A stretch of DNA of 64,000 nucleotides from Phormidesmis priestleyi ULC007 (lineage in GTDB: Bacteria > Cyanobacteriota > Cyanobacteriia > Leptolyngbyales > Leptolyngbyaceae). Under the pieces are notes generated by a model that saw only the letters and a list, made by a program, of their open reading frames with translations, was not told the origin of the DNA and did no database searches. The position numbers were made by a program, and so were the translations under genes. How positions within the stretch are numbered: the stretch's first letter is position 1; each line of letters begins with the position of its first letter. Positions 1 to 64,000 of this stretch are shown piece by piece. The stretch spans positions 62,001 to 126,000 of the forward strand of contig NZ_MPPI01000010.1 of NCBI RefSeq assembly GCF_001895925.1. Direction: 5' to 3'.

Positions 1-2
1 TG

Positions 3-626
<624 letters not shown>

Positions 627-632
627 CTGACT

Positions 633-2117
633 TTAGGGCAAGTCAGTGCTGCCCATGAGATAGCGATCGCACTCACGAGCCGCACCGCGCCCCTCGTTAA
701 ACGCCCAGACGACAAGGCTTTGTCCCCGCCGACAGTCGCCAGCCGCAAACACTCCAGGAATGCTGGTGACGTATTTCTCGTGGTCAGCTTTGACATTGCT
801 GCGGGCATCTCGATCGACCCCTAGCGCATCTAAAAGAGGTTGCTCAGGCCCCAAAAAGCCCATCGCCAACAGGACAAGTTGCGCGGATAAAACTTTCTCA
901 GTGCCAGGAATGTGCTGGGCAATAAACTGTCCTTTCTCATTTTTCTCCCACTGCACCTCGACGGTGTGAACCGCTTTGACCTGCCCGTTTTCGTCACCCT
1001 CAAAATGGGTTGCGGTCGTGAGATAGCCGCGTGGATCGTCGCCAAACTTAGCGGCAGCTTCTTCTTGCCCGTAGTCGAGGCGGTAGACTTTGGGCCATTC
1101 AGGCCAGGGATTATCGGGCGAACGTTCTTGCGGAGGCTGAGGCAAAATTTCAAGCTGCACGAGGCTCTTGCATCCGTGACGAAGGGATGTGCCTACGCAG
1201 TCGGTTCCGGTGTCGCCACCGCCAATGATCACCACATCTTTGTCTTGGGCGGAGATGAAGTTGCCGTTGCTGCTCTGATTCAAAACTGCTTTAGTGTTGG
1301 CGGTCAGGAAATCCATTGCGAAGTGGATGCCCTTTAACTCGCGCCCTGCGATCGGTAAATCACGCGGCTTCGTCGCTCCCACACAAAGCACGACAGAATC
1401 AAAGTCTTTGAGCAGCGTTTCGACGGGCAAATCTTTGCCGACTTCGGCGTTGCAGATAAACGTGATGCCCTCGTCTTCAAGGACTTTGATGCGGCGCAAC
1501 ACAACTTCTTCTTTCTCAAGCTTCATGTTGGGGATGCCATACATCAGCAGTCCGCCGGGACGATCGGCGCGTTCATAAACTGTGACCCAGTGCCCCGACT
1601 TGTTGAGTTGTGCAGCCGCAGAAAGTCCGGCAGGCCCAGAGCCGATAATGGCGACTTTTTTGCCCGTGCGTTTGGTGGGCGGTTCGGGCTTGATCCAGCC
1701 TTCGCTCCAGCCTTTATCGACGATCGAGCATTCGATATTCTTAATGGTGACGGGCGGATTGTTGATGCCCAAAACGCAGGAGCCTTCGCAGGGTGCAGGA
1801 CAGACGCGACCCGTAAACTCAGGAAAATTATTGGTTTTGTGGAGCCGATCGAGCGCTTCGTGCCACAGTCCGCGATAGACCAGATCGTTGAATTCGGGAA
1901 TCAGATTATTGACGGGGCAGCCGCTTGCCATGCCGCTAATCAACGTGCCGCTATGACAAAACGGGATGCCACAATCCATGCAGCGTGCGCCTTGAGTGCG
2001 GAGTTTGTCTTCGGGCATGTGCTGGTGAATTTCGTTCCAGTCTTGAATGCGATCAAGGGGCGATCGATCAGAGGGCAACTCGCGGAGAAATTCGATAAAG
2101 CCTGTTGGTTTTCCCAT
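633..2117 (-). CDS. gltD: glutamate synthase small (beta) subunit
   Basis: A 494-residue subunit that passes electrons from NAD(P)H to the large subunit for reductive transfer of the glutamine amide to 2-oxoglutarate. The N-terminal third carries the two Cys clusters of the 4Fe-4S domain (CMDCGIPFC, then CPAPCEGSC). An FAD-binding GSGPAG motif lies near residue 158 and a second dinucleotide motif, GGGDTG, near residue 300. The [10 protein letters not shown] motif near the C-terminus is typical of the family. It lies 71 bases downstream of gltB on the same strand, so the two are probably co-transcribed. Length and motifs fit a full-length protein. The pairing with gltB argues for the NADH-type enzyme rather than the ferredoxin type. 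Confidence 0.96.
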
Positions 2118-2188
2118 GATGGTGTCTTAAAAGTGGCGATGATTATAGGAGGTAGGGGCAGTAGTTGCCCCAGAAATGATCGTGAAGG

Positions 2189-5100
2189 TTAGCTGCCACC
2201 AATCCGGGCGACATCGCGGGCGTTTTCTTCAAAGGCGGCGGTGAGTGCGTCATCACCACTCAAGCCAGCGGCGATCGCGGCAGAAATCGCTTGCAAAACT
2301 CGCTTATAGTCTTTGGGCATCACCTTGACAAACTTCGGCAGCATTTCTTCCCAGCGATCGAGAACTTTGGCTGCTTTTTGGCTCTGGGTATAGTCGGCAT
2401 GTTGCTGGATCATCTGCCGAAGATCGGCGATTTCTTCAGCATCTTCTAGGGTTTCGAGTCCGACCATTTGCGGGTTGCAGCGCGTCGCGAAGTCGCCCTG
2501 CTCGTCGAGAACGTAGGCAACACCACCGCTCATGCCTGCCGCAAAGTTACGTCCGGTTTTGCCCAAAATGACAACTTTGCCGCCCGTCATATATTCGCAG
2601 CCGTGATCGCCAACGCCTTCGACGATCGTGTTCACGCCAGAGTTACGCACCCCAAAGCGCTCACCGACCATGCCTCGAATGTACACTTCGCCAGAGGTCG
2701 CCCCATAGAGCGCAACGTTTCCAGCGATCACGTTCTCTTCGGCAGCGAAGGTAGACTTTGCTGAAGGATAGAGAATAATTTTGCCGCCGCTCAAGCCTTT
2801 GCCGAGATAGTCATTGGCATCGCCTTCGAGTTTGAGCGTCACACCTTTGGGTACAAATGCGCCAAAGCTCTGACCCGCACTGCCCTGGAAGTGTAGCTGG
2901 ATCGTGTCTTCGGGTAAGCCGTGCCAGTGGCGTTTGGTAATTTCGTTGCCAAGAATGGTGCCAACCGCGCGATTGACATTCTTGATCGGCAAAGTAGCTG
3001 AGACGGATTCGCCAGTCTCGATCGCGCCTTTACACAAATCGAGCAGCGTCGTGATATCCAGGGATTTGTCGAGTCCGTGATCTTGCGGAATCTGGCAATA
3101 GCGACCCACGTCTGCCCCCACTTCTGGCTGGTAGAGGATTTTTGAGAAATCAAGTCCTTTTGCCTTCCAGTGTTCGACGGCTTGTTTGGGTTCGAGAACG
3201 TCGGTGCGTCCGACCATTTCGTCGATCGTGCGGAAGCCCAACTTTGCCATCAGTTCGCGAACTTCTTGAGCGATGAACGTCATGAAGTTGACGGTGTGTG
3301 CGGGATCGCCTGTGAAGTTTTTACGCAGGAGCGGATCTTGGGTCGCGACTCCGACCGGACAGGTGTTGAGGTGACACACGCGCATCATGATGCAGCCCAG
3401 CGTCACGAGTGGAGCCGTCGCGAATCCAAATTCCTCAGCACCGAGCAGAGCGGCGATCACCACATCGCGTCCGGTTTTCATCTGTCCATCGGTTTCGACG
3501 ACGATGCGACTGCGGAGGTTATTGAGGACAAGCGTTTGATGAGTTTCCGCAAGTCCGAGTTCCCACGGCAACCCAGCGTGTTTGATCGAGGTTTGCGGCG
3601 ATGCGCCTGTGCCACCGTCGAAGCCAGAAATCAGCACGACATCAGCGTGGGCTTTGGCGACCCCAGCAGCGATCGTGCCCACTCCCACTTCTGACACCAG
3701 CTTGACGCTGATCCGTGCGGCTCGGTTGGCGTTTTTCAAATCATGGATCAACTCGGCGAGGTCTTCGATCGAGTAAATATCGTGGTGCGGCGGTGGTGAA
3801 ATCAGCCCGACTCCGGGAGTAGAGTGACGCACTTTGGCAATCCAGGGATAGACTTTTTTGCCCGGAAGTTGTCCGCCTTCGCCAGGTTTCGCGCCCTGTG
3901 CCATCTTGATTTGCAGTTCTCGCGCTTGAGACAGATAGAGACTGGTGACTCCAAAACGACCGGATGCGACTTGTTTAATCGCGCTGTTTTTCGAGTCGCC
4001 GCGATCGTTGGTCCAGGTGTAGCGATCGGGGTCTTCGCCGCCTTCGCCCGTGTTGGATTTGCCGCCGATGCGGTTCATGGCGATCGCTAATGATTCGTGT
4101 GCTTCTTGAGAAATCGATCCGTAGCTCATCGCGCCCGTTTTGAAGCGCTTGGTGATGGTTTCGAGCGACTCGACTTCCTCGATCGGAATCGATTCGCGCT
4201 GCTTAAATTTCAGCAGTCCGCGCAAGGTGTAGTGCTTTTGACCTTGCTCATTCACCAAAGCAGCATATTGCTTGTAAACCTCATAGCTGCCGCCGCGAAC
4301 TGCTTTTTGCAAGGTGTGAATCGTTTCGGGGCTGAAGAGATGCGCCTCTCCTTCTTTGCGCCATTGATATTCGCCGCCCACATCCAACGTGTGACCGTTG
4401 ACCTCGCGATCGGGAAACGCATGGCTGTGGCGCAAAATCGCTTCTTTGGCAATGACTTCGAGATCTGCGCCTTCGATGCGCGAAGCCGTCCAGGTGAAAT
4501 ATTTGTCAACGATCGACTGGTTTAACCCGATCGCTTCAAAGATTTGGGCACCTCGATAGCTCTGAATGGTCGAAATTCCGATTTTGGAGGCGACTTTGGT
4601 GACTCCCTTGGTGGCAGCTTTGACGTAATTCTTACAAGCAGTTTTGTAATCGACGTTGACCAGCAGACCTTGGTGAATCATGTCAGCCATCGACTCAAAC
4701 GCGAGATAGGGATTGATTGCCCCGCAGCCATAGCCAATCAGCATCGCGTAATGATGCACTTCACGGGGTTCGCCCGATTCGAGAGCGAGTCCGACCCGTG
4801 TGCGAGTGCCTTCCCGAATTAAGTGGTGATGCAGTCCCGCAACTGCAAGCAACGCCGGGATCGGGGCGTTGGTTGGATTTACGCCGCGATCGGAGAGAAT
4901 CAGAATATTCACGCCCGCCGCGATCGCTTGATTTGCCTGGACACAAATCTGCTCCATCGCCCGTTCAAGCCCTTTTGTGCCGTCTTGGGGATCGAAGACG
5001 ATCGGCAGCGTGACTGACTTGAACTCGCCTTCATTAATGTGCTTAAGTTTTGCCAATTCTTCATTACTGAGAATCGGCGTTTTGAGTTCGATCAAATGAC

Positions 5101-6778
5101 AGCTTTCTGGCTCTGGCTTGAGGAGATTTCGCTCCGATCCGATCGTCGTTTCTGCTGAAGTAATAATCTCTTCGCGAATAGAGTCGATCGGCGGATTTGT
5201 GACCTGAGCAAATAGCTGCTGGAAATAGTCGTAGAGCAGTTTAGGTCGGTCAGACAACACAGAGAGCGGCGTGTCAGCGCCCATTGCCCCGATCGCTTCT
5301 ACACCGTCTCGCGCCATCGGAGTCAACAGCAGCCGCAAATCCTCGAAGCTATAGCCAAAAGCAGTCTGACGCTGAATAATCGGCGTAAACGCTTCGTCTG
5401 TCTCCAGCGGTGCGTCTTTCAGCGTGGCGAGTTCGACCATGTGCTGGTTGATCCACTCGCGATAGGGATGCTCGGTGGCGATTTTGGTTTTGATCTCATC
5501 ATCGGCAACGATGCGCCCTTCTTCCATGTTGACGAGAAACATCCGACCCGGTTCTAGACGACCTTTTAAAGCGACACGCTCAGGCTCGATCGGCAACACG
5601 CCCGCTTCAGATGCCATGATTACGAGATCGTCTTTGGTCACGTAATAGCGAGACGGACGCAGACCATTGCGATCGAGCACTGCCCCAACCATAGTGCCAT
5701 CAGTGAAGGCGATCGAAGCAGGCCCATCCCACGGCTCCATCAAGCAGGAATGATATTCATAAAACGCTTTTTTCTCGTCGCTCATCGACTCGTGCGCCGT
5801 CCACGGTTCGGGGATCATCATCATCATTGCGTGGGGCAACGATCGACCCGATAACACCAGCAGTTCTAGCGCGTTGTCAAAGATCGTCGAGTCGCTACCC
5901 TCGACGTTGATCACAGGCTGGATTTTCTGCATATCGTCGCCAAACAACTCTGATTCAAACAGCGATTGCCGTGCGTTCATCCAGTTGATGTTGCCACGCA
6001 TCGTGTTGATCTCGCCGTTGTGCGCGATGTAGCGATAAGGGTGCGATCGCTCCCAGCTTGGAAAGGTATTGGTGCTAAATCGAGAATGCACCATTGCCAG
6101 GGCACTTTCGAGATCGGGATCGCTGAGTTCAGGATAATATTGCCCGACCTGCGCGGTCATCAGCATTCCTTTATAAACGATCGTGCGGCACGACAAACTC
6201 GACGGATACCAGCATGAATCAATCTGAGTGGCTCGAATCGCTCTATGCGATCGCTTGCGAATCACGTAAAGCTTTCGCTCAAAATCGGTGTCGTTGACCA
6301 GTTCCGCAGCGCGTTGAATAAATACTTGCTGCATAAACGGCTCACTCGATTTTGCCGTCTCGCCCAGCGAAGAATTATCTGTCGGCACATCGCGCCAGCC
6401 CAGAACTCGCTGACCTTCTTCCGCCACGATTTGCTCAAAAATTTGCCGACTCTGATCGCGAATGGCACGATCGGGCGACGCATAAATCATGCCCACGCCA
6501 TACTGTCCCGCGTCGGGTAGCGCGATGTTTTCTGTTAGCGCTACTTTTTTGAGGAATTTGTGAGGCACCTGCATCAAAATGCCTGCCCCGTCTCCGGTAT
6601 TGGTTTCGCATCCACACGCACCGCGATGTTCAAGATTGACAAGCATGGTCAATGCTTGCTCGACGATCGCGTGTGACTTCTTGCCCTTCATGTGCACAAT
6701 AAACCCGACACCGCAGGCATCATGCTCGAACTGCGGATCATATAACCCCTGTTTTGGCGGCAGTCCGTTACTATTCAT
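2189..6778 (-). CDS. gltB: glutamate synthase large (alpha) subunit
   Basis: Large subunit of GOGAT. It hydrolyses glutamine in an N-terminal class II amidotransferase domain and channels ammonia to an FMN site where 2-oxoglutarate becomes glutamate. Read from the ATG at 6778 it has 1,529 residues with a short propeptide before the catalytic Cys of DACGVGF. An upstream in-frame start at 6847 would add 23 unlikely residues, so I reject it. Later parts show the FMN-barrel sequence [10 protein letters not shown], the 3Fe-4S cysteines in [15 protein letters not shown], and the glycine-rich C-terminal beta-helix. Its gltD partner follows directly. Ferredoxin-dependent GOGAT looks similar, but the adjacent gltD favours the two-subunit NAD(P)H enzyme. 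Confidence 0.95.
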
Positions 6779-6893
6779 TGGGATAAACCTAAAAATGACG
6801 AAGTAAAAGTGAGCATCTAGAGCGCGGGATGCGATAACTCCAGACATGGATTTTCTAACGAGAATGGTGGATCGAGGTCAAGTCTTAAGGAAA

Positions 6894-6909
6894 TCGTCAG
6901 ATCTGACGA
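6894..6909. promoter_or_regulatory. 16-bp perfect palindrome, candidate operator
   Basis: TCGTCAGATCTGACGA reads the same on both strands and lies 116 bases upstream of the gltB start. Such a dyad could bind a dimeric regulator. No regulator is identified from sequence, and chance or another role is possible. Confidence 0.3.
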
Positions 6910-7056
6910 CTCAAGCCTCGGCTCTTTTCTCGTTAGCTTAAGCAGGGTCATTGAGCCTTGTTAAACTTGAAATCCTTTTGGGCAGAGAGTTTGAGAGAGC
7001 AATATTTCTCTTCATTTCTTCAGTAAACGACACAATTTAAAGATCATGTGATTTCT

Positions 7057-7071
7057 GTAACAAATGCTTAC
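7057..7071. promoter_or_regulatory. NtcA-like site (GTA-N9-TAC)
   Basis: GTAACAAATGCTTAC resembles the nitrogen-control consensus GTA-N8-TAC but has nine rather than eight spacer bases. Its place upstream of a nitrogen-assimilation operon makes it worth noting. The spacing error and its distance of about 280 bases from the gltB start keep confidence low. Confidence 0.2.
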
Positions 7072-7151
7072 TAAATCATGAGGTCATTAATAAAGCCAAT
7101 CAAGCACACGGTCAACTGGGGATCTAAAATAGAGAGAGTTGCGTTTGGCGA

Positions 7152-8849
7152 GTGGCATTTATCGAGACTGTCTACGGAAATCTTCAAGGTTTAAAGTCCA
7201 GTCAGCTTAAGCAGTTGCAGCGACTCTATCATCAGCGCTTACCGGGCGATCGCATCACGACTTCAGAGTTTGCCCAGCGACTGGCGGCAATCAGCACAGA
7301 GATCGCTCAACCCGTTTGCGCCTATATCAATCGTCGAGGTCAGGTGCTGCGTGTTGGGGTCGGAAACCCGCGCCAAACTCAGATTCCTCCGGCAGAGTTG
7401 CCGCGCTATGGGGCAGAACGACTATGCGGCATTCGCTGTGTCGCGACGCAGTTAAAGCAAGATCCTCCGGGCGAGTCGGCACTGACGGCGATGGCGATGC
7501 AGCGATTGGATGCGCTTGTGACATTTACCCTGACAGGTGGCGGATTTGAGCGGCGAGGTGGCGGTGCAACAGGCTACATCAAAGGTGGATATTTGGCGCA
7601 TTTGGTGCCCCACCCAGAAGCCAATTGGACGGTTTCACCCGTTTTGAGCTTGGATGAAATCGCCGAGCAAGATCTAAATGAGTTAGTCGAAGGTCTAGAG
7701 GCTGAATTTCGACGTGAATATACTGCTCAACAGGTTGATCGCGATCACGATCAGGTACTAGTAGTTGGGTTGATGACAGACAATCGATCGCAGCAAGCTT
7801 TTCGCGATGGGCTGGCAGAATTAGGGCGGCTCGTCGAAACGGCTGGGGGAGAAGTCTTACAAACGTTAAAGCAGAAACGTCCGCGTCCCCATCCTCAAAC
7901 TGTGGTTGGTGAAGGCAAAGTGCAGGAAATTGCGCTCACAGCACAGACGATCGGGGCAAGTTTGGTGGTGTTCGATCGCGATTTGTCCCCAACCCAAGTC
8001 CGCAATTTGGAGGCGTTGATTGGGGTGCGGGTCGTCGATCGCACTGAGGTAATTCTCGACATTTTCGCCCAACGTGCCCAGTCAGGTGCGGGCAAATTGC
8101 AGGTCGAACTGGCACAGCTTGAATACCGCCTCCCTCGATTATCCGGTCGGGGACAAGCGATGTCTCGATTAGGCGGTGGGATCGGAACTCGCGGGCCGGG
8201 TGAAACTAAGTTAGAAACTGAGCGGCGATCGATTCAGCGCCGGATTACGCGATTGCAGCAAGAAGTGACGCAACTTCAGGCGCACCGGGCGCGAATGCGG
8301 CAGCGCCGACAGCACGAAGAAGTGCCCTCGATCGCCGTAGTTGGCTATACCAACGCTGGAAAATCCACGCTGCTGAATGCGCTCACCAATGCCGAAGTCT
8401 ACACCGCCGATCAGCTATTTGCGACCCTTGATCCGACAACTCGACGACTGAAGGTGATTGATTCGGAAAGTCATGAATCGACTTCGCTGCTGCTGACCGA
8501 TACGGTGGGGTTTATTCACGAGCTGCCGCCATCGCTGGTTGATGCGTTTCGCGCCACTTTAGAGGAAGTCACCGAAGCCGATGCCCTGCTGCATGTGGTG
8601 GATTTGTCGCATCCGGCTTGGCAAAATCAGATCCGATCGGTGATGAAAATTTTGTCAGAAATGCCGATCGCGCCAGGCCCGGTGCTGTTGGTGTTTAACA
8701 AAATCGATCAAGTAGACGGCGAAAATCTGAGTTTGGCGCAAGAAGAGTTTCCGCAAGCGGCATTCATTTCTGCCAGCGATCGTCTGGGTTTGGAAACCTT
8801 GCGACAACGGCTGTGTCAATTGGTGAGATATGCCGGGGTCGTTCGTTGA
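7152..8849 (+). CDS. hflX: ribosome-associated GTPase HflX
   Basis: A 565-residue GTPase of the HflX family, which binds the 50S subunit and splits stalled or heat-damaged ribosomes. The GTG start gives an N-terminus (ETVYGNLQGLKSSQ) typical of the longer cyanobacterial form, which has an extension of roughly 150 residues before the HflX domain. The HflX glycine-rich segment (RLGGGIGTRGPGET) precedes a long coiled coil. The G domain follows, with the P-loop GYTNAGKS near residue 397, DTVGF near 450 and NKID near 516. It is divergent from gltB and ends in a strong hairpin. No defect is seen. Confidence 0.95.
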   Translation: MAFIETVYGNLQGLKSSQLKQLQRLYHQRLPGDRITTSEFAQRLAAISTEIAQPVCAYINRRGQVLRVGVGNPRQTQIPPAELPRYGAERLCGIRCVATQLKQDPPGESALTAMAMQRLDALVTFTLTGGGFERRGGGATGYIKGGYLAHLVPHPEANWTVSPVLSLDEIAEQDLNELVEGLEAEFRREYTAQQVDRDHDQVLVVGLMTDNRSQQAFRDGLAELGRLVETAGGEVLQTLKQKRPRPHPQTVVGEGKVQEIALTAQTIGASLVVFDRDLSPTQVRNLEALIGVRVVDRTEVILDIFAQRAQSGAGKLQVELAQLEYRLPRLSGRGQAMSRLGGGIGTRGPGETKLETERRSIQRRITRLQQEVTQLQAHRARMRQRRQHEEVPSIAVVGYTNAGKSTLLNALTNAEVYTADQLFATLDPTTRRLKVIDSESHESTSLLLTDTVGFIHELPPSLVDAFRATLEEVTEADALLHVVDLSHPAWQNQIRSVMKILSEMPIAPGPVLLVFNKIDQVDGENLSLAQEEFPQAAFISASDRLGLETLRQRLCQLVRYAGVVR

Positions 8850-8868
8850 CAGGTAGGTGTACCCAGCC

Positions 8869-8909
8869 AGATCTCCGACCTCTTGGGAGAAGTCGGAGAT
8901 CTTTGTCTT
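8869..8909 (+). terminator. rho-independent terminator after hflX
   Basis: An 11-bp perfect stem pairs AGATCTCCGAC (8869-8879) with GTCGGAGATCT (8892-8902). It is followed by the T-rich run TTGTCTT and lies 20 bases after the hflX stop. Confidence 0.75.
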
Positions 8910-9048
8910 CGTGTCCCAGGTTTGGTACTTAAAACTTAACGCTTCTCATTCCCCGTCTTCTTGTCGCCTCGTCCATTCATTCCTCTCCTTCAAATCAGCA
9001 AATCTTCGGAATGGATAAAGCCGTAACAATTCTGTAAATGAAAGCCTC

Positions 9049-9054
9049 TACAAT
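9049..9054 (+). promoter_or_regulatory. candidate -10 box of carB
   Basis: TACAAT lies 36 bases before the carB ATG. No good -35 is seen at standard spacing, so this is only a suggestion. Confidence 0.3.
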
Positions 9055-9089
9055 GAGTTGGATTTAAACTCAACGGCTTTAACTTCACT

Positions 9090-12000
9090 ATGCCTCGTCG
9101 CCAAGACCTCCACAAAATTCTGCTCATCGGCTCCGGTCCTATTGTGATTGGGCAAGCCTGCGAATTCGACTATTCCGGTACTCAAGCCTGCAAAGCCTTG
9201 CGAGATGAAGGATATGAAGTGGTTCTGGTCAACTCAAACCCAGCGACCATCATGACCGATCCGGAAACCGCCGATCGTACTTACATTGAGCCGCTCACGC
9301 CTGAGATAGTCGCTCTGATTATCGAAAAAGAACGCCCCGATGCACTTTTACCCACGATGGGCGGACAAACCGCGCTCAATCTTGCCGTTACACTGGCGAA
9401 AAATGGGACGCTTGAGAAATACAACGTTGAACTGATTGGCGCAAAACTTCCGGCGATCGAGATGGCTGAAGATCGCAAGCTATTCAAAGAGGCAATGGGG
9501 CGAATCGGAGTCGCCGTGTGTCCGTCTGGTCTGGCAGAAACCCTAGAAGAATCCCGCGAGATTGGGCAGCAGATCGGCAGTTATCCCTTAATTATTCGTC
9601 CTGCCTACACGATGGGCGGCACCGGGGGCGGCATTGCCTATAACCAGAAGGAGTTTGAGGAAATCGCCCAGACGGGTTTAGATGCCAGCCCGGTGTCTCA
9701 GATTTTGATTGAGAAATCTCTGCTCGGCTGGAAGGAATATGAGCTAGAAGTGATGCGCGACCTCGCCGATAACGTCGTGATCATCTGCTCGATCGAGAAC
9801 CTTGATCCGATGGGCATCCACACTGGTGACTCGATCACGGTGGCTCCGGCTCAGACGCTGACTGATAAAGAATATCAACGGTTACGAGACGCTTCGATCA
9901 AGATCATTCGCGAAATTGGGGTCGAGACAGGCGGATCAAACATCCAGTTTGCGATTAATCCGGTGACGGGTGAGTTAGTCGTGATCGAGATGAATCCGCG
10001 GGTGTCGCGCAGTTCGGCGTTGGCATCGAAAGCGACAGGGTTTCCGATCGCCAAGATGGCAGCAAAACTTGCGGTTGGCTACACGCTGGACGAAATTCCT
10101 AACGATATTACGAAGAAAACTCCTGCCAGTTTCGAGCCAACGATCGATTATGTCGTCACCAAGATTCCCCGCTTTGCCTTTGAGAAATTTAGCGGCTCGT
10201 CTCAGGTTCTAACCACGCAGATGAAGTCAGTGGGCGAGGCAATGGCGATCGGGCGCACCTTCCAAGAGTCTTTTCAAAAGGCACTTCGTTCATTAGAAAC
10301 CGGACGAGCGGGTTGGGGCTGCGATCGTTCAGAAAAGCTCCCCAGCCTCGAACAAATTCGGGCAGGACTTCGCACTCCAAACCCCGATCGCATCTTCACC
10401 GTACGCCACGCGATGCAAATGGGTATGACGGTTGATGAAATTTTTGAGCTAACCAACATCGATCCCTGGTTTTTAGACAAGATGCAAGACTTGCTAGAGA
10501 CTGAAAAGCTGCTCAAACGCACGACCCTGAAAAGTCTCGACAAAGCCAAGATGTATCACATCAAACGGCAAGGATTTAGCGATCGTCAAATCGCCTTTGC
10601 CACCAAAACCCATGAAGATGAAGTGCGGGCTTACCGCAAATCTCTCGGTGTGATCCCCGTCTATAAAACCGTAGACACCTGCGCGGCTGAATTCGAGGCG
10701 CTGACTCCTTACTACTACTCCGCCTACGAAGAAGAAACTGAAGTGCTTCCGTCCGATCGGCGCAAAGTCATGATCCTCGGAGGCGGGCCCAACCGCATCG
10801 GACAGGGCATCGAGTTTGACTATTGCTGCTGTCACGCTTCTTTCTCGCTCGGTGCCGATGGATTTGAGACGATCATGGTCAACTCCAACCCCGAAACCGT
10901 CTCGACCGACTATGACACCAGCGATCGACTCTATTTTGAGCCGCTGACTAAAGAAGATGTCTTAAACATCATCGAAGCTGAGAATCCTGAAGGCGTAATT
11001 ATCCAATTTGGCGGACAAACCCCACTCAAGCTGGCGGTTCCCCTACAAGAAGCGCTGAAGTCGAACCCACAAACCAAAATTTGGGGCACTTCACCTGACT
11101 CGATCGACACTGCCGAAGATCGAGAGCGGTTTGAAAAGATCTTGCGCCAACTCAACATTCAGCAACCTCCTAACGGACTCGCCCGCAACTATGAAACCGC
11201 GCGGGAAGTCGCTCAAAAAATCCAATATCCCGTTGTCGTTCGTCCTAGCTATGTGTTGGGCGGTCGAGCGATGGAGATCGTTTATTCGGATGCCGAGCTA
11301 GAACACTATATGAGCTATGCCGTGCAGATCGAACCCGACCACCCGATTTTGATCGACCACTTTTTAGAGAACGCGATCGAGGTCGATGTAGACGCGATCG
11401 CGGATATGACGGGTCAAGTCGTGATCGGTGGCATCATGGAACACATCGAACAGGCAGGCATTCACTCTGGAGATTCTGCCTGCTCGATTCCTTCCTTTAC
11501 CTTGTCGGAACCCGTGCTGGATCAGATTCGCACTTGGACGATCGCGCTTGCCAAAGCCCTCAAAGTCATCGGCTTGATGAATATTCAGTTTGCCGTGCAG
11601 GGCGATCAGGTGTTTATTCTCGAAGCGAATCCTCGTGCATCGCGCACCGTGCCCTTTGTGTCGAAAGCGATCGGACATCCTCTCGCCCAAATTGCCGCCC
11701 GTGTGATGTCTGGCAAAACCCTCAAAGAACTTAACTTCACCGAAGAAATCATTCCCAAACATATTTCTGTCAAAGAAGCCGTTTTTCCTTTCGACAAGTT
11801 TCCGGGCACCGACACCATCCTGGGGCCCGAAATGCGATCGACCGGGGAAGTGATGGGCATCGATACCGACTTTGGCAAAGCCTTTGCTAAGGCAGAACTC
11901 GCCGCCAGTCAGCGATTACCTCTCAAAGGCACTGTGTTTGTATCGATGAACGATCGTGAAAAAGCGGCGGTCGTTCCAATCGTTAAAGATTTGATGAGTT

Positions 12001-12320
12001 TGGGCTTTAGCGTCGTTGCCACCGAAGGCACCCGCAAAGTCTTGATTGAGAACGGTTTAGAAGTTGAGTTAGTGCTCAAACTTCACGAGGGCAGACCTCA
12101 CGTACTTGATTCGATTAAAAATGAGAAAATTCAACTCATTATTAATACCCCGACGGGCAAAGAAGCGTTGACCGACGATCGCCTGATTCGTCGCACCGCT
12201 TTGAGCTACAAGATTCCGATCATCACGACTATCGCTGGGGCAAAAGCTACGGCGGCAGCCATTCGGTCGTTACAATCTCAGCCGCTGACGGTGCGATCGC
12301 TGCAAGAATATCTTCAATAG
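9090..12320 (+). CDS. carB: carbamoyl-phosphate synthase large subunit
   Basis: A 1,076-residue enzyme making carbamoyl phosphate from bicarbonate, ammonia (from CarA) and two ATP, for arginine and pyrimidine synthesis. Two homologous halves are visible, each opening with a GSGPIVIGQ- or [10 protein letters not shown]-type motif (near residues 14 and 565). Each half holds an ATP-grasp domain; the second shows [14 protein letters not shown]. The oligomerisation domain lies between the halves. The last 130 residues form the allosteric MGS-like domain. Length matches the family. carA is not in the window. A strong hairpin lies just downstream. Confidence 0.97.
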
Positions 12321-12341
12321 CAAAAAATCGGAAACACCGTA

Positions 12342-12380
12342 TCAGAGCGTCTTTGATCATTTGGATCAAAGACGCTCTGA
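12342..12380. terminator. 17-bp perfect hairpin downstream of carB
   Basis: TCAGAGCGTCTTTGATC (12342-12358) pairs perfectly with 12364-12380 around a five-base loop, 22 bases after the carB stop. It is a good position for transcription termination, but no T run follows directly on the plus strand. It may instead be a processing or mRNA-stability hairpin. Confidence 0.55.
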
Positions 12381-12968
12381 CCCCTGTAGAGTTAACTTTA
12401 AGTTTCTTCTTTTTCTCTTCCGATTCATTTTGTGTTATGGAAGTTACACTAAAACTACAGGCTTCTACCACTAGGCAGATGTGACTTTCTACCTAATCAG
12501 AGTATTTCTATAAGATGCGTCACTCAAACTGAGCAGACCTTTAAACTCGATTAAAATAACGCCAAAAAACTTAATAGCGCATTGAGAACTCACAATCGAC
12601 TTCTACACCGTTCTGATATCTGTGAGATTCTGTTTCAAAAGATGCATTCATAAAATTGGTTTCTGGGTAGGCTGCCGATACGCTAGAGAGTTTACGCAAA
12701 CTAGCCACTCTCCCTCTTTGAACCCTTGAAGTAAAGGAATATCTCTCAGGATCTTTACTTTTGTTAACAAACTCAGACATAATCTTAATAAAGCAACACC
12801 CCCCATTTACCTCAACCGAGAGGCACTTCATCAGCCCTTGAAAGGGATAAACCTAAACGCTGCTACCTAGAAGAATGAGTTCCTAACTTGCATCTAAATT
12901 TGAGGCATCTGACGCTCTGAAATCGCTCAACGACGCTTCTCTGCACCTGCCTGTTAGGGATGCGATCG

Positions 12969-12997
12969 TTCTCAGACTGCTCACGAATACTTATAAT
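12969..12997 (+). promoter_or_regulatory. promoter of the sigma factor gene
   Basis: TTCTCA (12969-12974) and a consensus TATAAT (12992-12997) are separated by 17 bases and lie 26 bases before the ATG. The -10 is perfect and the -35 is poor, as is common in cyanobacteria. Confidence 0.5.
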
Positions 12998-13023
12998 CCG
13001 TCATTTCTATCCCATCCAGTGTT

Positions 13024-13980
13024 ATGAAGACAGCCCAGACTCCCACTGACTCCGTTCGTGCTTACCTGCGTGAAATTGGTCGTGTTCCCCTTCTCTCCCA
13101 CGAGCAGGAGATTCTCTACGGCAAGCAGGTTCAGCGACTCTCGTTGATCAACCATATTAAAGAAGAGATGGCTCTCATGCTGGGTCGCGAACCAAACCTA
13201 TCGGAATGGTTACAGCAGATCGGGTTGTCTGAAGCCGAAATGCAGCAAACCGTTTCAGAGGGCGAAACTGCTAAACGTCGCATGGTAGAGGCAAATCTGC
13301 GGCTCGTCGTCTCTGTTGCCAAAAAATATACCAAGCGCAACGTAGACCTGATGGATCTGATCCAGGAAGGCACGATCGGCATGCAGCGCGGTGTTGAAAA
13401 GTTTGATCCCACTAAAGGCTATCGCTTTTCAACCTATGCCTACTGGTGGATTCGTCAGGCGATTACCCGCGCGATCGCCGAAAAAGGTCGCACCATTCGT
13501 CTTCCCATTCACATTACCGAAAAGCTCAACAAAATTAAGAAGGCCCAACGAGCGCTGACTCAAAAACTAGGACGGGCTGCTACGGCTGCGGAACTGGCGA
13601 TCGAACTCGAACTAACTCCTCGACAGGTTCGTGAATATCTAGAGCGGGCCCGCTCTCCGCTCTCTCTCGATTTGCGCGTTGGCGACAATCAAGACACCGA
13701 ACTGGGCGAACTTCTCGAAGACACCGGGCCGTCTCCAGAAGATTTTGCGGCCCAAACCGCACTCCGCAACGATCTTGAGACTCTGATGGCAGATCTAACC
13801 CCGCAGCAGCGAGAAGTGTTGGCGTTGCGTTTTGGTCTAGAAGACGGAAAAGCCCTGACTTTGGCGAAAATTGGCGACCAGCTTAACATCAGCCGTGAGC
13901 GAGTCCGTCAAATTGAACGCGAAGCACTCACCAAACTGCGGAAGCGCAAAGGCGATATGGGAGAGTATCTAGCAAGTTAG
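13024..13980 (+). CDS. RNA polymerase sigma factor, group 2 (RpoD-like)
   Basis: A 318-residue non-essential-type sigma-70 factor that directs RNA polymerase to alternative promoter sets. Region 1.2 ([16 protein letters not shown]) is at the N-terminus. Region 2 lies at about residues 85-155 and includes the -10 recognition helix ([14 protein letters not shown]). Region 3 is at about 165-235. The region 4 helix-turn-helix is at about 255-310 ([15 protein letters not shown]). There is no long region 1.1, which separates it from the primary SigA. It resembles cyanobacterial SigB/SigD/SigE-like proteins, but I cannot assign the letter. It has its own promoter-like sequence and precedes the DUF760 gene by 113 bases. 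Confidence 0.92.
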
Positions 13981-14093
13981 CCGTAGCATCCCCCCCTGTT
14001 TCGGTTCGGTTCCACCTACTTACATTGCCCGTTTCTATTGTTAAAGTAGGTTTAACAAAAGTTGATTCCGTCCTCTGACTGAGGTTGATAAAC

Positions 14094-14432
14094 GTGAACG
14101 ATACATCCAATCAAGTTCCAGAGTTCATCAAAAGCGGCGAGTCTGGGTTGCTGTGGCAATACGTCCAGTCTCTTAGCCCCGAAACGATCGCTCAACTCTC
14201 AAAGCCGTCTTCTGCCGATGTGTTTCAAGTCGTGGAACGCAACATCATTGGCTTACTGGGTGGTCTGCCTTCTGATAATTTCGATGTCACCATTACCACG
14301 AGCCGTGAGCATCTAGGTCGGCTCTTGGCATCCGCGATGATGAGCGGTTATTTTCTTCGCAATGCCGAACAGCGCATGACGTTTGAAAAAGCCTTTCAAG
14401 TCGCTGAGTCTAACGCGTCTGACGAGCAGTAA
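14094..14432 (+). CDS. DUF760 family protein
   Basis: A small soluble protein of 112 residues if started at the GTG at 14094, which follows a GAGG ribosome site (14081-14084) by nine bases. A TTG three codons upstream would overlap that site. The sequence LLWQYVQSLSPETIAQLSKP, then ERNIIGLLGGLPS and the ASAMMSGYFLRN helix, is characteristic of DUF760, a family shared by cyanobacteria and plastids. No biochemical function is firmly established that I can cite. It follows the sigma factor gene on the same strand. Confidence 0.85.
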   Translation: MNDTSNQVPEFIKSGESGLLWQYVQSLSPETIAQLSKPSSADVFQVVERNIIGLLGGLPSDNFDVTITTSREHLGRLLASAMMSGYFLRNAEQRMTFEKAFQVAESNASDEQ

Positions 14433-14470
14433 TTAGTTACGCCTACCCTGACTGCTAACGCCCCCATTTT

Positions 14471-15622
14471 GTGGTTCTTAATGTGAAATCTCATCAAATA
14501 GCGGTAGATCGCCCCGACGATCTGCCGTCTTTTGCTGTTTTGGAGTTACGGGCTGCTTTGCTCACCTGGTATTCTCAATCTGGACGCAATCTACCTTGGC
14601 GGCAAACGTGCGATCCCTACGCCATTTGGGTGTCTGAAATCATGCTTCAGCAGACTCAGGTGAAAACGGTAATCCCCTACTTCGATCGCTGGATGTTGCA
14701 ATTTCCTACCATAGAAGCGATCGCGGCGGCAGATTTACAATCCGTTCTCAAAGCCTGGGAAGGATTGGGGTACTACGCTCGTGCCCGAAATCTGCATCGA
14801 GCCGCCCAAGACATTGTGCAGCAGCATGACGGAATTTTTCCCACTGAGTTAGATGCGGTGCTGGCTCTACCTGGAATTGGACGCACTACCGCCGGGGGCA
14901 TTCTCAGTGCAGCCTTCAATCAGCCTTTAGCAATTCTGGATGGAAACGTTAAGCGAGTCTTGGCGCGGCTGATCGCGTTAGACGTTCCGATCGCTAAAGC
15001 TTTGCCGAGACTATGGAAGCTCTCCCAGGATTTAGTCGATCCGAAGCATGGGCGAGATTTTAATCAAGCTTTGATGGATTTGGGCGCGACGGTTTGTACG
15101 CCTCACAATCCCGCTTGTTTAGTTTGTCCCTGGCAAAGTCACTGTCAAGCTTACAATTTAGGAACTCAATCTCAGATTCCCATGTCAGAAACTCGTGCCC
15201 CTGTGCCTCACAAACAGATCGGTGTTGCTGTGATCTGGAACGATCGGGGGCAGATTTTGATCGATCGCCGTAAACCAGAGGGCTTGCTCGGCGGATTGTG
15301 GGAGTTTCCGGGCGGCAAAGTCGAAGCTGGGGAAACGATCGAGGCGTGCATTCAGCGCGAGATTCAAGAAGAGTTGGGCATTACGATCGCAGTCGGTGAG
15401 CGGTTAATCGTCGTCAATCATACCTACACTCACTTTCGAGTCACGCTCAACGTCCATCACTGCCGTTATTTGAGTGGAGACCCCCAGACGATCGCCTGTG
15501 ATGAGATTCGTTGGGTCACGTTGGCAGAGCTTGATCAGTTTCCCTTTCCTAAGGCAAATCTGCAAATTATCGCGGCTTTGCGCCAGGGTGAAGCGCAATC
15601 ATCCCGCGCTCCACTAAAATGA
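14471..15622 (+). CDS. mutY: A/G-specific adenine glycosylase with Nudix domain
   Basis: A 383-residue base-excision enzyme that removes adenine mispaired with 8-oxoguanine. The HhH-GPD domain shows the catalytic Glu in VSEIMLQQTQV (about residue 55) and the catalytic Asp in ILDGNVKR (about 157). The 4Fe-4S cluster cysteines (C-x6-C-x2-C-x5-C) lie near residues 210-226. The C-terminal domain contains a full Nudix box, GGKVEAGE...REIQEELGI, at about 280-303. Most MutY proteins keep only the fold here, so this one may also hydrolyse 8-oxo-dGTP. It starts with GTG and is followed closely by the glutaredoxin gene. Confidence 0.93.
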   Translation: MVLNVKSHQIAVDRPDDLPSFAVLELRAALLTWYSQSGRNLPWRQTCDPYAIWVSEIMLQQTQVKTVIPYFDRWMLQFPTIEAIAAADLQSVLKAWEGLGYYARARNLHRAAQDIVQQHDGIFPTELDAVLALPGIGRTTAGGILSAAFNQPLAILDGNVKRVLARLIALDVPIAKALPRLWKLSQDLVDPKHGRDFNQALMDLGATVCTPHNPACLVCPWQSHCQAYNLGTQSQIPMSETRAPVPHKQIGVAVIWNDRGQILIDRRKPEGLLGGLWEFPGGKVEAGETIEACIQREIQEELGITIAVGERLIVVNHTYTHFRVTLNVHHCRYLSGDPQTIACDEIRWVTLAELDQFPFPKANLQIIAALRQGEAQSSRAPLK

Positions 15623-15649
15623 AGAAATATTGCTAATGCTGAGAAATTT

Positions 15650-15913
15650 ATGGCTGCCAACGTTGAAATTTACATCTGGAGTACTTGTCCCTATTGCATT
15701 CGTGCCAAATCTTTGTTAGACCGCAAAGGCGTTGATTACACCGAATATAATCTCGACAGCGACGAACCCGGACGAGCAAAAATGTCTAAGCGGGCAAACG
15801 GCAACCGATCGGTGCCTCAAATTTTCATCAACGATCAATACATTGGCGGCTGTGACGATATTCACGCGCTCGATCGTCAGGGAAAACTAGACCCACTGCT
15901 GCAATCTAGCTAA
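15650..15913 (+). CDS. grxC: glutaredoxin 3 family
   Basis: An 87-residue dithiol glutaredoxin using glutathione to reduce disulfides. The active site CPYC is at residues 14-17 of the thioredoxin fold, followed by the conserved SVPQIFINDQYIGGCDD segment holding the cis-Pro and glutathione-binding residues. It lies 27 bases after mutY and 30 bases before gshB, so the three probably form an operon. Pairing a glutaredoxin with glutathione synthetase is a sensible functional coupling. Confidence 0.94.
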   Translation: MAANVEIYIWSTCPYCIRAKSLLDRKGVDYTEYNLDSDEPGRAKMSKRANGNRSVPQIFINDQYIGGCDDIHALDRQGKLDPLLQSS

Positions 15914-15943
15914 AAAGATTTAGATCCGCTCAAGGACACTACT

Positions 15944-16915
15944 GTGAAATTTGCATTTATCATCGATTCCATTCATCGGCTCGACCCCACTCACGACACT
16001 AGCGTGGCCCTGATGGAAGCCGCCCAAGAGCTAGGACACGAGGTTTGGGTCACTCAGGCAAGTCGGTTAAGCGTGATCGATGGCAAAGCGTGGGCAGTTC
16101 TAGAGCCAGTGCAGCTAACCCCGGTGAAGTTAGTAGAGGGTCGTTGGGAGGCAGTTGAGTCTTGGTTCTCGCTTGACGCTCCGATTTTGCGCCCCCTCGA
16201 AGACATGGATATCGTGTTCATGCGCCCTGATCCGCCTGTCGATACCGCTTATCTCTATGCGACTTACATTCTCGACTACATCGATCCGGCTAAAACACGG
16301 GTGCTGAACTCGACTAATGGCATTCGATCGGCAAACGAGAAAATGTACGCGCTACAATTCACCGAAGCGATCCCCGAAACGATCGTCAGCCAAGACAAAC
16401 AGGTGATTCGGCAGTTTTTAGAGAAAAAAGGAGCGGCGGTTCTCAAACCTTTGGGCGGCAAAGCGGGAGAAGGAATTCTGTTTTTAGAACCAAGCGATCG
16501 TAACTTCAACTCGCTGATTGAAATTAGTACGCTTCAAGGCAAACTGCCCGTAATGGTGCAAACCTATTTGCCAGAAGCCAAAGAAGGCGATAAGCGGATT
16601 ATTTTACTCAACGGAAGCCCGATCGGAGCCGTCAATCGCATTCCAACCGGGACTGACTTTCGGGGCAATATGGCTGTGGGTGGACGAGTCGCAACCGTGG
16701 ACATCACTGAACGCGAACACCAGATTTGCGCCCAACTTGCCCCCACCTTACAACGAGACGGACTCGTATTTGTCGGCATTGACGTGATTGGCGGCTATTT
16801 GACCGAGGTGAATGTCACTAGCCCAACTGGAATTCGCGAAGTCGATCGTCTGAGTAATGTCCGCATCGCTTACCAGGTGATTGAGTGGATTAAGCAGACC
16901 GATCAGAACCAATGA
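15944..16915 (+). CDS. gshB: glutathione synthetase
   Basis: A 323-residue ATP-grasp ligase that joins glycine to gamma-glutamylcysteine. The prokaryotic GshB N-terminal segment begins FAFIIDSIHRLDPTHDTS. The ATP-grasp glycine-rich loop is GGKAGEGI, and the active-site region near the C-terminus is DVIGGYLTEVNVTSPTG. The start is GTG, preceded by CAAGGA. Length fits the family. It forms a likely operon with the upstream glutaredoxin gene. Confidence 0.96.
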   Translation: MKFAFIIDSIHRLDPTHDTSVALMEAAQELGHEVWVTQASRLSVIDGKAWAVLEPVQLTPVKLVEGRWEAVESWFSLDAPILRPLEDMDIVFMRPDPPVDTAYLYATYILDYIDPAKTRVLNSTNGIRSANEKMYALQFTEAIPETIVSQDKQVIRQFLEKKGAAVLKPLGGKAGEGILFLEPSDRNFNSLIEISTLQGKLPVMVQTYLPEAKEGDKRIILLNGSPIGAVNRIPTGTDFRGNMAVGGRVATVDITEREHQICAQLAPTLQRDGLVFVGIDVIGGYLTEVNVTSPTGIREVDRLSNVRIAYQVIEWIKQTDQNQ

Positions 16916-16992
16916 TTTTTGAGTTGCTAAAGCTTATGACAAAATGCCTTACTTAAGATTAATTCAACGATGAGCTTTCCCAAAATCAGCCG

Positions 16993-19188
16993 ATGGTGCA
17001 GTCCAATAAACGGCAAAAGCATAGCTGGACAGGGTTAACTCAAGCAGTCTGGGAGACAGGTAGAGTCTGGATCACTACTTGCGGAGTAGCAGGCTGCGTG
17101 ATTGCGTTGCGCCTGACTGGGCTACTGCAACCCTGGGAGTTAGGCGCGTTAGATGAGTTTTTTCGGTTGCGCCCGCTAGAGCCAGTAGACGATCGCATTA
17201 TCATCGTTGGGCTGAGTGAATCAGACTTGCGGCGGGTCAACTGGCCGATCTCAGACACAACGCTGACGCAGCTTCTTCAAAAAATTCAGTCAGCCCAACC
17301 GCGAGCGATCGGACTTGACTTTTATCGAGATTTGCCGACTGGAGCAGGTCAGCCAGAGTTGCTCAAAACGTTTCGCGAAATTCCTCACCTGGTTGGGATC
17401 GAGCAACTCAAAGATCGCGAAAGCGATGGCGTAGCTCCTCCTCCTGTCTTAGCCGAACTGGGGCAAGTCGGCTTTAATAATGTCATTCTTGACTCCGATC
17501 AAAAAGTTCGGCGAACATTTCTCTATTGGCGAAAGCAGTCAGACGGCAAAACCCATCAGAGTTTCTCCTTAAAGCTGGCGCTGGTTTATCTTAAAGAAAT
17601 TGGCATTCAAGAACAAGCCGCCGCCGAAAATTCTCGATATCTGCGACTCGATCGAGCGGTGTTTCCCCAGTTTCAATCAAATGATGGTGTTTATGCTCAG
17701 GCAGACGATGGAGCCTATCAAATTCTGGCAAATTTTCGGGGCCCGGCGCATCACTTTCATACCGTTTCGGTAACAGACATTTTAGAAGGACGAGTCTCAG
17801 CAGAAAGATTGCGCGATCGCATTATCTTGATCGGCTCAACAGCAACCAGCCTCAAAGATTTTACCCCAACGCCCTACAGTAGTTCTTGGACAACCGCTTC
17901 AGAGTCAATGGCAGGGGTAGAGCTACAAGCCAACTTTATCAGCCAAATTATTAGCGCCACCCTAGACGGGCGAACCCTGCTCAAAGTTTGGGTTGAGCCT
18001 GGAGAATGGGTTTGGATCTGGGCTTGGGCATTGGTAGGAACTCACTTGAGTTGGCGATTACGATCGCCTCGACGCTCAATGATGGCGATTGGGGTTCTAG
18101 GGTTTGGGCTGACCATCGTTTGCTATCTGGCATTTTTAGGCGGTTGGGTGGTGCCGCTGGTGCCGCCGCTGGTTGCATTATCGGTGTCAGCGATCGTGGT
18201 TATCAGCAATATCGCCCACTCAGAAGAAGAACTCAAGCGATCGAAAGAATTTCTGCATCGCATCATTAATACGATTCCTGACCCGATTTTTGTGAAAGAC
18301 AAAAATCATCGTTGGATTGTCTTAAACGAAGCCTATTCAAGACTTTTAGGAAGACCGATCGAGGAGTTAGTGGGCAAATCTGATGATCAAGTGTTTTCTC
18401 AACACGAAGCAAATGTTTTTAAGCAGCAAGATGAACTCGTTTTTAAGTATCAAACCGAAGTCGAACACGAAGAAGAATTTACTAGCTCAAATGGAGTAAC
18501 GTATCAGATTGCAACTAAGCGATCGCTGCACAAAGATGCAGCCGGAAATCTATTTTTAGTTGGCGTTATTCGAGATATTACCCAACGCAAAACGATTGAA
18601 GAAGAGTTGCGGCGCACTGCGGCAGAGTTATTGCGATCGAATGCAGAGTTGCGCCTGTCTCAAGACCGTCTAAACCACCTGGCAAACCACGATGCTCTCA
18701 CCGGGTTGCCCAACCGCATCCTGCTTTATGAGCGGCTTATCGAATGTCTAGCGTGGGCAAACCTCAACACTCAAATGGTGGCATTAATGTTTCTAGATCT
18801 AGACGGGTTTAAGAAAATTAATGACACGCTTGGGCATGGAGTTGGAGATGTAGTTTTGCAAGCAGTGGCGAAACGGCTCAATGGCTCTTTAAGAACGAGT
18901 GACCTGGTAGCTCGGTTCGGCGGAGACGAGTTTGTGATTATTTTACCTGCGGTTCCAAACGTGCCGGATGTGGCACGAGTTGCTGAAAAGATTCTGACTA
19001 CACTTTCTCAAGCATTTGCCATTTCAAATCAAACAATTTTTGTGACTACGAGCATCGGAATTAGTATTTTCCCCTCCGATGGGGAAGAGGCTGATCTGCT
19101 AATTCAGCAAGCAGATGAGGCGATGTATCAGGCAAAAGAGTTAGGCAAAAATCAATACAGATTTGCGTCAACAGTTAGCGAATTATGA
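16993..19188 (+). CDS. CHASE2-PAS diguanylate cyclase (GGDEF)
   Basis: A 731-residue membrane sensor likely to make cyclic di-GMP. A first membrane segment (about residues 28-48) precedes an extracytoplasmic CHASE2 domain (about 65-320). Three more hydrophobic segments follow (about 335-405). A PAS domain starts near 420 (INTIPDPIFVKDKNHRW), then a short helix linker leads into a GGDEF domain (about 560-725). The active loop RFGGDEF is intact and the metal-binding segment LDLDGFKKIND is present. No EAL domain is seen. It appears monocistronic. The stimulus is unknown. Confidence 0.92.
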   Translation: MVQSNKRQKHSWTGLTQAVWETGRVWITTCGVAGCVIALRLTGLLQPWELGALDEFFRLRPLEPVDDRIIIVGLSESDLRRVNWPISDTTLTQLLQKIQSAQPRAIGLDFYRDLPTGAGQPELLKTFREIPHLVGIEQLKDRESDGVAPPPVLAELGQVGFNNVILDSDQKVRRTFLYWRKQSDGKTHQSFSLKLALVYLKEIGIQEQAAAENSRYLRLDRAVFPQFQSNDGVYAQADDGAYQILANFRGPAHHFHTVSVTDILEGRVSAERLRDRIILIGSTATSLKDFTPTPYSSSWTTASESMAGVELQANFISQIISATLDGRTLLKVWVEPGEWVWIWAWALVGTHLSWRLRSPRRSMMAIGVLGFGLTIVCYLAFLGGWVVPLVPPLVALSVSAIVVISNIAHSEEELKRSKEFLHRIINTIPDPIFVKDKNHRWIVLNEAYSRLLGRPIEELVGKSDDQVFSQHEANVFKQQDELVFKYQTEVEHEEEFTSSNGVTYQIATKRSLHKDAAGNLFLVGVIRDITQRKTIEEELRRTAAELLRSNAELRLSQDRLNHLANHDALTGLPNRILLYERLIECLAWANLNTQMVALMFLDLDGFKKINDTLGHGVGDVVLQAVAKRLNGSLRTSDLVARFGGDEFVIILPAVPNVPDVARVAEKILTTLSQAFAISNQTIFVTTSIGISIFPSDGEEADLLIQQADEAMYQAKELGKNQYRFASTVSEL

Positions 19189-19207
19189 CTGTTGACGCAA
19201 ATTATTC

Positions 19208-20053
19208 TTAAGCCGCCGTCCGAGTTAGCAGCACTGGGCAATTGGCATAAACCCGCACATAGTCAGAGAGAGATGTGCCTAACAAGCGATCGAGATCAGG
19301 CAAACCCTTCGCGATCGAGGGGCGACGATCGGGCGAACCGAGCATCAGCAAATCTGCTTTGTTATCTTCTGCAAGGCAACAGAGCACCTCTCCAGCTTTT
19401 CCTGAAGCCAAAATAGAGCGATAGGCAACGCCTGCTTTTTTCGCCTCAGAAGCCGCTGCCGCTAAACTCGGCTCTTTTTCTGCGTCGGCTCCTGTTTTTT
19501 CACCTTTCCTGGTGTCAGCGTCAGCGTGTACCAGGAGCAACTGTCCTCCCTTAATGTCGCGAATCAGTGATAACGCCAGCTTTAGAGATTGCTTAGAGGC
19601 AGCAGAACTGTCGATCGCCACCATAATCCGATTAATCTTGCGGACATAAATTTCATCTTTGACCAGCAGCATCGGACTCGATGACAACTGAAAAACATAC
19701 TGACTGACAGAGTTTTCTAAAATCGAGACTAGCCGCTTTAAGCCACGAGACCCCATGATAATCAGGTCAGTGTTGAGTTCTTCGGCAACCTTGCAAACGA
19801 CATCTTTGGGTTCTCCCTGACGCAAGACGGCAGCCACGTGATCAGAGTCTAAATTGAGAGACTGAATTGCCTTTGCCAGCACTCTGCCGCCCTCTTCCCA
19901 CTTTTCAGCCATTACATCCGCAGAAACCTGAGCCGGAACCACATGCAGCACAGTCACAAACGCCCGTTGAATTGCCGGAATCTCCAGCAGCGCTTTCAGC
20001 ATCGCTTCAGCTTGTCCAGTTCCAGAGTCAGCCAGTAAAATTTTTTCTATCAT
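19208..20053 (-). CDS. tandem universal stress protein (two UspA domains)
   Basis: A 281-residue cytoplasmic protein made of two UspA folds (about residues 1-135 and 137-281). The first domain has the motif start GSRGLKRL but carries Asn where the usual final Gly of G-x2-G-x9-G(S/T) stands. In the second, after LGSPD, the motif is interrupted. ATP binding may therefore be altered. A good GAGG ribosome site lies seven bases before the ATG. It converges on the GGDEF gene with only 19 bases between the stops. Its role is probably stress resilience; a specific function is not inferable. Confidence 0.88.
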   Translation of the reverse strand: MIEKILLADSGTGQAEAMLKALLEIPAIQRAFVTVLHVVPAQVSADVMAEKWEEGGRVLAKAIQSLNLDSDHVAAVLRQGEPKDVVCKVAEELNTDLIIMGSRGLKRLVSILENSVSQYVFQLSSSPMLLVKDEIYVRKINRIMVAIDSSAASKQSLKLALSLIRDIKGGQLLLVHADADTRKGEKTGADAEKEPSLAAAASEAKKAGVAYRSILASGKAGEVLCCLAEDNKADLLMLGSPDRRPSIAKGLPDLDRLLGTSLSDYVRVYANCPVLLTRTAA

Positions 20054-20200
20054 AAGGTTGCCTCATTAGTTAATCGCCTCTGATCGTATTTAAGATCGCG
20101 GGCTTGACCCATTTTGCAAAATGTTGCAATGGTTCACAATTGGCGGCTAAATGGCAACGGGCGTAAAATACGATCGGTGATTTTTACAAGGGTGGATGAC

Positions 20201-20671
20201 GTGTCACAACCGCAACTATCGACCACTAACATTATTCAGCCTGAACTGCAAGTCGCTTCGATCGATTGGTTCGACTATCCGGTGAGAGCCTTTCCACACC
20301 ACACTGATTATGCAGGGATGGTGTGGCACGGCACGTTTTTAACCTGGCTAGAAGAGGCGCGGGTTGAATGTCTGCGATCGATGGGCGTTGACTTTGCCGA
20401 ACTGGTGGCCCTGGGCTGTAATTTGCCCGTTGTAGAGTTATCGATTCGCTATCATCAGCCAATTCAGATGGGGATGGATGCGATCGTCAAAACTCGCATC
20501 GCTGACATGGAGGGTGTTCGCATCAACTGCGACTCTCAAATTCAGTCTTTAGAGGGCGACGTTCTTTTTGCAACGGCACGAGTGACGCTGGTTGCGGTTG
20601 ACCTGGCAAAAGGCAAAATTATGCGCCAATTGCCGTCGGCGGTGAAAGATGCGCTGATGAAAAATTTTTGA
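20201..20671 (+). CDS. acyl-CoA thioesterase, 4HBT hotdog family
   Basis: A 156-residue hotdog-fold thioesterase starting at the GTG at 20201, which follows an AGGGTGG sequence. A longer frame back to 20114 adds residues unlike the family. The motif HTDYAGMVWHGTFLTWLEEARVE contains the catalytic Asp and helix of 4-hydroxybenzoyl-CoA thioesterase-like enzymes. It could hydrolyse an acyl- or aryl-CoA, but the substrate is not evident. It does not closely resemble the DHNA-CoA thioesterase of phylloquinone synthesis as I recall that protein. It is transcribed divergently from the UspA gene. Confidence 0.85.
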   Translation: MSQPQLSTTNIIQPELQVASIDWFDYPVRAFPHHTDYAGMVWHGTFLTWLEEARVECLRSMGVDFAELVALGCNLPVVELSIRYHQPIQMGMDAIVKTRIADMEGVRINCDSQIQSLEGDVLFATARVTLVAVDLAKGKIMRQLPSAVKDALMKNF

Positions 20672-20689
20672 GAACGATCGATCGCGAGA

Positions 20690-20762
20690 GGACACGGTGT
20701 GCCATGTCCCTACCCGTGCCCATTGCCCTTGCAAATAACTGATATTATTTAATCTGTGATCT
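20690..20762. repeat. dispersed repeat, copy A
   Basis: An imperfect copy of a short element with core AACTGATATTATTTAATCTG (20737-20756). It is preceded by a GGACA...TGTCC hairpin and the segment TGCCCATTGCCCTTGCAA. Copy B lies at 21978-22044 in the same orientation and a shorter copy C at 37707-37740 in the opposite orientation. It sits just downstream of the cysteine desulfurase gene. Confidence 0.6.
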
Positions 20763-20770
20763 TGATCTCA

Positions 20771-21937
20771 TCAGACCCTTAACAGAACAGGCTGCGGCGT
20801 GAGTCGAGCCAAAACCTGCTTGAGAACCATTGCAGTCCAATCAATATCGGCTAGGGTGGTGTCGCGTCCTAAAGTGAGGCGAATTCCTGATTTGGCTAGA
20901 CGATCGCTATAGCCCATCGCAACCAAAATCGGACTTGGTACTAGCTTGCCGCTATGACAGGCAGATCCCGCACTGATGCCGATTCCTGCCAGGTTCATTT
21001 GCCGCACTAACGTCTTGCCATTCAGGGTTTCTCCATCAGCATTGTGTAGAGAAAAGCTGAGGTGATGAGGGAGACGATTCCAACGATCGCCCGTCGGCAC
21101 CAAGCCCGGTGCATCGGCAAGCAGATCAAACAGCCGCTCTCGGAGTTGTAATAAGCGAGGCGCTTCGATCGCCATTTCTTGAACTGCCAACTCAGCCGCC
21201 ATGCCAAACCCAGCGATCGCGGGCATCGCCTGAGTGCCCGATCGCAGCTTTGATTCTTGCCCACCTCCGCTCAAAAGCGGCACTAATTCAACCCCTGGAC
21301 GGACATAGAGCGCTCCTGCTCCCTGCGGCCCATAGAGTTTGTGGCTAGAGAGAGACAGCAGATCGATTGGGAGTTGCTGCACGTTGAGCGATAGCCGCCC
21401 TGCCACTTGCACTGCATCGGTATGAAATAAAGCGCCCTGATCACGAACCATCTGGCTCAGTTGGGCGATCGGCTGAATTGTTCCCACCTCACTTTGCCCG
21501 TAAATGATCGACACCAGCACAGTGTTAGGGCGCAAAGCTGCCTGAAGCGCGATCGGGTTGACTCGTCCCGATGAGTCTACGTTGAGCCGCGTCACTTGCC
21601 AGCCCCACTGTTCTAGAAGCTGCACAGGCTCGGTGATCGCTGAATGTTCGACGCTGGAAATAATCATGTGCTGCGGCGTAGTGTAGTTTCGTGCCACGCC
21701 CATCACTGCCAAATTGTTTGATTCGGTACCTCCAGAGGTAAACACGATCGTTTCTGGCGGAGCATTGAGCAACCGTGCTACCTGAACTCTTGCCCGTTCT
21801 AGCAATGTGGCTGCCTGTTGCCCCCAAGCATGAAGACTCGAAGGATTTCCCCACTGTTCGGCTAAAACTTTTTGCATCAGCGCGATCGCCTCTGGGCGAG
21901 TGGGGGTGGTGGCGCTGTAATCCAAATAGATTTGCAT
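20771..21937 (-). CDS. cysteine desulfurase (NifS/IscS family)
   Basis: A 388-residue PLP enzyme that takes sulfur from cysteine for iron-sulfur clusters or thio-cofactors. The N-terminus IYLDYSATTPTRPEA is typical. The PLP Lys lies in SLSSHKLYGPQGAGAL (near residue 200), and the active-site Cys lies in GISAGSACHSG (near 325). Length matches IscS-like group I proteins. No scaffold or other fes genes are adjacent, so it is probably a stand-alone housekeeping or accessory desulfurase. Copies of a short repeat flank both sides of the gene. Confidence 0.92.
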   Translation of the reverse strand: MQIYLDYSATTPTRPEAIALMQKVLAEQWGNPSSLHAWGQQAATLLERARVQVARLLNAPPETIVFTSGGTESNNLAVMGVARNYTTPQHMIISSVEHSAITEPVQLLEQWGWQVTRLNVDSSGRVNPIALQAALRPNTVLVSIIYGQSEVGTIQPIAQLSQMVRDQGALFHTDAVQVAGRLSLNVQQLPIDLLSLSSHKLYGPQGAGALYVRPGVELVPLLSGGGQESKLRSGTQAMPAIAGFGMAAELAVQEMAIEAPRLLQLRERLFDLLADAPGLVPTGDRWNRLPHHLSFSLHNADGETLNGKTLVRQMNLAGIGISAGSACHSGKLVPSPILVAMGYSDRLAKSGIRLTLGRDTTLADIDWTAMVLKQVLARLTPQPVLLRV

Positions 21938-21977
21938 AAGTCAATAAGCAGCAGAACAGGTGAGCAGAGATCTCGAT

Positions 21978-22044
21978 ATGTAAGGGCATGGCACGGCAGT
22001 GCCCATCGTCCTTGCAAGTAACCGATATTTTTAATCCACGATCA
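21978..22044. repeat. dispersed repeat, copy B
   Basis: The segment TGCCCATCGTCCTTGCAAGT (from 21999) and then AACCGATATTTTTAATCCAC aligns base for base, with a few substitutions and one indel, to copy A near 20717-20762. It also carries a GGGCA...TGCCC hairpin on its left side. It lies just upstream of the cysteine desulfurase gene. Confidence 0.6.
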
Positions 22045-22138
22045 TTAATAGAATCACAGACTGATCGAAGAACCGTATTTCTCTTTGGGTACGCTACGAA
22101 TAGGTTTTTTTGCTTCAGATCTCTCAATTTAGCCTATC

Positions 22139-23833
22139 GTGCGTCCAATCTTCTCCCTCTCCCGGAATCTCTATTGTGCTGCCTTGGCACTTGGCTTAGT
22201 CGCCTGTCAGCCAGCTCAACCTCAGCCATCTCGTCCGACCCTGCTTCCTCAAGATCCGCGAGTCCAGGTTTACACCAACCATGAGCCTGCGTCGCAATAT
22301 ACAGAGCCTTATCGCAAACAAACCCGATCGGGTGATGACCTTGAACAAATTATTGTGGAGGCGATCGCATCGGCTCAAACGAGTGTTGAAGTTGCCGTTC
22401 AAGAATTTCGCTTGCCCAAAATCGCCAAAGCGTTGAGCGATCGTGCTCAAGCTGGTGTGAAGGTGCGGGTCATTCTCGAAAATAGCTATTCACGCCCAGT
22501 TAGCAGCATTCGTGCTGATGAAATTGCCAAGCTACCAGAGCGGGAGCGCGATCGCTATGGTGAATCTCTGAAGCTCATTGATCAGAACGGCGACGGACAG
22601 CTTAGTCCGACCGAGATTAATCAGGGCGATGCGCTGGTGATGCTCGACAACGCCAAAATTCCTCGCCTTGACGATACGGCGGGTGGAACACGCGGCAGTA
22701 ATTTGATGCACCACAAATTTGTGATTGTAGATGGACACACGATCGTCGTCACCTCCGCCAACTTTACGCCGTCAGACGTTCACGGCGACTTTAAGACGCT
22801 CACGAGTCGCGGCAATGCTAACAATCTGCTCAAAATTGATAGCCCAGAGTTAGCAACTCTCTTTACACAAGAATTTAATCTCATGTGGGGCGACGGCCCT
22901 GGAGGCAAACCAGATAGTTTGTTTGGGATCAAGAAGCCGCATCGCGCTCCCCAGCAAGTGCAGGTAGGAGACACCACGATCGAGATACAATTCTCACCTT
23001 CAGCCTCATCTCTGCCCTGGGAGCAAACCACAAATGGGTTAATTGGCAAAACTCTGAGTCAAGCTAGCCAATCGATCGAGATGGCACTGTTTGTCTTCTC
23101 AGATCAGCCACTGGCGAATTTGCTGGATATTCAACATCAGAAAGGGGCACAAATTAAAGCGCTAATTGAGCCTAGCTTTATGTTTCGACCCTACAGCGAA
23201 GGATTGGATATGCTGGGCGTTTCGCTAGGTGACACCTGCAAGCTCGACCCCGATAATCGCCCCTGGCAAACTCCAATTACGACAGTGGGGGTGCCCCGCT
23301 TACCTCCCGGTGACTTACTGCATCACAAATTTGGCATCGTGGATGGACAGACGGTGATTACAGGCTCTCATAACTGGACGATCGCCGCCAATCAGGGCAA
23401 CGACGAAACCCTGCTAGTGATTCACAGTTCGCTGGTGGCGGCACATTTTCAGCGCGAGTTTAACCGCCTCTATACAGATGCAATTTTAGGGGTGCCGCCT
23501 GCGATTCGTCGCAAAGTCGAAACTTATCAACAACAGTGCGGAAAGCCGACAACGCCGCCCCCGATCGCTCCCGTTTCCAAGCAACGAGACACGCCTGCAA
23601 AACCTCAAAAATCTGCCCCGCAGAAGTCTGCTGAAACGATCAATCAACCCGTAAATCTGAATAGTGCCACTCAAGCAGAACTAGAAGCACTGCCAGGAGT
23701 CGGACCCGGTTTAGCAAAGCGGATTATTACCGCCCGTCAACAAAAGCCCTTCGTCTCTCTAGAAGATTTCGATCGAGTCTCCGGTGTCGGGCCTAAATTG
23801 CTTGAAAAATTGCACGATCGAGTCACCTGGTAA
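22139..23833 (+). CDS. phospholipase D-like lipoprotein with EF-hand and HhH
   Basis: A 564-residue exported protein. The GTG start gives a lipoprotein signal with lipobox LVAC and Cys23. Two HKD motifs of the phospholipase D superfamily are intact: HHKFVIVD at about 191-198 and HHKFGIVD near 397. Between the start and HKD1 is a perfect EF-hand loop, DQNGDGQLSPTE (148-159), predicting calcium control. After a Pro/Lys-rich linker the last 55 residues form a ComEA-type double helix-hairpin-helix (NLNSATQAELEALPGVG), a DNA-binding module. An anchored, calcium-dependent nuclease is the likeliest role; a phospholipase is the alternative. It ends in a shared terminator. Confidence 0.9.
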   Translation: MRPIFSLSRNLYCAALALGLVACQPAQPQPSRPTLLPQDPRVQVYTNHEPASQYTEPYRKQTRSGDDLEQIIVEAIASAQTSVEVAVQEFRLPKIAKALSDRAQAGVKVRVILENSYSRPVSSIRADEIAKLPERERDRYGESLKLIDQNGDGQLSPTEINQGDALVMLDNAKIPRLDDTAGGTRGSNLMHHKFVIVDGHTIVVTSANFTPSDVHGDFKTLTSRGNANNLLKIDSPELATLFTQEFNLMWGDGPGGKPDSLFGIKKPHRAPQQVQVGDTTIEIQFSPSASSLPWEQTTNGLIGKTLSQASQSIEMALFVFSDQPLANLLDIQHQKGAQIKALIEPSFMFRPYSEGLDMLGVSLGDTCKLDPDNRPWQTPITTVGVPRLPPGDLLHHKFGIVDGQTVITGSHNWTIAANQGNDETLLVIHSSLVAAHFQREFNRLYTDAILGVPPAIRRKVETYQQQCGKPTTPPPIAPVSKQRDTPAKPQKSAPQKSAETINQPVNLNSATQAELEALPGVGPGLAKRIITARQQKPFVSLEDFDRVSGVGPKLLEKLHDRVTW

Positions 23834-23841
23834 AAATCAAA

Positions 23842-23870
23842 AAAGGGATGGGGGTTTAGCCCATCCCTTT
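23842..23870. terminator. bidirectional terminator between PLD and cheA genes
   Basis: AAAGGGATGGG (23842-23852) pairs perfectly with CCCATCCCTTT (23860-23870) around a seven-base loop. It is A-rich on one flank and T-rich on the other. It lies 8 bases after the plus-strand stop and 26 bases after the minus-strand CheA stop. Confidence 0.8.
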
Positions 23871-23896
23871 CAGAAGTTAGCAAAATTCAGGGTTTG

Positions 23897-26800
23897 CTAT
23901 TGTCGATTATTGACAATCAGAATCTCTCCCTTCAGCATTCGTTGAGCCGCATCCAAGAGCGCTTCTTCTAGATAAGGCTTCGTAAAGTAGCCACTTGCTC
24001 CCAGAGATGCTGCCATTTGACGGTGACGATCGGCACCACGAGAAGTCAACATCGCGATCGGAAGACTGCTGAGATTTGGGTCTTTCTGAATTCGTGAAAG
24101 CAGTTCTAAGCCATCCATTCTAGGCATCTCAATATCGCAGAACACGATATCACAAGGCAATCCTGCTCTCAGTTTCTCCCAAGCCTCTTGACCGTCGCGG
24201 GCTTGCTCGACTCGATAGCCAACTTTGTTGAAGGTCATTGACAGCAGTTCGCGCACTGTGATCGAGTCGTCCACAATCAGCACCGTCGGCTCGGTCTTCA
24301 TGGTGATCGTATCGTTGGACTGTGCTGCACCTTGATCCCACATGGTGCCGACATCGCGACGAATTCGACCCATCGAAAGATCGATCAGTTCTAACACGTC
24401 TGCGATCGGCATAATTCGACCATCGCCTAGTACGGTTGCCCCGGCTACCCCGATCGGCTTGGGTATGGGGCCCTCTAGTTGCTTGATCACGATTTCTTGT
24501 TCGCCCAAGACTTGATCGACCTGGAGCGCCAGATAGTTGCCTGCACTGCGGAGGACTACCACAGACACCATATCGTCTTCTTGATTGCCGCCATAAACAT
24601 TGCCTCGGCTGAGATGGCGGTTATAGCCCAGTAGCTCAGTCAAAGGGCGTAACGTTAGAACAGAGTCTCGCCAAGCGATCGCCGGATTTCCTTCTGCATT
24701 GGTTTGAATGCGATCTTTAGGAATGTCGAGCATATCTTCCACCCCATCCATTGGGAAGGCAACGCGGGCCCGATCGCTGACACAGCATAAAGCTTTCGAG
24801 ATGCTGAGGGTGAGCGGCAGCCGCACCGTAAAGGTTGTGCCCTTATTCATGGCTGAGTCAGTGTTGATGACTCCCCGAATTTCACTCAGACTGGTACGCA
24901 CCACATCCATGCCCACTCCTCGACCTGAGAAGTCATCTGCCTGGTCTTTAGTGGTAAAGCCGGGATGGAAGAGAAGATCATAGATATCCAGCCGCGCCAT
25001 CGATTTAGATTCGGCTGACGTGATCAGCCCTTTCTCGATCGCTTTTACTTTCACCCGCTCAATATCGACTCCTGCACCGTCATCTGACACCGAAATCACG
25101 GTCTGGTTTCCCTGGTGAAAGGCCCGAATCGTAATCTGACCGATCGGAGATTTTCCGGCTGCTCGCCGCACCTCTGGGGTTTCAATTCCGTGAGTGATGG
25201 CGTTATTAACTAGATGAGTCATTGGATCATAGAGGTGTTCCAAAATCATCTTGTCAATCAGAGTTTCGCGACCTTCAATCACCAGTTCTGCTTGTTTGCC
25301 ACACTTCATTGCGATGTCACGCACGGCGCGAGGCAGCCGATCGGCAGTTTGGGCAAACGGCACCATGCGAGAGCGAGTCAGCCCTTCTTGCAGTTGCGTC
25401 GTCACCTGCCGGAACATCCGGGTGACTTGATCGGTTTCATCGACGATAAACCCAATGTCAGAAGCAGATTCTCGGACTCGCACAATCAACTCAATCATCT
25501 CCTGCGAGAGCGAGTGAAAGCCCGTAAAGCGATCCATCTCTAGCGGGTCATATTCCACTTCAGAGGAATTGTTTGGGGTGATGGCGCTGTCTCGCCTCGA
25601 AGCTCCAAAAATGGAAGACGTGCGTTGACTGCGGCTGGCAAGCAGAGAACTTTCTAAGAGCGATCGCTCATACAAGTCCTGCATTCGCTGACCGACATCA
25701 CTCAACTGCTGAACCTGATAGAGCAGGTTATCGAGCGATTGCCGCATCCGTTCCTGGTCTTGCTCTAAACTATTTCGGTTAACGACTAATTCCCCGACCA
25801 GGTTGCTGAGGTTATCCAGGTGCTTAACCGGAACCCGCATCGTCTGTTCACTGAGTCCTTTTCCAGGTCGATTGGTTCGTCGCCCTGATTGAACACTGCT
25901 GAGACCTTTTGCTGATGGGGTTCCTCCCATCGTTTTGTCAGCGTCTTCCAGCATCTTCTCTAGATCGTCAAACTCCAGGTCAGAGTCGCTGGCGTAGGCT
26001 GAGAAATCTGTCTGAGACGTAGCAGCTAATGGCTCAGGTGCGTTTGCTAAGAGAGATTCGAGGTCGTCAAAGCTTTCGGATGTTGATTGCTCTATGGTGG
26101 ATGACCGATGATCACCTAGCAAAGCATTCAGGTCATCGAACTCGTCTAATTCGGCGGATGGCGCATCGAGTCGCGGGTCTAGGTTTGCGGCTTCAACCAA
26201 CGGATCAGCCGCCGCTTCACCAAATAAGCCATCTAAATCATCAAAGTTCTCAGTATCGGAGGTTTCAGACAGATCTAAAAGGTCGTCACTCAAGAAATCA
26301 TCTAAGTCGCCAAGCTCGCTGTCAGCTTCTGCGTTGGCTTCTGGCTCAGAAGTCTCTGACCCTAGAAGGGCATCTAATTCAGCCTCGTCGCTAGATTCAT
26401 CGGGTCGGTGAGAAGCCGCCATTGCCGCCCCTAGAGAGGCAACTGACGCAGCCGCAATGCCTGCCCCAAGGAGAGGATTGAACCCAGAATTATCAGCCGC
26501 TTCGGTGGGGGAAGCGTCGGTTTCAGGTTGTTCAGAATCATCAAAACTCTCTAAATCGAAGGCAGAATCCTGTAGGTCGAGTTCTAAATCGCTAGACAGA
26601 GGATCTGAGAGTTCTGCTTCGGATGTTATGGGTTCTGAACCCTCAGAGAATAAATCAAAGTCTGCCTCATTCAAACTGTCTGGAGATTCTAGAGATAGCT
26701 CGTCTGAGTCAAGTCCGAAGAGGCTTTGTTCAGCGATCAGATCATCGGTCAGTTCTAACGACTCACTCTCTTCAGAGGAAACCATCCCAAACAGTTCATT

Positions 26801-29800
26801 TTCCAGGTTTAGGGCGGAGTCAAAAGGTGGATTTTCTGAGCGATCGTCACCCAACAAATCAAAGCCTAGTAGGTCTGCCTCTTCAGCCAAGCTTGAATCT
26901 AGCAAGTCATCTAAGCTATCTGAAGGGTCGCTAGTCGAAAGCAGATCAAAATCTAGTGCAGTCTCCTCCTCGGTTAAATCTAGACCCAGCAGATCGTCTA
27001 AATCGGTTGAAGGCTCGTCAGATTCAGCACCCTCACGCACGTGAGACGCTGGAGAATCGGCGATCGACTCCTCGCTGCCTTGCTCTGCTGTCATTGGAAA
27101 ACCCAGAGAGTCTGTGGTTTCTAAATCTGAGGCTGGATCTTCAGCGAATAGCAGCCCCAAATCCTCCGAGTTTTCGTCAAACAAGCTGTCAAGCTCGTCG
27201 CTTGTCTCTAGTGCATTGAGATTCAAATCTAACGACTCTTCAGGCTGATCAAGGTTGAAGCCAAGTGAGGCTTCAGAGCCAAATAATTCTGCTAAGTCAG
27301 CGGGGTCTGATTCAGAATCAGTTTCTAAATTCAGTGAGAAAGGAGCTTCTACCGCAGGGGTTTCTTCCGGGCGATCGCTCAGGTTGATTTCATCTTCACT
27401 GCTCAACCCTAAGAAATCATTTAAATCAGTCAAGTCTGGTCTAGGTAAATCATTCGACCACAACTCACTGTCTTCTGCTAACAGATCTAAAACGTCTGGA
27501 GATGAGTTTAAGTCAAACTCAAAGTCACTATCAAACAACCCTGGCTCTCTATTGAGAGAATCTTCAGGCTCTAAAGCATCAATCTCTAATTCAAGCAGCG
27601 TTTCCTCGCTATCTTCACTATCTAGAAGACCTGTCAACAGATCGTCATCTGCTTCCGACACTTCTAGACTAGATGGAAGCTCACTGCCGAATAACGTTAA
27701 GTCTAATTCTGTGGAGTCGTCGCTTTCAGTCTCTGCAAACAGACTGTTAGAAAACTCTAAAGACTCCTCATCCGAAGTCGGTGTATCAGACCCAAAGTCT
27801 AGTCTCTCTAATTCAGCATCCAGATTTGGAGGCAATTCGGCTTCTAAACTTGGCTCAGATAGACTCCAAAGATCGTCTGTAAGTGAAAGATCGGCTGTCT
27901 CTGGATCAGGAGCCGTGAGAGGAAGGGCATCTAAACTGTCTAGAGAGGTCGCAGGTTCTTCAGTTAGACCAAAATCGAGATCAGCTAAATCTCCAAATGG
28001 ATCATCTGCCAAAACACCGAGTCCGTTCTGGTTGTCTGATTTAAGGCGTGAGGCTGGCGGAGACTCCTCTACCTCCAAGTTTTCCCAGGGGTCTGCGATC
28101 GAGGCAGCAGGAGTCAGATCTTCATCTAACAGGCTGTCGAGATCTAGACCGTCAAAGCTCAAATCTGCATCCACTGTTGGGCTAGAGGCAGCGATCGGGT
28201 CACTCAAAGACTCCTCAAAGCTCAAATCTTCGTCATCTCGCTCGGCGAACAACTCACCCAGATCGCCTAATGGAGTTGCTTCGTCATCGGCTGGGGATGA
28301 AGCCGCTTCCAATGAATTATCTGAAGTCTCGCTGGCTAGATTGAGTTCGTCAAGGCTGTCTAAACTCAGATTATCAAAGAGATCGTCTGCGGAAGAAGTT
28401 GATCGCTCTTCAGGAGTGTCTAAATTGAATAGGTCAAAGTCTTCGTCGTCTGAGGCGGTTTCAAAGAAGAGGGTCGGCTCCACGATCGGCTCTGAATTCA
28501 CTTCAGGATTAGATAATTCCTCTAAAAGATCATCTCCAAACAGGCTCGTTAGATCATCATCTGTGCTGTCAGCACTCGAAGGGGTGGCAGAATCAAACAA
28601 TAAGTCCGAAAAGTCGCTGCTATCGCCTCCATCGGCTGCGCCCGTTAAATCAAACGTTGAAGATTGAGTGCTTCCAATCACCTCTTCTTCTTGCCAGGTG
28701 GCACCGAGATCAGGCATTTCGCCTTCAAACAAATCTGCCAAGCTGTTGAGTTCTGCCATACCCATTTCAGGGCCGTTACGATCGCCCGACTCAGATCCAG
28801 GGTCTTCTACTAAACGGCTGTCAGTGCCAGACTCAAACAAAGCAGCATCCAGGGTCAGATCGTCTAATTCCAAAACGTCTAGAGAATTGGGTTCAGCCGC
28901 AAAGTCTACTCCTGACAGATCCAGTTCATCGTCTGAATCAAGGAGGTCTGTCATAGCAAAGAAGTCTGACAGATCATCATCAACGGCTAATGGTAGTGCG
29001 GCATCAATCGGCACAAGAGCGATCAGTTGTTCACTGGGAACGACATCAGCCCCTCGACCTGCCAAAACAGACTCCTGGGCTTGCTTGAGGTCTCTAATCA
29101 CGATCGGAGCCAAAGCCCGATAAGAATTGTTAAGATCGGCCATGGCGCGGCTTGCCAGATTCACCAAACTGCACCATTGATGGAGATCAAAGGCTTCGCC
29201 CGATCCCCTCAACTCTGTGCAAATTGCTTGAAGGCGATCGCGTCCATCAGGTAAGGTTTCCGCTTGCCTAAACAGTTGCAGCATCTCGCGCAATTGAGCA
29301 GGCACATCGTTTTGAAAAATTAACACCAAGGCGCTGTCTTGCGAGAACGTTGCGGGGGGCTTTGCGATCGTCCGCCGATCTGTAGCCGTAGCCGCGATCG
29401 TGGCTGCTCCTTGGCGCTCTAGCAGATTGAGATATTGCTGGAGTTCTTCAAAAACAGGCTCAACGCCTACCATAGTTGCATTAGAGGTTTCTTCGGTTAA
29501 CCCAAACGGGCCCTGCAACTGCTCTAATAATTCTTGAAGCGTGTCAAACACCCGCAGCAGCAAAGTTTCTACGTTTTGATCGGGCTTGATTCCCGGAGTC
29601 TCCTTGAGAATTTTGAAGAAATCTTCTAAGCGATGCGAAGTCTTCTGAATGCTGCTCAGACCTAACATCGCGGCTCCACCTTTGACTGAGTGAGCCGCTC
29701 GAAAGACTTCATTGACCATTTCTGGATCTGCGATCGTGTTTTGCAGATTCAACAAACCCTGCTCAATGGTATTAAGGTGGTCTTTTGCCTCCTCAATGAA

Positions 29801-29836
29801 GTAGCCCATGATTCGCTGCTGTTGTTCTGGCTGCAT
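23897..29836 (-). CDS. hmpE: giant CheA-type hybrid histidine kinase (HmpE/PilL-like)
   Basis: A 1,979-residue kinase for type IV pilus-based taxis. An N-terminal Hpt domain carries the phospho-acceptor His49 in AAHSVKGG. A weaker Hpt-like helical region follows to about residue 280. About 1,030 residues (roughly 290-1,325) then form an acidic Asp/Glu/Ser/Leu-rich linker. It has many short variations on LDDLLG or DLFGS themes, and an Ala-rich hydrophobic segment near 1,130. The dimerisation domain follows (VGELVVNRN), then the ATPase (HLVNNAITHGIE, DDGAGVD, GRGVGMD), a CheW-like domain and a receiver (VDDS, CDIEMPRMDG). An AAAGGGA ribosome site precedes the ATG. It is the last gene of the chemotaxis cluster. 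Confidence 0.92.
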   Translation of the reverse strand: MQPEQQQRIMGYFIEEAKDHLNTIEQGLLNLQNTIADPEMVNEVFRAAHSVKGGAAMLGLSSIQKTSHRLEDFFKILKETPGIKPDQNVETLLLRVFDTLQELLEQLQGPFGLTEETSNATMVGVEPVFEELQQYLNLLERQGAATIAATATDRRTIAKPPATFSQDSALVLIFQNDVPAQLREMLQLFRQAETLPDGRDRLQAICTELRGSGEAFDLHQWCSLVNLASRAMADLNNSYRALAPIVIRDLKQAQESVLAGRGADVVPSEQLIALVPIDAALPLAVDDDLSDFFAMTDLLDSDDELDLSGVDFAAEPNSLDVLELDDLTLDAALFESGTDSRLVEDPGSESGDRNGPEMGMAELNSLADLFEGEMPDLGATWQEEEVIGSTQSSTFDLTGAADGGDSSDFSDLLFDSATPSSADSTDDDLTSLFGDDLLEELSNPEVNSEPIVEPTLFFETASDDEDFDLFNLDTPEERSTSSADDLFDNLSLDSLDELNLASETSDNSLEAASSPADDEATPLGDLGELFAERDDEDLSFEESLSDPIAASSPTVDADLSFDGLDLDSLLDEDLTPAASIADPWENLEVEESPPASRLKSDNQNGLGVLADDPFGDLADLDFGLTEEPATSLDSLDALPLTAPDPETADLSLTDDLWSLSEPSLEAELPPNLDAELERLDFGSDTPTSDEESLEFSNSLFAETESDDSTELDLTLFGSELPSSLEVSEADDDLLTGLLDSEDSEETLLELEIDALEPEDSLNREPGLFDSDFEFDLNSSPDVLDLLAEDSELWSNDLPRPDLTDLNDFLGLSSEDEINLSDRPEETPAVEAPFSLNLETDSESDPADLAELFGSEASLGFNLDQPEESLDLNLNALETSDELDSLFDENSEDLGLLFAEDPASDLETTDSLGFPMTAEQGSEESIADSPASHVREGAESDEPSTDLDDLLGLDLTEEETALDFDLLSTSDPSDSLDDLLDSSLAEEADLLGFDLLGDDRSENPPFDSALNLENELFGMVSSEESESLELTDDLIAEQSLFGLDSDELSLESPDSLNEADFDLFSEGSEPITSEAELSDPLSSDLELDLQDSAFDLESFDDSEQPETDASPTEAADNSGFNPLLGAGIAAASVASLGAAMAASHRPDESSDEAELDALLGSETSEPEANAEADSELGDLDDFLSDDLLDLSETSDTENFDDLDGLFGEAAADPLVEAANLDPRLDAPSAELDEFDDLNALLGDHRSSTIEQSTSESFDDLESLLANAPEPLAATSQTDFSAYASDSDLEFDDLEKMLEDADKTMGGTPSAKGLSSVQSGRRTNRPGKGLSEQTMRVPVKHLDNLSNLVGELVVNRNSLEQDQERMRQSLDNLLYQVQQLSDVGQRMQDLYERSLLESSLLASRSQRTSSIFGASRRDSAITPNNSSEVEYDPLEMDRFTGFHSLSQEMIELIVRVRESASDIGFIVDETDQVTRMFRQVTTQLQEGLTRSRMVPFAQTADRLPRAVRDIAMKCGKQAELVIEGRETLIDKMILEHLYDPMTHLVNNAITHGIETPEVRRAAGKSPIGQITIRAFHQGNQTVISVSDDGAGVDIERVKVKAIEKGLITSAESKSMARLDIYDLLFHPGFTTKDQADDFSGRGVGMDVVRTSLSEIRGVINTDSAMNKGTTFTVRLPLTLSISKALCCVSDRARVAFPMDGVEDMLDIPKDRIQTNAEGNPAIAWRDSVLTLRPLTELLGYNRHLSRGNVYGGNQEDDMVSVVVLRSAGNYLALQVDQVLGEQEIVIKQLEGPIPKPIGVAGATVLGDGRIMPIADVLELIDLSMGRIRRDVGTMWDQGAAQSNDTITMKTEPTVLIVDDSITVRELLSMTFNKVGYRVEQARDGQEAWEKLRAGLPCDIVFCDIEMPRMDGLELLSRIQKDPNLSSLPIAMLTSRGADRHRQMAASLGASGYFTKPYLEEALLDAAQRMLKGEILIVNNRQ

Positions 29837-30059
29837 CGCATTGTCCCTTTCTAGAGTGATGACCTCTGTTTAGACCCATTCTAATGAGTCATGCAGAGGA
29901 ATCTTAGAGTAGATGATCTGAATCCGGGAGCTAAACTGTGAACCGAAGCCATCTAGGTCGGTGAACTAAAACTATTTGCACCGGTTTTGAGTAGATGGCT
30001 CTAGGGTAACTGACTTAACTAAAATAGAGGCTGCTATTTGCAAGCGCCTGTGATTTGCG

Positions 30060-32765
30060 CTACTTTCGCTCGATCGTGTCTACGCGGAACCGCTCCACAG
30101 AGGTCAAAAGATCTCGTGCAACGCCCACCAGATTTTGCAGCGAACCCGACACTCGCTGCGCCTCTTGCGAGGTTTCTTGAGCCGTCAGTTCGACCGATTG
30201 CATGACTTGAGCCACAGCGCGAGACGTTTCCGTCTGTTCGACCGTATCGGCAGTAATCGAAGTCACCAAGGTGTTGATGCGAGTTGACACCTGAATGATG
30301 TCTTCTAGCGATCGCTTTGCCTGCTCTGCGAGTCGAGTGCCTTCGATCACCTGCTGGGTGCCCTCTTCCATCGCGGTCATCACCGAGCCAGTCTCACTCT
30401 GAATTTGCAGCACAATTTGCTCGATTTCTTTCGACGCTTTTGCGGCTCGGTCTGCCAATTGGCGAACTTCATCGGCCACGATCGCAAAGCCTCGTCCCGC
30501 TTCTCCTGCCCGTGCCGCCTCAATACTAGCGTTCAAAGCAAGCAAGTTAGTCCGAGAGGCAATCTGAGAAATCAGCGCCACGATCTTAGAAATCTCTTGA
30601 GAAGACTCAGCCAGACGCTTCACTTTACGAGTGGTTTCAGCCACCGTTTCGCGAATTTCTAAAATACCTGCCACGGTGCGTTCTACGGCTTCGCCGCCTT
30701 TGAGAGCTGTTGCCGACGCAGACCGCGCAACTTCTTCCGCCTCACGAGCGCTTTCGGCTACCCGTTGAATCGAGTCAGTCATCACCTGAACTGAGTTGAG
30801 CGTGACCGCCAGTTCTTCTGCCTGTCGCAATGCATCTGAAGACAAGCTTCGGGCAAACATTTCGTTCTCGGTCGAACCTTTGCTGACTTGACGGGCGGCT
30901 GTCTTCACCTGCTGCACAATCTCTCGCAGGTTTTGAATCGTCAGGTTAAAGGAGTCTGCAACCGCACCGAGCACGTCTGCTGTCACCTCTGCCTGCACCG
31001 TTAAGTCGCCTCTCGCAGCCCCTTCCACGTCATCAAGGAGGCGAATCACCTGACGCTGTAAGTCTTCTTTGGCTTGCTCTTGCTCTTCTGCTTTGCGCTG
31101 GGCTTCGCTGGTTGTGGTTAAAATCACTCGCGCCATCTGATTAAACCCACTCGACAACTGACCTAGCTCATCTTCTGAGTAAACCGTTGTGCGAGCGTTC
31201 AAGTTTCCTTGACATACAGCATCAAATTGGGCTTGTAAATCATCTGTAGAGCGCTTCATCTGCTTTGCGGTGATTTGCCCAACCGCAAACGCTGCGCCTC
31301 CTCCACAGACTCCCCCTGCTAAAGCCATTAATAGCCCAGTGTTTCGCAGTTGAGCAACCACGGTCGGATTGTTCTGCTGGGCGGCACTATTGGCTGAGAG
31401 AAAACTGACTACTGCTACTGCCACGGCTGAGACAATTCCTGCCGCCCCTGCCACGATCAATTGCTTGGTAGCCATGGGGCGGTTGTCGATAAAGGCTAAG
31501 GGGCCTTGCTCAACGGTGGGAGTCGGATCGATCGGCTGGCTATCCAACTGAGTAAAGCTGGGAACTTGCTCAGAGGTATTGGAGATGCTGAACAGTTCAT
31601 CTTCGCGGATGGTAGAGCGATCGTCCTCGTCAAAATTCATCCCGGCGCTGTTTTGAGCGATCGGCATCCCGTTTGTAGATAGCCCAAAATCACTGCCCAC
31701 TGAAGGACTGGTAAATCCAGCCGAGTCTTCTGACAAGTCAAAGTCAGAGAGATTGCCGAGATCGTCAAAATCTTCAAAATCATCTAGGAAATCGACACTG
31801 CTCTGATTTCCGGCTGGGTTTGCAGCACTCGGACTTGGCTCGGCGTGAGAACCGCTATAAAGTGAATCGATCCGATGAGGAGCGGCGGGCGCGTCAGATG
31901 TTGACTCAGCCGATTCATAAAGGTCAGGGCTTCCCATAAAGAGCGTGTCTTCACTCATCACCCGGTTGTTGAAGCCTGAACGATGGGGAGGGTCTTCACG
32001 GGGATGGTCGGCTGCCGCTGGTTCAGGAAACGACGGGAACGGAGATTCATCCGTCTGATCGGCAAAATCTGGGCTAGAGAACACGCTATCAAATTCGTCC
32101 ATTGCCGCCGGGAAGTCATGATCTAGGCGAGTATCCGCTAGAGATGATTCGGGGTTAGTGCCGAACGCAAATTGATCACTTGACTCGCTACGGGCGCTGG
32201 GGTCAAAAGCATCTTGGTCAGTTAGCGCGAACGGATCGTCAGCAAAGGTATTGCTTTGATTAGGTGCCCTTCCATTGTCGGGACGGTTAAAAGCACTGCT
32301 AGATGATTCATTGCTCGGAGAGGGCGGGAATTCGGGCATATCCAAATCCATTTCATCCAGCACAAAATCATTATTTAGGAAGTCGGCATCTGTCTGCTGC
32401 TGAGTCACCGAAGCGCGATTTGCGGCATCAAAATCATCAAACGCCCCAATTTCTTCTTCACTCTCAGAAGAACCATTGGCTGACTCACCTGCAAACTGGT
32501 TGGCGTAGGTCAGACCACTGGTGGCATAATCGACAAACTCGGTGTCAGAAGTGAGATTGAGAACGGTTTGATATTGCTCTTGAGCCACGTCATATTGCTG
32601 AAGCCCATAGCAATAGATGTGCCCCCGCAGAAGTCGAGCGCTGGGGTCTTGGGGGTATTCATTGACTAAGCGATCGACAATTTTCGCCGCTTCTTCATAC
32701 TTGCCCTGCATATAGGCTCTTTCAGCCTGTTGATAGTCTTGGGCAAAGTCAGTCCCGCGTGCCAT
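30060..32765 (-). CDS. hmpD: methyl-accepting chemotaxis protein (HmpD/PilJ-like)
   Basis: A 901-residue transducer. A TPR-like helical start (about residues 5-90, [16 protein letters not shown]) is followed by an acidic low-complexity stretch (about 95-410). Two adjacent hydrophobic segments (about 428-450 and 468-490) are separated by only about 18 residues, so almost nothing is exposed outside the membrane. HAMP-like regions follow (about 495-630), then the signalling hairpin with the conserved tip near [23 protein letters not shown]. The GGAGAAGG ribosome site is well placed. It lies between CheW and CheA genes. Sensing is probably cytoplasmic or within the membrane. Confidence 0.92.
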
Positions 32766-32983
32766 GTGCCTTCTCCTGCAAGTGCTTGGTTGCCGTTGTT
32801 CTCGAAGTTCTGCTCTTAAAATTGAGTTTGATCGGGGGCAAACTTAGAAAAAAGCGAGCAGTCGATGTAAAGTGAAAATAATACACCTGATAGTAATTAA
32901 TGCTGGTTAAAGGATGCAAAAGTTGTCTTTAATCGCTCCGTTGCATTGATTGTACCGATAGTGATCGGTTTTGGCTCATTAGA

Positions 32984-33517
32984 TCATGCTGCCCACCTTG
33001 CTGATCGTAAAATCGCGATCTGGTCGAGCAGTCGCAAAAATTGGCTGTCTTGACCATTTAACACCCACTCACCTCGCAGAAAAGGCGCGACGCTATCGGG
33101 CGCGGCGGTTGACATTTGCACCTGGTCAATGTCTAGCCACTCCATGCCGACAATGCGATCGACTGCCAACCCTAACATGATGTCTTGGTCTTCGACGGCG
33201 ATCACAGAAATTTCAGGACGGTCTGTGTTGAGCGGAACGGGATCTCCCAAAAATTGACCCAGGTCTGCAACCCAAACCACTCGCCCTCGCACATTGAGCG
33301 TGCCCAACAGCAGAGGTGACACATTGGGGACGGGAGTAATGCGATCGGGCGATGGCGCAAGCACCTCTCGAATGCCAGTTGCGGGCAGAGCAAACTCGCT
33401 GCCTGAAGAGATATAAAACCGCAGATGCAACTCACCTTCAGGGCTTTCCAATTCCTGAAACTCAGAGGCTTGATCGTCGTATCCTCTACCCGTTAAAAAG
33501 TCTGGCTTCCCTACCAT
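32984..33517 (-). CDS. hmpC: CheW-like coupling protein (HmpC/PilI-like)
   Basis: A 177-residue CheW-fold adaptor linking the receptor to the CheA kinase. The core runs from about residue 28 (LRFYISSGSEFALPATGIREVL). It includes the conserved segments LLGTLNVRGRVVWVADLG and LAVDRIVGMEWLD. The start lies 11 bases after the CheY stop and is preceded by AGGGGTAG, so the two genes are probably translationally linked. No receiver or other domain is fused. Confidence 0.9.
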   Translation of the reverse strand: MVGKPDFLTGRGYDDQASEFQELESPEGELHLRFYISSGSEFALPATGIREVLAPSPDRITPVPNVSPLLLGTLNVRGRVVWVADLGQFLGDPVPLNTDRPEISVIAVEDQDIMLGLAVDRIVGMEWLDIDQVQMSTAAPDSVAPFLRGEWVLNGQDSQFLRLLDQIAILRSARWAA

Positions 33518-33528
33518 TGGCTCTACCC

Positions 33529-33894
33529 CTAACCTCGCAATAGTTGTTTAACCGTGCCCACTAACTCAGTTGGCTGAAACGGTTTTGCTATATAAGCATC
33601 TGCCCCCTGCTTCATGCCCCAATAGCGATCAAATTCTTCGCCTTTAGAAGAACACATCACAACCGGAACCTTCTGCGTTTTGGGGTCTGCTTTGAGTCGT
33701 CGGCAAACCTCGTAGCCATTCATTCGGGGCATCACGATATCCAGCACAACCAGGTCAGGACAATGCCCTTGGATCTGCTCTAAAGCTTCGACCCCATCGG
33801 TTGCAATGGTGACGGTTAACCCACTTCCTTTCAGCAGATCCGTAATCATTTCCCGTTGAGTGACGCTGTCTTCCACGACTAGAACTGTACTCAT
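33529..33894 (-). CDS. hmpB: CheY-like response regulator (HmpB/PilH-like)
   Basis: A 121-residue stand-alone receiver. The acidic pocket VVEDS, the phospho-acceptor Asp in VVLDIVMPRMNG (about residue 53), the Ser of VVMCSSKG and the Lys of YIAKPFQP (about 104) are all present. It matches the PilH type of pilus taxis systems. It lies between the PatA-type regulator gene and the cheW gene and overlaps neither. Confidence 0.92.
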   Translation of the reverse strand: MSTVLVVEDSVTQREMITDLLKGSGLTVTIATDGVEALEQIQGHCPDLVVLDIVMPRMNGYEVCRRLKADPKTQKVPVVMCSSKGEEFDRYWGMKQGADAYIAKPFQPTELVGTVKQLLRG

Positions 33895-34020
33895 AACCCC
33901 TTACCTGTTTGCCGGATTGACCGATGACGGGTGAAATCCACCGTTGCTTACCTTAAACTATGTAATCACTAAAGTACCCCAATCCCTGAAAGAATCAGCT
34001 TCTCGCCAAAAATAAGCCGA

Positions 34021-35292
34021 TTAAGTCAAATTGATTTCTAATCCTTCTTCAAGGGCATCTGATAAGAGTTGATCGGCTTTGGGCTGATTGGGGTGTCCTA
34101 AACCGACGTACTTTTCTAGCAACATTAATAACTCACTTTCTCCAAATGGTTTGGTTAAATAGTCGGTGGCTCCCACCATGCGCGCTCTGACGCGATCGGT
34201 AAAGCCATCTTTGCCAGTCAACATGACGATCGGGGTTTGACGAAACGCCGTTGATTTGCGAAGCATGGCACAGATTTCATAGCCATCTAACTCCGGCATA
34301 GCAATGTCACAAAGAATCAGATCTGGCTTGAGTTGGAATACCAAACTGAGAGCTTTGAGCGGATTATCGATCGCCGTCACTTCATAGCCATGCTGGTTGA
34401 GAATATATTCTACGGTTTTGCGAATCGTGGCACCATCATCAATGCAAACGATTCTAGGAGTCTTAGTGGCCTGCCAAAAATCAAGATTAGGACGAGCTTT
34501 TGACCCACTCTTGTCGTCAAAGTTAGGATGAGCCAAGTGTAGCCATCCGCGTGTGACGTAAGGATAGATTGCCCTGGCAACGGTGACAATATCGCGATTC
34601 AGATAACGAGCGATTTGTCGCAGCGAAGTTTTGCCATCGGCATAGCGATCGAGCGTGCTGAACGTGGTTTCTGGCAGGGCATTCTCTAATAAAGCTCGAC
34701 TCGCGATCGTGGGGCATTGATCGGGTGAGTAAAGGTGAGGATGAAACTGCTTCCACTCTTGCACCTGCTTAATTGTCTTCGTCACCAGGGGAGCCGTCTC
34801 CAACGTCATGAGCTGAGGGGCTAAAGGGCTGCCAATCTCAAAGATAAAAGACCCCTGATGCAAACTCAGGAGGTCAAACAAAGTCTCGTGAATCATGCTT
34901 TGAATCACGCTCCGCCCTTGAGCGGGTGTCAAACTGTGGTTCTCCATCAACGCCCACAAATAGCCATATTCTGGGGCATTAAACGCTGCGATCGACGAAG
35001 ACGAGATCGCATCAATGGCGGTTTCTGCTTGATAACGGCGCAGATAATCTCGCAGTCTCAGCAAGCTAACATCGGTTTCCCCGGCATAGACGATTTGACC
35101 GTTGAGAAAGAAGGCAAACCACGACTGACCACTCAACGATCGGGTGCTGCGGAGGTCGATCGAAGATGCACCATTCGGGGGTGGTAATGGCGAAGCGGGA
35201 TAGGCTTCAACAAATAGCTCACCCGTCCGCTGACCGAGTTCGATCAGTTGCAGGATGCTACGAATGTCAATCTCACTCAGTTGTCCTTGCAT
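34021..35292 (-). CDS. hmpA: PatA-type response regulator (DUF4388 + receiver; HmpA/PilG-like)
   Basis: A 423-residue protein, the first gene of the chemotaxis cluster. The N-terminal DUF4388 (PATAN) domain (about residues 1-110) opens with QGQLSEIDIRSILQLIELGQRTGELFV. A helical middle region follows (about 120-280). The C-terminal receiver (about 290-405) has VCIDDG, the phospho-acceptor Asp in LILCDIAMPELDG and the Lys in YLTKPFGES. The architecture matches PatA and PilG of cyanobacterial pilus taxis. The intergenic region to the divergent hmpF holds no other gene. Gene letters follow the Nostoc hmp order from memory, so this symbol is the least certain of the five. Confidence 0.85.
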   Translation of the reverse strand: MQGQLSEIDIRSILQLIELGQRTGELFVEAYPASPLPPPNGASSIDLRSTRSLSGQSWFAFFLNGQIVYAGETDVSLLRLRDYLRRYQAETAIDAISSSSIAAFNAPEYGYLWALMENHSLTPAQGRSVIQSMIHETLFDLLSLHQGSFIFEIGSPLAPQLMTLETAPLVTKTIKQVQEWKQFHPHLYSPDQCPTIASRALLENALPETTFSTLDRYADGKTSLRQIARYLNRDIVTVARAIYPYVTRGWLHLAHPNFDDKSGSKARPNLDFWQATKTPRIVCIDDGATIRKTVEYILNQHGYEVTAIDNPLKALSLVFQLKPDLILCDIAMPELDGYEICAMLRKSTAFRQTPIVMLTGKDGFTDRVRARMVGATDYLTKPFGESELLMLLEKYVGLGHPNQPKADQLLSDALEEGLEINLT

Positions 35293-35955
35293 TCAAGTTA
35301 ATCTGTCTCCTCATGTGATCGGGTGTTCCGATATTAATTTTGCCCCTGGTTTTCATCAGAAGAAAAGTTTTTACCGCTTTCTAGAATGGTAGATCTACTG
35401 TTTACGCTGCGGTTGCTCACGATAGATCTCCTGCATGAACTCGGACAGCCCTCCTCACGCGCAGTGGGGCGAAACCCTCGCCAACCCTTCTCCTTGGGGA
35501 GGGGGTGAGGGGGAGGGTGAAGTATTTGTGCAGGAAGTCTAATAACCATCTCAGCAAAAAAATTGCGAAAGTACTATATCTATTAGGTCATTAGAAATCA
35601 CAACATTACTGCAACTCCCATATTTTGATCTAAATTCATGAAGAGATCTACGAATTTGATCTGAAATTTCTTTACACCAATCAGTAACGGCAATGCTAGA
35701 TTATGAGCAATGAATTGCCCTGCGCGATCGCAGAATGCTGTGTAGTATGGTTTGAGAAGCGAGTGACTTCAAATTTTAGAAATGAAACTTTTCCTAATAA
35801 GTCCCCAGTTAGACCAATGCAATTAAAAAGCCTTCATACTAGATTTGACGACTGCTGAAACTTAATCAGTTTGGCTGACTTATGAAGAGAAGCTCAGACC
35901 ATTCGGGCGAATTAAGTCTTAGGATTGGGCATAGACACAGAAGAGGACTATCAGT
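35293..35955. other. divergent intergenic region hmpA/hmpF
   Basis: About 660 bases with no gene. The left part holds a G-rich dispersed repeat (35448-35522). The rest is A/T-rich and presumably holds the divergent promoters, but no convincing -10/-35 pair is identified. Confidence 0.5.
35448..35522. repeat. G/C-rich interspersed repeat
   Basis: A run of CCCTC- and GGGAGGGGGTGAGGG-type sequence looks like the short dispersed repeats common in cyanobacterial intergenic DNA. Only one copy is in this window, so the family assignment rests on general resemblance. A reading frame through it is an artefact. Confidence 0.4.
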
Positions 35956-37704
35956 GTGCTGTATCTAGCGGAAGTCATACAAAAGAAGGGCGGAATTATC
36001 GGCGGCGGTAAGTCTGAACTCAAATTGCTTGCCTGTCAACGATCTGAGCAAAGTTGGAGCGCAGCCAGCGACGAAGCTATTCAGTCAGACGAGGCGGGTC
36101 GGTTTAGCCCTGGGACTTTATTGCTGGTTGACCTGACGGCAAATCGGCAGGTGCAGCGCATTCAGGAAGCTGGACGACCGTTGGTCAGCATTCTGCAAAA
36201 CTTCTCTCGCCTCCAGGAAAAGTTTAAAAATCAGGAAGACGAGATCGAGCAGTGGAAGCAGTCTCTCACTTACCAGAGTCAAGAGTTAAATCGGCGCGAA
36301 ATGGAGATGGAGACTCGACGAGAGCAACTCCAGCAATTAGAGGAAGACTTTGAGCAATTAGAGCAGCAGCGTCAGCAGGTCGAGACAACTCGCGATGAAG
36401 TTTTGCGTCAACAGGCAGAGCTAGAGCGAAATCGTCAAGAGCTAGAAGGCGCTTGGGATCAGCTCCAAGGGCAGAAACGTCAAGTAGACGAGCGGCAGTC
36501 TGAACTGCAACAAGCCTCTGTTTTGGATGATCAGCAAGCCCAAACCATTCAAGCGCTCTTGAGTCGGCTGTCTAGCTCACACTTCTCGCCCGAATCGATG
36601 CAGGAGCAAGTGAATCAAGCATCTGAATTAGCCAATCAGCATCAGGCGATTCTTAGCCAGCATTGGCAAAATTTAGACCAGCAGCGGCAGACCTCACAGC
36701 AGACTCAAGAAGAGATCGATCGTCAATCTCAAGATCTCGATCGGCGCTGGCAAGAGTGGCACCAGGCACAAGAAGCTCTAGAGCAAGCAAGAGCCGAAGT
36801 TAAGCTTCAGCAAACCGTTCTTCAGGCGAAACAAGACTACGCTCAGATGTTGGGGCTGCAAATTCAGCATCATGACGACCTGCGCCAACAGCTTGAACGA
36901 CTTGCGGAAGGAATAGAGGCAAGCGTCAGTTCTGTCAATGTCGAAGCGTTGGAGAAGTTGCCCTTAGATGATCTCCAGAGAGCGATTCAAGAGTTTGAGC
37001 GTGACTTTGAGATGTCTTCTAGGTTTGTCAACGGGCAAGAAGAAGAGTTGGAGTCTAAGCAGAAAGAGCTTGAGGAACTGAAAGCCAAAATTCAGCAGTC
37101 TGGAGAGTCCGATCGGAACGCCTTAGAATCTGAACTCGCCGACGAGCAAGACGCATATCAATTTCTCAATCAGACTTTGGTAGGTCAGCGCCGCAGTCTG
37201 AAAGAAAAAGAAGGCGTTTTGCGTCAGCATCGTTCTGTGTTGGCACGGCGAGAGGGGAGAAGCGACCCAGGCGCAGAAGGTGGCGGCACCAATTTGAACC
37301 AAGTGTTGACGCAGATCGACTCACTCCGACAGCAACAAGCAGAAGAGTTGCAAAAGATTGAGAGTGAGCTTGAGCAAATTCGCAACCGCATCCAAGAAAC
37401 TCAAGAGATGGTACGCGATCGATCAAGTGAGCAAGAAGCCAAACGCAACGAGCTGAAACAACTCGAAGAAACGCTGAAATCTCAAAGAGTTACCACTGCC
37501 CAACTCACAGGTAAAGTCAGCCTTTATCAAGAAGTGCTGCAACCTATTCAAGACACGGTGGATGGTTTGCGCCATCAGCTTGAAGCAATGCAGGGGACGA
37601 TCGCGCAAGTCAACGAGGCAAAAAATGATCAGAGTGGAGCGATCTCTGAAATGCAGCAAATCGTCGCCGATTTGATAAGCAAGCCTGAGTTTGCAACGAC
37701 TTAG
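35956..37704 (+). CDS. hmpF: pilus motility taxis protein HmpF
   Basis: A 582-residue largely coiled-coil protein. HmpF is required for type IV pilus activation and polar organisation in filamentous cyanobacteria. A compact N-terminal domain (about residues 1-85) has the family signature LYLAEVIQKKGG...GGGKSELKLLACQR. It is followed by the conserved FSRLQEKFKNQEDEIEQWKQ segment and then about 480 residues rich in Gln, Glu, Leu and Arg with heptad spacing. The start is GTG, preceded by AGAGGA. It is divergent from the chemotaxis genes, as expected for a joined motility locus. Confidence 0.9.
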   Translation: MLYLAEVIQKKGGIIGGGKSELKLLACQRSEQSWSAASDEAIQSDEAGRFSPGTLLLVDLTANRQVQRIQEAGRPLVSILQNFSRLQEKFKNQEDEIEQWKQSLTYQSQELNRREMEMETRREQLQQLEEDFEQLEQQRQQVETTRDEVLRQQAELERNRQELEGAWDQLQGQKRQVDERQSELQQASVLDDQQAQTIQALLSRLSSSHFSPESMQEQVNQASELANQHQAILSQHWQNLDQQRQTSQQTQEEIDRQSQDLDRRWQEWHQAQEALEQARAEVKLQQTVLQAKQDYAQMLGLQIQHHDDLRQQLERLAEGIEASVSSVNVEALEKLPLDDLQRAIQEFERDFEMSSRFVNGQEEELESKQKELEELKAKIQQSGESDRNALESELADEQDAYQFLNQTLVGQRRSLKEKEGVLRQHRSVLARREGRSDPGAEGGGTNLNQVLTQIDSLRQQQAEELQKIESELEQIRNRIQETQEMVRDRSSEQEAKRNELKQLEETLKSQRVTTAQLTGKVSLYQEVLQPIQDTVDGLRHQLEAMQGTIAQVNEAKNDQSGAISEMQQIVADLISKPEFATT

Positions 37705-37706
37705 AA

Positions 37707-37740
37707 CCGTGGATTAAATAATATCGGCGTAAGGGCAACT
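37707..37740. repeat. dispersed repeat, copy C (short)
   Basis: CGTGGATTAAATAATATCGG (37708-37727) is the reverse complement of the core found in copies A and B beside the cysteine desulfurase gene. It is followed by AAGGGCAA as in those copies, but the TTACTTGC stretch is reduced. It lies just after hmpF. Confidence 0.5.
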
Positions 37741-37821
37741 CAGCTTCTGGGAGGATGATCCCCTCGTCCCCAATCACGATAGGATGATAAAACTATAAAT
37801 TTTCATCACCGCCAACTGCTT

Positions 37822-38223
37822 ATGAAGCGCTTTTTGTCTCGCATACTGGCTCTGGTGTTAGTGGTCGCGATCGGGCTTACAGGTTGCTCTTCTGACTCCA
37901 CGACTGGACTCACCGGAAACTACCGTGAAGATACGCTAGGAGTCATCGGTAGTCTGCGATCAGCTCTGGAACTTCCCGCCGACTCTCCTGATAAGGTTGC
38001 AGTCCGAGCAGAAGCCCGCAAAAACATTAATGACTTTGCCTCTCGCTATCAGCGTGATCCGGCGATTCTCAAGCTAAATTCATTCACCACGATGCGGACA
38101 GCGCTCAACTCACTTGCAGGGCACTACAGTTCTTACCCTAACCGTCCAGTGCCTGAAAAGCTAAAGACTCGCTTAGAGCAAGAGTTTAAACAGGTTGAGG
38201 TTTCCCTAAAACGGGGAGTTTAA
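37822..38223 (+). CDS. psb27: photosystem II assembly lipoprotein Psb27
   Basis: A 133-residue lumenal lipoprotein that binds CP43 during photosystem II assembly and repair, before the manganese cluster is attached. A signal peptide ends in the lipobox LTGC (Cys22). The mature part has the family signature LTGNYREDTLGVIGSLR and the helical end FTTMRTALNSLAGHYSSYPNRP. Length fits. A TATAAA at 37794-37799 may be its -10. It is followed by a clear terminator. Confidence 0.94.
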   Translation: MKRFLSRILALVLVVAIGLTGCSSDSTTGLTGNYREDTLGVIGSLRSALELPADSPDKVAVRAEARKNINDFASRYQRDPAILKLNSFTTMRTALNSLAGHYSSYPNRPVPEKLKTRLEQEFKQVEVSLKRGV

Positions 38224-38241
38224 TTACCGGATTTTGAAGAC

Positions 38242-38297
38242 TGAGTTCTGGATCTAGAGGTGGGTTGCCCGTCTCACGATTCAGAACTCATTTTTTT
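38242..38297 (+). terminator. rho-independent terminator after psb27
   Basis: TGAGTTCTG (38242-38250) pairs with CAGAACTCA (38282-38290) around a 31-base loop and is followed directly by seven T. It may also serve the converging minus-strand gene. Confidence 0.65.
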
Positions 38298-38299
38298 GA

Positions 38300-39325
38300 C
38301 TAAATTGCTCCGACCTCTGTTTTGAGCAAACTCGTCAACATTGAGGCAGGACGCTGGGCATAATTCCAGGCAAAGGCGTGGCGAAACGCAGCATCTTGAC
38401 AAGCTTGTAGCTCCTCAAAGCCGATGATGTCGTGTGTGAGCAGACTTTCATACTCAAAGGGCAGACGGACATTATGCAACCCAGCATTGTCAGTGCAGAT
38501 GGCGATATCGACACCCGCGTCAAAGCAGCGATCGAACACCTGCTTTAATTGCCGAATGTCTTTCATCGTTCCCGTTTTCAAATAAGTCGTCGGACACACT
38601 TCTAAACACTGTCCTCGTCGAGCCACCTCTTTTAGTAAATGGGGCTGAAGTAATGGAATCTGGATGCCGTGCCCAATTCGCATCAGGTAGGGCAACAGTT
38701 CTGGATAGCAGCCTTCAGTCGTTTCGTAAACGTGTCCCGTGGTTTTGAGGTTGAGCGATCGCGCATAAACATACAACTCGACAAATTCATCGAGCCGCTC
38801 TGCATAGTGAGCATCACCGCCTGCGACATCGATCGCGCAAACATAGTCTGACTGAGCCGCTAACGCCACGATCGCTCGATTCACCTCATAGGGCAAGCGA
38901 GAATGCATACAGAGAATTTGGCTGCTGACGATCGGGTATTCTTTGACCCGACTCGCTTCGCCTACAATTTGGACAATTTCAGCCATTTGATCAATTCGCT
39001 GAGACTGGCTTAGTTGAGCATCGGTTCTCAAAAAGGGCGTGTAGCGTAATTCTAGATAAGCTAGATTCTCAAAAATGTAAGCCCCGCGCATCAAGCGATA
39101 GATGAAATAAGGCAGCGTCTCAGCCGTCTGCACGCTCTCAACTAGGGTATGGAGTTCTAAATACTCGTCTAGCGTGTCACGAGGTCGAGTGTAAAAGTCT
39201 TCAAATTCAGAGTAGTCAGGAAATCGAGCGGATAAATCTGACTCACTCCGATGTAAATATCGCCACAGCACTCTGGGAACTACCGACCCCCCCAGATGAC
39301 GATGTAATTCAGCATATAAAGCCAC
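38300..39325 (-). CDS. adenosine deaminase family protein
   Basis: A metal-dependent amidohydrolase of about 341 residues. The N-terminal ELHRHLGGSV supplies the first metal-binding His pair. Later motifs include the TTGHVYET strand and the ICTDNAGLHN segment with the metal-binding Asp. I place the start at the GTG at 39325, because AAGAGG lies five bases upstream of it; a GTG two codons earlier overlaps that site. Substrate is not certain. Adenosine is likely, but related enzymes use adenine or modified nucleosides. It converges with psb27. Confidence 0.85.
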   Translation of the reverse strand: MALYAELHRHLGGSVVPRVLWRYLHRSESDLSARFPDYSEFEDFYTRPRDTLDEYLELHTLVESVQTAETLPYFIYRLMRGAYIFENLAYLELRYTPFLRTDAQLSQSQRIDQMAEIVQIVGEASRVKEYPIVSSQILCMHSRLPYEVNRAIVALAAQSDYVCAIDVAGGDAHYAERLDEFVELYVYARSLNLKTTGHVYETTEGCYPELLPYLMRIGHGIQIPLLQPHLLKEVARRGQCLEVCPTTYLKTGTMKDIRQLKQVFDRCFDAGVDIAICTDNAGLHNVRLPFEYESLLTHDIIGFEELQACQDAAFRHAFAWNYAQRPASMLTSLLKTEVGAI

Positions 39326-39574
39326 GAGCACCTCTTTTGATCTGATGATGTTTCCCTATTCTGACGTGTGTCAAAAAAGTTGTCTGGCTCTGGGCGAACC
39401 TAAATCAAAAGAAAACCTAAAGAGGTTAAGCCGTTTCGCTGATGAGAAAGGGTTTTGTGGCTGCTGGAAGTTACCCCGTCAATTCGTCACTCATCTCCCT
39501 CTACAATGGATCTAATAGCAGATATTACACTGCCACGACTAGAGACGTAGCTCAGACGAGAGGAGAAACCCTGC

Positions 39575-40567
39575 ATGGATTTGGTCGCGCTTCAAGGCGT
39601 ATTAGATAATTTTTCGTTTGCCGTCCTATTTGCCACGATGCTGATTTATTGGACAGGCGCAGCATTTCCTCAGATTCCCTACTTGCCTGCGTTAGGCACG
39701 GCAGGCATGACGATCGCCAATCTTTGCATTGCCACGCTTTTAGGAGCGCGTTGGTTAGAGGCGGGTTACTTTCCTCTCAGCAATCTCTACGAGTCGCTAT
39801 TTTTTCTAGTTTGGGGCATCACGACGATTCACCTCCTAGCTGAAACGATGAGCGGTAGCCGACTAGTGGGCGTTGCCACTGCTCCCGTTGCGATGGCGAT
39901 TACGGCGTTTGCAGCGCTAACCTTGCCGGATGGAATGCAAGCGTCTGCGCCGCTGGTTCCAGCGCTCAAGTCTAATTGGTTAATGATGCACGTCAGCGTC
40001 ATGATGTTGAGTTATGCCACGTTGATGGTGGGCGCTTTGTTAGCGATCGCGTTTCTAGTCGTGACTCGCGGTCAAAACGTCGAACTTAAAGGTAGCTCTG
40101 TCGGCACGGGTGCTTATCGCGATAAAGCTTATCGTCTCAATCGGGCGAGTGGATCAGGCGATCAGTTGACGAACGTTGCTATGCAGAGTGGTGGCACAGC
40201 AGTGCTTGAGCCTGTTACGATCGAGGCAACGCTATCTCCTCAACGTCTGAGCTTGGCTGACACGTTAGATAACATTAGCTATCGAGTCATCGGTTTAGGG
40301 TTTCCGCTGCTGACGATCGGCATTATCGCGGGTGCAGTTTGGGCCAATGAAGCTTGGGGTTCTTACTGGAGTTGGGACCCTAAAGAAACGTGGGCGATGA
40401 TTACCTGGCTCGTGTTTGCCGCTTACCTGCATTCTCGAATTACCAAAGGTTGGCAGGGCCGCCGTCCAGCAATTCTCGCGGCGGTCGGGTTTGTAGTGGT
40501 TTGGGTCTGTTATCTTGGCGTTAACCTCCTGGGTAAAGGACTGCACAGCTACGGCTGGTTCCTCTAA
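39575..40567 (+). CDS. ccsB: c-type cytochrome biogenesis protein CcsB (chloroplast CcsA homologue)
   Basis: A 330-residue membrane protein of the System II haem delivery complex. It brings haem to the lumen for attachment to apocytochromes c. At least seven hydrophobic segments are visible. The tryptophan-rich WWD signature [14 protein letters not shown] lies near residue 268 and is flanked by conserved His residues. In cyanobacteria this WWD protein is named CcsB although it corresponds to plastid CcsA. A GAGGAG ribosome site precedes the ATG. Its partner Ccs1/ResB is not in the window. Confidence 0.92.
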
Positions 40568-40599
40568 TTTAATCTCAGACTTTCACGATAGAACCCAAC

Positions 40600-40959
40600 A
40601 TGGATAACGGTTATACCCCTTTAAGAGATGACGAAGTGCTGTTTGCCGATCGCGGTCGAGTGCTGATGTCAAACCCGACCTTTAAAGTCAGTGAGTTTCT
40701 CGATGCTCTGGCTGAAACGATCCATGAGCAAGAAGATAACTGGTCAGAAGAAAGTGAAGACTGGTTTAGTGATGGGCTGGCGTGTGAAGCACTGCGCTTT
40801 GGCACGGGCGGCTGGCAGCGTGGCAAAGTCAGAATTCGCTTAGAGTTTATTCCTGACAAGGAAATTGGCAGATTGCCAGAGCGATCGTCAGCACCCGGAA
40901 GACTTCGTACCAAGCCCGTTGACAATCTCTACGAAGATTTAGACGAAGGCAAATATTAA
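40600..40959 (+). CDS. KGK domain protein
   Basis: A 119-residue soluble acidic protein. The segments DDEVLFA, NPTFKVSEFLDAL, GLACEALRFGTGGWQRGKVRIRLEFIPD match the cyanobacterial KGK family, named for its central Lys-Gly-Lys. No function is established for the family. It lies 32 bases after ccsB and 7 bases before tilS, so it may be co-transcribed with them. Confidence 0.75.
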   Translation: MDNGYTPLRDDEVLFADRGRVLMSNPTFKVSEFLDALAETIHEQEDNWSEESEDWFSDGLACEALRFGTGGWQRGKVRIRLEFIPDKEIGRLPERSSAPGRLRTKPVDNLYEDLDEGKY

Positions 40960-40966
40960 GCCGCCC

Positions 40967-41956
40967 ATGAGTCGCAATTGGACACCGCTCCACGATCGAC
41001 TTCACCGCACTCTCAAAGAACGAAACTTATTAGAGAAGGGTGAGCGTCTGTTAGTGGCGGTGTCTGGAGGGCAAGATTCTCTCTGTTTGGTCAAACTGTT
41101 GCTGGACTTGCAGCCGAAGTGGAACTGGCAGATCGCGATCGTCCACTGTGATCATCGTTGGCGGTCTGACTCTCAGCAAAATGCAGAGTTTGTAGCAAAA
41201 CTGGCTAACGCTTGGCAAGTCTCGTTTTATCTAGAAATTGCCAATCAAATTCCTGCAAGCGAAGCTGATGCGCGACAGTGGCGCTATGACTGTTTCCAAA
41301 AGATTGCCGAATTAGATGACTACAAAACGATCGTCACGGGTCATACGGCGAGCGATCGGGCTGAAACGCTGCTCTACAATCTGATTCGAGGCAGCGGAGC
41401 CGACGGACTTCAAGCACTTGTCTGGAAGCGATCGCTCCTCCCAACGCTCAATCTGGTTCGTCCTCTTTTAGAGATCACTCGCGCTGAAACTGCCCAGTTT
41501 TGTCAAGCGTCGGATCTTCAGATTTGGGAAGACACGACTAACCAAGATTTAACCTACGCCCGCAATCGGATTCGTCAAGAACTGCTTCCCTACTTGCAAA
41601 CTCACTTCAATCCGCAAGCCGAGCAGAACCTGGCACAAACCGCCGAGCTTCTAACCGCAGAAGTTGAGTATCTCGAAAAAATCGCATCTGAACTGAGAGA
41701 AAGCGCAACGAGTGTCGATCGTCTGGCATTAAATAGATCGAAGCTCCGATCGATTCACCTCGCATTGCAACGTCGCGTCATTCGTCAATTTCTTCAACAA
41801 GCGCTGACGGTTAGTCCCAACTTTGAGCAGATCGAGAAGATGACAGCTCTGATCAATGCGCCCAATCGATCGCGCACTGATCCATTTCCCGGAGGCGCGA
41901 TCGCTGAAGTTGAGGGCGATTGGATTCGGCTCAAAACCCCGTCGCCGCAAATGTGA
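40967..41956 (+). CDS. tilS: tRNA(Ile)-lysidine synthetase
   Basis: A 329-residue enzyme that puts lysine on the wobble C34 of tRNA-Ile(CAU) so it reads AUA. The PP-loop ATP motif SGGQDS is at about residues 31-36. The family motifs HCDHRWR, DARQWRYDCF and the later DTTNQDLTYARNRIRQELLP are present. The length is that of the short cyanobacterial form without the full C-terminal domains. It starts 7 bases after the KGK gene. Confidence 0.93.
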   Translation: MSRNWTPLHDRLHRTLKERNLLEKGERLLVAVSGGQDSLCLVKLLLDLQPKWNWQIAIVHCDHRWRSDSQQNAEFVAKLANAWQVSFYLEIANQIPASEADARQWRYDCFQKIAELDDYKTIVTGHTASDRAETLLYNLIRGSGADGLQALVWKRSLLPTLNLVRPLLEITRAETAQFCQASDLQIWEDTTNQDLTYARNRIRQELLPYLQTHFNPQAEQNLAQTAELLTAEVEYLEKIASELRESATSVDRLALNRSKLRSIHLALQRRVIRQFLQQALTVSPNFEQIEKMTALINAPNRSRTDPFPGGAIAEVEGDWIRLKTPSPQM

Positions 41957-41965
41957 ATTTTAGAG

Positions 41966-44113
41966 GTGACTCTGAGCATACTTTCTAGTAGCGATTCAGA
42001 AAAACCTGCAATGAGCCTTGAGACGACCCAAGAGAATGCGACTAGTCCCGAACCAGAGAAATTATTACGCCGCCTGACCCATCGCATCCGTCGATCGCTA
42101 GAGCTAGAAGACATTCTTAAAGCAACAGTGATCGAAGTCGGTGAATTTTTGAGCAGCGATCGTGTGGCGGTTTATCAATTTCATGCGGACAACAGTGGTC
42201 AGGTAATCGCCGAATCGATTCGGGACGATCTCTTACCGTCTTTGCTAGGCGCAAACTTTCCAGACGAAGAAATTTCGACCGAAGCGCGAGAATTGATGGT
42301 GGAGTCGCAGGTCAGGTCGATCGTCAATGTCGCCTCTGGGCAAAGTGGGCAAAGCCGCTTACTGAATGACGAGACTGGGTTTGAGCCGATTCAATATTGC
42401 CCCGCAGAACCCGATCATCTCAGTCAGTTGTGCGAGATGGGCGTGCAGTCGTCACTAGTTTTACCGATCCTAAATCAAGATCAGCTTTGGGGCTTGTGGG
42501 TCTGTCACCACTGTGAGCCGCATCAAATTTCAGAGCATGAGCTGCAAACGGTGCAGTCCGTTGTCGATCAGGTGTCGATCGCGATCAGGCAATCTGTTCT
42601 CAAGCATCAAGTTCGTGAACTGGCAAATCGAGAAGCGGCCATTCATCGCATTTCTAGTTTGCTGCATTCTCTGTCTACGATCGAGCTTCAAGGTGCTTTA
42701 GAAGAAACCGTTGCCACGCTGCAAGGATCAGGCGGCAGACTGTGGATTCAAGCCGAACCCGTAGACTTGCAGAACCCGTCCGTTCTGAAAAACTCTAATG
42801 TACCGAGTAACTATATTCGGCTTTACACCTGTGGCATTCAGCCTCACTTTTCAGACCAGCCTCCTTATCATTTGATTGAGCAATGCAGCGTTTGGCAAAA
42901 GCACCTTAAATCGGGAGAGGCTCAAATTTGGGCGATCGACGATTTTTATCAAGAGTCCGATTTTCAAGACGTGCAATCTGCCTTTAGCGCTACGTCGGTG
43001 CGAGGCATTTTAATGATGCCGCTCTGGTATCGCCACCACCTGCTGGGATATCTGAGCATTTTTCGTAATGAAGCAATGCCTCAACAGGCTCACAGGTGGC
43101 TGTCTGAAGACATTGAGTTAGCTCACGCATTGGGCAAACAGTTTGCAACTGCCATTCAGCAACACGAAATGCATCAGCAGTTACACATTCTCAATGCCAG
43201 TCTAGAAGCCCAAGTGATTGAGCGCACAGCCCAACTGCAACAGGCAACCGAGCAACTCTCTCAGGCGTTTTACGATTTGCGTAAGACTCAGAGCCAGTTA
43301 ATTCAAACCGAGAAGATGTCGAGTTTGGGTGAGCTAGTCGCGGGTGTTGCTCACGAAATCAACAATCCGGTCAACTTTATCTATGGCAACCTCAACCATG
43401 TGAGTGAATATGCCTACGACCTGCTCACCTTGGTGAAAACCTATCAAGCTTGTTACCCCAACCCGATCGCTAAAGTAGTTGAACAGGCAGAAGAGATTGA
43501 TATTGACTTTCTCACCCAAGACTTGCCGAAAACCCTCGCTTCGATGAAAGTAGGAGCCGATCGGATTCGTCAAATCGTGCTGTCGCTGAGAAATTTCTCT
43601 CGCCTCGATCAATCGGAGATGAAGCCGAGCAACCTTCATGAAGGACTCGACAGCACCTTATTGATTTTGCAACATCGCCTCAAATCAAAGTCAGACCTGT
43701 TTGGCATTGAGTTAGTCAAAAACTATGGCGATCTCCCGATCGTAGAGTGCTATGCGGGGCAACTCAATCAAGTGTTTATGAATGTGATCAGTAATGCGAT
43801 CGATGCATTAGAAGAACACCTGAATACTCAAACACCCACGATCTCGATTCGGACTGAGCGGCTAGGAAACGATCGGGTCGTGATTTGCATTAGCGATAAC
43901 GGGCCCGGAATTCCTAAAGACGTGCAAGATAAAATGTTTGAAACGTTCTTCACTACCAAGCCGATCGGCAGGGGCACGGGCATGGGACTCTCGATCAGCC
44001 ACGAAATCGTCGTCGAGAAACATGGCGGCGTGTTTAAGTGCAACTCTCAGCCCGGACACGGCACAGAATTTTGGATTGAGATCCCAATTGATTCAAAGCA
44101 GCCGACTCTATAG
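41966..44113 (+). CDS. GAF-domain sensor histidine kinase
   Basis: A soluble kinase of up to 715 residues. A first GAF domain (about residues 45-215) resembles cyanobacteriochrome GAFs but has no Cys at the usual bilin position (CPAEPDHLSQL), so chromophore binding is doubtful. A second, weaker GAF-like region follows (about 225-395). After a short coiled coil come the HisKA box GELVAGVAHEINNPVNF and an ATPase domain (NVISNAIDAL, DNGPGIP, GTGMGLSIS). No receiver is fused or adjacent. The GTG start at 41966 is doubtful; an ATG at 42011 is a good alternative. It follows tilS closely. Confidence 0.88.
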   Translation: MTLSILSSSDSEKPAMSLETTQENATSPEPEKLLRRLTHRIRRSLELEDILKATVIEVGEFLSSDRVAVYQFHADNSGQVIAESIRDDLLPSLLGANFPDEEISTEARELMVESQVRSIVNVASGQSGQSRLLNDETGFEPIQYCPAEPDHLSQLCEMGVQSSLVLPILNQDQLWGLWVCHHCEPHQISEHELQTVQSVVDQVSIAIRQSVLKHQVRELANREAAIHRISSLLHSLSTIELQGALEETVATLQGSGGRLWIQAEPVDLQNPSVLKNSNVPSNYIRLYTCGIQPHFSDQPPYHLIEQCSVWQKHLKSGEAQIWAIDDFYQESDFQDVQSAFSATSVRGILMMPLWYRHHLLGYLSIFRNEAMPQQAHRWLSEDIELAHALGKQFATAIQQHEMHQQLHILNASLEAQVIERTAQLQQATEQLSQAFYDLRKTQSQLIQTEKMSSLGELVAGVAHEINNPVNFIYGNLNHVSEYAYDLLTLVKTYQACYPNPIAKVVEQAEEIDIDFLTQDLPKTLASMKVGADRIRQIVLSLRNFSRLDQSEMKPSNLHEGLDSTLLILQHRLKSKSDLFGIELVKNYGDLPIVECYAGQLNQVFMNVISNAIDALEEHLNTQTPTISIRTERLGNDRVVICISDNGPGIPKDVQDKMFETFFTTKPIGRGTGMGLSISHEIVVEKHGGVFKCNSQPGHGTEFWIEIPIDSKQPTL

Positions 44114-44141
44114 AGGCATCCTGAACGAATGTCTCTAGCCT

Positions 44142-45047
44142 CTAAGCATCTAAAACTCCTGCACTATAAGCATTAAAGCTATAGGCAAGCGCGGCTTTTT
44201 GAGCCGTTGATGGTTTCAGACTGCGATTAATTCCATTCGCCAGCGGCACTTTAAACCCACCCAGTTCTTCGGGCAAAAGCACGTAATGCGAATTTGGCTC
44301 AACAACAAGCTTTGAGCACTTCTTTGCAATGCCTGCATTTTCGAGCAGAGACTCTACTTCTTCTAAAGTCTGCTGATTTAAGTAGATCGAGTTTGCCCTA
44401 AAAGGAAAGACTTTTCTAGAGAGATTTCGCAAAATATGACCGGGGCAATTGCGATTGTGGAAAGAATTATTAAACACAAATGCTCCACCCGGCTTAAGAA
44501 CACGAGCAACCTCTAACAGTAATGCTTCAACTTTTTCTTGCTCAATATGCATCAATACTGCATTAGAAATAATCAAGTCTGCCGAATTATCTGCTAACGG
44601 CAAAGTCTCTGCTGAGTTGCAAATTAAATTGAACGTTGCAGATGGATAAAAATTATAAGCCTGTTTGAAATAAAGCAGTCGGCGGAGCAGAGGCTCTGAA
44701 ATATCAATTCCATAATATTGAGCGCAGGAAAGATTCTTTTCTTTTGAAAGATTGATTGACGTTCTGCCATAACCACAGCCGATTTCAAGAATCGTTTCAA
44801 AATGACGATCGTGAGGAAATCGATTCCAGAGACCGCCAATTTTTCCGGTGATTTGCTGATAGTCGATCGTCTTTAAAACATCCTGACTGAGTTCTTCGGC
44901 TTTCTGAGTTTGATAATAGATCGACCCAATTTTGTCCCACAACTGCTTTTGTTCAGCAGCGCTCAAAAGCTCATAATCTTTAGGAAAAAAGATGCCATCG
45001 TATTGTTGAAAATTTTCCTGTAGTCGGGAGTTGATTGAGATAGACAC
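44142..45047 (-). CDS. class I SAM-dependent methyltransferase
   Basis: A 301-residue soluble enzyme with a Rossmann methyltransferase domain. Motif I is LEIGCGYGRTSINLS (about residue 87). The acidic residue after strand 2 lies in YYGIDISEPLL. The post-I region includes ADLIISNAVLMHIE and the VLKPGGAFVFNN strand. The substrate is unknown. A GTG start is preceded by GGAG nine bases away. It is transcribed opposite to its neighbours and its lower GC content hints at possible acquisition, though this was not measured. Confidence 0.82.
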   Translation of the reverse strand: MSISINSRLQENFQQYDGIFFPKDYELLSAAEQKQLWDKIGSIYYQTQKAEELSQDVLKTIDYQQITGKIGGLWNRFPHDRHFETILEIGCGYGRTSINLSKEKNLSCAQYYGIDISEPLLRRLLYFKQAYNFYPSATFNLICNSAETLPLADNSADLIISNAVLMHIEQEKVEALLLEVARVLKPGGAFVFNNSFHNRNCPGHILRNLSRKVFPFRANSIYLNQQTLEEVESLLENAGIAKKCSKLVVEPNSHYVLLPEELGGFKVPLANGINRSLKPSTAQKAALAYSFNAYSAGVLDA

Positions 45048-45391
45048 TATAGATAGCTCCGGGGTTTAAGATAGATCACGAATCTCTGAAAAGTGGTTTA
45101 TCGACGATCAGAGTTTGGTCTTATGAGGATGTTTGAAAAGTCGTCGTTCATCGCATTCACCTGCCCTGCACTGAAGTCCGGGCTAACCGTGCGAAGTCCG
45201 TTTCAGTAGATTTGCCTAGAGCTTGCTAACTTTGTCCTTGCTAGAAAAACTTTCTCAGTATTAACTCTCGTCTACTTTTGTAGCAAATTTTCTGTTGATT
45301 AGAACAATCGACATGAATTTTAGCGTTTTGTTAAAGCGCGATCGCGATTCAAAAAGCTCAATTGCTTTAATCCCTTCGATACACTAGAGAA
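45048..45391. other. divergent intergenic region methyltransferase/mutL
   Basis: About 340 A/T-rich bases with no gene or clear hairpin. TACACT shortly before the mutL ATG could be a -10 box. Nothing else stands out. Confidence 0.4.
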
Positions 45392-47086
45392 ATGGGGTTT
45401 AACATTCAGCCATTGCCCACCGAAGTCGTGCATCTAATTGCGGCTGGAGAAGTGATCGACTCTCTGGCAGCCGTGGTGCGAGAATTGGTGGAAAATTCGA
45501 TCGACGCTGGGGCAACTCGCATTACTGTTTCTCTCTGGGCTGACCAGTGGCGAGTGCGCGTGGCCGACAACGGCGCAGGCATGGATTTAGACACGCTGAA
45601 GCAAGCCGCCTTACCCCACACCACGAGCAAAATTCACGATCGCCAAGATCTTTGGAATATTCGCAGTCTCGGTTTTCGGGGCGAGGCGCTCCACAGTCTG
45701 TCACAGCTATCGCAATTAGAGATTCTCAGCCGCTCCGCTACCGCAACTCAAGGCTGGCGACTGCTTTATAACGCTGAAGGAGAGTCAATTCAGGTCGAGA
45801 CAGCGGCGATCGCACCCGGTACGATCGTCACGGTTGATCACCTGTTTGGCAATTGGTCAGCCCGTCGCCAGGGTTTGCCCGCGATCGCGCAGCAGATTCG
45901 ATCCGTTCAGTCCATGATTCAGCAGATTGCGCTCAGTCATCCTCACGTGACCTGGCAAGTGCAGCAAAACGATCGAGAATGGTTTAACGTTTGGGCTGGC
46001 GAAACTGCTCGAAAAATCTTGCCCCAGATTCTAAGAGGGGTGCAGATCGGAGATTTGCAAGAAACTACGTTAGAAGTCCCTACTCCTGAAGAAACGGATT
46101 CCTCATCGTCGGTTTATGTGCTTTTGGGACTGCCCGATCGCTGTCATCGACACCGCCCAGACTGGGTGCGAGTGGCGATCAATGGTCGATTTGTAGACAT
46201 CCCAGAGTTAGAACAAACCATTTTGGGAGCGTTTCGGAAGACTCTGCCGAGAGAACGCCATCCGGTCTGCGTCGTGCATCTTCAGGTGCCGCCCGCGCAC
46301 ATTGACTGGAACCGTCACCCCGCAAAAGCTGAGATTTATTTGCATCACCTGAGTCACTGGCAATTGCACGTTACCCAAGCCATTGAGCAAACCTTACGCC
46401 TCAAGCCTGAGTCGCTGTCTGAAAACCTCTACTCAGAGCGAGTCGGCAATCTGCTTAAAACGGCTGAGTCAGAAGGCGGCTACACCGTCAATCGAGAAAT
46501 TCAGCCAGTTCAGCCCGAAGCAAGTACACCCGCTTCTTTGTCTTTAGTGCGGGCGATCGCCCAAGTTCACAATCGCTATATCTTGGCAGAACACCCGGCA
46601 GGAATGTGGTTAGTTGAGCAACATATCGCCCATGAGCGAGTGCTTTATGAGCAAGTGTGCGATCGCTGGCAGTTAGCGCCATTAGAGCCTGCAATCATTC
46701 TCAATCACTTATCAACGGCTCAACTTGAACAGCTAGAACGCTTAGGGCTAGACGTAGAACCTTTTGGTGAACAACTTTGGGCCATTCGGACTGTGCCTGC
46801 AATGCTGGTCGATCGAGACGATTGCGCCGAAGCTTTGATAGAACTGAGCCTGGGAGGTGATTTGCAATCTGCCCAGGTTGCCACCGCTTGCCGCAGCGCC
46901 ATTCGCAACGGAACGCCTTTGAGCCTGACTGAGATGCAAACCCTATTGGATCAGTGGCAGCAAACTCGCAATCCGCGCACCTGTCCTCACGGGCGACCGA
47001 TTCACCTATCTTTAGAAGAAACATCACTGGCACGCTTCTTTCGTCGCCATTGGGTGATTGGCAAAAGTCATGGACTCGAGAAATAA
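45392..47086 (+). CDS. mutL: DNA mismatch repair protein MutL
   Basis: A 564-residue GHL-type ATPase coordinating mismatch repair. The N-terminal ATPase shows IAAGEVIDS, ELVENSIDAGA, DNGAGM and TSKI followed by GFRGEALHS. The C-terminal domain ends with CPHGRPIHLSLE. No DQHA(X)2E(X)4E endonuclease motif is seen; the equivalent place reads VEQHIAHERVLYE, which is a partial form. The family is often somewhat longer. It appears monocistronic. Confidence 0.95.
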   Translation: MGFNIQPLPTEVVHLIAAGEVIDSLAAVVRELVENSIDAGATRITVSLWADQWRVRVADNGAGMDLDTLKQAALPHTTSKIHDRQDLWNIRSLGFRGEALHSLSQLSQLEILSRSATATQGWRLLYNAEGESIQVETAAIAPGTIVTVDHLFGNWSARRQGLPAIAQQIRSVQSMIQQIALSHPHVTWQVQQNDREWFNVWAGETARKILPQILRGVQIGDLQETTLEVPTPEETDSSSSVYVLLGLPDRCHRHRPDWVRVAINGRFVDIPELEQTILGAFRKTLPRERHPVCVVHLQVPPAHIDWNRHPAKAEIYLHHLSHWQLHVTQAIEQTLRLKPESLSENLYSERVGNLLKTAESEGGYTVNREIQPVQPEASTPASLSLVRAIAQVHNRYILAEHPAGMWLVEQHIAHERVLYEQVCDRWQLAPLEPAIILNHLSTAQLEQLERLGLDVEPFGEQLWAIRTVPAMLVDRDDCAEALIELSLGGDLQSAQVATACRSAIRNGTPLSLTEMQTLLDQWQQTRNPRTCPHGRPIHLSLEETSLARFFRRHWVIGKSHGLEK

Positions 47087-47204
47087 CTAATTCGCGAAGG
47101 TTAATTGCTGATTGAGAGCTTAGTGAATGCACATTACCAAGGTTTTTCAGCCTAACGGCTCAAATCAGCGGTGGCAGTAACTCCTGCTACCTCAACAGCA
47201 GCTT

Positions 47205-47720
47205 TTAACCGTCCGCTGCATTCGATTTGTCAGCCTCTTCTTCCAAGGCATACCGCAGCATGCTGAGTTTTTGTGCAAGTTGACACGTATCTTCGATAAT
47301 CTCCATAATCTCAGTGAAGTTTAAGGACGCGACGCTAGTAGACAAACCATCGTTGGTGAACCAGAGCAAATGTAACTGACCAGGTTGAAGCGAGGACGTT
47401 TCGAGGTGCTTAATCACGGAATATATACGATTTAAGCGCTCAAAAATACTTCCATCTCCTTTCTTAAAGAGTTCCGTAGCCGTTGCCTTTCTGAAAAAAT
47501 CAAACGATTGGTAGCTACATGACAAAGCAGTTTCAAGGTACGACATAGCTAGGAAGTAGGTGGAGACGCTTCTTTCCCCTGTGATAAATTCTTCCAACTG
47601 CTCATGCGCTAGTTCATACTCGCGAAGGGCATGTTCTGCTCGGCGAATGACAGTGAATAGGAGCGGTTTTGGCTCGTCTGTGATTGGGCTACCAAAGATG
47701 GGGTTTAGTATACAATTCAC
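47205..47720 (-). CDS. hypothetical protein
   Basis: A 171-residue soluble protein, predicted mostly helical (VIRRAEHALREYELAHEQLEEF; ALEEEADKS at the end). I do not recognise it. The spacing of helices and aromatic residues recalls HEPN-like or AbiV-like helical bundles but no catalytic motif is clear. The start codon is GTG and no strong ribosome site precedes it. It is isolated between mutL and the secreted SH3-like gene. Confidence 0.6.
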   Translation of the reverse strand: MNCILNPIFGSPITDEPKPLLFTVIRRAEHALREYELAHEQLEEFITGERSVSTYFLAMSYLETALSCSYQSFDFFRKATATELFKKGDGSIFERLNRIYSVIKHLETSSLQPGQLHLLWFTNDGLSTSVASLNFTEIMEIIEDTCQLAQKLSMLRYALEEEADKSNAADG

Positions 47721-48188
47721 GAGGCAGCACTGACACTGATCAAATTTTGGCGCAATTGAGCGAAGTCCGTGGGTCGTAAACTTGGAGAAATCCCGAGCAA
47801 CGAATTTGTCAAGCGCTTAGTTGCTAAGTGGCATCTTCTTCCTCTGGCTACCATTTAATTAGCCTGACTTTTCCTGTGTGGTTCATCTAGTGATTCAGAA
47901 GATTAGGCTGATATCTTCGCTGTCTAACTCCCCGAAAACGCAAGTTGATCGCACCCCTTTCAGCATAAACATCAAAATTGGGTGGTTAGACTGACAGCTT
48001 GCAGTTTAAGCCTCGATCGAGCGACCCAATCCAACACGCTACCCAAATCACCCGTTTCTTCAAACTTAATCGACTCTACACAAAATTTGAAATGCTACAT
48101 CTTTGGGATTCGGGTGTTTGCGTGGCATAATTTCATGCAGAAACAAAACGCGAAAACCCTTTTTTGATGGGAGTGAGGAGCTTAATCA
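47721..48188. other. intergenic region before the SH3-like gene
   Basis: About 470 bases without a supportable gene; a 61-codon frame at 47982-48167 looks spurious. The GAGTGAGGAG ribosome site of the next gene lies at the right end. Confidence 0.45.
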
Positions 48189-48758
48189 ATGATCAATATT
48201 CAAATGAAACGATTCAACCCTGCGATCGCCGGACTTGCCCTGATTGCCATGACCGGAGCAACAACCCCAGCGTTTGCTCAAACCCCAGCCGCCGCCCCGC
48301 CACTCAACGGGCAGTGCCGCGAAGCAAAAGTGTCTACCCCGATTTTTAGTCAACGATCGTCCACGAGTTCCACAGTTTCGCTCCTAGCTACGGCTCAAAG
48401 AGTCACGCTGGCAGAAAACGCGGTAACTGATGGATTCATCTTGGTGAGTACACCCAGCAAAGGCTTTGTTCAAGCGGTCAACCTCAGAGCCTGTTCGGGT
48501 CCGCCTCCTAATGACAAAGGACTGTGCCGCCGCGTAGTCCAGCCTCAAGGTTTAATTATTCGGCAAGGGCCAAACACTACCTCGGCGATCGTCGGTGGCG
48601 CAGACTTTAACAGCCAGGTTTTTGTGACGACAAACCCTGCAACGGCAAGGACTGCCTCAGATGGTCGCATTTGGGTGCAAATCGCTAGACCAGCGGCGGG
48701 TTGGGTTTCTAACGGCTTTCAAAACACTGCGGGCAGCAACTTGGTGTTTTGCCAATAG
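48189..48758 (+). CDS. secreted protein with two SH3-like (SH3b) domains
   Basis: A 189-residue exported protein. A signal peptide of about 30 residues ends at the cleavage site AFAQ. The mature part has two SH3b-like repeats, at about 45-95 and 110-185. The second contains the typical LIIRQGPNTTSAIVG. Four Cys, one near each end of the repeats, may pair in the periplasm. Such domains bind peptides or cell-wall components. A strong GTGAGGAG ribosome site precedes the ATG. Confidence 0.82.
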   Translation: MINIQMKRFNPAIAGLALIAMTGATTPAFAQTPAAAPPLNGQCREAKVSTPIFSQRSSTSSTVSLLATAQRVTLAENAVTDGFILVSTPSKGFVQAVNLRACSGPPPNDKGLCRRVVQPQGLIIRQGPNTTSAIVGGADFNSQVFVTTNPATARTASDGRIWVQIARPAAGWVSNGFQNTAGSNLVFCQ

Positions 48759-48781
48759 AAGGGTTTCTGAAACCTCTGTAA

Positions 48782-48816
48782 AAACCTGGATCTTCAGCGT
48801 GATCCAGGTTTCTTTT
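48782..48816 (+). terminator. terminator after the SH3-like gene
   Basis: AAACCTGGATC (48782-48792) pairs perfectly with GATCCAGGTTT (48801-48811) around an eight-base loop and is followed by CTTTTC. Confidence 0.8.
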
Positions 48817-48910
48817 CGTCTGTTAGCATTCGTTAATCTCCGCTGTTTGCTGAGTGGAAATTGACCTAAAATTTAGTGCAGAGATTTGTCAAGCTTTTGG
48901 AAACTGTTTT

Positions 48911-49237
48911 ATGACTAAAACCCTTTTAGAAGCGGTTAAGGCCGGAGTGGTTGGGTCAGTGGCTGCACCCGAAAAGACGAGTCAAACGGTGCGGAAGACC
49001 AGCCCCAACTATAAAGTGATCGTGTTAAATGATGATTTCAACACCTTTGAGCATGTGTCAGAATGCTTGATCAAATATATTCCTAATATGACGGGCGATC
49101 GGGCTTGGAAACTCACAAACCAAGTGCATTTTGACGGGCAGGCAACGGTGTGGGTCGGTCAATTAGAGCAAGCAGAGCTTTATCATATGCAGCTTGGCAT
49201 GGAGGGACTGACGTTAGCCCCCTTAGAGACTGCTTGA
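48911..49237 (+). CDS. clpS: ATP-dependent Clp protease adaptor ClpS
   Basis: A 108-residue N-recognin that hands N-degron proteins to the Clp protease. The ATG at 48911 gives the right length; an in-frame ATG at 48854 would add 19 residues unlike the family. The conserved segments VIVLNDDFNTFEHV, GDRAWKLTNQVHFDGQATVWVG and EQAELYHMQL are present. Cyanobacteria may have two ClpS forms; which one this is cannot be settled here. DUF2103 follows 41 bases later. Confidence 0.93.
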   Translation: MTKTLLEAVKAGVVGSVAAPEKTSQTVRKTSPNYKVIVLNDDFNTFEHVSECLIKYIPNMTGDRAWKLTNQVHFDGQATVWVGQLEQAELYHMQLGMEGLTLAPLETA

Positions 49238-49278
49238 ACGATAAAATTAAGGAGGAAGGCTAAGGCTAAACTACAAGT

Positions 49279-49569
49279 ATGGGAAATTCTAGCGGCAGGG
49301 TAGTGCTTAATCACTCCACTCACATTCCTGGCTTAATTTCCCGACTAGAGAAGTTGGTCAAACACGACGAAATCAGCACCATTACGCCTGGTGTAATCGC
49401 TTCTGTGCGATCGCATTCTCCCCATTTTAAGTTGAAAGTCTCGGTGCCGATTCGGGGCGGCTATAAGCTGATTGCTCGTCAAGGCAAAACCGTGCAAGAG
49501 GTGTTTATCTTGACGACGCTGGCACAAGATTTGTTAGAAGCGGCGATCGCTCAGGTGATCAAAAAATAG
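49279..49569 (+). CDS. DUF2103 family protein
   Basis: A 96-residue soluble protein. NHSTHIPGLI near the N-terminus and VSVPIRGGYKLIARQGKTVQEVFI match DUF2103, described as a putative metal-binding family from its conserved His residues. It follows clpS closely and may share its transcript. Function is unknown. Confidence 0.78.
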   Translation: MGNSSGRVVLNHSTHIPGLISRLEKLVKHDEISTITPGVIASVRSHSPHFKLKVSVPIRGGYKLIARQGKTVQEVFILTTLAQDLLEAAIAQVIKK

Positions 49570-49587
49570 CGATCGCCCTGCTTAGAA

Positions 49588-49908
49588 TTACTCCGTTTGT
49601 TTAGCCCGAACTGAAATTCGGTGAAGCGGTAAACTGAGCGCACAAGAAAAAGTCAACAAAAAGGAAAAGACCGCCGTAAACTTCAGGCTCAATGCGGCAA
49701 TCTCCCAATCAGGTGAGATCGATTTTTGGGCAGCGATCGCCATGCAGTGCACAATCCAATAAGCAAACGTCATCGAAAACAGCACATGGTTTGTGTTATC
49801 GGGATCATCGCTCTCGTCTTGTTTACTATTAACTAGAATATAAAGACCTAACACGCTCGCAAAGTAAGAAAGGAGTTGTAAATGCTCGTGCCAAACCGGA
49901 TGCGCCAT
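49588..49908 (-). CDS. small membrane protein
   Basis: A 106-residue protein with three predicted membrane helices (about residues 10-27, 42-60 and 72-95) and an acidic loop DESDDPDNTNH between the first two. I do not recognise a family. It converges on DUF2103, with 18 bases between the stops. Confidence 0.65.
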   Translation of the reverse strand: MAHPVWHEHLQLLSYFASVLGLYILVNSKQDESDDPDNTNHVLFSMTFAYWIVHCMAIAAQKSISPDWEIAALSLKFTAVFSFLLTFSCALSLPLHRISVRAKQTE

Positions 49909-50042
49909 GAGTGTTTTATCAGAATTTACATGTGCAGATCAGTCTAAAGGATGAGAGATCTACTTCTGAACAATTCTTACAAACGGCAATATTTGACACC
50001 ATTTAGTTACAAAACTAAAGACATTTTGAAGTTAACGATTGA

Positions 50043-50960
50043 ATGGATTTACCGCTGATCTATCACCCTGACTACGTTGCGCCATTGCCCAGGGATCATC
50101 GTTTCCCAATAGCAAAATTTAAGAAACTTTACGAGATGCTATTAGCAGACGGCGTGGCGGCGGCATCCCAGTTTTATTCTCCGGTGCGTCCTCCTCAAGA
50201 GCAGATCGAGTTAGTCCATGTGGCCGAGTATGTGCAGGCATATTGTGACGGCACGCTTGATCCAAAAGCTCAACGGCGCATTGGGTTGCCCTGGAGTCGG
50301 GCTTTGGTGAACCGCACTTGTATCGCGGTTGGCGGCACGATGCTCACTGCCGAGTTAGCACTTCAGCAAGGGTTGGCATGCAACACAGCAGGCGGCACTC
50401 ATCATGCGTTTCCTAGCTATGGATCGGGGTTTTGTATTTTTAATGATTTGGCGATCGCGGCCCGTCACCTGCAAACCACAAAGCGAGTCGAGAAAATCTT
50501 GATCGTGGATTTAGATGTCCATCAGGGCGACGGCACTGCGTTTATTTTTCGTGAAGATGCTAATGTGTTCACGTTTTCAATGCATTGTGAGAGCAACTTT
50601 CCAGGCAGCAAGCAGCAGAGCGATCTCGATGTGCCGCTGGCTCAAGGCATGGAAGACGATGAATATCTGCAAACCCTAGCCACCTACCTGCCAGATTTGC
50701 TCACTCAAATCAAGCCGGATCTGGTGTTTTATGACGCAGGTGTTGACCCGCATATGTGCGATCGTCTAGGCAAACTCTCTCTCACTGATACTGGATTATT
50801 TCGTCGCGAGATGCAAGTTTTAACAACCTGTGTTTCGTTAGGCTATCCGATCGCTTGTGTGATTGGCGGCGGCTATGCCGATGACCTGGATGCTTTGGTC
50901 TATCGGCATTCGCTTTTGCATCGGGCAGCGAGTGACGTTTATCGTCAATATCGGCTCTAA
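50043..50960 (+). CDS. histone deacetylase superfamily hydrolase
   Basis: A 305-residue zinc-dependent deacetylase-fold enzyme, in bacteria acting on acetylpolyamines or other acetylated amines. Catalytic and metal-binding motifs are intact: GGTHHAFPSYGSGFC (tandem His), VDLDVHQGDGT (Asp and His ligands), YDAGVDPH (Asp ligand) and the substrate Tyr in IGGGYADD. Length fits a single catalytic domain. It lies directly before the restriction-modification module, with no sign of functional linkage. Confidence 0.9.
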   Translation: MDLPLIYHPDYVAPLPRDHRFPIAKFKKLYEMLLADGVAAASQFYSPVRPPQEQIELVHVAEYVQAYCDGTLDPKAQRRIGLPWSRALVNRTCIAVGGTMLTAELALQQGLACNTAGGTHHAFPSYGSGFCIFNDLAIAARHLQTTKRVEKILIVDLDVHQGDGTAFIFREDANVFTFSMHCESNFPGSKQQSDLDVPLAQGMEDDEYLQTLATYLPDLLTQIKPDLVFYDAGVDPHMCDRLGKLSLTDTGLFRREMQVLTTCVSLGYPIACVIGGGYADDLDALVYRHSLLHRAASDVYRQYRL

Positions 50961-51034
50961 TTAAGGGTTCGTTGTGCTGCTAGATTGAGGGTGAAATGCG
51001 GTTGCTATCAATTCTGGGTTTCTTGGTATACAAA

Positions 51035-51051
51035 TATCCTAAAATAGGATA
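51035..51051. promoter_or_regulatory. C-box-like palindrome upstream of the methyltransferase gene
   Basis: TATCCTAAAATAGGATA is a 17-base perfect palindrome centred on AAA, 40 bases before the methyltransferase ATG. Its 15-base core matches a site upstream of the controller gene at 53365-53379 in 14 of 15 positions when reversed. It probably binds the controller protein and may repress or balance the methyltransferase. Confidence 0.7.
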
Positions 51052-51090
51052 AATTTGCATAAGTCATAGTTTGAAGAGCCGCAAGGATCA

Positions 51091-52179
51091 ATGAGCCGAT
51101 CTAATCCAGAAGTTAGTTCTACAGAAACTTTGAAATGTAATGCTGCCAGTACAGTTGGTCGCGGAAAAGTCGTTAATCTAAACACCAAACTTAACTTTTC
51201 TGACTGGAGCGATGAATACGTTGCTTTATCTCTAGGTAATAGCCTTGAACATTATAAAAACTGGGAACAGCCTACTGTAATCGTTTCAGATGGCGCTTAC
51301 GGTGTTCTAGGTTTTGAAGGAGACACATCCGATCACATTAATTTACCCAATTGGTATCAACCTCATATTGAGGAGTGGTCGAAAGCGGCGATGCCGTGTA
51401 CAACACTCTGGTTTTGGAACTCAGAAATTGGCTGGGCTACAGTACATCCAATTTTAGAAAAGTGTGGTTGGCGATATGTTAATTCCAATGTCTGGAATAA
51501 AGGCAAAGGTCACATCGCAGGAAATGTTAACACAGAAAAAATTCGCAGATTCCCAGTTGTTACAGAAGTCTGTGTTCAATATGTAAGAGAAGTTAGGTTT
51601 GACGAACTTCCCTTAAAAACTTGGTTACTGAAAGAATGGAAACGGTCTAGATTGCCGTTACGACGAGCAAACGATGCTTGTGGTGTAATGGATGCCGCCA
51701 CCAGAAAATATTTTGATCAAGGACATTTGTGGTACTTTCCACCCCCAGAAATGTTTGAAAGACTAGTAATTTATGCAAATGAGCATGGTAGCCCTGAAGG
51801 AAAACCTTATTTTTCTATAGATGGCAATCAATCTTTGACAGGGCAAGAATGGAGTAAAATGCGATCGAAGTTTAAATGCCCTCATGGTTTTACTAACGTA
51901 TGGGAACGCCAAGCCTTGCGAGGTGGTGAAAGAGTTAAAACAACCTCTGGAAAAGCATTACATCTTAACCAAAAGCCCCTCGATTTAATGAGCATGATTA
52001 TCGAGTCATCAAGTGATAAATATGATGCAGTCTGGGAACCCTTTGGAGGACTGTTTAGTGCATCTTTGGCAGCCCGGAAACTCAACCGGAAAGCTTACTC
52101 TTGCGAGATTGATCCAGACTATTTCTACTATGGAGTCCAGCGATTTAATCAAGAAGTTCATCAATACTCTCTTCTCTAA
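51091..52179 (+). CDS. DNA methyltransferase of a type II restriction-modification system
   Basis: A 362-residue amino-methyltransferase of the beta type. The catalytic motif near residue 66 reads VSDGAYGVLGF, in place of the common DPPY or SPPY. The C-terminal half has the NQKPLDLM motif and the SAM-binding motif DAVWEPFGGLFSASLAA, then CEIDPDYF. The intervening region holds the probable target recognition part. Base target (N6-A or N4-C) and specificity cannot be assigned. AAGGA lies five bases before the ATG. The end overlaps the tail of the nuclease gene by 35 bases. No full HIP1 site was seen in the gene. Confidence 0.88.
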   Translation: MSRSNPEVSSTETLKCNAASTVGRGKVVNLNTKLNFSDWSDEYVALSLGNSLEHYKNWEQPTVIVSDGAYGVLGFEGDTSDHINLPNWYQPHIEEWSKAAMPCTTLWFWNSEIGWATVHPILEKCGWRYVNSNVWNKGKGHIAGNVNTEKIRRFPVVTEVCVQYVREVRFDELPLKTWLLKEWKRSRLPLRRANDACGVMDAATRKYFDQGHLWYFPPPEMFERLVIYANEHGSPEGKPYFSIDGNQSLTGQEWSKMRSKFKCPHGFTNVWERQALRGGERVKTTSGKALHLNQKPLDLMSMIIESSSDKYDAVWEPFGGLFSASLAARKLNRKAYSCEIDPDYFYYGVQRFNQEVHQYSLL

Positions 52180-53062
52180 CGTCTAAATGCTTCTCTAGAG
52201 ATTGTGTGATTCTGTCTTCTCGGCGGCTTGACAGAAGTTTGTTCCATTGTCCAACTGTCATCCCAGAAACTTCAACATTGTAAACACGTTTCTTGAATTC
52301 CTCAATGCCAGGATGCACGATTCTATCCAACTTCGCAAAGTTAGTGTCTAGTCTATATCTGTAGCATATTAATAACTCCCGTAGAAGGTGCTGATATTCT
52401 CTAGTTGGCTTGTAGATTTTGGCTTCAGCACCCCAAGAATCAACCATTTTTTGCGCCTCTAAAAGCTCATTCACAGAACCTTGAAACTTGTAGCCACTCG
52501 TGTTTGTTTGCTGTAGATTTGCTGTTCTTTGGGTTGTATCTTCTGGTTCTAAAACAAGATAGCCGGGCGGATTGTGGTAATGAGTATCTCTAGCCAGAGC
52601 TACTGACAAGCCGGATACGACGCACACATCTAAAATGCGAGGCTTCCCATAAATAATTTTCTCAGGTAGCCATGCCAACATCACAACGTGAGTTTGATCA
52701 AACTGAAAGTGATTCTGGCTATCTTTGAATCGCGCAGTTATCTCTGTCGCCAACGGAAACCATGCTTTAATTTCTAACCCTGGTGTTGGTTGAATATTTC
52801 CCACGAAAATAGTGTCTGGGAATCCCGGATCTTGCCTCTCCCACGTTCCAAATTCAGCAAAATCATTCTGCTTATTTAAGAACTCAACAGTGTTAAATTC
52901 GATTAAGTTTCCTAGTAACGGCGAAAGCTTCGAGATTACTTTAGCTAAATTGACTGCTGCATTTACAGTCACGGGTTTAGATACGTCTAAAACATCAAAT
53001 GTGTGTCCTGCTAAATCGTCTAAATATTGAGAGGCTAATCTGATGACATCTGATGTGTTCAC
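52145..53062 (-). CDS. type II restriction endonuclease, PD-(D/E)xK fold
   Basis: A 305-residue protein next to a methyltransferase gene. A PD...E-x-K pattern is visible: FPDTIFVG (Pro82-Asp83), then GLEIKAW (Glu97, Lys99), the metal-binding core of restriction nucleases. I do not recognise the specificity family. Its start overlaps the controller gene stop by four bases (ATGA type), so the two are translated from one mRNA. Its 3' end overlaps the methyltransferase 3' end. Identity as the nuclease rests on context and this motif. Confidence 0.8.
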   Translation of the reverse strand: MNTSDVIRLASQYLDDLAGHTFDVLDVSKPVTVNAAVNLAKVISKLSPLLGNLIEFNTVEFLNKQNDFAEFGTWERQDPGFPDTIFVGNIQPTPGLEIKAWFPLATEITARFKDSQNHFQFDQTHVVMLAWLPEKIIYGKPRILDVCVVSGLSVALARDTHYHNPPGYLVLEPEDTTQRTANLQQTNTSGYKFQGSVNELLEAQKMVDSWGAEAKIYKPTREYQHLLRELLICYRYRLDTNFAKLDRIVHPGIEEFKKRVYNVEVSGMTVGQWNKLLSSRREDRITQSLEKHLDVREESIDELLD

Positions 53063-53322
53063 GGTTTTTCCTCACAAGATGCCTCAGCTATTTGTTGTTC
53101 AACCTTCCTAATAAGGGTGCAAGGGTCTATGCCAATGATTCGAGTAACTACGAGAAACTCGACGACATCTAAACGTCGCTCACCATTCTCATATTTAGCA
53201 ACGAAAGATTGAGGTTTTTGAAGAGATTTAGCGAGAGACTCCTGAGTGAGTTGTGCTTCTTTTCGAGCCGCAATCAGACAACGTCGGAATATATCGTACT
53301 CATAGCTGGAGGTAAATTTCAT
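53059..53322 (-). CDS. XRE-family controller protein of the restriction system
   Basis: An 87-residue helix-turn-helix protein, the size of the C proteins that time restriction enzyme expression. The HTH is QLTQESLAKSLQKPQSFVAKYENGERRLDVVEF, at about residues 22-53. It precedes and overlaps the nuclease gene by four bases, the classic C-R order. Two dyads lie 43-73 bases before its start and a third near the methyltransferase start. It most likely represses at high concentration and activates C-R transcription. Confidence 0.85.
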   Translation of the reverse strand: MKFTSSYEYDIFRRCLIAARKEAQLTQESLAKSLQKPQSFVAKYENGERRLDVVEFLVVTRIIGIDPCTLIRKVEQQIAEASCEEKP

Positions 53323-53364
53323 CGTGCTTTGAATTCAGCACTACGGATATACCAGGTACGATAA

Positions 53365-53379
53365 ACCTATTTTAGGATT
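53365..53379. promoter_or_regulatory. C-box-like operator 1 of the controller gene
   Basis: AACCTATTTTAGGAT is, reversed, 14/15 identical to the palindrome core upstream of the methyltransferase gene. It lies 43 bases before the controller start on the minus strand. Confidence 0.7.
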
Positions 53380-53380
53380 A

Positions 53381-53395
53381 TCCCAAAACTGGATG
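53381..53395. promoter_or_regulatory. C-box-like operator 2 of the controller gene
   Basis: ATCCCAAAACTGGAT matches the consensus ATCCTAAAATAGGAT at 12 of 15 positions. Its centre is 16 bases from that of operator 1. Tandem sites of unequal match are typical of C-protein control regions. Confidence 0.6.
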
Positions 53396-53491
53396 ATAAC
53401 CGTGGTCAACTAAGCTGTTGTGCCCTATGAGAAGGCAAAGCATTCGAGAGAGAACGGACGCTGAATGCTTTGCCCAATTGTTGGGTTGACC

Positions 53492-54727
53492 CTACGCCTT
53501 GAATTTTTCGGTAATGCGCTTCATGGCGTCGTTAACGTTGTCGCGGCTGTTAAACGCCGAGATGCGAAAATAACCTTCCCCGGCGGCACCAAACCCAGAG
53601 CCAGGGGTGCCAACGACATGAGCGGTGTGCAGCAGCTTATCAAAGAAATCCCAGCTTGATAGCTCGTTGGGCGTTTTTAGCCAAACATAGGGCGCGTTGA
53701 TTCCTCCGTAGACTGCAATTCCGGCGATCGTCAATTGGTCACGAATGATGGCGGCGTTCTCCATATAAAAGTTGACCAATGCCTTGATTTGCGCTTGCCC
53801 TACTTCAGAGTAGACGGCTTCGGCTCCGCGCTGCACAATATAGGACACGCCATTAAATTTGGTTGATTGGCGACGGTTCCACAGCTTCCAGAGTTCGACA
53901 TCAGAGCCATCGGCAGCTTTTGCGGTCAAAGTTTTGGGCACCACCGTCAAGGCGCATCGAGTGCCCGTAAAGCCCGCATTTTTGGAAAACGATCGGAACT
54001 CGATCGCACAATTTCTTGCCCCTTCAATCTCATAGATCGAGTGAGGCAGCTCAGGGTCACTAATAAACGCTTCGTAGGCAGCATCAAAGAAAATAATGGA
54101 GCCGTGAGCGTTGGCATAATCAACCCACGCTTTGAGATGCTCTTTCGTCGCAGTGGCTCCCGTGGGATTATTGGGAAAGCAGAGATAAATTAAATCCACC
54201 TTTTGCGAAGGAATCTGGGCGGTGAAGTTATTTTCTGCGGTGATTGGCAGATAGACAAACCCTTCATATTCACCCTTCTCGTTCGCTTCGCCCGTGTGAC
54301 CTGCCATCACATTAGTATCGACATAGACGGGATAGACGGGATCGGTGACAGCGATCGTATTACTGTCGCCAAAAATATCGAGAATGTTGCCCGAATCGCA
54401 CTTAGACCCATCGGACACAAAAATTTCAGACGCATCAATGTCGCAGCCGCGAGCCTGAAAATCGTGAGCGGCAATTTTTTCGCGCAACCACTCATAGCCT
54501 TGCTCAGGGCCGTAGCCTTTAAAAAGCGAACGATCGCCCATATCTTCGACAGCTTTGATCATGGCAGCGCGACAAGCTTCGGGCAACGGCTCGGTCACAT
54601 CGCCAATGCCTAGACGAATAATCTTCGCAGCAGGATTTTCGTCAGCAAAAGCATTGACTCGCCGCGCAATTTCGGGAAACAAGTAGCCTGCTTTGAGTTT
54701 TAGATAGTTGTCGTTAATGGTTGCCAT
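53492..54727 (-). CDS. dapL: LL-diaminopimelate aminotransferase
   Basis: A 411-residue PLP enzyme converting tetrahydrodipicolinate to LL-diaminopimelate for lysine and cell wall, as in plants and cyanobacteria. The ATG at 54727 yields [23 protein letters not shown], the family start; a longer frame to 54799 is rejected. The PLP Lys lies in [13 protein letters not shown] (near residue 270) and the cofactor pocket in FPNNPTGA. The usual C-terminal FRISAFN is present. It lies 169 bases beyond the controller gene and is probably an independent core gene. Confidence 0.95.
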
Positions 54728-55100
54728 AGTCGGTGATAGAAAGGAGGTTTGAATCCCATTATTCCGCAGACAGACAACAGGGGCGAAATGGATCGCCAAT
54801 TTAACGTCAGTTCGATGTGTTCTTTCGCTCCGTTCTTCAGCGCTTCAGCCCTAAATCCCCAAAATTGGGGGATTTAGGGGGCAGCCCGGATTTGCAACCG
54901 TGGCAAAAAGCTTCATCGAATTCACGTCAATTTAAAGTGATCGTATTGCTCAAGCAACGAAGCGTTTTTACGCCTTTGTGGAGGTGCCTAATTGCCAAGA
55001 AACCACTCACAATTGCAGTAGTCTCTAGCTGGAACGATCGTGAATCCGCGCTCCAACTACTGCCAGGTTGGTAAGTATGGGGAAATAAAAGGAAACTCTA
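54728..55100. other. intergenic region dapL/cheB-like gene
   Basis: About 370 bases. The left half holds a palindromic repeat (54849-54880). A reading frame at 54817-55074 has no family resemblance. No convincing promoter was identified. Confidence 0.45.
54849..54880. repeat. palindromic cyanobacterial repeat
   Basis: A 12-bp perfect stem (CCCTAAATCCCC with GGGGATTTAGGG) around a seven-base loop. It resembles the CCCTAAATCCCC-type repeats spread through many cyanobacterial genomes. Only one copy is in this window. Confidence 0.5.
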
Positions 55101-56186
55101 ATGTCAGATGCTCAATCAACTTATGTCAAAAATTTTAAGATTATTGTCATAGGAGCCTCAGCGGGTGGGGTCGAGGCGTTGACTCAACTGGTTCACTTGC
55201 TGCCTCCTGATTTAGCGGCGGCTGTTTTGATCGTGCTGCACTTTCCAAGCTATGGCACGAGTGTGCTTCCCGATATTCTCAGTCGAGCCGGGTCACTTCC
55301 GGCAAAACACCCCAAAGATGGCGAGGCGCTGCAAGCAGGACAAATTTATGTGGCACCGCCTGACTATCACCTAATGGTTGAGACAGGGCGGGTTTGTTTG
55401 AGCCGCACTCCTAAAGAAAATGGGCATCGACCCGCGATCGACCCGCTCTTTCGCAGTGCGGCCATGACTTATCAACAGCAAGTGATTGGGGTGATTCTCA
55501 CGGGGCTGTTAGACGATGGCACCGCAGGTCTAGCAATGGTCAAACAAAAAGGCGGACTTACCATTGTTCAAGACCCAGAAGAAGCCTTATTTAATGGAAT
55601 GCCGACCAGCGCGATCGCCAATGTCGCGGTTGATTATGTATTGCCAGTGAGTAAAATTGCAGGGGTGTTAGCCCGATCGCAACCCTCGATCGGGAATGGA
55701 TCTATCGCTGATCAACGCGATCCCGAACTAGAAATTATTCAGCAAGATAAAGCGGCGGCAGAGCGAGGAGAGCCACAAAAAGAGCCGTCGGTTTTTACCT
55801 GCCCATCGTGTGGGGGTGTCATGTGGGAGCTAAACAGCGATGGGTTAATGCGCTATCGCTGTCATGTAGGTCACGTCTATTCGGTAGATAGTTTGGCAGT
55901 AGAGCAGTCTGATGCGGTTGAAAGTGCTTTATGGACAGCCGCCCGTGCGCTTGAAGAACGAGCGAGTTTGGCGAGGCGATTGGCTAACCAAGCACGTGCT
56001 AATAATCGATCTCTCTCTGCTGCTCAATTTATGCAGCGAGCAGATGAAGCGGCTCGACACGCGGAAATGATTCGTCACATCATCGAAATTGATAACGTCA
56101 AGATTGCCTTTAAGCCAGATAATCTAGCCCCGATCGAGTCACCTCAATCAACCGCATCACCTCAACAATCGGCGATCGAACAGTGA
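55101..56186 (+). CDS. CheB-like protein-glutamate methylesterase with zinc ribbon
   Basis: A 361-residue stand-alone CheB catalytic domain without a receiver. The Ser of IGASAGG (about residue 20), the His of LHFPSYG and the Asp of GLLDDGTAGL form the usual triad. After the domain ends near 195, a C-terminal region has CPSCGGVMW...YRCHVGHVYS, a Cys4-like zinc ribbon (about 234-262), then a helical tail. It lies far from the chemotaxis cluster and has no cheR beside it. Its partner protein is unknown. Confidence 0.85.
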   Translation: MSDAQSTYVKNFKIIVIGASAGGVEALTQLVHLLPPDLAAAVLIVLHFPSYGTSVLPDILSRAGSLPAKHPKDGEALQAGQIYVAPPDYHLMVETGRVCLSRTPKENGHRPAIDPLFRSAAMTYQQQVIGVILTGLLDDGTAGLAMVKQKGGLTIVQDPEEALFNGMPTSAIANVAVDYVLPVSKIAGVLARSQPSIGNGSIADQRDPELEIIQQDKAAAERGEPQKEPSVFTCPSCGGVMWELNSDGLMRYRCHVGHVYSVDSLAVEQSDAVESALWTAARALEERASLARRLANQARANNRSLSAAQFMQRADEAARHAEMIRHIIEIDNVKIAFKPDNLAPIESPQSTASPQQSAIEQ

Positions 56187-56421
56187 TTGAGTGATACGGC
56201 AATCCGATTAGAGTGGTGCAAAAATAGCCTTCGGATTGAGATCTAGAAGCCTGTCGAATCAGTGAGGTGTGACTAACTTCTCCAACATACTGAAATTTAT
56301 AGCGGACAAAGTTGTCTGTTGATACTTAGAATCTACCCTTGACTGTCATAGTAGTAATTGCTCTATCGTTCTATCGAGAGCAGATATCTGATATCGTGAC
56401 AAAAAGCCACGGGGGGGAGCA

Positions 56422-57219
56422 GTGGAGTACTCGGATTCATCAACACAGGCAGAGCAACTCAAAACCATCGGGTCAAAGCTGAGTCATGAACGCGAGGCGC
56501 GATCGGTGGCTCTAGAAACAGTTGCAACAAAAACCTATATCCCGCTGCGTCTGTTAAGCGCGATCGAAGCAGGACGACTCGATCTATTACCAGAACCAGT
56601 TTTTATTCAGGGGTTTATTCGTCGCTATGCTGACACGCTGGGCTTAGATGGAACTGCCTTGTCAAAAGAATTTGCGATCGAGTCGCCCGTGCCGATCTAT
56701 GAGGCAGAGCCGCCAGAACTCGAATCTACCGAAACTTTACCCCCCTCGTTTGAGCCTCCTCCCTGGCTCTATGTTCTGGGAGGCGCGATCGGGTTGGGCG
56801 CGCTAGGGCTGATTATCGCTAGCCTGATTAATCATTCTAAACCCGCTACACCACCAACTCCCAAGCCTGTGAGCGCTAACAGCACAGCCCCGCAAAAAGG
56901 GCCGTCAAAAGTAGCTGTAACGTCGCCTAGCTCGTCATCGGCACCAAGTCCTGGCGCTTCGCCTGTGGCAACCGGCCCCGTTGCGGTCAAGCTGGATGCA
57001 ACCGAGGAAAGCTGGGTCGAAGTGGTGGTAGATGGCAAAGTTGCGTTTGATGGCACCTTGCCAAAGGGCACTCAAAAAACCTGGGGCGGACAAAAGCAAG
57101 TCGTGATTAGCTTAGGCAACGCAGGCGGCGTTTTGGTGTCTTATAACAACGGGGCAGCCAAATCTTTAGGAGCAACGGGCGATGTCGTGCAAAACGTGAA
57201 ATTTCCACCGACTCCATAG
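56422..57219 (+). CDS. RodZ-like helix-turn-helix membrane protein
   Basis: A 265-residue cytoskeleton-type protein. An N-terminal Cro/RodZ-like HTH (about residues 15-80, LSHEREARSVALETVATKTYIPLRLLSAIE) is followed by one membrane helix (about 113-135). A Pro/Ser/Thr-rich linker then leads to a beta-rich C-terminal DUF4115 domain (about 185-262, EESWVEVVVDGKVAFDGTL). The order matches RodZ, which links MreB to the cell wall. The GTG start follows GGGGGGAG by five bases. A true rodZ identity is likely but not proven. Confidence 0.82.
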   Translation: MEYSDSSTQAEQLKTIGSKLSHEREARSVALETVATKTYIPLRLLSAIEAGRLDLLPEPVFIQGFIRRYADTLGLDGTALSKEFAIESPVPIYEAEPPELESTETLPPSFEPPPWLYVLGGAIGLGALGLIIASLINHSKPATPPTPKPVSANSTAPQKGPSKVAVTSPSSSSAPSPGASPVATGPVAVKLDATEESWVEVVVDGKVAFDGTLPKGTQKTWGGQKQVVISLGNAGGVLVSYNNGAAKSLGATGDVVQNVKFPPTP

Positions 57220-57274
57220 GCTGACCGAAGTTTGACGCGTCCATAATGAGAATAGAACTTTACATTGCTTCATC

Positions 57275-58789
57275 ATGGCGCGAGATCTAAGAGGATTCAT
57301 CAAACAGCTTGAGCAACGGGGGCAATTGCGCCGAGTTAGCGCCCCTGTTGACTCAGATCTAGAGATCGCTGAGATCGCCAATCGGATGTTGCAGCGTGGC
57401 GGCCCTGGCTTGCTGTTTGAGAATGTCAAAGGCTCTCCCTACCCCGTCGCGATCAACCTCTTAGGAACCGTCGAGCGAGTTTGCTGGGCAATGAATATGG
57501 AGTCTCCGCAAGAATTGGAGACGCTAGGCAAAAAGTTGGCGTTGCTCTATCAACCCAGACCGCCCAAAAAAGTCTCTCAAGCGATCGACCTGGGCAAAGT
57601 TTTGTTTGATGTCTTGCGGGCAAAACCCGATCGAGATCTCTTTCCGCCCTGTCAGCAAGTGGTGGTTAAAGGCGATGACGTAGACCTGACGACGCTGCCG
57701 ATGCTGCGTGTCTATCCTGGCGATGCGGGTAAGGTGATGACCCTGGGATTGATGATCACCAAAGATCCCGAAACCAAAATCCCAAATGTGGGCGTATATC
57801 GCTTGCAGTTGCAGTCTAAAAACACGATGACAGTGCAATGGCTCTCGGTGCGTGGGCCGACTCGACATTTGAGAAAAGCGGCGGCGATGGGACAGGATCT
57901 AGAAGTGGCGATCGCGATCGGAGTCGATCCGCTCGTGATTTTGGCAGCCGCGACTCCCGTTCCGGTCGATCTCTCTGAGTGGCTATTTGCCGGACTCTAT
58001 AGCGGGTCGGGCATTCATCTAGCCAAGTGCAAAACCGTTGATTTAGAAGTGCCTGCCACCTCCGAAATCGTGTTAGAAGGCACTGTCACACCAGGAGAAG
58101 TCGGAGTAGATGGCCCGGCAGGCGATCACATGGGCTATTACGGCGGTGTGAACGAGAAAGCGCCGCTGTTTCGATTTCACTGCATGACTCATCGTAAAGA
58201 TCCGATTTATCTGACGACGTTTAGCGGTCGTCCGCCCAAAGAAGATGCGATGATGGCACTCGCACTCAATCGCGTCTACACGCCCATTCTCAGACAGCAG
58301 GTGCCCGAAATTGTTGATTTCTTTTTGCCAATGGAGGCATTAAGTTATAAGGCAGCCGTGATCTCGATCGACAAAGTTTATCCCGGTCACGCCCGACGAG
58401 CCGCGTTAGCATTTTGGAGCGCACTGCCGCAGTTTAGCTACACAAAATTTGTGATTGTGGTTGATAAAGACATCAACATTCGTGATCCAAGAGCGGTAGT
58501 TTGGGCAATCACTTCAAAAGTTGACCCCGCTAGAGATGTCTTCATCCTGCCAGATAACCCGTTCGACTCACTGGATTTTGCGACCGAAAAGCCTGGTTTG
58601 GGCAGCAAGATGGGCATTGATGCGACAACGAAACTGTATCCAGAAACCGATCGCCCGTGGGCTGCGCCGTTGGTGTCTGACCCTGATGTAGCGGCAATGG
58701 TCGATCGCCGCTGGGCGCAATATGGGCTGGCAGATTTAGAGCTTGGCGAAGTCGATCCAAATCTCTTTGGTTATGACATGAAAGTCTAG
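57275..58789 (+). CDS. UbiD family decarboxylase
   Basis: A 504-residue prenylated-FMN-dependent decarboxylase of the UbiD family. It opens with DLRGFIKQLEQRGQLRRV and has the conserved segment EVGVDGPAGDHMGYYGGVNE near residue 275. In cyanobacteria the member of this length is thought to act on 4-hydroxy-3-polyprenylbenzoate in plastoquinone synthesis. A different substrate cannot be excluded. It starts 55 bases after the RodZ-like gene. Confidence 0.9.
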   Translation: MARDLRGFIKQLEQRGQLRRVSAPVDSDLEIAEIANRMLQRGGPGLLFENVKGSPYPVAINLLGTVERVCWAMNMESPQELETLGKKLALLYQPRPPKKVSQAIDLGKVLFDVLRAKPDRDLFPPCQQVVVKGDDVDLTTLPMLRVYPGDAGKVMTLGLMITKDPETKIPNVGVYRLQLQSKNTMTVQWLSVRGPTRHLRKAAAMGQDLEVAIAIGVDPLVILAAATPVPVDLSEWLFAGLYSGSGIHLAKCKTVDLEVPATSEIVLEGTVTPGEVGVDGPAGDHMGYYGGVNEKAPLFRFHCMTHRKDPIYLTTFSGRPPKEDAMMALALNRVYTPILRQQVPEIVDFFLPMEALSYKAAVISIDKVYPGHARRAALAFWSALPQFSYTKFVIVVDKDINIRDPRAVVWAITSKVDPARDVFILPDNPFDSLDFATEKPGLGSKMGIDATTKLYPETDRPWAAPLVSDPDVAAMVDRRWAQYGLADLELGEVDPNLFGYDMKV

Positions 58790-58986
58790 AGTCGGGTATT
58801 CCCCCAATGAGTCGTAGTTTCACCCGATCGGATGATTACCCTTTTTTCTTGAAAAACTGTATGATTGGATACAGAAGGAAAAACGTTCATCCCCTCTCGC
58901 AAATCAGAGGAGACGGAAGTAAGGGATATTCCTGAAGGAACGCGCTTCTCTTCACCCAACAAAACAAATTTTTGGAGAAGCGACCC

Positions 58987-59430
58987 ATGAAACTGATTTA
59001 TCGTGGCAATACCTACGACTACGACCCAACCCAATTTAGACCCGACAATGCTGGACGACCTGTCAAGTCTGCGCCGCGGCTTCAAGCACCCTACACATTG
59101 ATGTATCGCGGAGAGACCTATCACGTCGATCCGACTGTTCCCCAAACTCAATCATCTCTACCCAGAGCCTATGATTTGATCTATCGTGGGTCAACTTATC
59201 ACGTCGATCGTGATGCTCAAGGCAATCTGACCGCCTTGACGCAATCGGCAAATGCACCTCGATCGAAGGCCATTTCTGCAAGAGTGTCTCAGCGAGAAGT
59301 GAGTCAATTGCATCAGGCAAACCTGTTAAGCAATCTGCAACGTCGCTTGCAGTCCGCTCAAGAGCGGGGCGATCAATCGTTGCTTGATTTGTTAGAAGCA
59401 GAGCGCAAGCAAATCACGACGGGACATTAA
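58987..59430 (+). CDS. DUF4278 protein with three repeats
   Basis: A 147-residue protein. The ATG at 58987 follows GGAG (58974-58977) at good distance. The N-terminal two-thirds hold three copies of a short module: LIYRGNTYDYDP at the start, LMYRGETYHVDPT at about 38, LIYRGSTYHVDRD at about 63. The last 55 residues are helical. The module is that of DUF4278, common in cyanobacteria; its function is unknown. A terminator follows. Confidence 0.82.
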   Translation: MKLIYRGNTYDYDPTQFRPDNAGRPVKSAPRLQAPYTLMYRGETYHVDPTVPQTQSSLPRAYDLIYRGSTYHVDRDAQGNLTALTQSANAPRSKAISARVSQREVSQLHQANLLSNLQRRLQSAQERGDQSLLDLLEAERKQITTGH

Positions 59431-59452
59431 TCCGATATAGAGTTGTCCTCAT

Positions 59453-59496
59453 AAAAACGTAGGAGCTTTCTGTGGAGAGTTCTTACGTTTTTTGTT
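59453..59496 (+). terminator. terminator after the DUF4278 gene
   Basis: AAAAACGTA pairs with TACGTTTTT through an imperfect stem (left arm near 59454-59465, right arm near 59482-59495), followed by a T run. Confidence 0.55.
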
Positions 59497-59517
59497 AGTG
59501 AACTAGATTGTGAATGA

Positions 59518-59988
59518 TTAGCCAACTCGATGTTCAACAATCAGCATCACTCCTTGAAACACTCCCTCGATCGAGAACGATTGAGTCGTGCGGATGCGCT
59601 GATTGGGTTGGACTAAGTTAATCGTTTCAGTCGCCAAAATTTTGCCCGTTGCTTTGTCGCAAATGTCAAAGACCAGCAGATGATCGGCGACTTCTTGCGC
59701 GATCATTGAGTAGTTAGAAAAAGGCGGGTCGGAGCTTTCGATCGTGACTCTGCCCGTTCCAGTCACTCGACCCACAAAATTCTGAGTGACTTTCTTACCA
59801 TCAGGAAATTCGTGTTCGTTGGTTTGAATCCATTGATTGTCGATAATCTGCTGCGTTAATAAGCCCGTAAATCGCGTTGTTTCTTGGGCGTTGTGATCGA
59901 TTCTGATCCAATCACCTTGCCAAACGCCTACGTGCTTTGGAAAGACGGCAAAATCTTTTAATTGGGGTTGACTATTGATCGATTCCAT
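59518..59988 (-). CDS. DUF3598-like lipocalin-fold protein
   Basis: A 156-residue beta-rich soluble protein with a PKHVGVWQGDWIRID start and NFVGRVTGTGRVTIES. This pattern resembles cyanobacterial DUF3598 or CpcS-like calycin proteins, which can bind small hydrophobic ligands. The match is by general resemblance and a ligand is not known. It lies 61 bases downstream of the sepF-like gene on the same strand. Confidence 0.55.
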   Translation of the reverse strand: MESINSQPQLKDFAVFPKHVGVWQGDWIRIDHNAQETTRFTGLLTQQIIDNQWIQTNEHEFPDGKKVTQNFVGRVTGTGRVTIESSDPPFSNYSMIAQEVADHLLVFDICDKATGKILATETINLVQPNQRIRTTQSFSIEGVFQGVMLIVEHRVG

Positions 59989-60049
59989 ACGCTAAAGTTC
60001 ACAAACCCATTAATTGACAGGAAAGCAGCATTTATTTTGCTCGATCGCA

Positions 60050-60502
60050 TCATCCTGAATAGAGAGCAAACGGCTGAATAGGAACCATTGCGTGCAGTCG
60101 GGTTAGCCGCACAGAAGGCGGCGCAAACATAAAAACGTCTTTCCAGATGCGGCTCTGATGACCGTTGATCGCATAGACCGCTCCTGCTAAAAAATCGACA
60201 GCGCGTTGAGCTTCGCTGGGCGATCGCATCTTGGCGCATTTGAGAATTAAAACCTTTTGAGCCAGCAATGCATCCACGGCTTGAGGAATCTCTTCAAACG
60301 ATAAAGGCTCTAGCACTACACATTCTTGAACAGAGTTTGCGATCGCGGGAATTGCAAGATTATTGGGCGATCGAGCGGATTCGTTAGTCTGGTTGAGTAG
60401 CTCAAATCCAGCTTCGTCTGAGAAGTCAGGAGTATTCTCATCCTCAAAATTCTCATGCCCCCAAAGACTAACCGCTTCAGAAAACTGCCTGAGAAGACGC
60501 AT
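60050..60502 (-). CDS. SepF-like cell division protein
   Basis: A 150-residue protein. An N-terminal acidic stretch is followed by a SepF domain (about residues 65-140): VVLEPLSFEEIPQAVDALL, ILKCAKMRSPSEAQRAVDFLAGAVYAINGHQSRI. SepF (Cdv2) tethers FtsZ at midcell. This one is shorter and has a variant C-terminus, so it may be a second, divergent SepF copy rather than the main one. Confidence 0.8.
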   Translation of the reverse strand: MRLLRQFSEAVSLWGHENFEDENTPDFSDEAGFELLNQTNESARSPNNLAIPAIANSVQECVVLEPLSFEEIPQAVDALLAQKVLILKCAKMRSPSEAQRAVDFLAGAVYAINGHQSRIWKDVFMFAPPSVRLTRLHAMVPIQPFALYSG

Positions 60503-60776
60503 AATTTACCACTGGCTGCAAATTTCAGTACCTTTGTTCTTAGTATAGTCCGATTAGAGCGGTTCCGTCAGGCTCTTAACAAGCTGAACCACAGACCGTG
60601 AACGACTTCTATCATTAGACAGTAGACAACTACAAAACCGTCGCTCTTTCTCAAAAGAATTAAAGCTGGGCACTCTAAATCGGCAACCCGATCAGTTAAG
60701 TTTGCAGCAAGTAACGATTGCGAATTACGATAGGAGTCTGAGAGAGCAACTCAAGATATTTACCCCACCCTTTGCC

Positions 60777-61829
60777 GTGATTCAGCAGTTAGAACCCGCC
60801 CATCGTGTCGAGCATCAACCCCTTGTCGGAGCGTCTCTGACTGAGTTAACCGAGTGGGTCAAGCAGCAGCAGCAGCCCGCTTATCGAGGAAAACAACTGC
60901 ACCAGTGGATCTATCAGAAAGGGGCACGATCGCTGAGTGATGTTTCAGTGTTTCCTAAGTCTTGGCGTGAAAATCTCGCTGATTATCCGATCGGGCGATC
61001 GCAGATTCACTTTCAGGCACCTGCGTTAGACGGCACGATCAAGTTCTTGCTGAAGCTCTCAGATGGTCAAATTGTCGAAACGGTTGGCATTCCGACTGAG
61101 AAGCGGTTAACGGTCTGCGTGTCTTCTCAGGTGGGCTGCCCGATGGCGTGTGATTTTTGTGCGACTGGCAAAGGTGGCTTTAAGCGCAACTTAGAACGGC
61201 ACGAAATTGTTGATCAAGTGCTAACGGTGCAAGAGGTGTTTCAGCAGCGCGTCAGCAATATCGTGTTTATGGGCATGGGCGAACCGCTCTTGAACACCGA
61301 TAATGTGTTGGGAGCCGTGCGATCGCTCAATGAAGATGTGGGCATTGGGCAACGGTTGATCACAATCTCCACGGTTGGGATTCCGGGGAAGATTCGTCGT
61401 TTGGCTGAAGAGCAGCTTCAAGCAACACTGGCGGTTAGCTTACACGCCTCCAATCAAGCGCTACGGACACAGTTAATTCCGAGTGCTCGTCAATATCCTT
61501 TAGAAACGCTGCTCAGTGAATGTCGCGAATATGTCAAGCTGACGGGGCGGCGAGTGTCATTTGAATATGTTTTGCTAGCAGAATTAAATGATTGTGTCGA
61601 ACACGCGATCGAGCTTTCTGAACACCTGCGCGGGTTTCAAAGTCATGTGAATTTGATCCCTTACAATCCGATTAGTGAGGTCGATTATCAAAAGCCAGAT
61701 CCGCGTCGCATTCAAGCGTTTGTGAACACGTTGAAGGAGCGGCACATCGCGGTGAGTGTCCGTCGTCCGCGCGGGTTGGAGGCAGATGCGGCTTGTGGGC
61801 AGTTACGGGCATCTCAGGCGATCGCTTGA
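60777..61829 (+). CDS. rlmN: 23S rRNA (adenine-C2)-methyltransferase RlmN
   Basis: A radical SAM enzyme methylating A2503 of 23S rRNA and A37 of some tRNAs. The 4Fe-4S cysteines are in CPMACDFC. The conserved [22 protein letters not shown] and the C-terminal Cys of ADAACGQL are present. Family members are usually about 350 residues and begin shortly before [17 protein letters not shown] at 60777 fits this and a TTG at 60702 gives an over-long N-terminus, but neither has a strong ribosome site. Confidence 0.92.
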
Positions 61830-61867
61830 AGCTTGAATTTGCTGATTAGCCAACGCTGAGACAAAAA

Positions 61868-61896
61868 TTTAGGGATGCCCGATCGACATCCCTAAA
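61868..61896 (-). terminator. terminator of the small zinc-ribbon gene
   Basis: AGGGATG (61871-61877) pairs with CATCCCT (61887-61893), extended by A-T pairs. On the minus strand it is followed by a run of T, placing it 26 bases after the small gene stop. Confidence 0.6.
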
Positions 61897-61921
61897 AAAT
61901 TAATGGATATTAAATGAGTGA

Positions 61922-62101
61922 CTAGCGTCGGGCATAGATTCCGGGTGCATAAGCTTCGATGACGTTACCAGTCTCCGAGCAAGTGATCATTAAGTAATCG
62001 CAGGTAGGGCACTGAGTTCGGGTGAGCCGATTACTTTCTAGATAGTGCCGTTCAGCATGACTGCCACAGTTGGGACATCGAACACATTGAACTGTCTGCA
62101 T
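61922..62101 (-). CDS. small zinc-ribbon protein
   Basis: A 59-residue protein. It begins MQTVQCVRCPNCGSHAE and has a second pair CPTCDYL, forming a CPxCG-x18-CPxC zinc ribbon, then ends EAYAPGIYARR. Very similar small proteins occur throughout cyanobacteria and are often labelled as PriA-like by mistake. It is too short to contain more than the ribbon. A terminator lies downstream. Nucleic-acid binding is possible. Confidence 0.8.
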   Translation of the reverse strand: MQTVQCVRCPNCGSHAERHYLESNRLTRTQCPTCDYLMITCSETGNVIEAYAPGIYARR

Positions 62102-62362
62102 TTTAAAGCCCTCTACCTTATCAAAATTTGACGAAAAAACTAAAAATCAATGAGAGACTCATAAGTCTACAGAGTGAAAACAAAAGGTGTCTAAAGCTAC
62201 TTAAGTAATCGATTTGGTATCGCTGTGAGCGCTATTTGTCTCTCTCGATTATGGTCAGTATTGATGGAGATCAACTTTTTATTTGCGCTCAGTTTAACCT
62301 TAAAGCAAAATGGGGATCACCTGCCTAGAGAGTGATCCCGGTTCTGAACGCTTTTATTATCA

Positions 62363-63073
62363 CTAAGGATTTTGACAGGCAGAAGATGCCGGGGCTTGAG
62401 TCTCAATCACAACTTCTTTAACATTGGGCACTTTGATCAGTTGAGTGACGGTGAGTTTTGCTCGATCGTTGGCTTGTAGCAAAATTCCGTTTGTGCAAGC
62501 AGCATCTTTGACCTTTTTAAGGGCTTCTTTTTGCGCCAAAGACTGAAGATTTGGGGCAACGTCGGGCCCAAGTCCTAGCAGCCCTCGGTTATAGTCATAG
62601 ACTTTGGAGCGATTGACATCAATTTTGCTATCGAGAATCTTGGGTGGAGGTAGGCGCAGCCGCAGCGTTTCACCCACCATCTCAACGCTTTCAGGTGTGA
62701 GAACGCTTAAATCAACCCCGGCTCTTACCTCTCCATAGGCGATATAGAGTAGCCGAGTTGTGCCGACCACAAATCCGCCGACAGTGGCATCTTGTTGAGT
62801 CGGGATCACCGCCTCCATTGTGAAGACAGCGGTCGTGAGTTCACTGGCGTTGCGAATTTGTTGAATGACGACCGATCGGGTTTCAACTTTAGGCTGAGAC
62901 GGCGGCGGATTGAGAAAACTCTGAACGCGGTTAAACCAGCGATCGCCTGATCGTCCTGCTCCTATGACGGCAACACCTGCCAGCATCAGGGCACTGCCTG
63001 TCAGCATCAATCCTATATTTTTGAAGACTACAAACCCGTTTGTTGCCCGCTTTTGGCGATTTTTTCCCCGCAT
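62363..63073 (-). CDS. DUF4230 membrane-anchored protein
   Basis: A 236-residue protein from the ATG at 63073. The longer frame to 63229 would overlap the WD40 gene and is rejected. A basic N-terminus (RGKNRQKR) precedes one membrane helix (about residues 18-38). The exported part has the segments VFTMEAVIPTQQ, RLLYIAYGEVRAGVDLS and RLPPPKILDSKIDVNRSKVYDY, matching DUF4230. Function unknown. It lies 94 bases after the WD40 gene and may share its transcript. Confidence 0.82.
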   Translation of the reverse strand: MRGKNRQKRATNGFVVFKNIGLMLTGSALMLAGVAVIGAGRSGDRWFNRVQSFLNPPPSQPKVETRSVVIQQIRNASELTTAVFTMEAVIPTQQDATVGGFVVGTTRLLYIAYGEVRAGVDLSVLTPESVEMVGETLRLRLPPPKILDSKIDVNRSKVYDYNRGLLGLGPDVAPNLQSLAQKEALKKVKDAACTNGILLQANDRAKLTVTQLIKVPNVKEVVIETQAPASSACQNP

Positions 63074-63167
63074 CTGCCTGCCCTCAACGCCAATCACCCT
63101 GAATTGTAGCTGTTTAGTATAGTCTCGAACAGTTATCAAAGTATTTATAGGGGTTATCTGATTGATT

Positions 63168-64000
63168 TTATTGCCCAAAGAAACCCTCTGGTGCCGCAAA
63201 GCTGTTCGGGTGCCAGATGCGAATTCCATCGCTGCTGCTGCTGATTACGGTGTTTCCGTTTAAGCCAAAGGTGACAGACAGCCCACTATAAGAGGAGCCG
63301 CGCAGCATTCCTAAATAATCTTCGATGTCGGGTTGCCAAAATTGCATGGTGCCTCCTACAGCCGCCACGAGGGTTTGCCCATCTGGGGAGAGCGCTAAGT
63401 CAGAAGCCCCGATGCCAAAAGTGTGTAGCAGCATTCCAGAGGTGACTGACCAAAGTTTCATGCGGCTGCTGCCCGTCAATAGAGTTTCTCCATCTCGGCT
63501 AAAGGTGAGCGCTGTTAGATCTCCAGAGTTGACGGTCTGCAAAAGCTGTTTGGTGCTGACACGCCAGAGATAAGTTTTTTGCTTGCCAGCCGCCAGAAGT
63601 TCGCTGTTGGGGCTAAACGCGATCGCGACCACAGGTTGATCGCCGATGGTGTCTTGCCACTCTTGGGCGGCTAAGTTCCACAACTGCACCCCCGGACGGC
63701 TTAGGGTGCCATCTGCCCACTTAATTAAACGACTTCCACTGGCCAAAGTCTGTCCATCTGGGCTAAAGGCGATCGTGGTTGCCCGTCCAGAATATAAGGT
63801 TTTTAATAGCTGGCCCGTTTCTAGATTCCATAGCTTGATGGTGCGATCGAGGCTGGCACTGGCTAAGGTTTGACCGTCGGGGCTAATGGCTAATGCACTC
63901 ACCCAATCGCGATGACCTGATAGCGTGCGCTGTTTTTTCCCAGTTTCCAGGTTCCACAGGTGAATGATGTCGTGAGTGCTACTGGCCAAAATCTTGCCGT
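63168..64000 (-). CDS. WD40 repeat protein (partial, 5' end outside window)
   Basis: At least 277 residues of a WD40 beta-propeller. About six repeats are visible, marked by SPDGQTLASASLDRTIKLWNLETG-like units, with GH and WN dipeptides at normal spacing. The frame stays open to the window edge (GKILASSTHDIIHLW), so the true start lies to the right. Whether a kinase or other domain precedes it cannot be seen. Propellers of this type act as interaction scaffolds. Confidence 0.88.
   Translation of the reverse strand, partial: GKILASSTHDIIHLWNLETGKKQRTLSGHRDWVSALAISPDGQTLASASLDRTIKLWNLETGQLLKTLYSGRATTIAFSPDGQTLASGSRLIKWADGTLSRPGVQLWNLAAQEWQDTIGDQPVVAIAFSPNSELLAAGKQKTYLWRVSTKQLLQTVNSGDLTALTFSRDGETLLTGSSRMKLWSVTSGMLLHTFGIGASDLALSPDGQTLVAAVGGTMQFWQPDIEDYLGMLRGSSYSGLSVTFGLNGNTVISSSSDGIRIWHPNSFAAPEGFFGQ

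Follow-up and report, generated by a model that had tools for sequence, protein, structure and literature searches.

A restriction-modification module of the cyanobacterium Phormidesmis priestleyi ULC007 contains three matching 15-bp dyads, one before the methyltransferase gene (M) and two before the controller gene (C). The dyads are very probably the binding sites of the 87-residue protein C, and together they would form a circuit of the Esp1396I kind (OM, OL and OR) that belongs to a distinct XRE subfamily with an operator class of its own. The initial annotation had already proposed a controller-operator set for this module, a proposal that is supported by the module genes, the conservation of the dyads and the covariation of the dyads with residue 46 of C. 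The module lies in a window of 64,000 nucleotides, the whole stretch of DNA that was analysed (contig NZ_MPPI01000010.1, positions 62,001 to 126,000). Its features are listed in Table 1.

Table 1. Genes, predicted operators and inverted repeat of the module, in positions of the window.
Feature	Position	Strand	Sequence	Description	Match
OM	51036..51050		ATCCTAAAATAGGAT	predicted single 15-bp operator before M; centre 48 nt upstream of ATG	
M	51091..52179	+		362-aa N6/N4 DNA methyltransferase	Pfam PF01555 (N6_N4_Mtase), E 2e-16
R	52145..53062	-		305-aa type II restriction endonuclease, GTG start	PADLOC REase_II PDLC03583, E 2.4e-47
C	53059..53322	-		87-aa XRE-type controller; recognition helix 38-45; predicted specificity residue N46	HTH_3
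Inverted repeat	53324..53341	-	GTGCT-N8-AGCAC	ends one base short of the C start codon; -7.7 kcal/mol, z -2.6 in window	
OR	53364..53378		ATCCTAAAATAGGTT (minus strand)	predicted promoter-proximal operator before C	14/15 reverse-strand copy of OM
OL	53380..53394		ATCCCAAAACTGGAT	predicted promoter-distal operator before C	12/15 copy of OM

C and the restriction endonuclease gene R form an operon that is convergent with M (M > < R < C), and the 3' ends of R and M overlap by 35 bp. The stop codon of C overlaps the start of R (GTGA), and the same gene order was found in about 25 relatives. R has the motif PD-x13-E-x-K (P82, D83, E97 and K99), which was invariant in 10 relatives. M carries a motif I-like WEPFGG near its C terminus and shows the motif order of the beta class. 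S66, D67, G68, Y70 and G71 as well as P317, F318, G319 and G320 were invariant in nine relatives of M. Its motif IV (residues 66-71) is a variant with SDG(A/G)YG instead of DPPY/SPPY, and this variant is invariant in relatives down to approx. 55% identity. The R family is patchy, with 11 out of 386 cyanobacterial genomes containing a member. No such module is present downstream of the same neighbour gene in a genome of the same genus (L117), which suggests that the module is mobile. Two modules are decaying: in one (L025), M is split by about 126 bp and R has internal stops, while R is interrupted by about 1 kb in the other (L031).

As is typical of C proteins, the gene of C precedes the endonuclease gene in one operon and overlaps it, and tandem inverted-repeat sites lie upstream of it. 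The AlphaFold (AF2) model of C has a pLDDT of 90. Its nearest PDB entry is 3f6w (Z 13.1), and the model fits C.Esp1396I (Z about 12, rmsd 1.3-1.7), C.BclI and C.EcoT38IS, so that C, a small HTH protein of the XRE type, is modelled with the fold of C proteins. The inverted repeat next to its start codon may be a leader hairpin that limits C translation. Paired repeats of unrelated sequence also end close to the C start, at a distance of one to a few bases, in Afipia and in four further loci (L070, L076, L098 and L099). Signs that suggest a hairpin were thus seen in many relatives as well as in the window, but since the hairpin is broken in several others (L036, L048 and L045), a conserved RNA leader element before C is not claimed.

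The palindromes and the 16-base spacing described in the initial annotation could be read directly from the sequence, including the 14/15 reversed copy upstream of C and the second 12/15 site, while its coordinates were shifted by +1. The centres of OR (53371) and OL (53387) are 16 bp apart, and 40 bp separate OM from the ATG of M. OR is the less symmetric site: its coding strand reads ATCC...GGTT, and a conserved TTTAT comes next. With 12 of 15 matching positions, OL would be unremarkable if it stood alone; it is backed by its position beside OR and by the conservation of the pair in relatives.

This conservation, for which the initial annotation had suggested a motif search upstream of C homologues, was evident both before C and before M. 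The same layout with the dyads was found in approx. 25 cyanobacterial modules, and conservation was measured on 28 non-redundant C promoters and 17 non-redundant M promoters aligned on the sites. The 31-bp OL-OR block was 93% conserved in the 28 C promoters, compared to 45% over 35 bp on its upstream side and 57% on its downstream side. Likewise, OM was 93% conserved in the 17 cyanobacterial M promoters, with 52% and 54% in the flanks. The symmetry of the outer pairs (of 4) decreased from OM with 4.00 to OL with 3.93 and OR with 2.89. The M operator is gone in two modules, one with C missing (L027) and one with a truncated C that keeps OL-OR (L032); as both belong to one lineage of the same genus, the loss counts as one event. 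M also lacks a recognisable operator in L053 and L057, in which C is present, and in L070, L076 and L100, and the operator is weak in L041.

To extend the comparison beyond cyanobacteria, 84,980 species were scanned with the C alignment, which yielded 80 loci with 78 usable upstream regions. A perfect tandem A[AT]CC-N7-GG[AT]T pair was located upstream of 54 of these 78 C relatives and a pair with one mismatch upstream of 10 more, whereas none of 1559 control windows had fewer than two mismatches to it. The centres were 16 bp apart in 55 relatives and 15 bp apart in 12. Judged by sequence, C can be assigned to a widespread subfamily marked by PQSFVxKYExGERRLD, with two 15-bp A[AT]CC-N7-GG[AT]T dyads 15-16 bp apart as predicted operator. 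Its members precede the R family also in assemblies of Chloroflexi, Gemmatimonadota and planctomycetes, and other members are followed by BamHI-like (Pfam E 1e-54) or BglII-like (PADLOC E 1e-55 to 1e-69) endonucleases. Of 24 additional modules, which have different endonucleases, 19 possess a single perfect dyad near M, compared to 83 of 1437 control windows (5.8%); the 24 include several close relatives and are not fully independent. The 7-kb plasmid pAV7K of Aeromonas veronii (L137, NZ_CP080631.1) carries the full module with identities of 61% for R, 62% for M and 45% for C. Two dyads abut each other before its C gene, and a third is located where M starts. Its R is annotated merely as hypothetical protein. 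Among phage genomes, the only candidates for C relatives were weak matches in Streptococcus suis phages.

C relatives also occur in C-REase fusions or without restriction genes. In three loci (L064, L100 and L113), the C-type HTH is fused to about 200 further residues beside a convergent methyltransferase-like gene; these are likely C-REase fusions of a family without Pfam hit. No restriction genes lie close to approx. a quarter to a third of the 80 relatives and, therefore, the use of this operator class is not limited to the control of restriction. Tandem operators in such a setting were observed in Afipia and its relatives (L075, L081, L086, L097, L101, L102, L105 and L112), where a short conserved gene and a gene resembling site-specific recombinases lie downstream of several of the C relatives.

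Among the characterised systems, Esp1396I resembles the module in its co-transcribed C and R, in the two operators before C and the one before M and in the small XRE dimer fold. Classic C dimer sites lie about 4 bp apart on opposite faces, which gives a centre spacing near the 16 bp found here (PMC4321490). The sequence identity, however, is only 14-18%, and the half-sites A[AT]CC-N7-GG[AT]T differ from the GACT-type boxes of Esp1396I. C.Csp231I and C.EcoO109I (motif 8, CTAAG-N5-CTTAG) share 15-bp dyads with an A-rich centre and a non-GACT operator (PMC3115060, PMC4824078), but they have other half-sites and two extra C-terminal helices, and the edges of their dyads are separated by 18 bp compared to 0-2 bp (mostly 1 bp) here. 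C.Kpn2I likewise resembles general XRE regulators more than classic C proteins and has an AT-rich site centre, but this site is located within the C.Kpn2I gene itself, where it acts as an elongation roadblock (PMC6237814), while the sites described here are upstream of the gene. The nearest solved relatives by sequence are 3f6w (45-48% identity), 3eus (38-41%) and C.EcoT38IS (2ef8, 29-33%), all of which share the ERRLD segment with C in the alignments. C.EcoT38IS has QSDISKIESF in its recognition region, and its sites probably differ for this reason. The operators of these three proteins were not found in the literature searched. The C.EcoT38IS peptide had no match in phages, and all its plasmid matches were below 60% identity.

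Neither a GAC..GTC pair (GACT type of PvuII, AhdI and Esp1396I, GACTnnnAGTC-like) nor CTAAG-N5-CTTAG (motif 8 of EcoO109I and Csp231I) is present in the two promoter regions and, thus, the operator differs from both types of boxes. This agrees with the initial annotation, which had set the sequence apart from GACT...AGTC C-boxes. Its further suggestion of another operator class holds with respect to the GACT type and motif 8, while other classes among the ten C-operator motif classes that were predicted in 2009 (Sorokin et al., as cited in PMC6237814) may include it. No paper with the letters of the dyad was found in the literature searched, a body of papers that describes only the GACT type and motif 8 among these classes.

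In Esp1396I, C binds OM at the methylase gene and OL/OR at C and R with very different affinities (PMC3758141), OM being the highest-affinity and OR the lowest-affinity site (PMC3758141; PDB title 3ufd). In general, a low level of a C protein leads to activation and a high level to repression (review in PMC12707154). By analogy with such systems, we infer that C binds as a dimer with an affinity order OM > OL > OR, that it activates through OL and represses through OR and OM, and that the timing results from this. Upon entry into a naive host, M would be transcribed at once, while C would accumulate slowly from a weak promoter until its dimer occupies the better site OL and boosts the C-R operon. 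At a higher C level, the weaker OR would be filled and shut down the C-R promoter, and occupation of OM, the most symmetric site, would hold down M. Filling of OL and then of OR and OM would therefore delay the nuclease behind the methylase and subsequently cap both. No sigma-70-like consensus promoter was found at either operator, so that the operator positions relative to -35 and -10 are guesses. Promoter geometry was therefore not used to tell activating from repressing sites, and it could be OR, not OL, that activates.

It is possible, though considerably less probable than not, that C is a plain autorepressor which limits itself, R and M with neither an activating step nor a timed switch. 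The quarter to third of relatives that have no restriction genes nearby still possess the upstream pair, some relatives keep one site only, and the proximal site could simply block the promoter. The difference in symmetry between OL and OR argues against such a simple role, as does the match of two sites before C and one before M to Esp1396I, where C both activates and represses. The lack of a consensus promoter before C would also be expected if activation is needed, but it is no proof of this.

The half-sites bear on whether C itself reads the dyads. They come as ATCC...GGAT or AACC...GGTT, and the column of C that tracked them best was residue 46, directly after the recognition helix, with Arg accompanying AACC/GGTT and Asn, Gly or Ser accompanying ATCC/GGAT. 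The rule tested assigned AACC/GGTT or mixed sites to R46 and ATCC/GGAT to any other residue. It was correct in 43 of 46 non-redundant genome loci (Fisher 1.2e-9) and in 18 of 19 non-redundant held-out viral-contig loci (p 1.2e-4); the latter is the fair figure because the rule was found in the genome loci. The tree used to count changes left out the recognition region; it shows 10 changes for each trait and 13 for the joint label, a number that could have reached 20 if the traits were independent. The comparative sequence data thereby support the dyads, their positions, their conservation, their co-occurrence with C relatives and the covariation of residue 46 with the half-site.

These results make it very improbable that the dyads are read by an unrelated host or phage regulator or by the methyltransferase instead of C. 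Some methylases do repress their own promoters (PMC9757035), but the dyads travel with C relatives across phyla beside non-homologous methylases and nucleases, are also found in loci that have no methylase, and vary with a residue of C. That the promoter match is a coincidence or a recent duplication of promoter DNA is hardly credible: the 15-mers are AT-rich and 130 places in the 5.68 Mb genome match with up to 3 mismatches, but OM and OR alone match within one mismatch, and conservation at the orthologous positions does not extend into the flanks. In the window, 6 matches with up to 3 mismatches were counted compared to 1.6 expected, and none of 100 shuffles reached 6. As OM and OR, both in the module, are the sole 0- and 1-mismatch places in the genome, the 15-mer is not widespread; it was a wide occurrence in the genome that the initial annotation had named as evidence against its proposal. 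A host regulator and a chance repeat were accordingly discarded on the genome-wide count and the cross-phylum conservation.

A second XRE controller was observed in the same genome (L034, G000:C106, 5189-5443). The genes after it encode an HNH-like protein of 360 aa and, in convergent orientation, a methyltransferase of 663 aa. The helix of this controller is TQSIISKCERGERR, and the dyads AGTCGAAATTGGACT and ATTCCAAAATAGACT lie upstream, 15 bp apart. Dyads of the type AGTC-N7-GACT or ATTC-N7-GACT together with a TQS(F/I)ISKCERG helix are common to L034, L033, L180 and L196. Since this type and C are both present in the Phormidesmis genome, one cell contains two controllers of one geometry with different half-sites, and L034 is apparently an orthogonal controller-operator pair. 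On balance, we favour with some reserve the broader view that these controllers represent an undescribed class, in which a single XRE subfamily, with members in many phyla, on plasmids and in viral contigs, would control at least four non-homologous endonuclease families via A[AT]CC-N7-GG[AT]T, and in which the code of R46 versus N, G or S46 and the helix change associated with AGTC-N7-GACT would keep co-resident controllers apart, as in this genome.

For the module itself, the dyads are very probably the predicted switches by which C has the protective enzyme made before the DNA-cutting one. Related C proteins cross-activate incoming systems and can render restriction-modification systems mutually exclusive (review in PMC12707154), so that the operator code decides which systems can be present together in one cell. 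With a DNA preference that is predictable from one residue and a controller joined to unrelated nucleases, this question of cell sharing becomes directly testable. The subfamily offers orthogonal switches, and its motif can be used to find controllers that are now annotated just as 'helix-turn-helix transcriptional regulator'.
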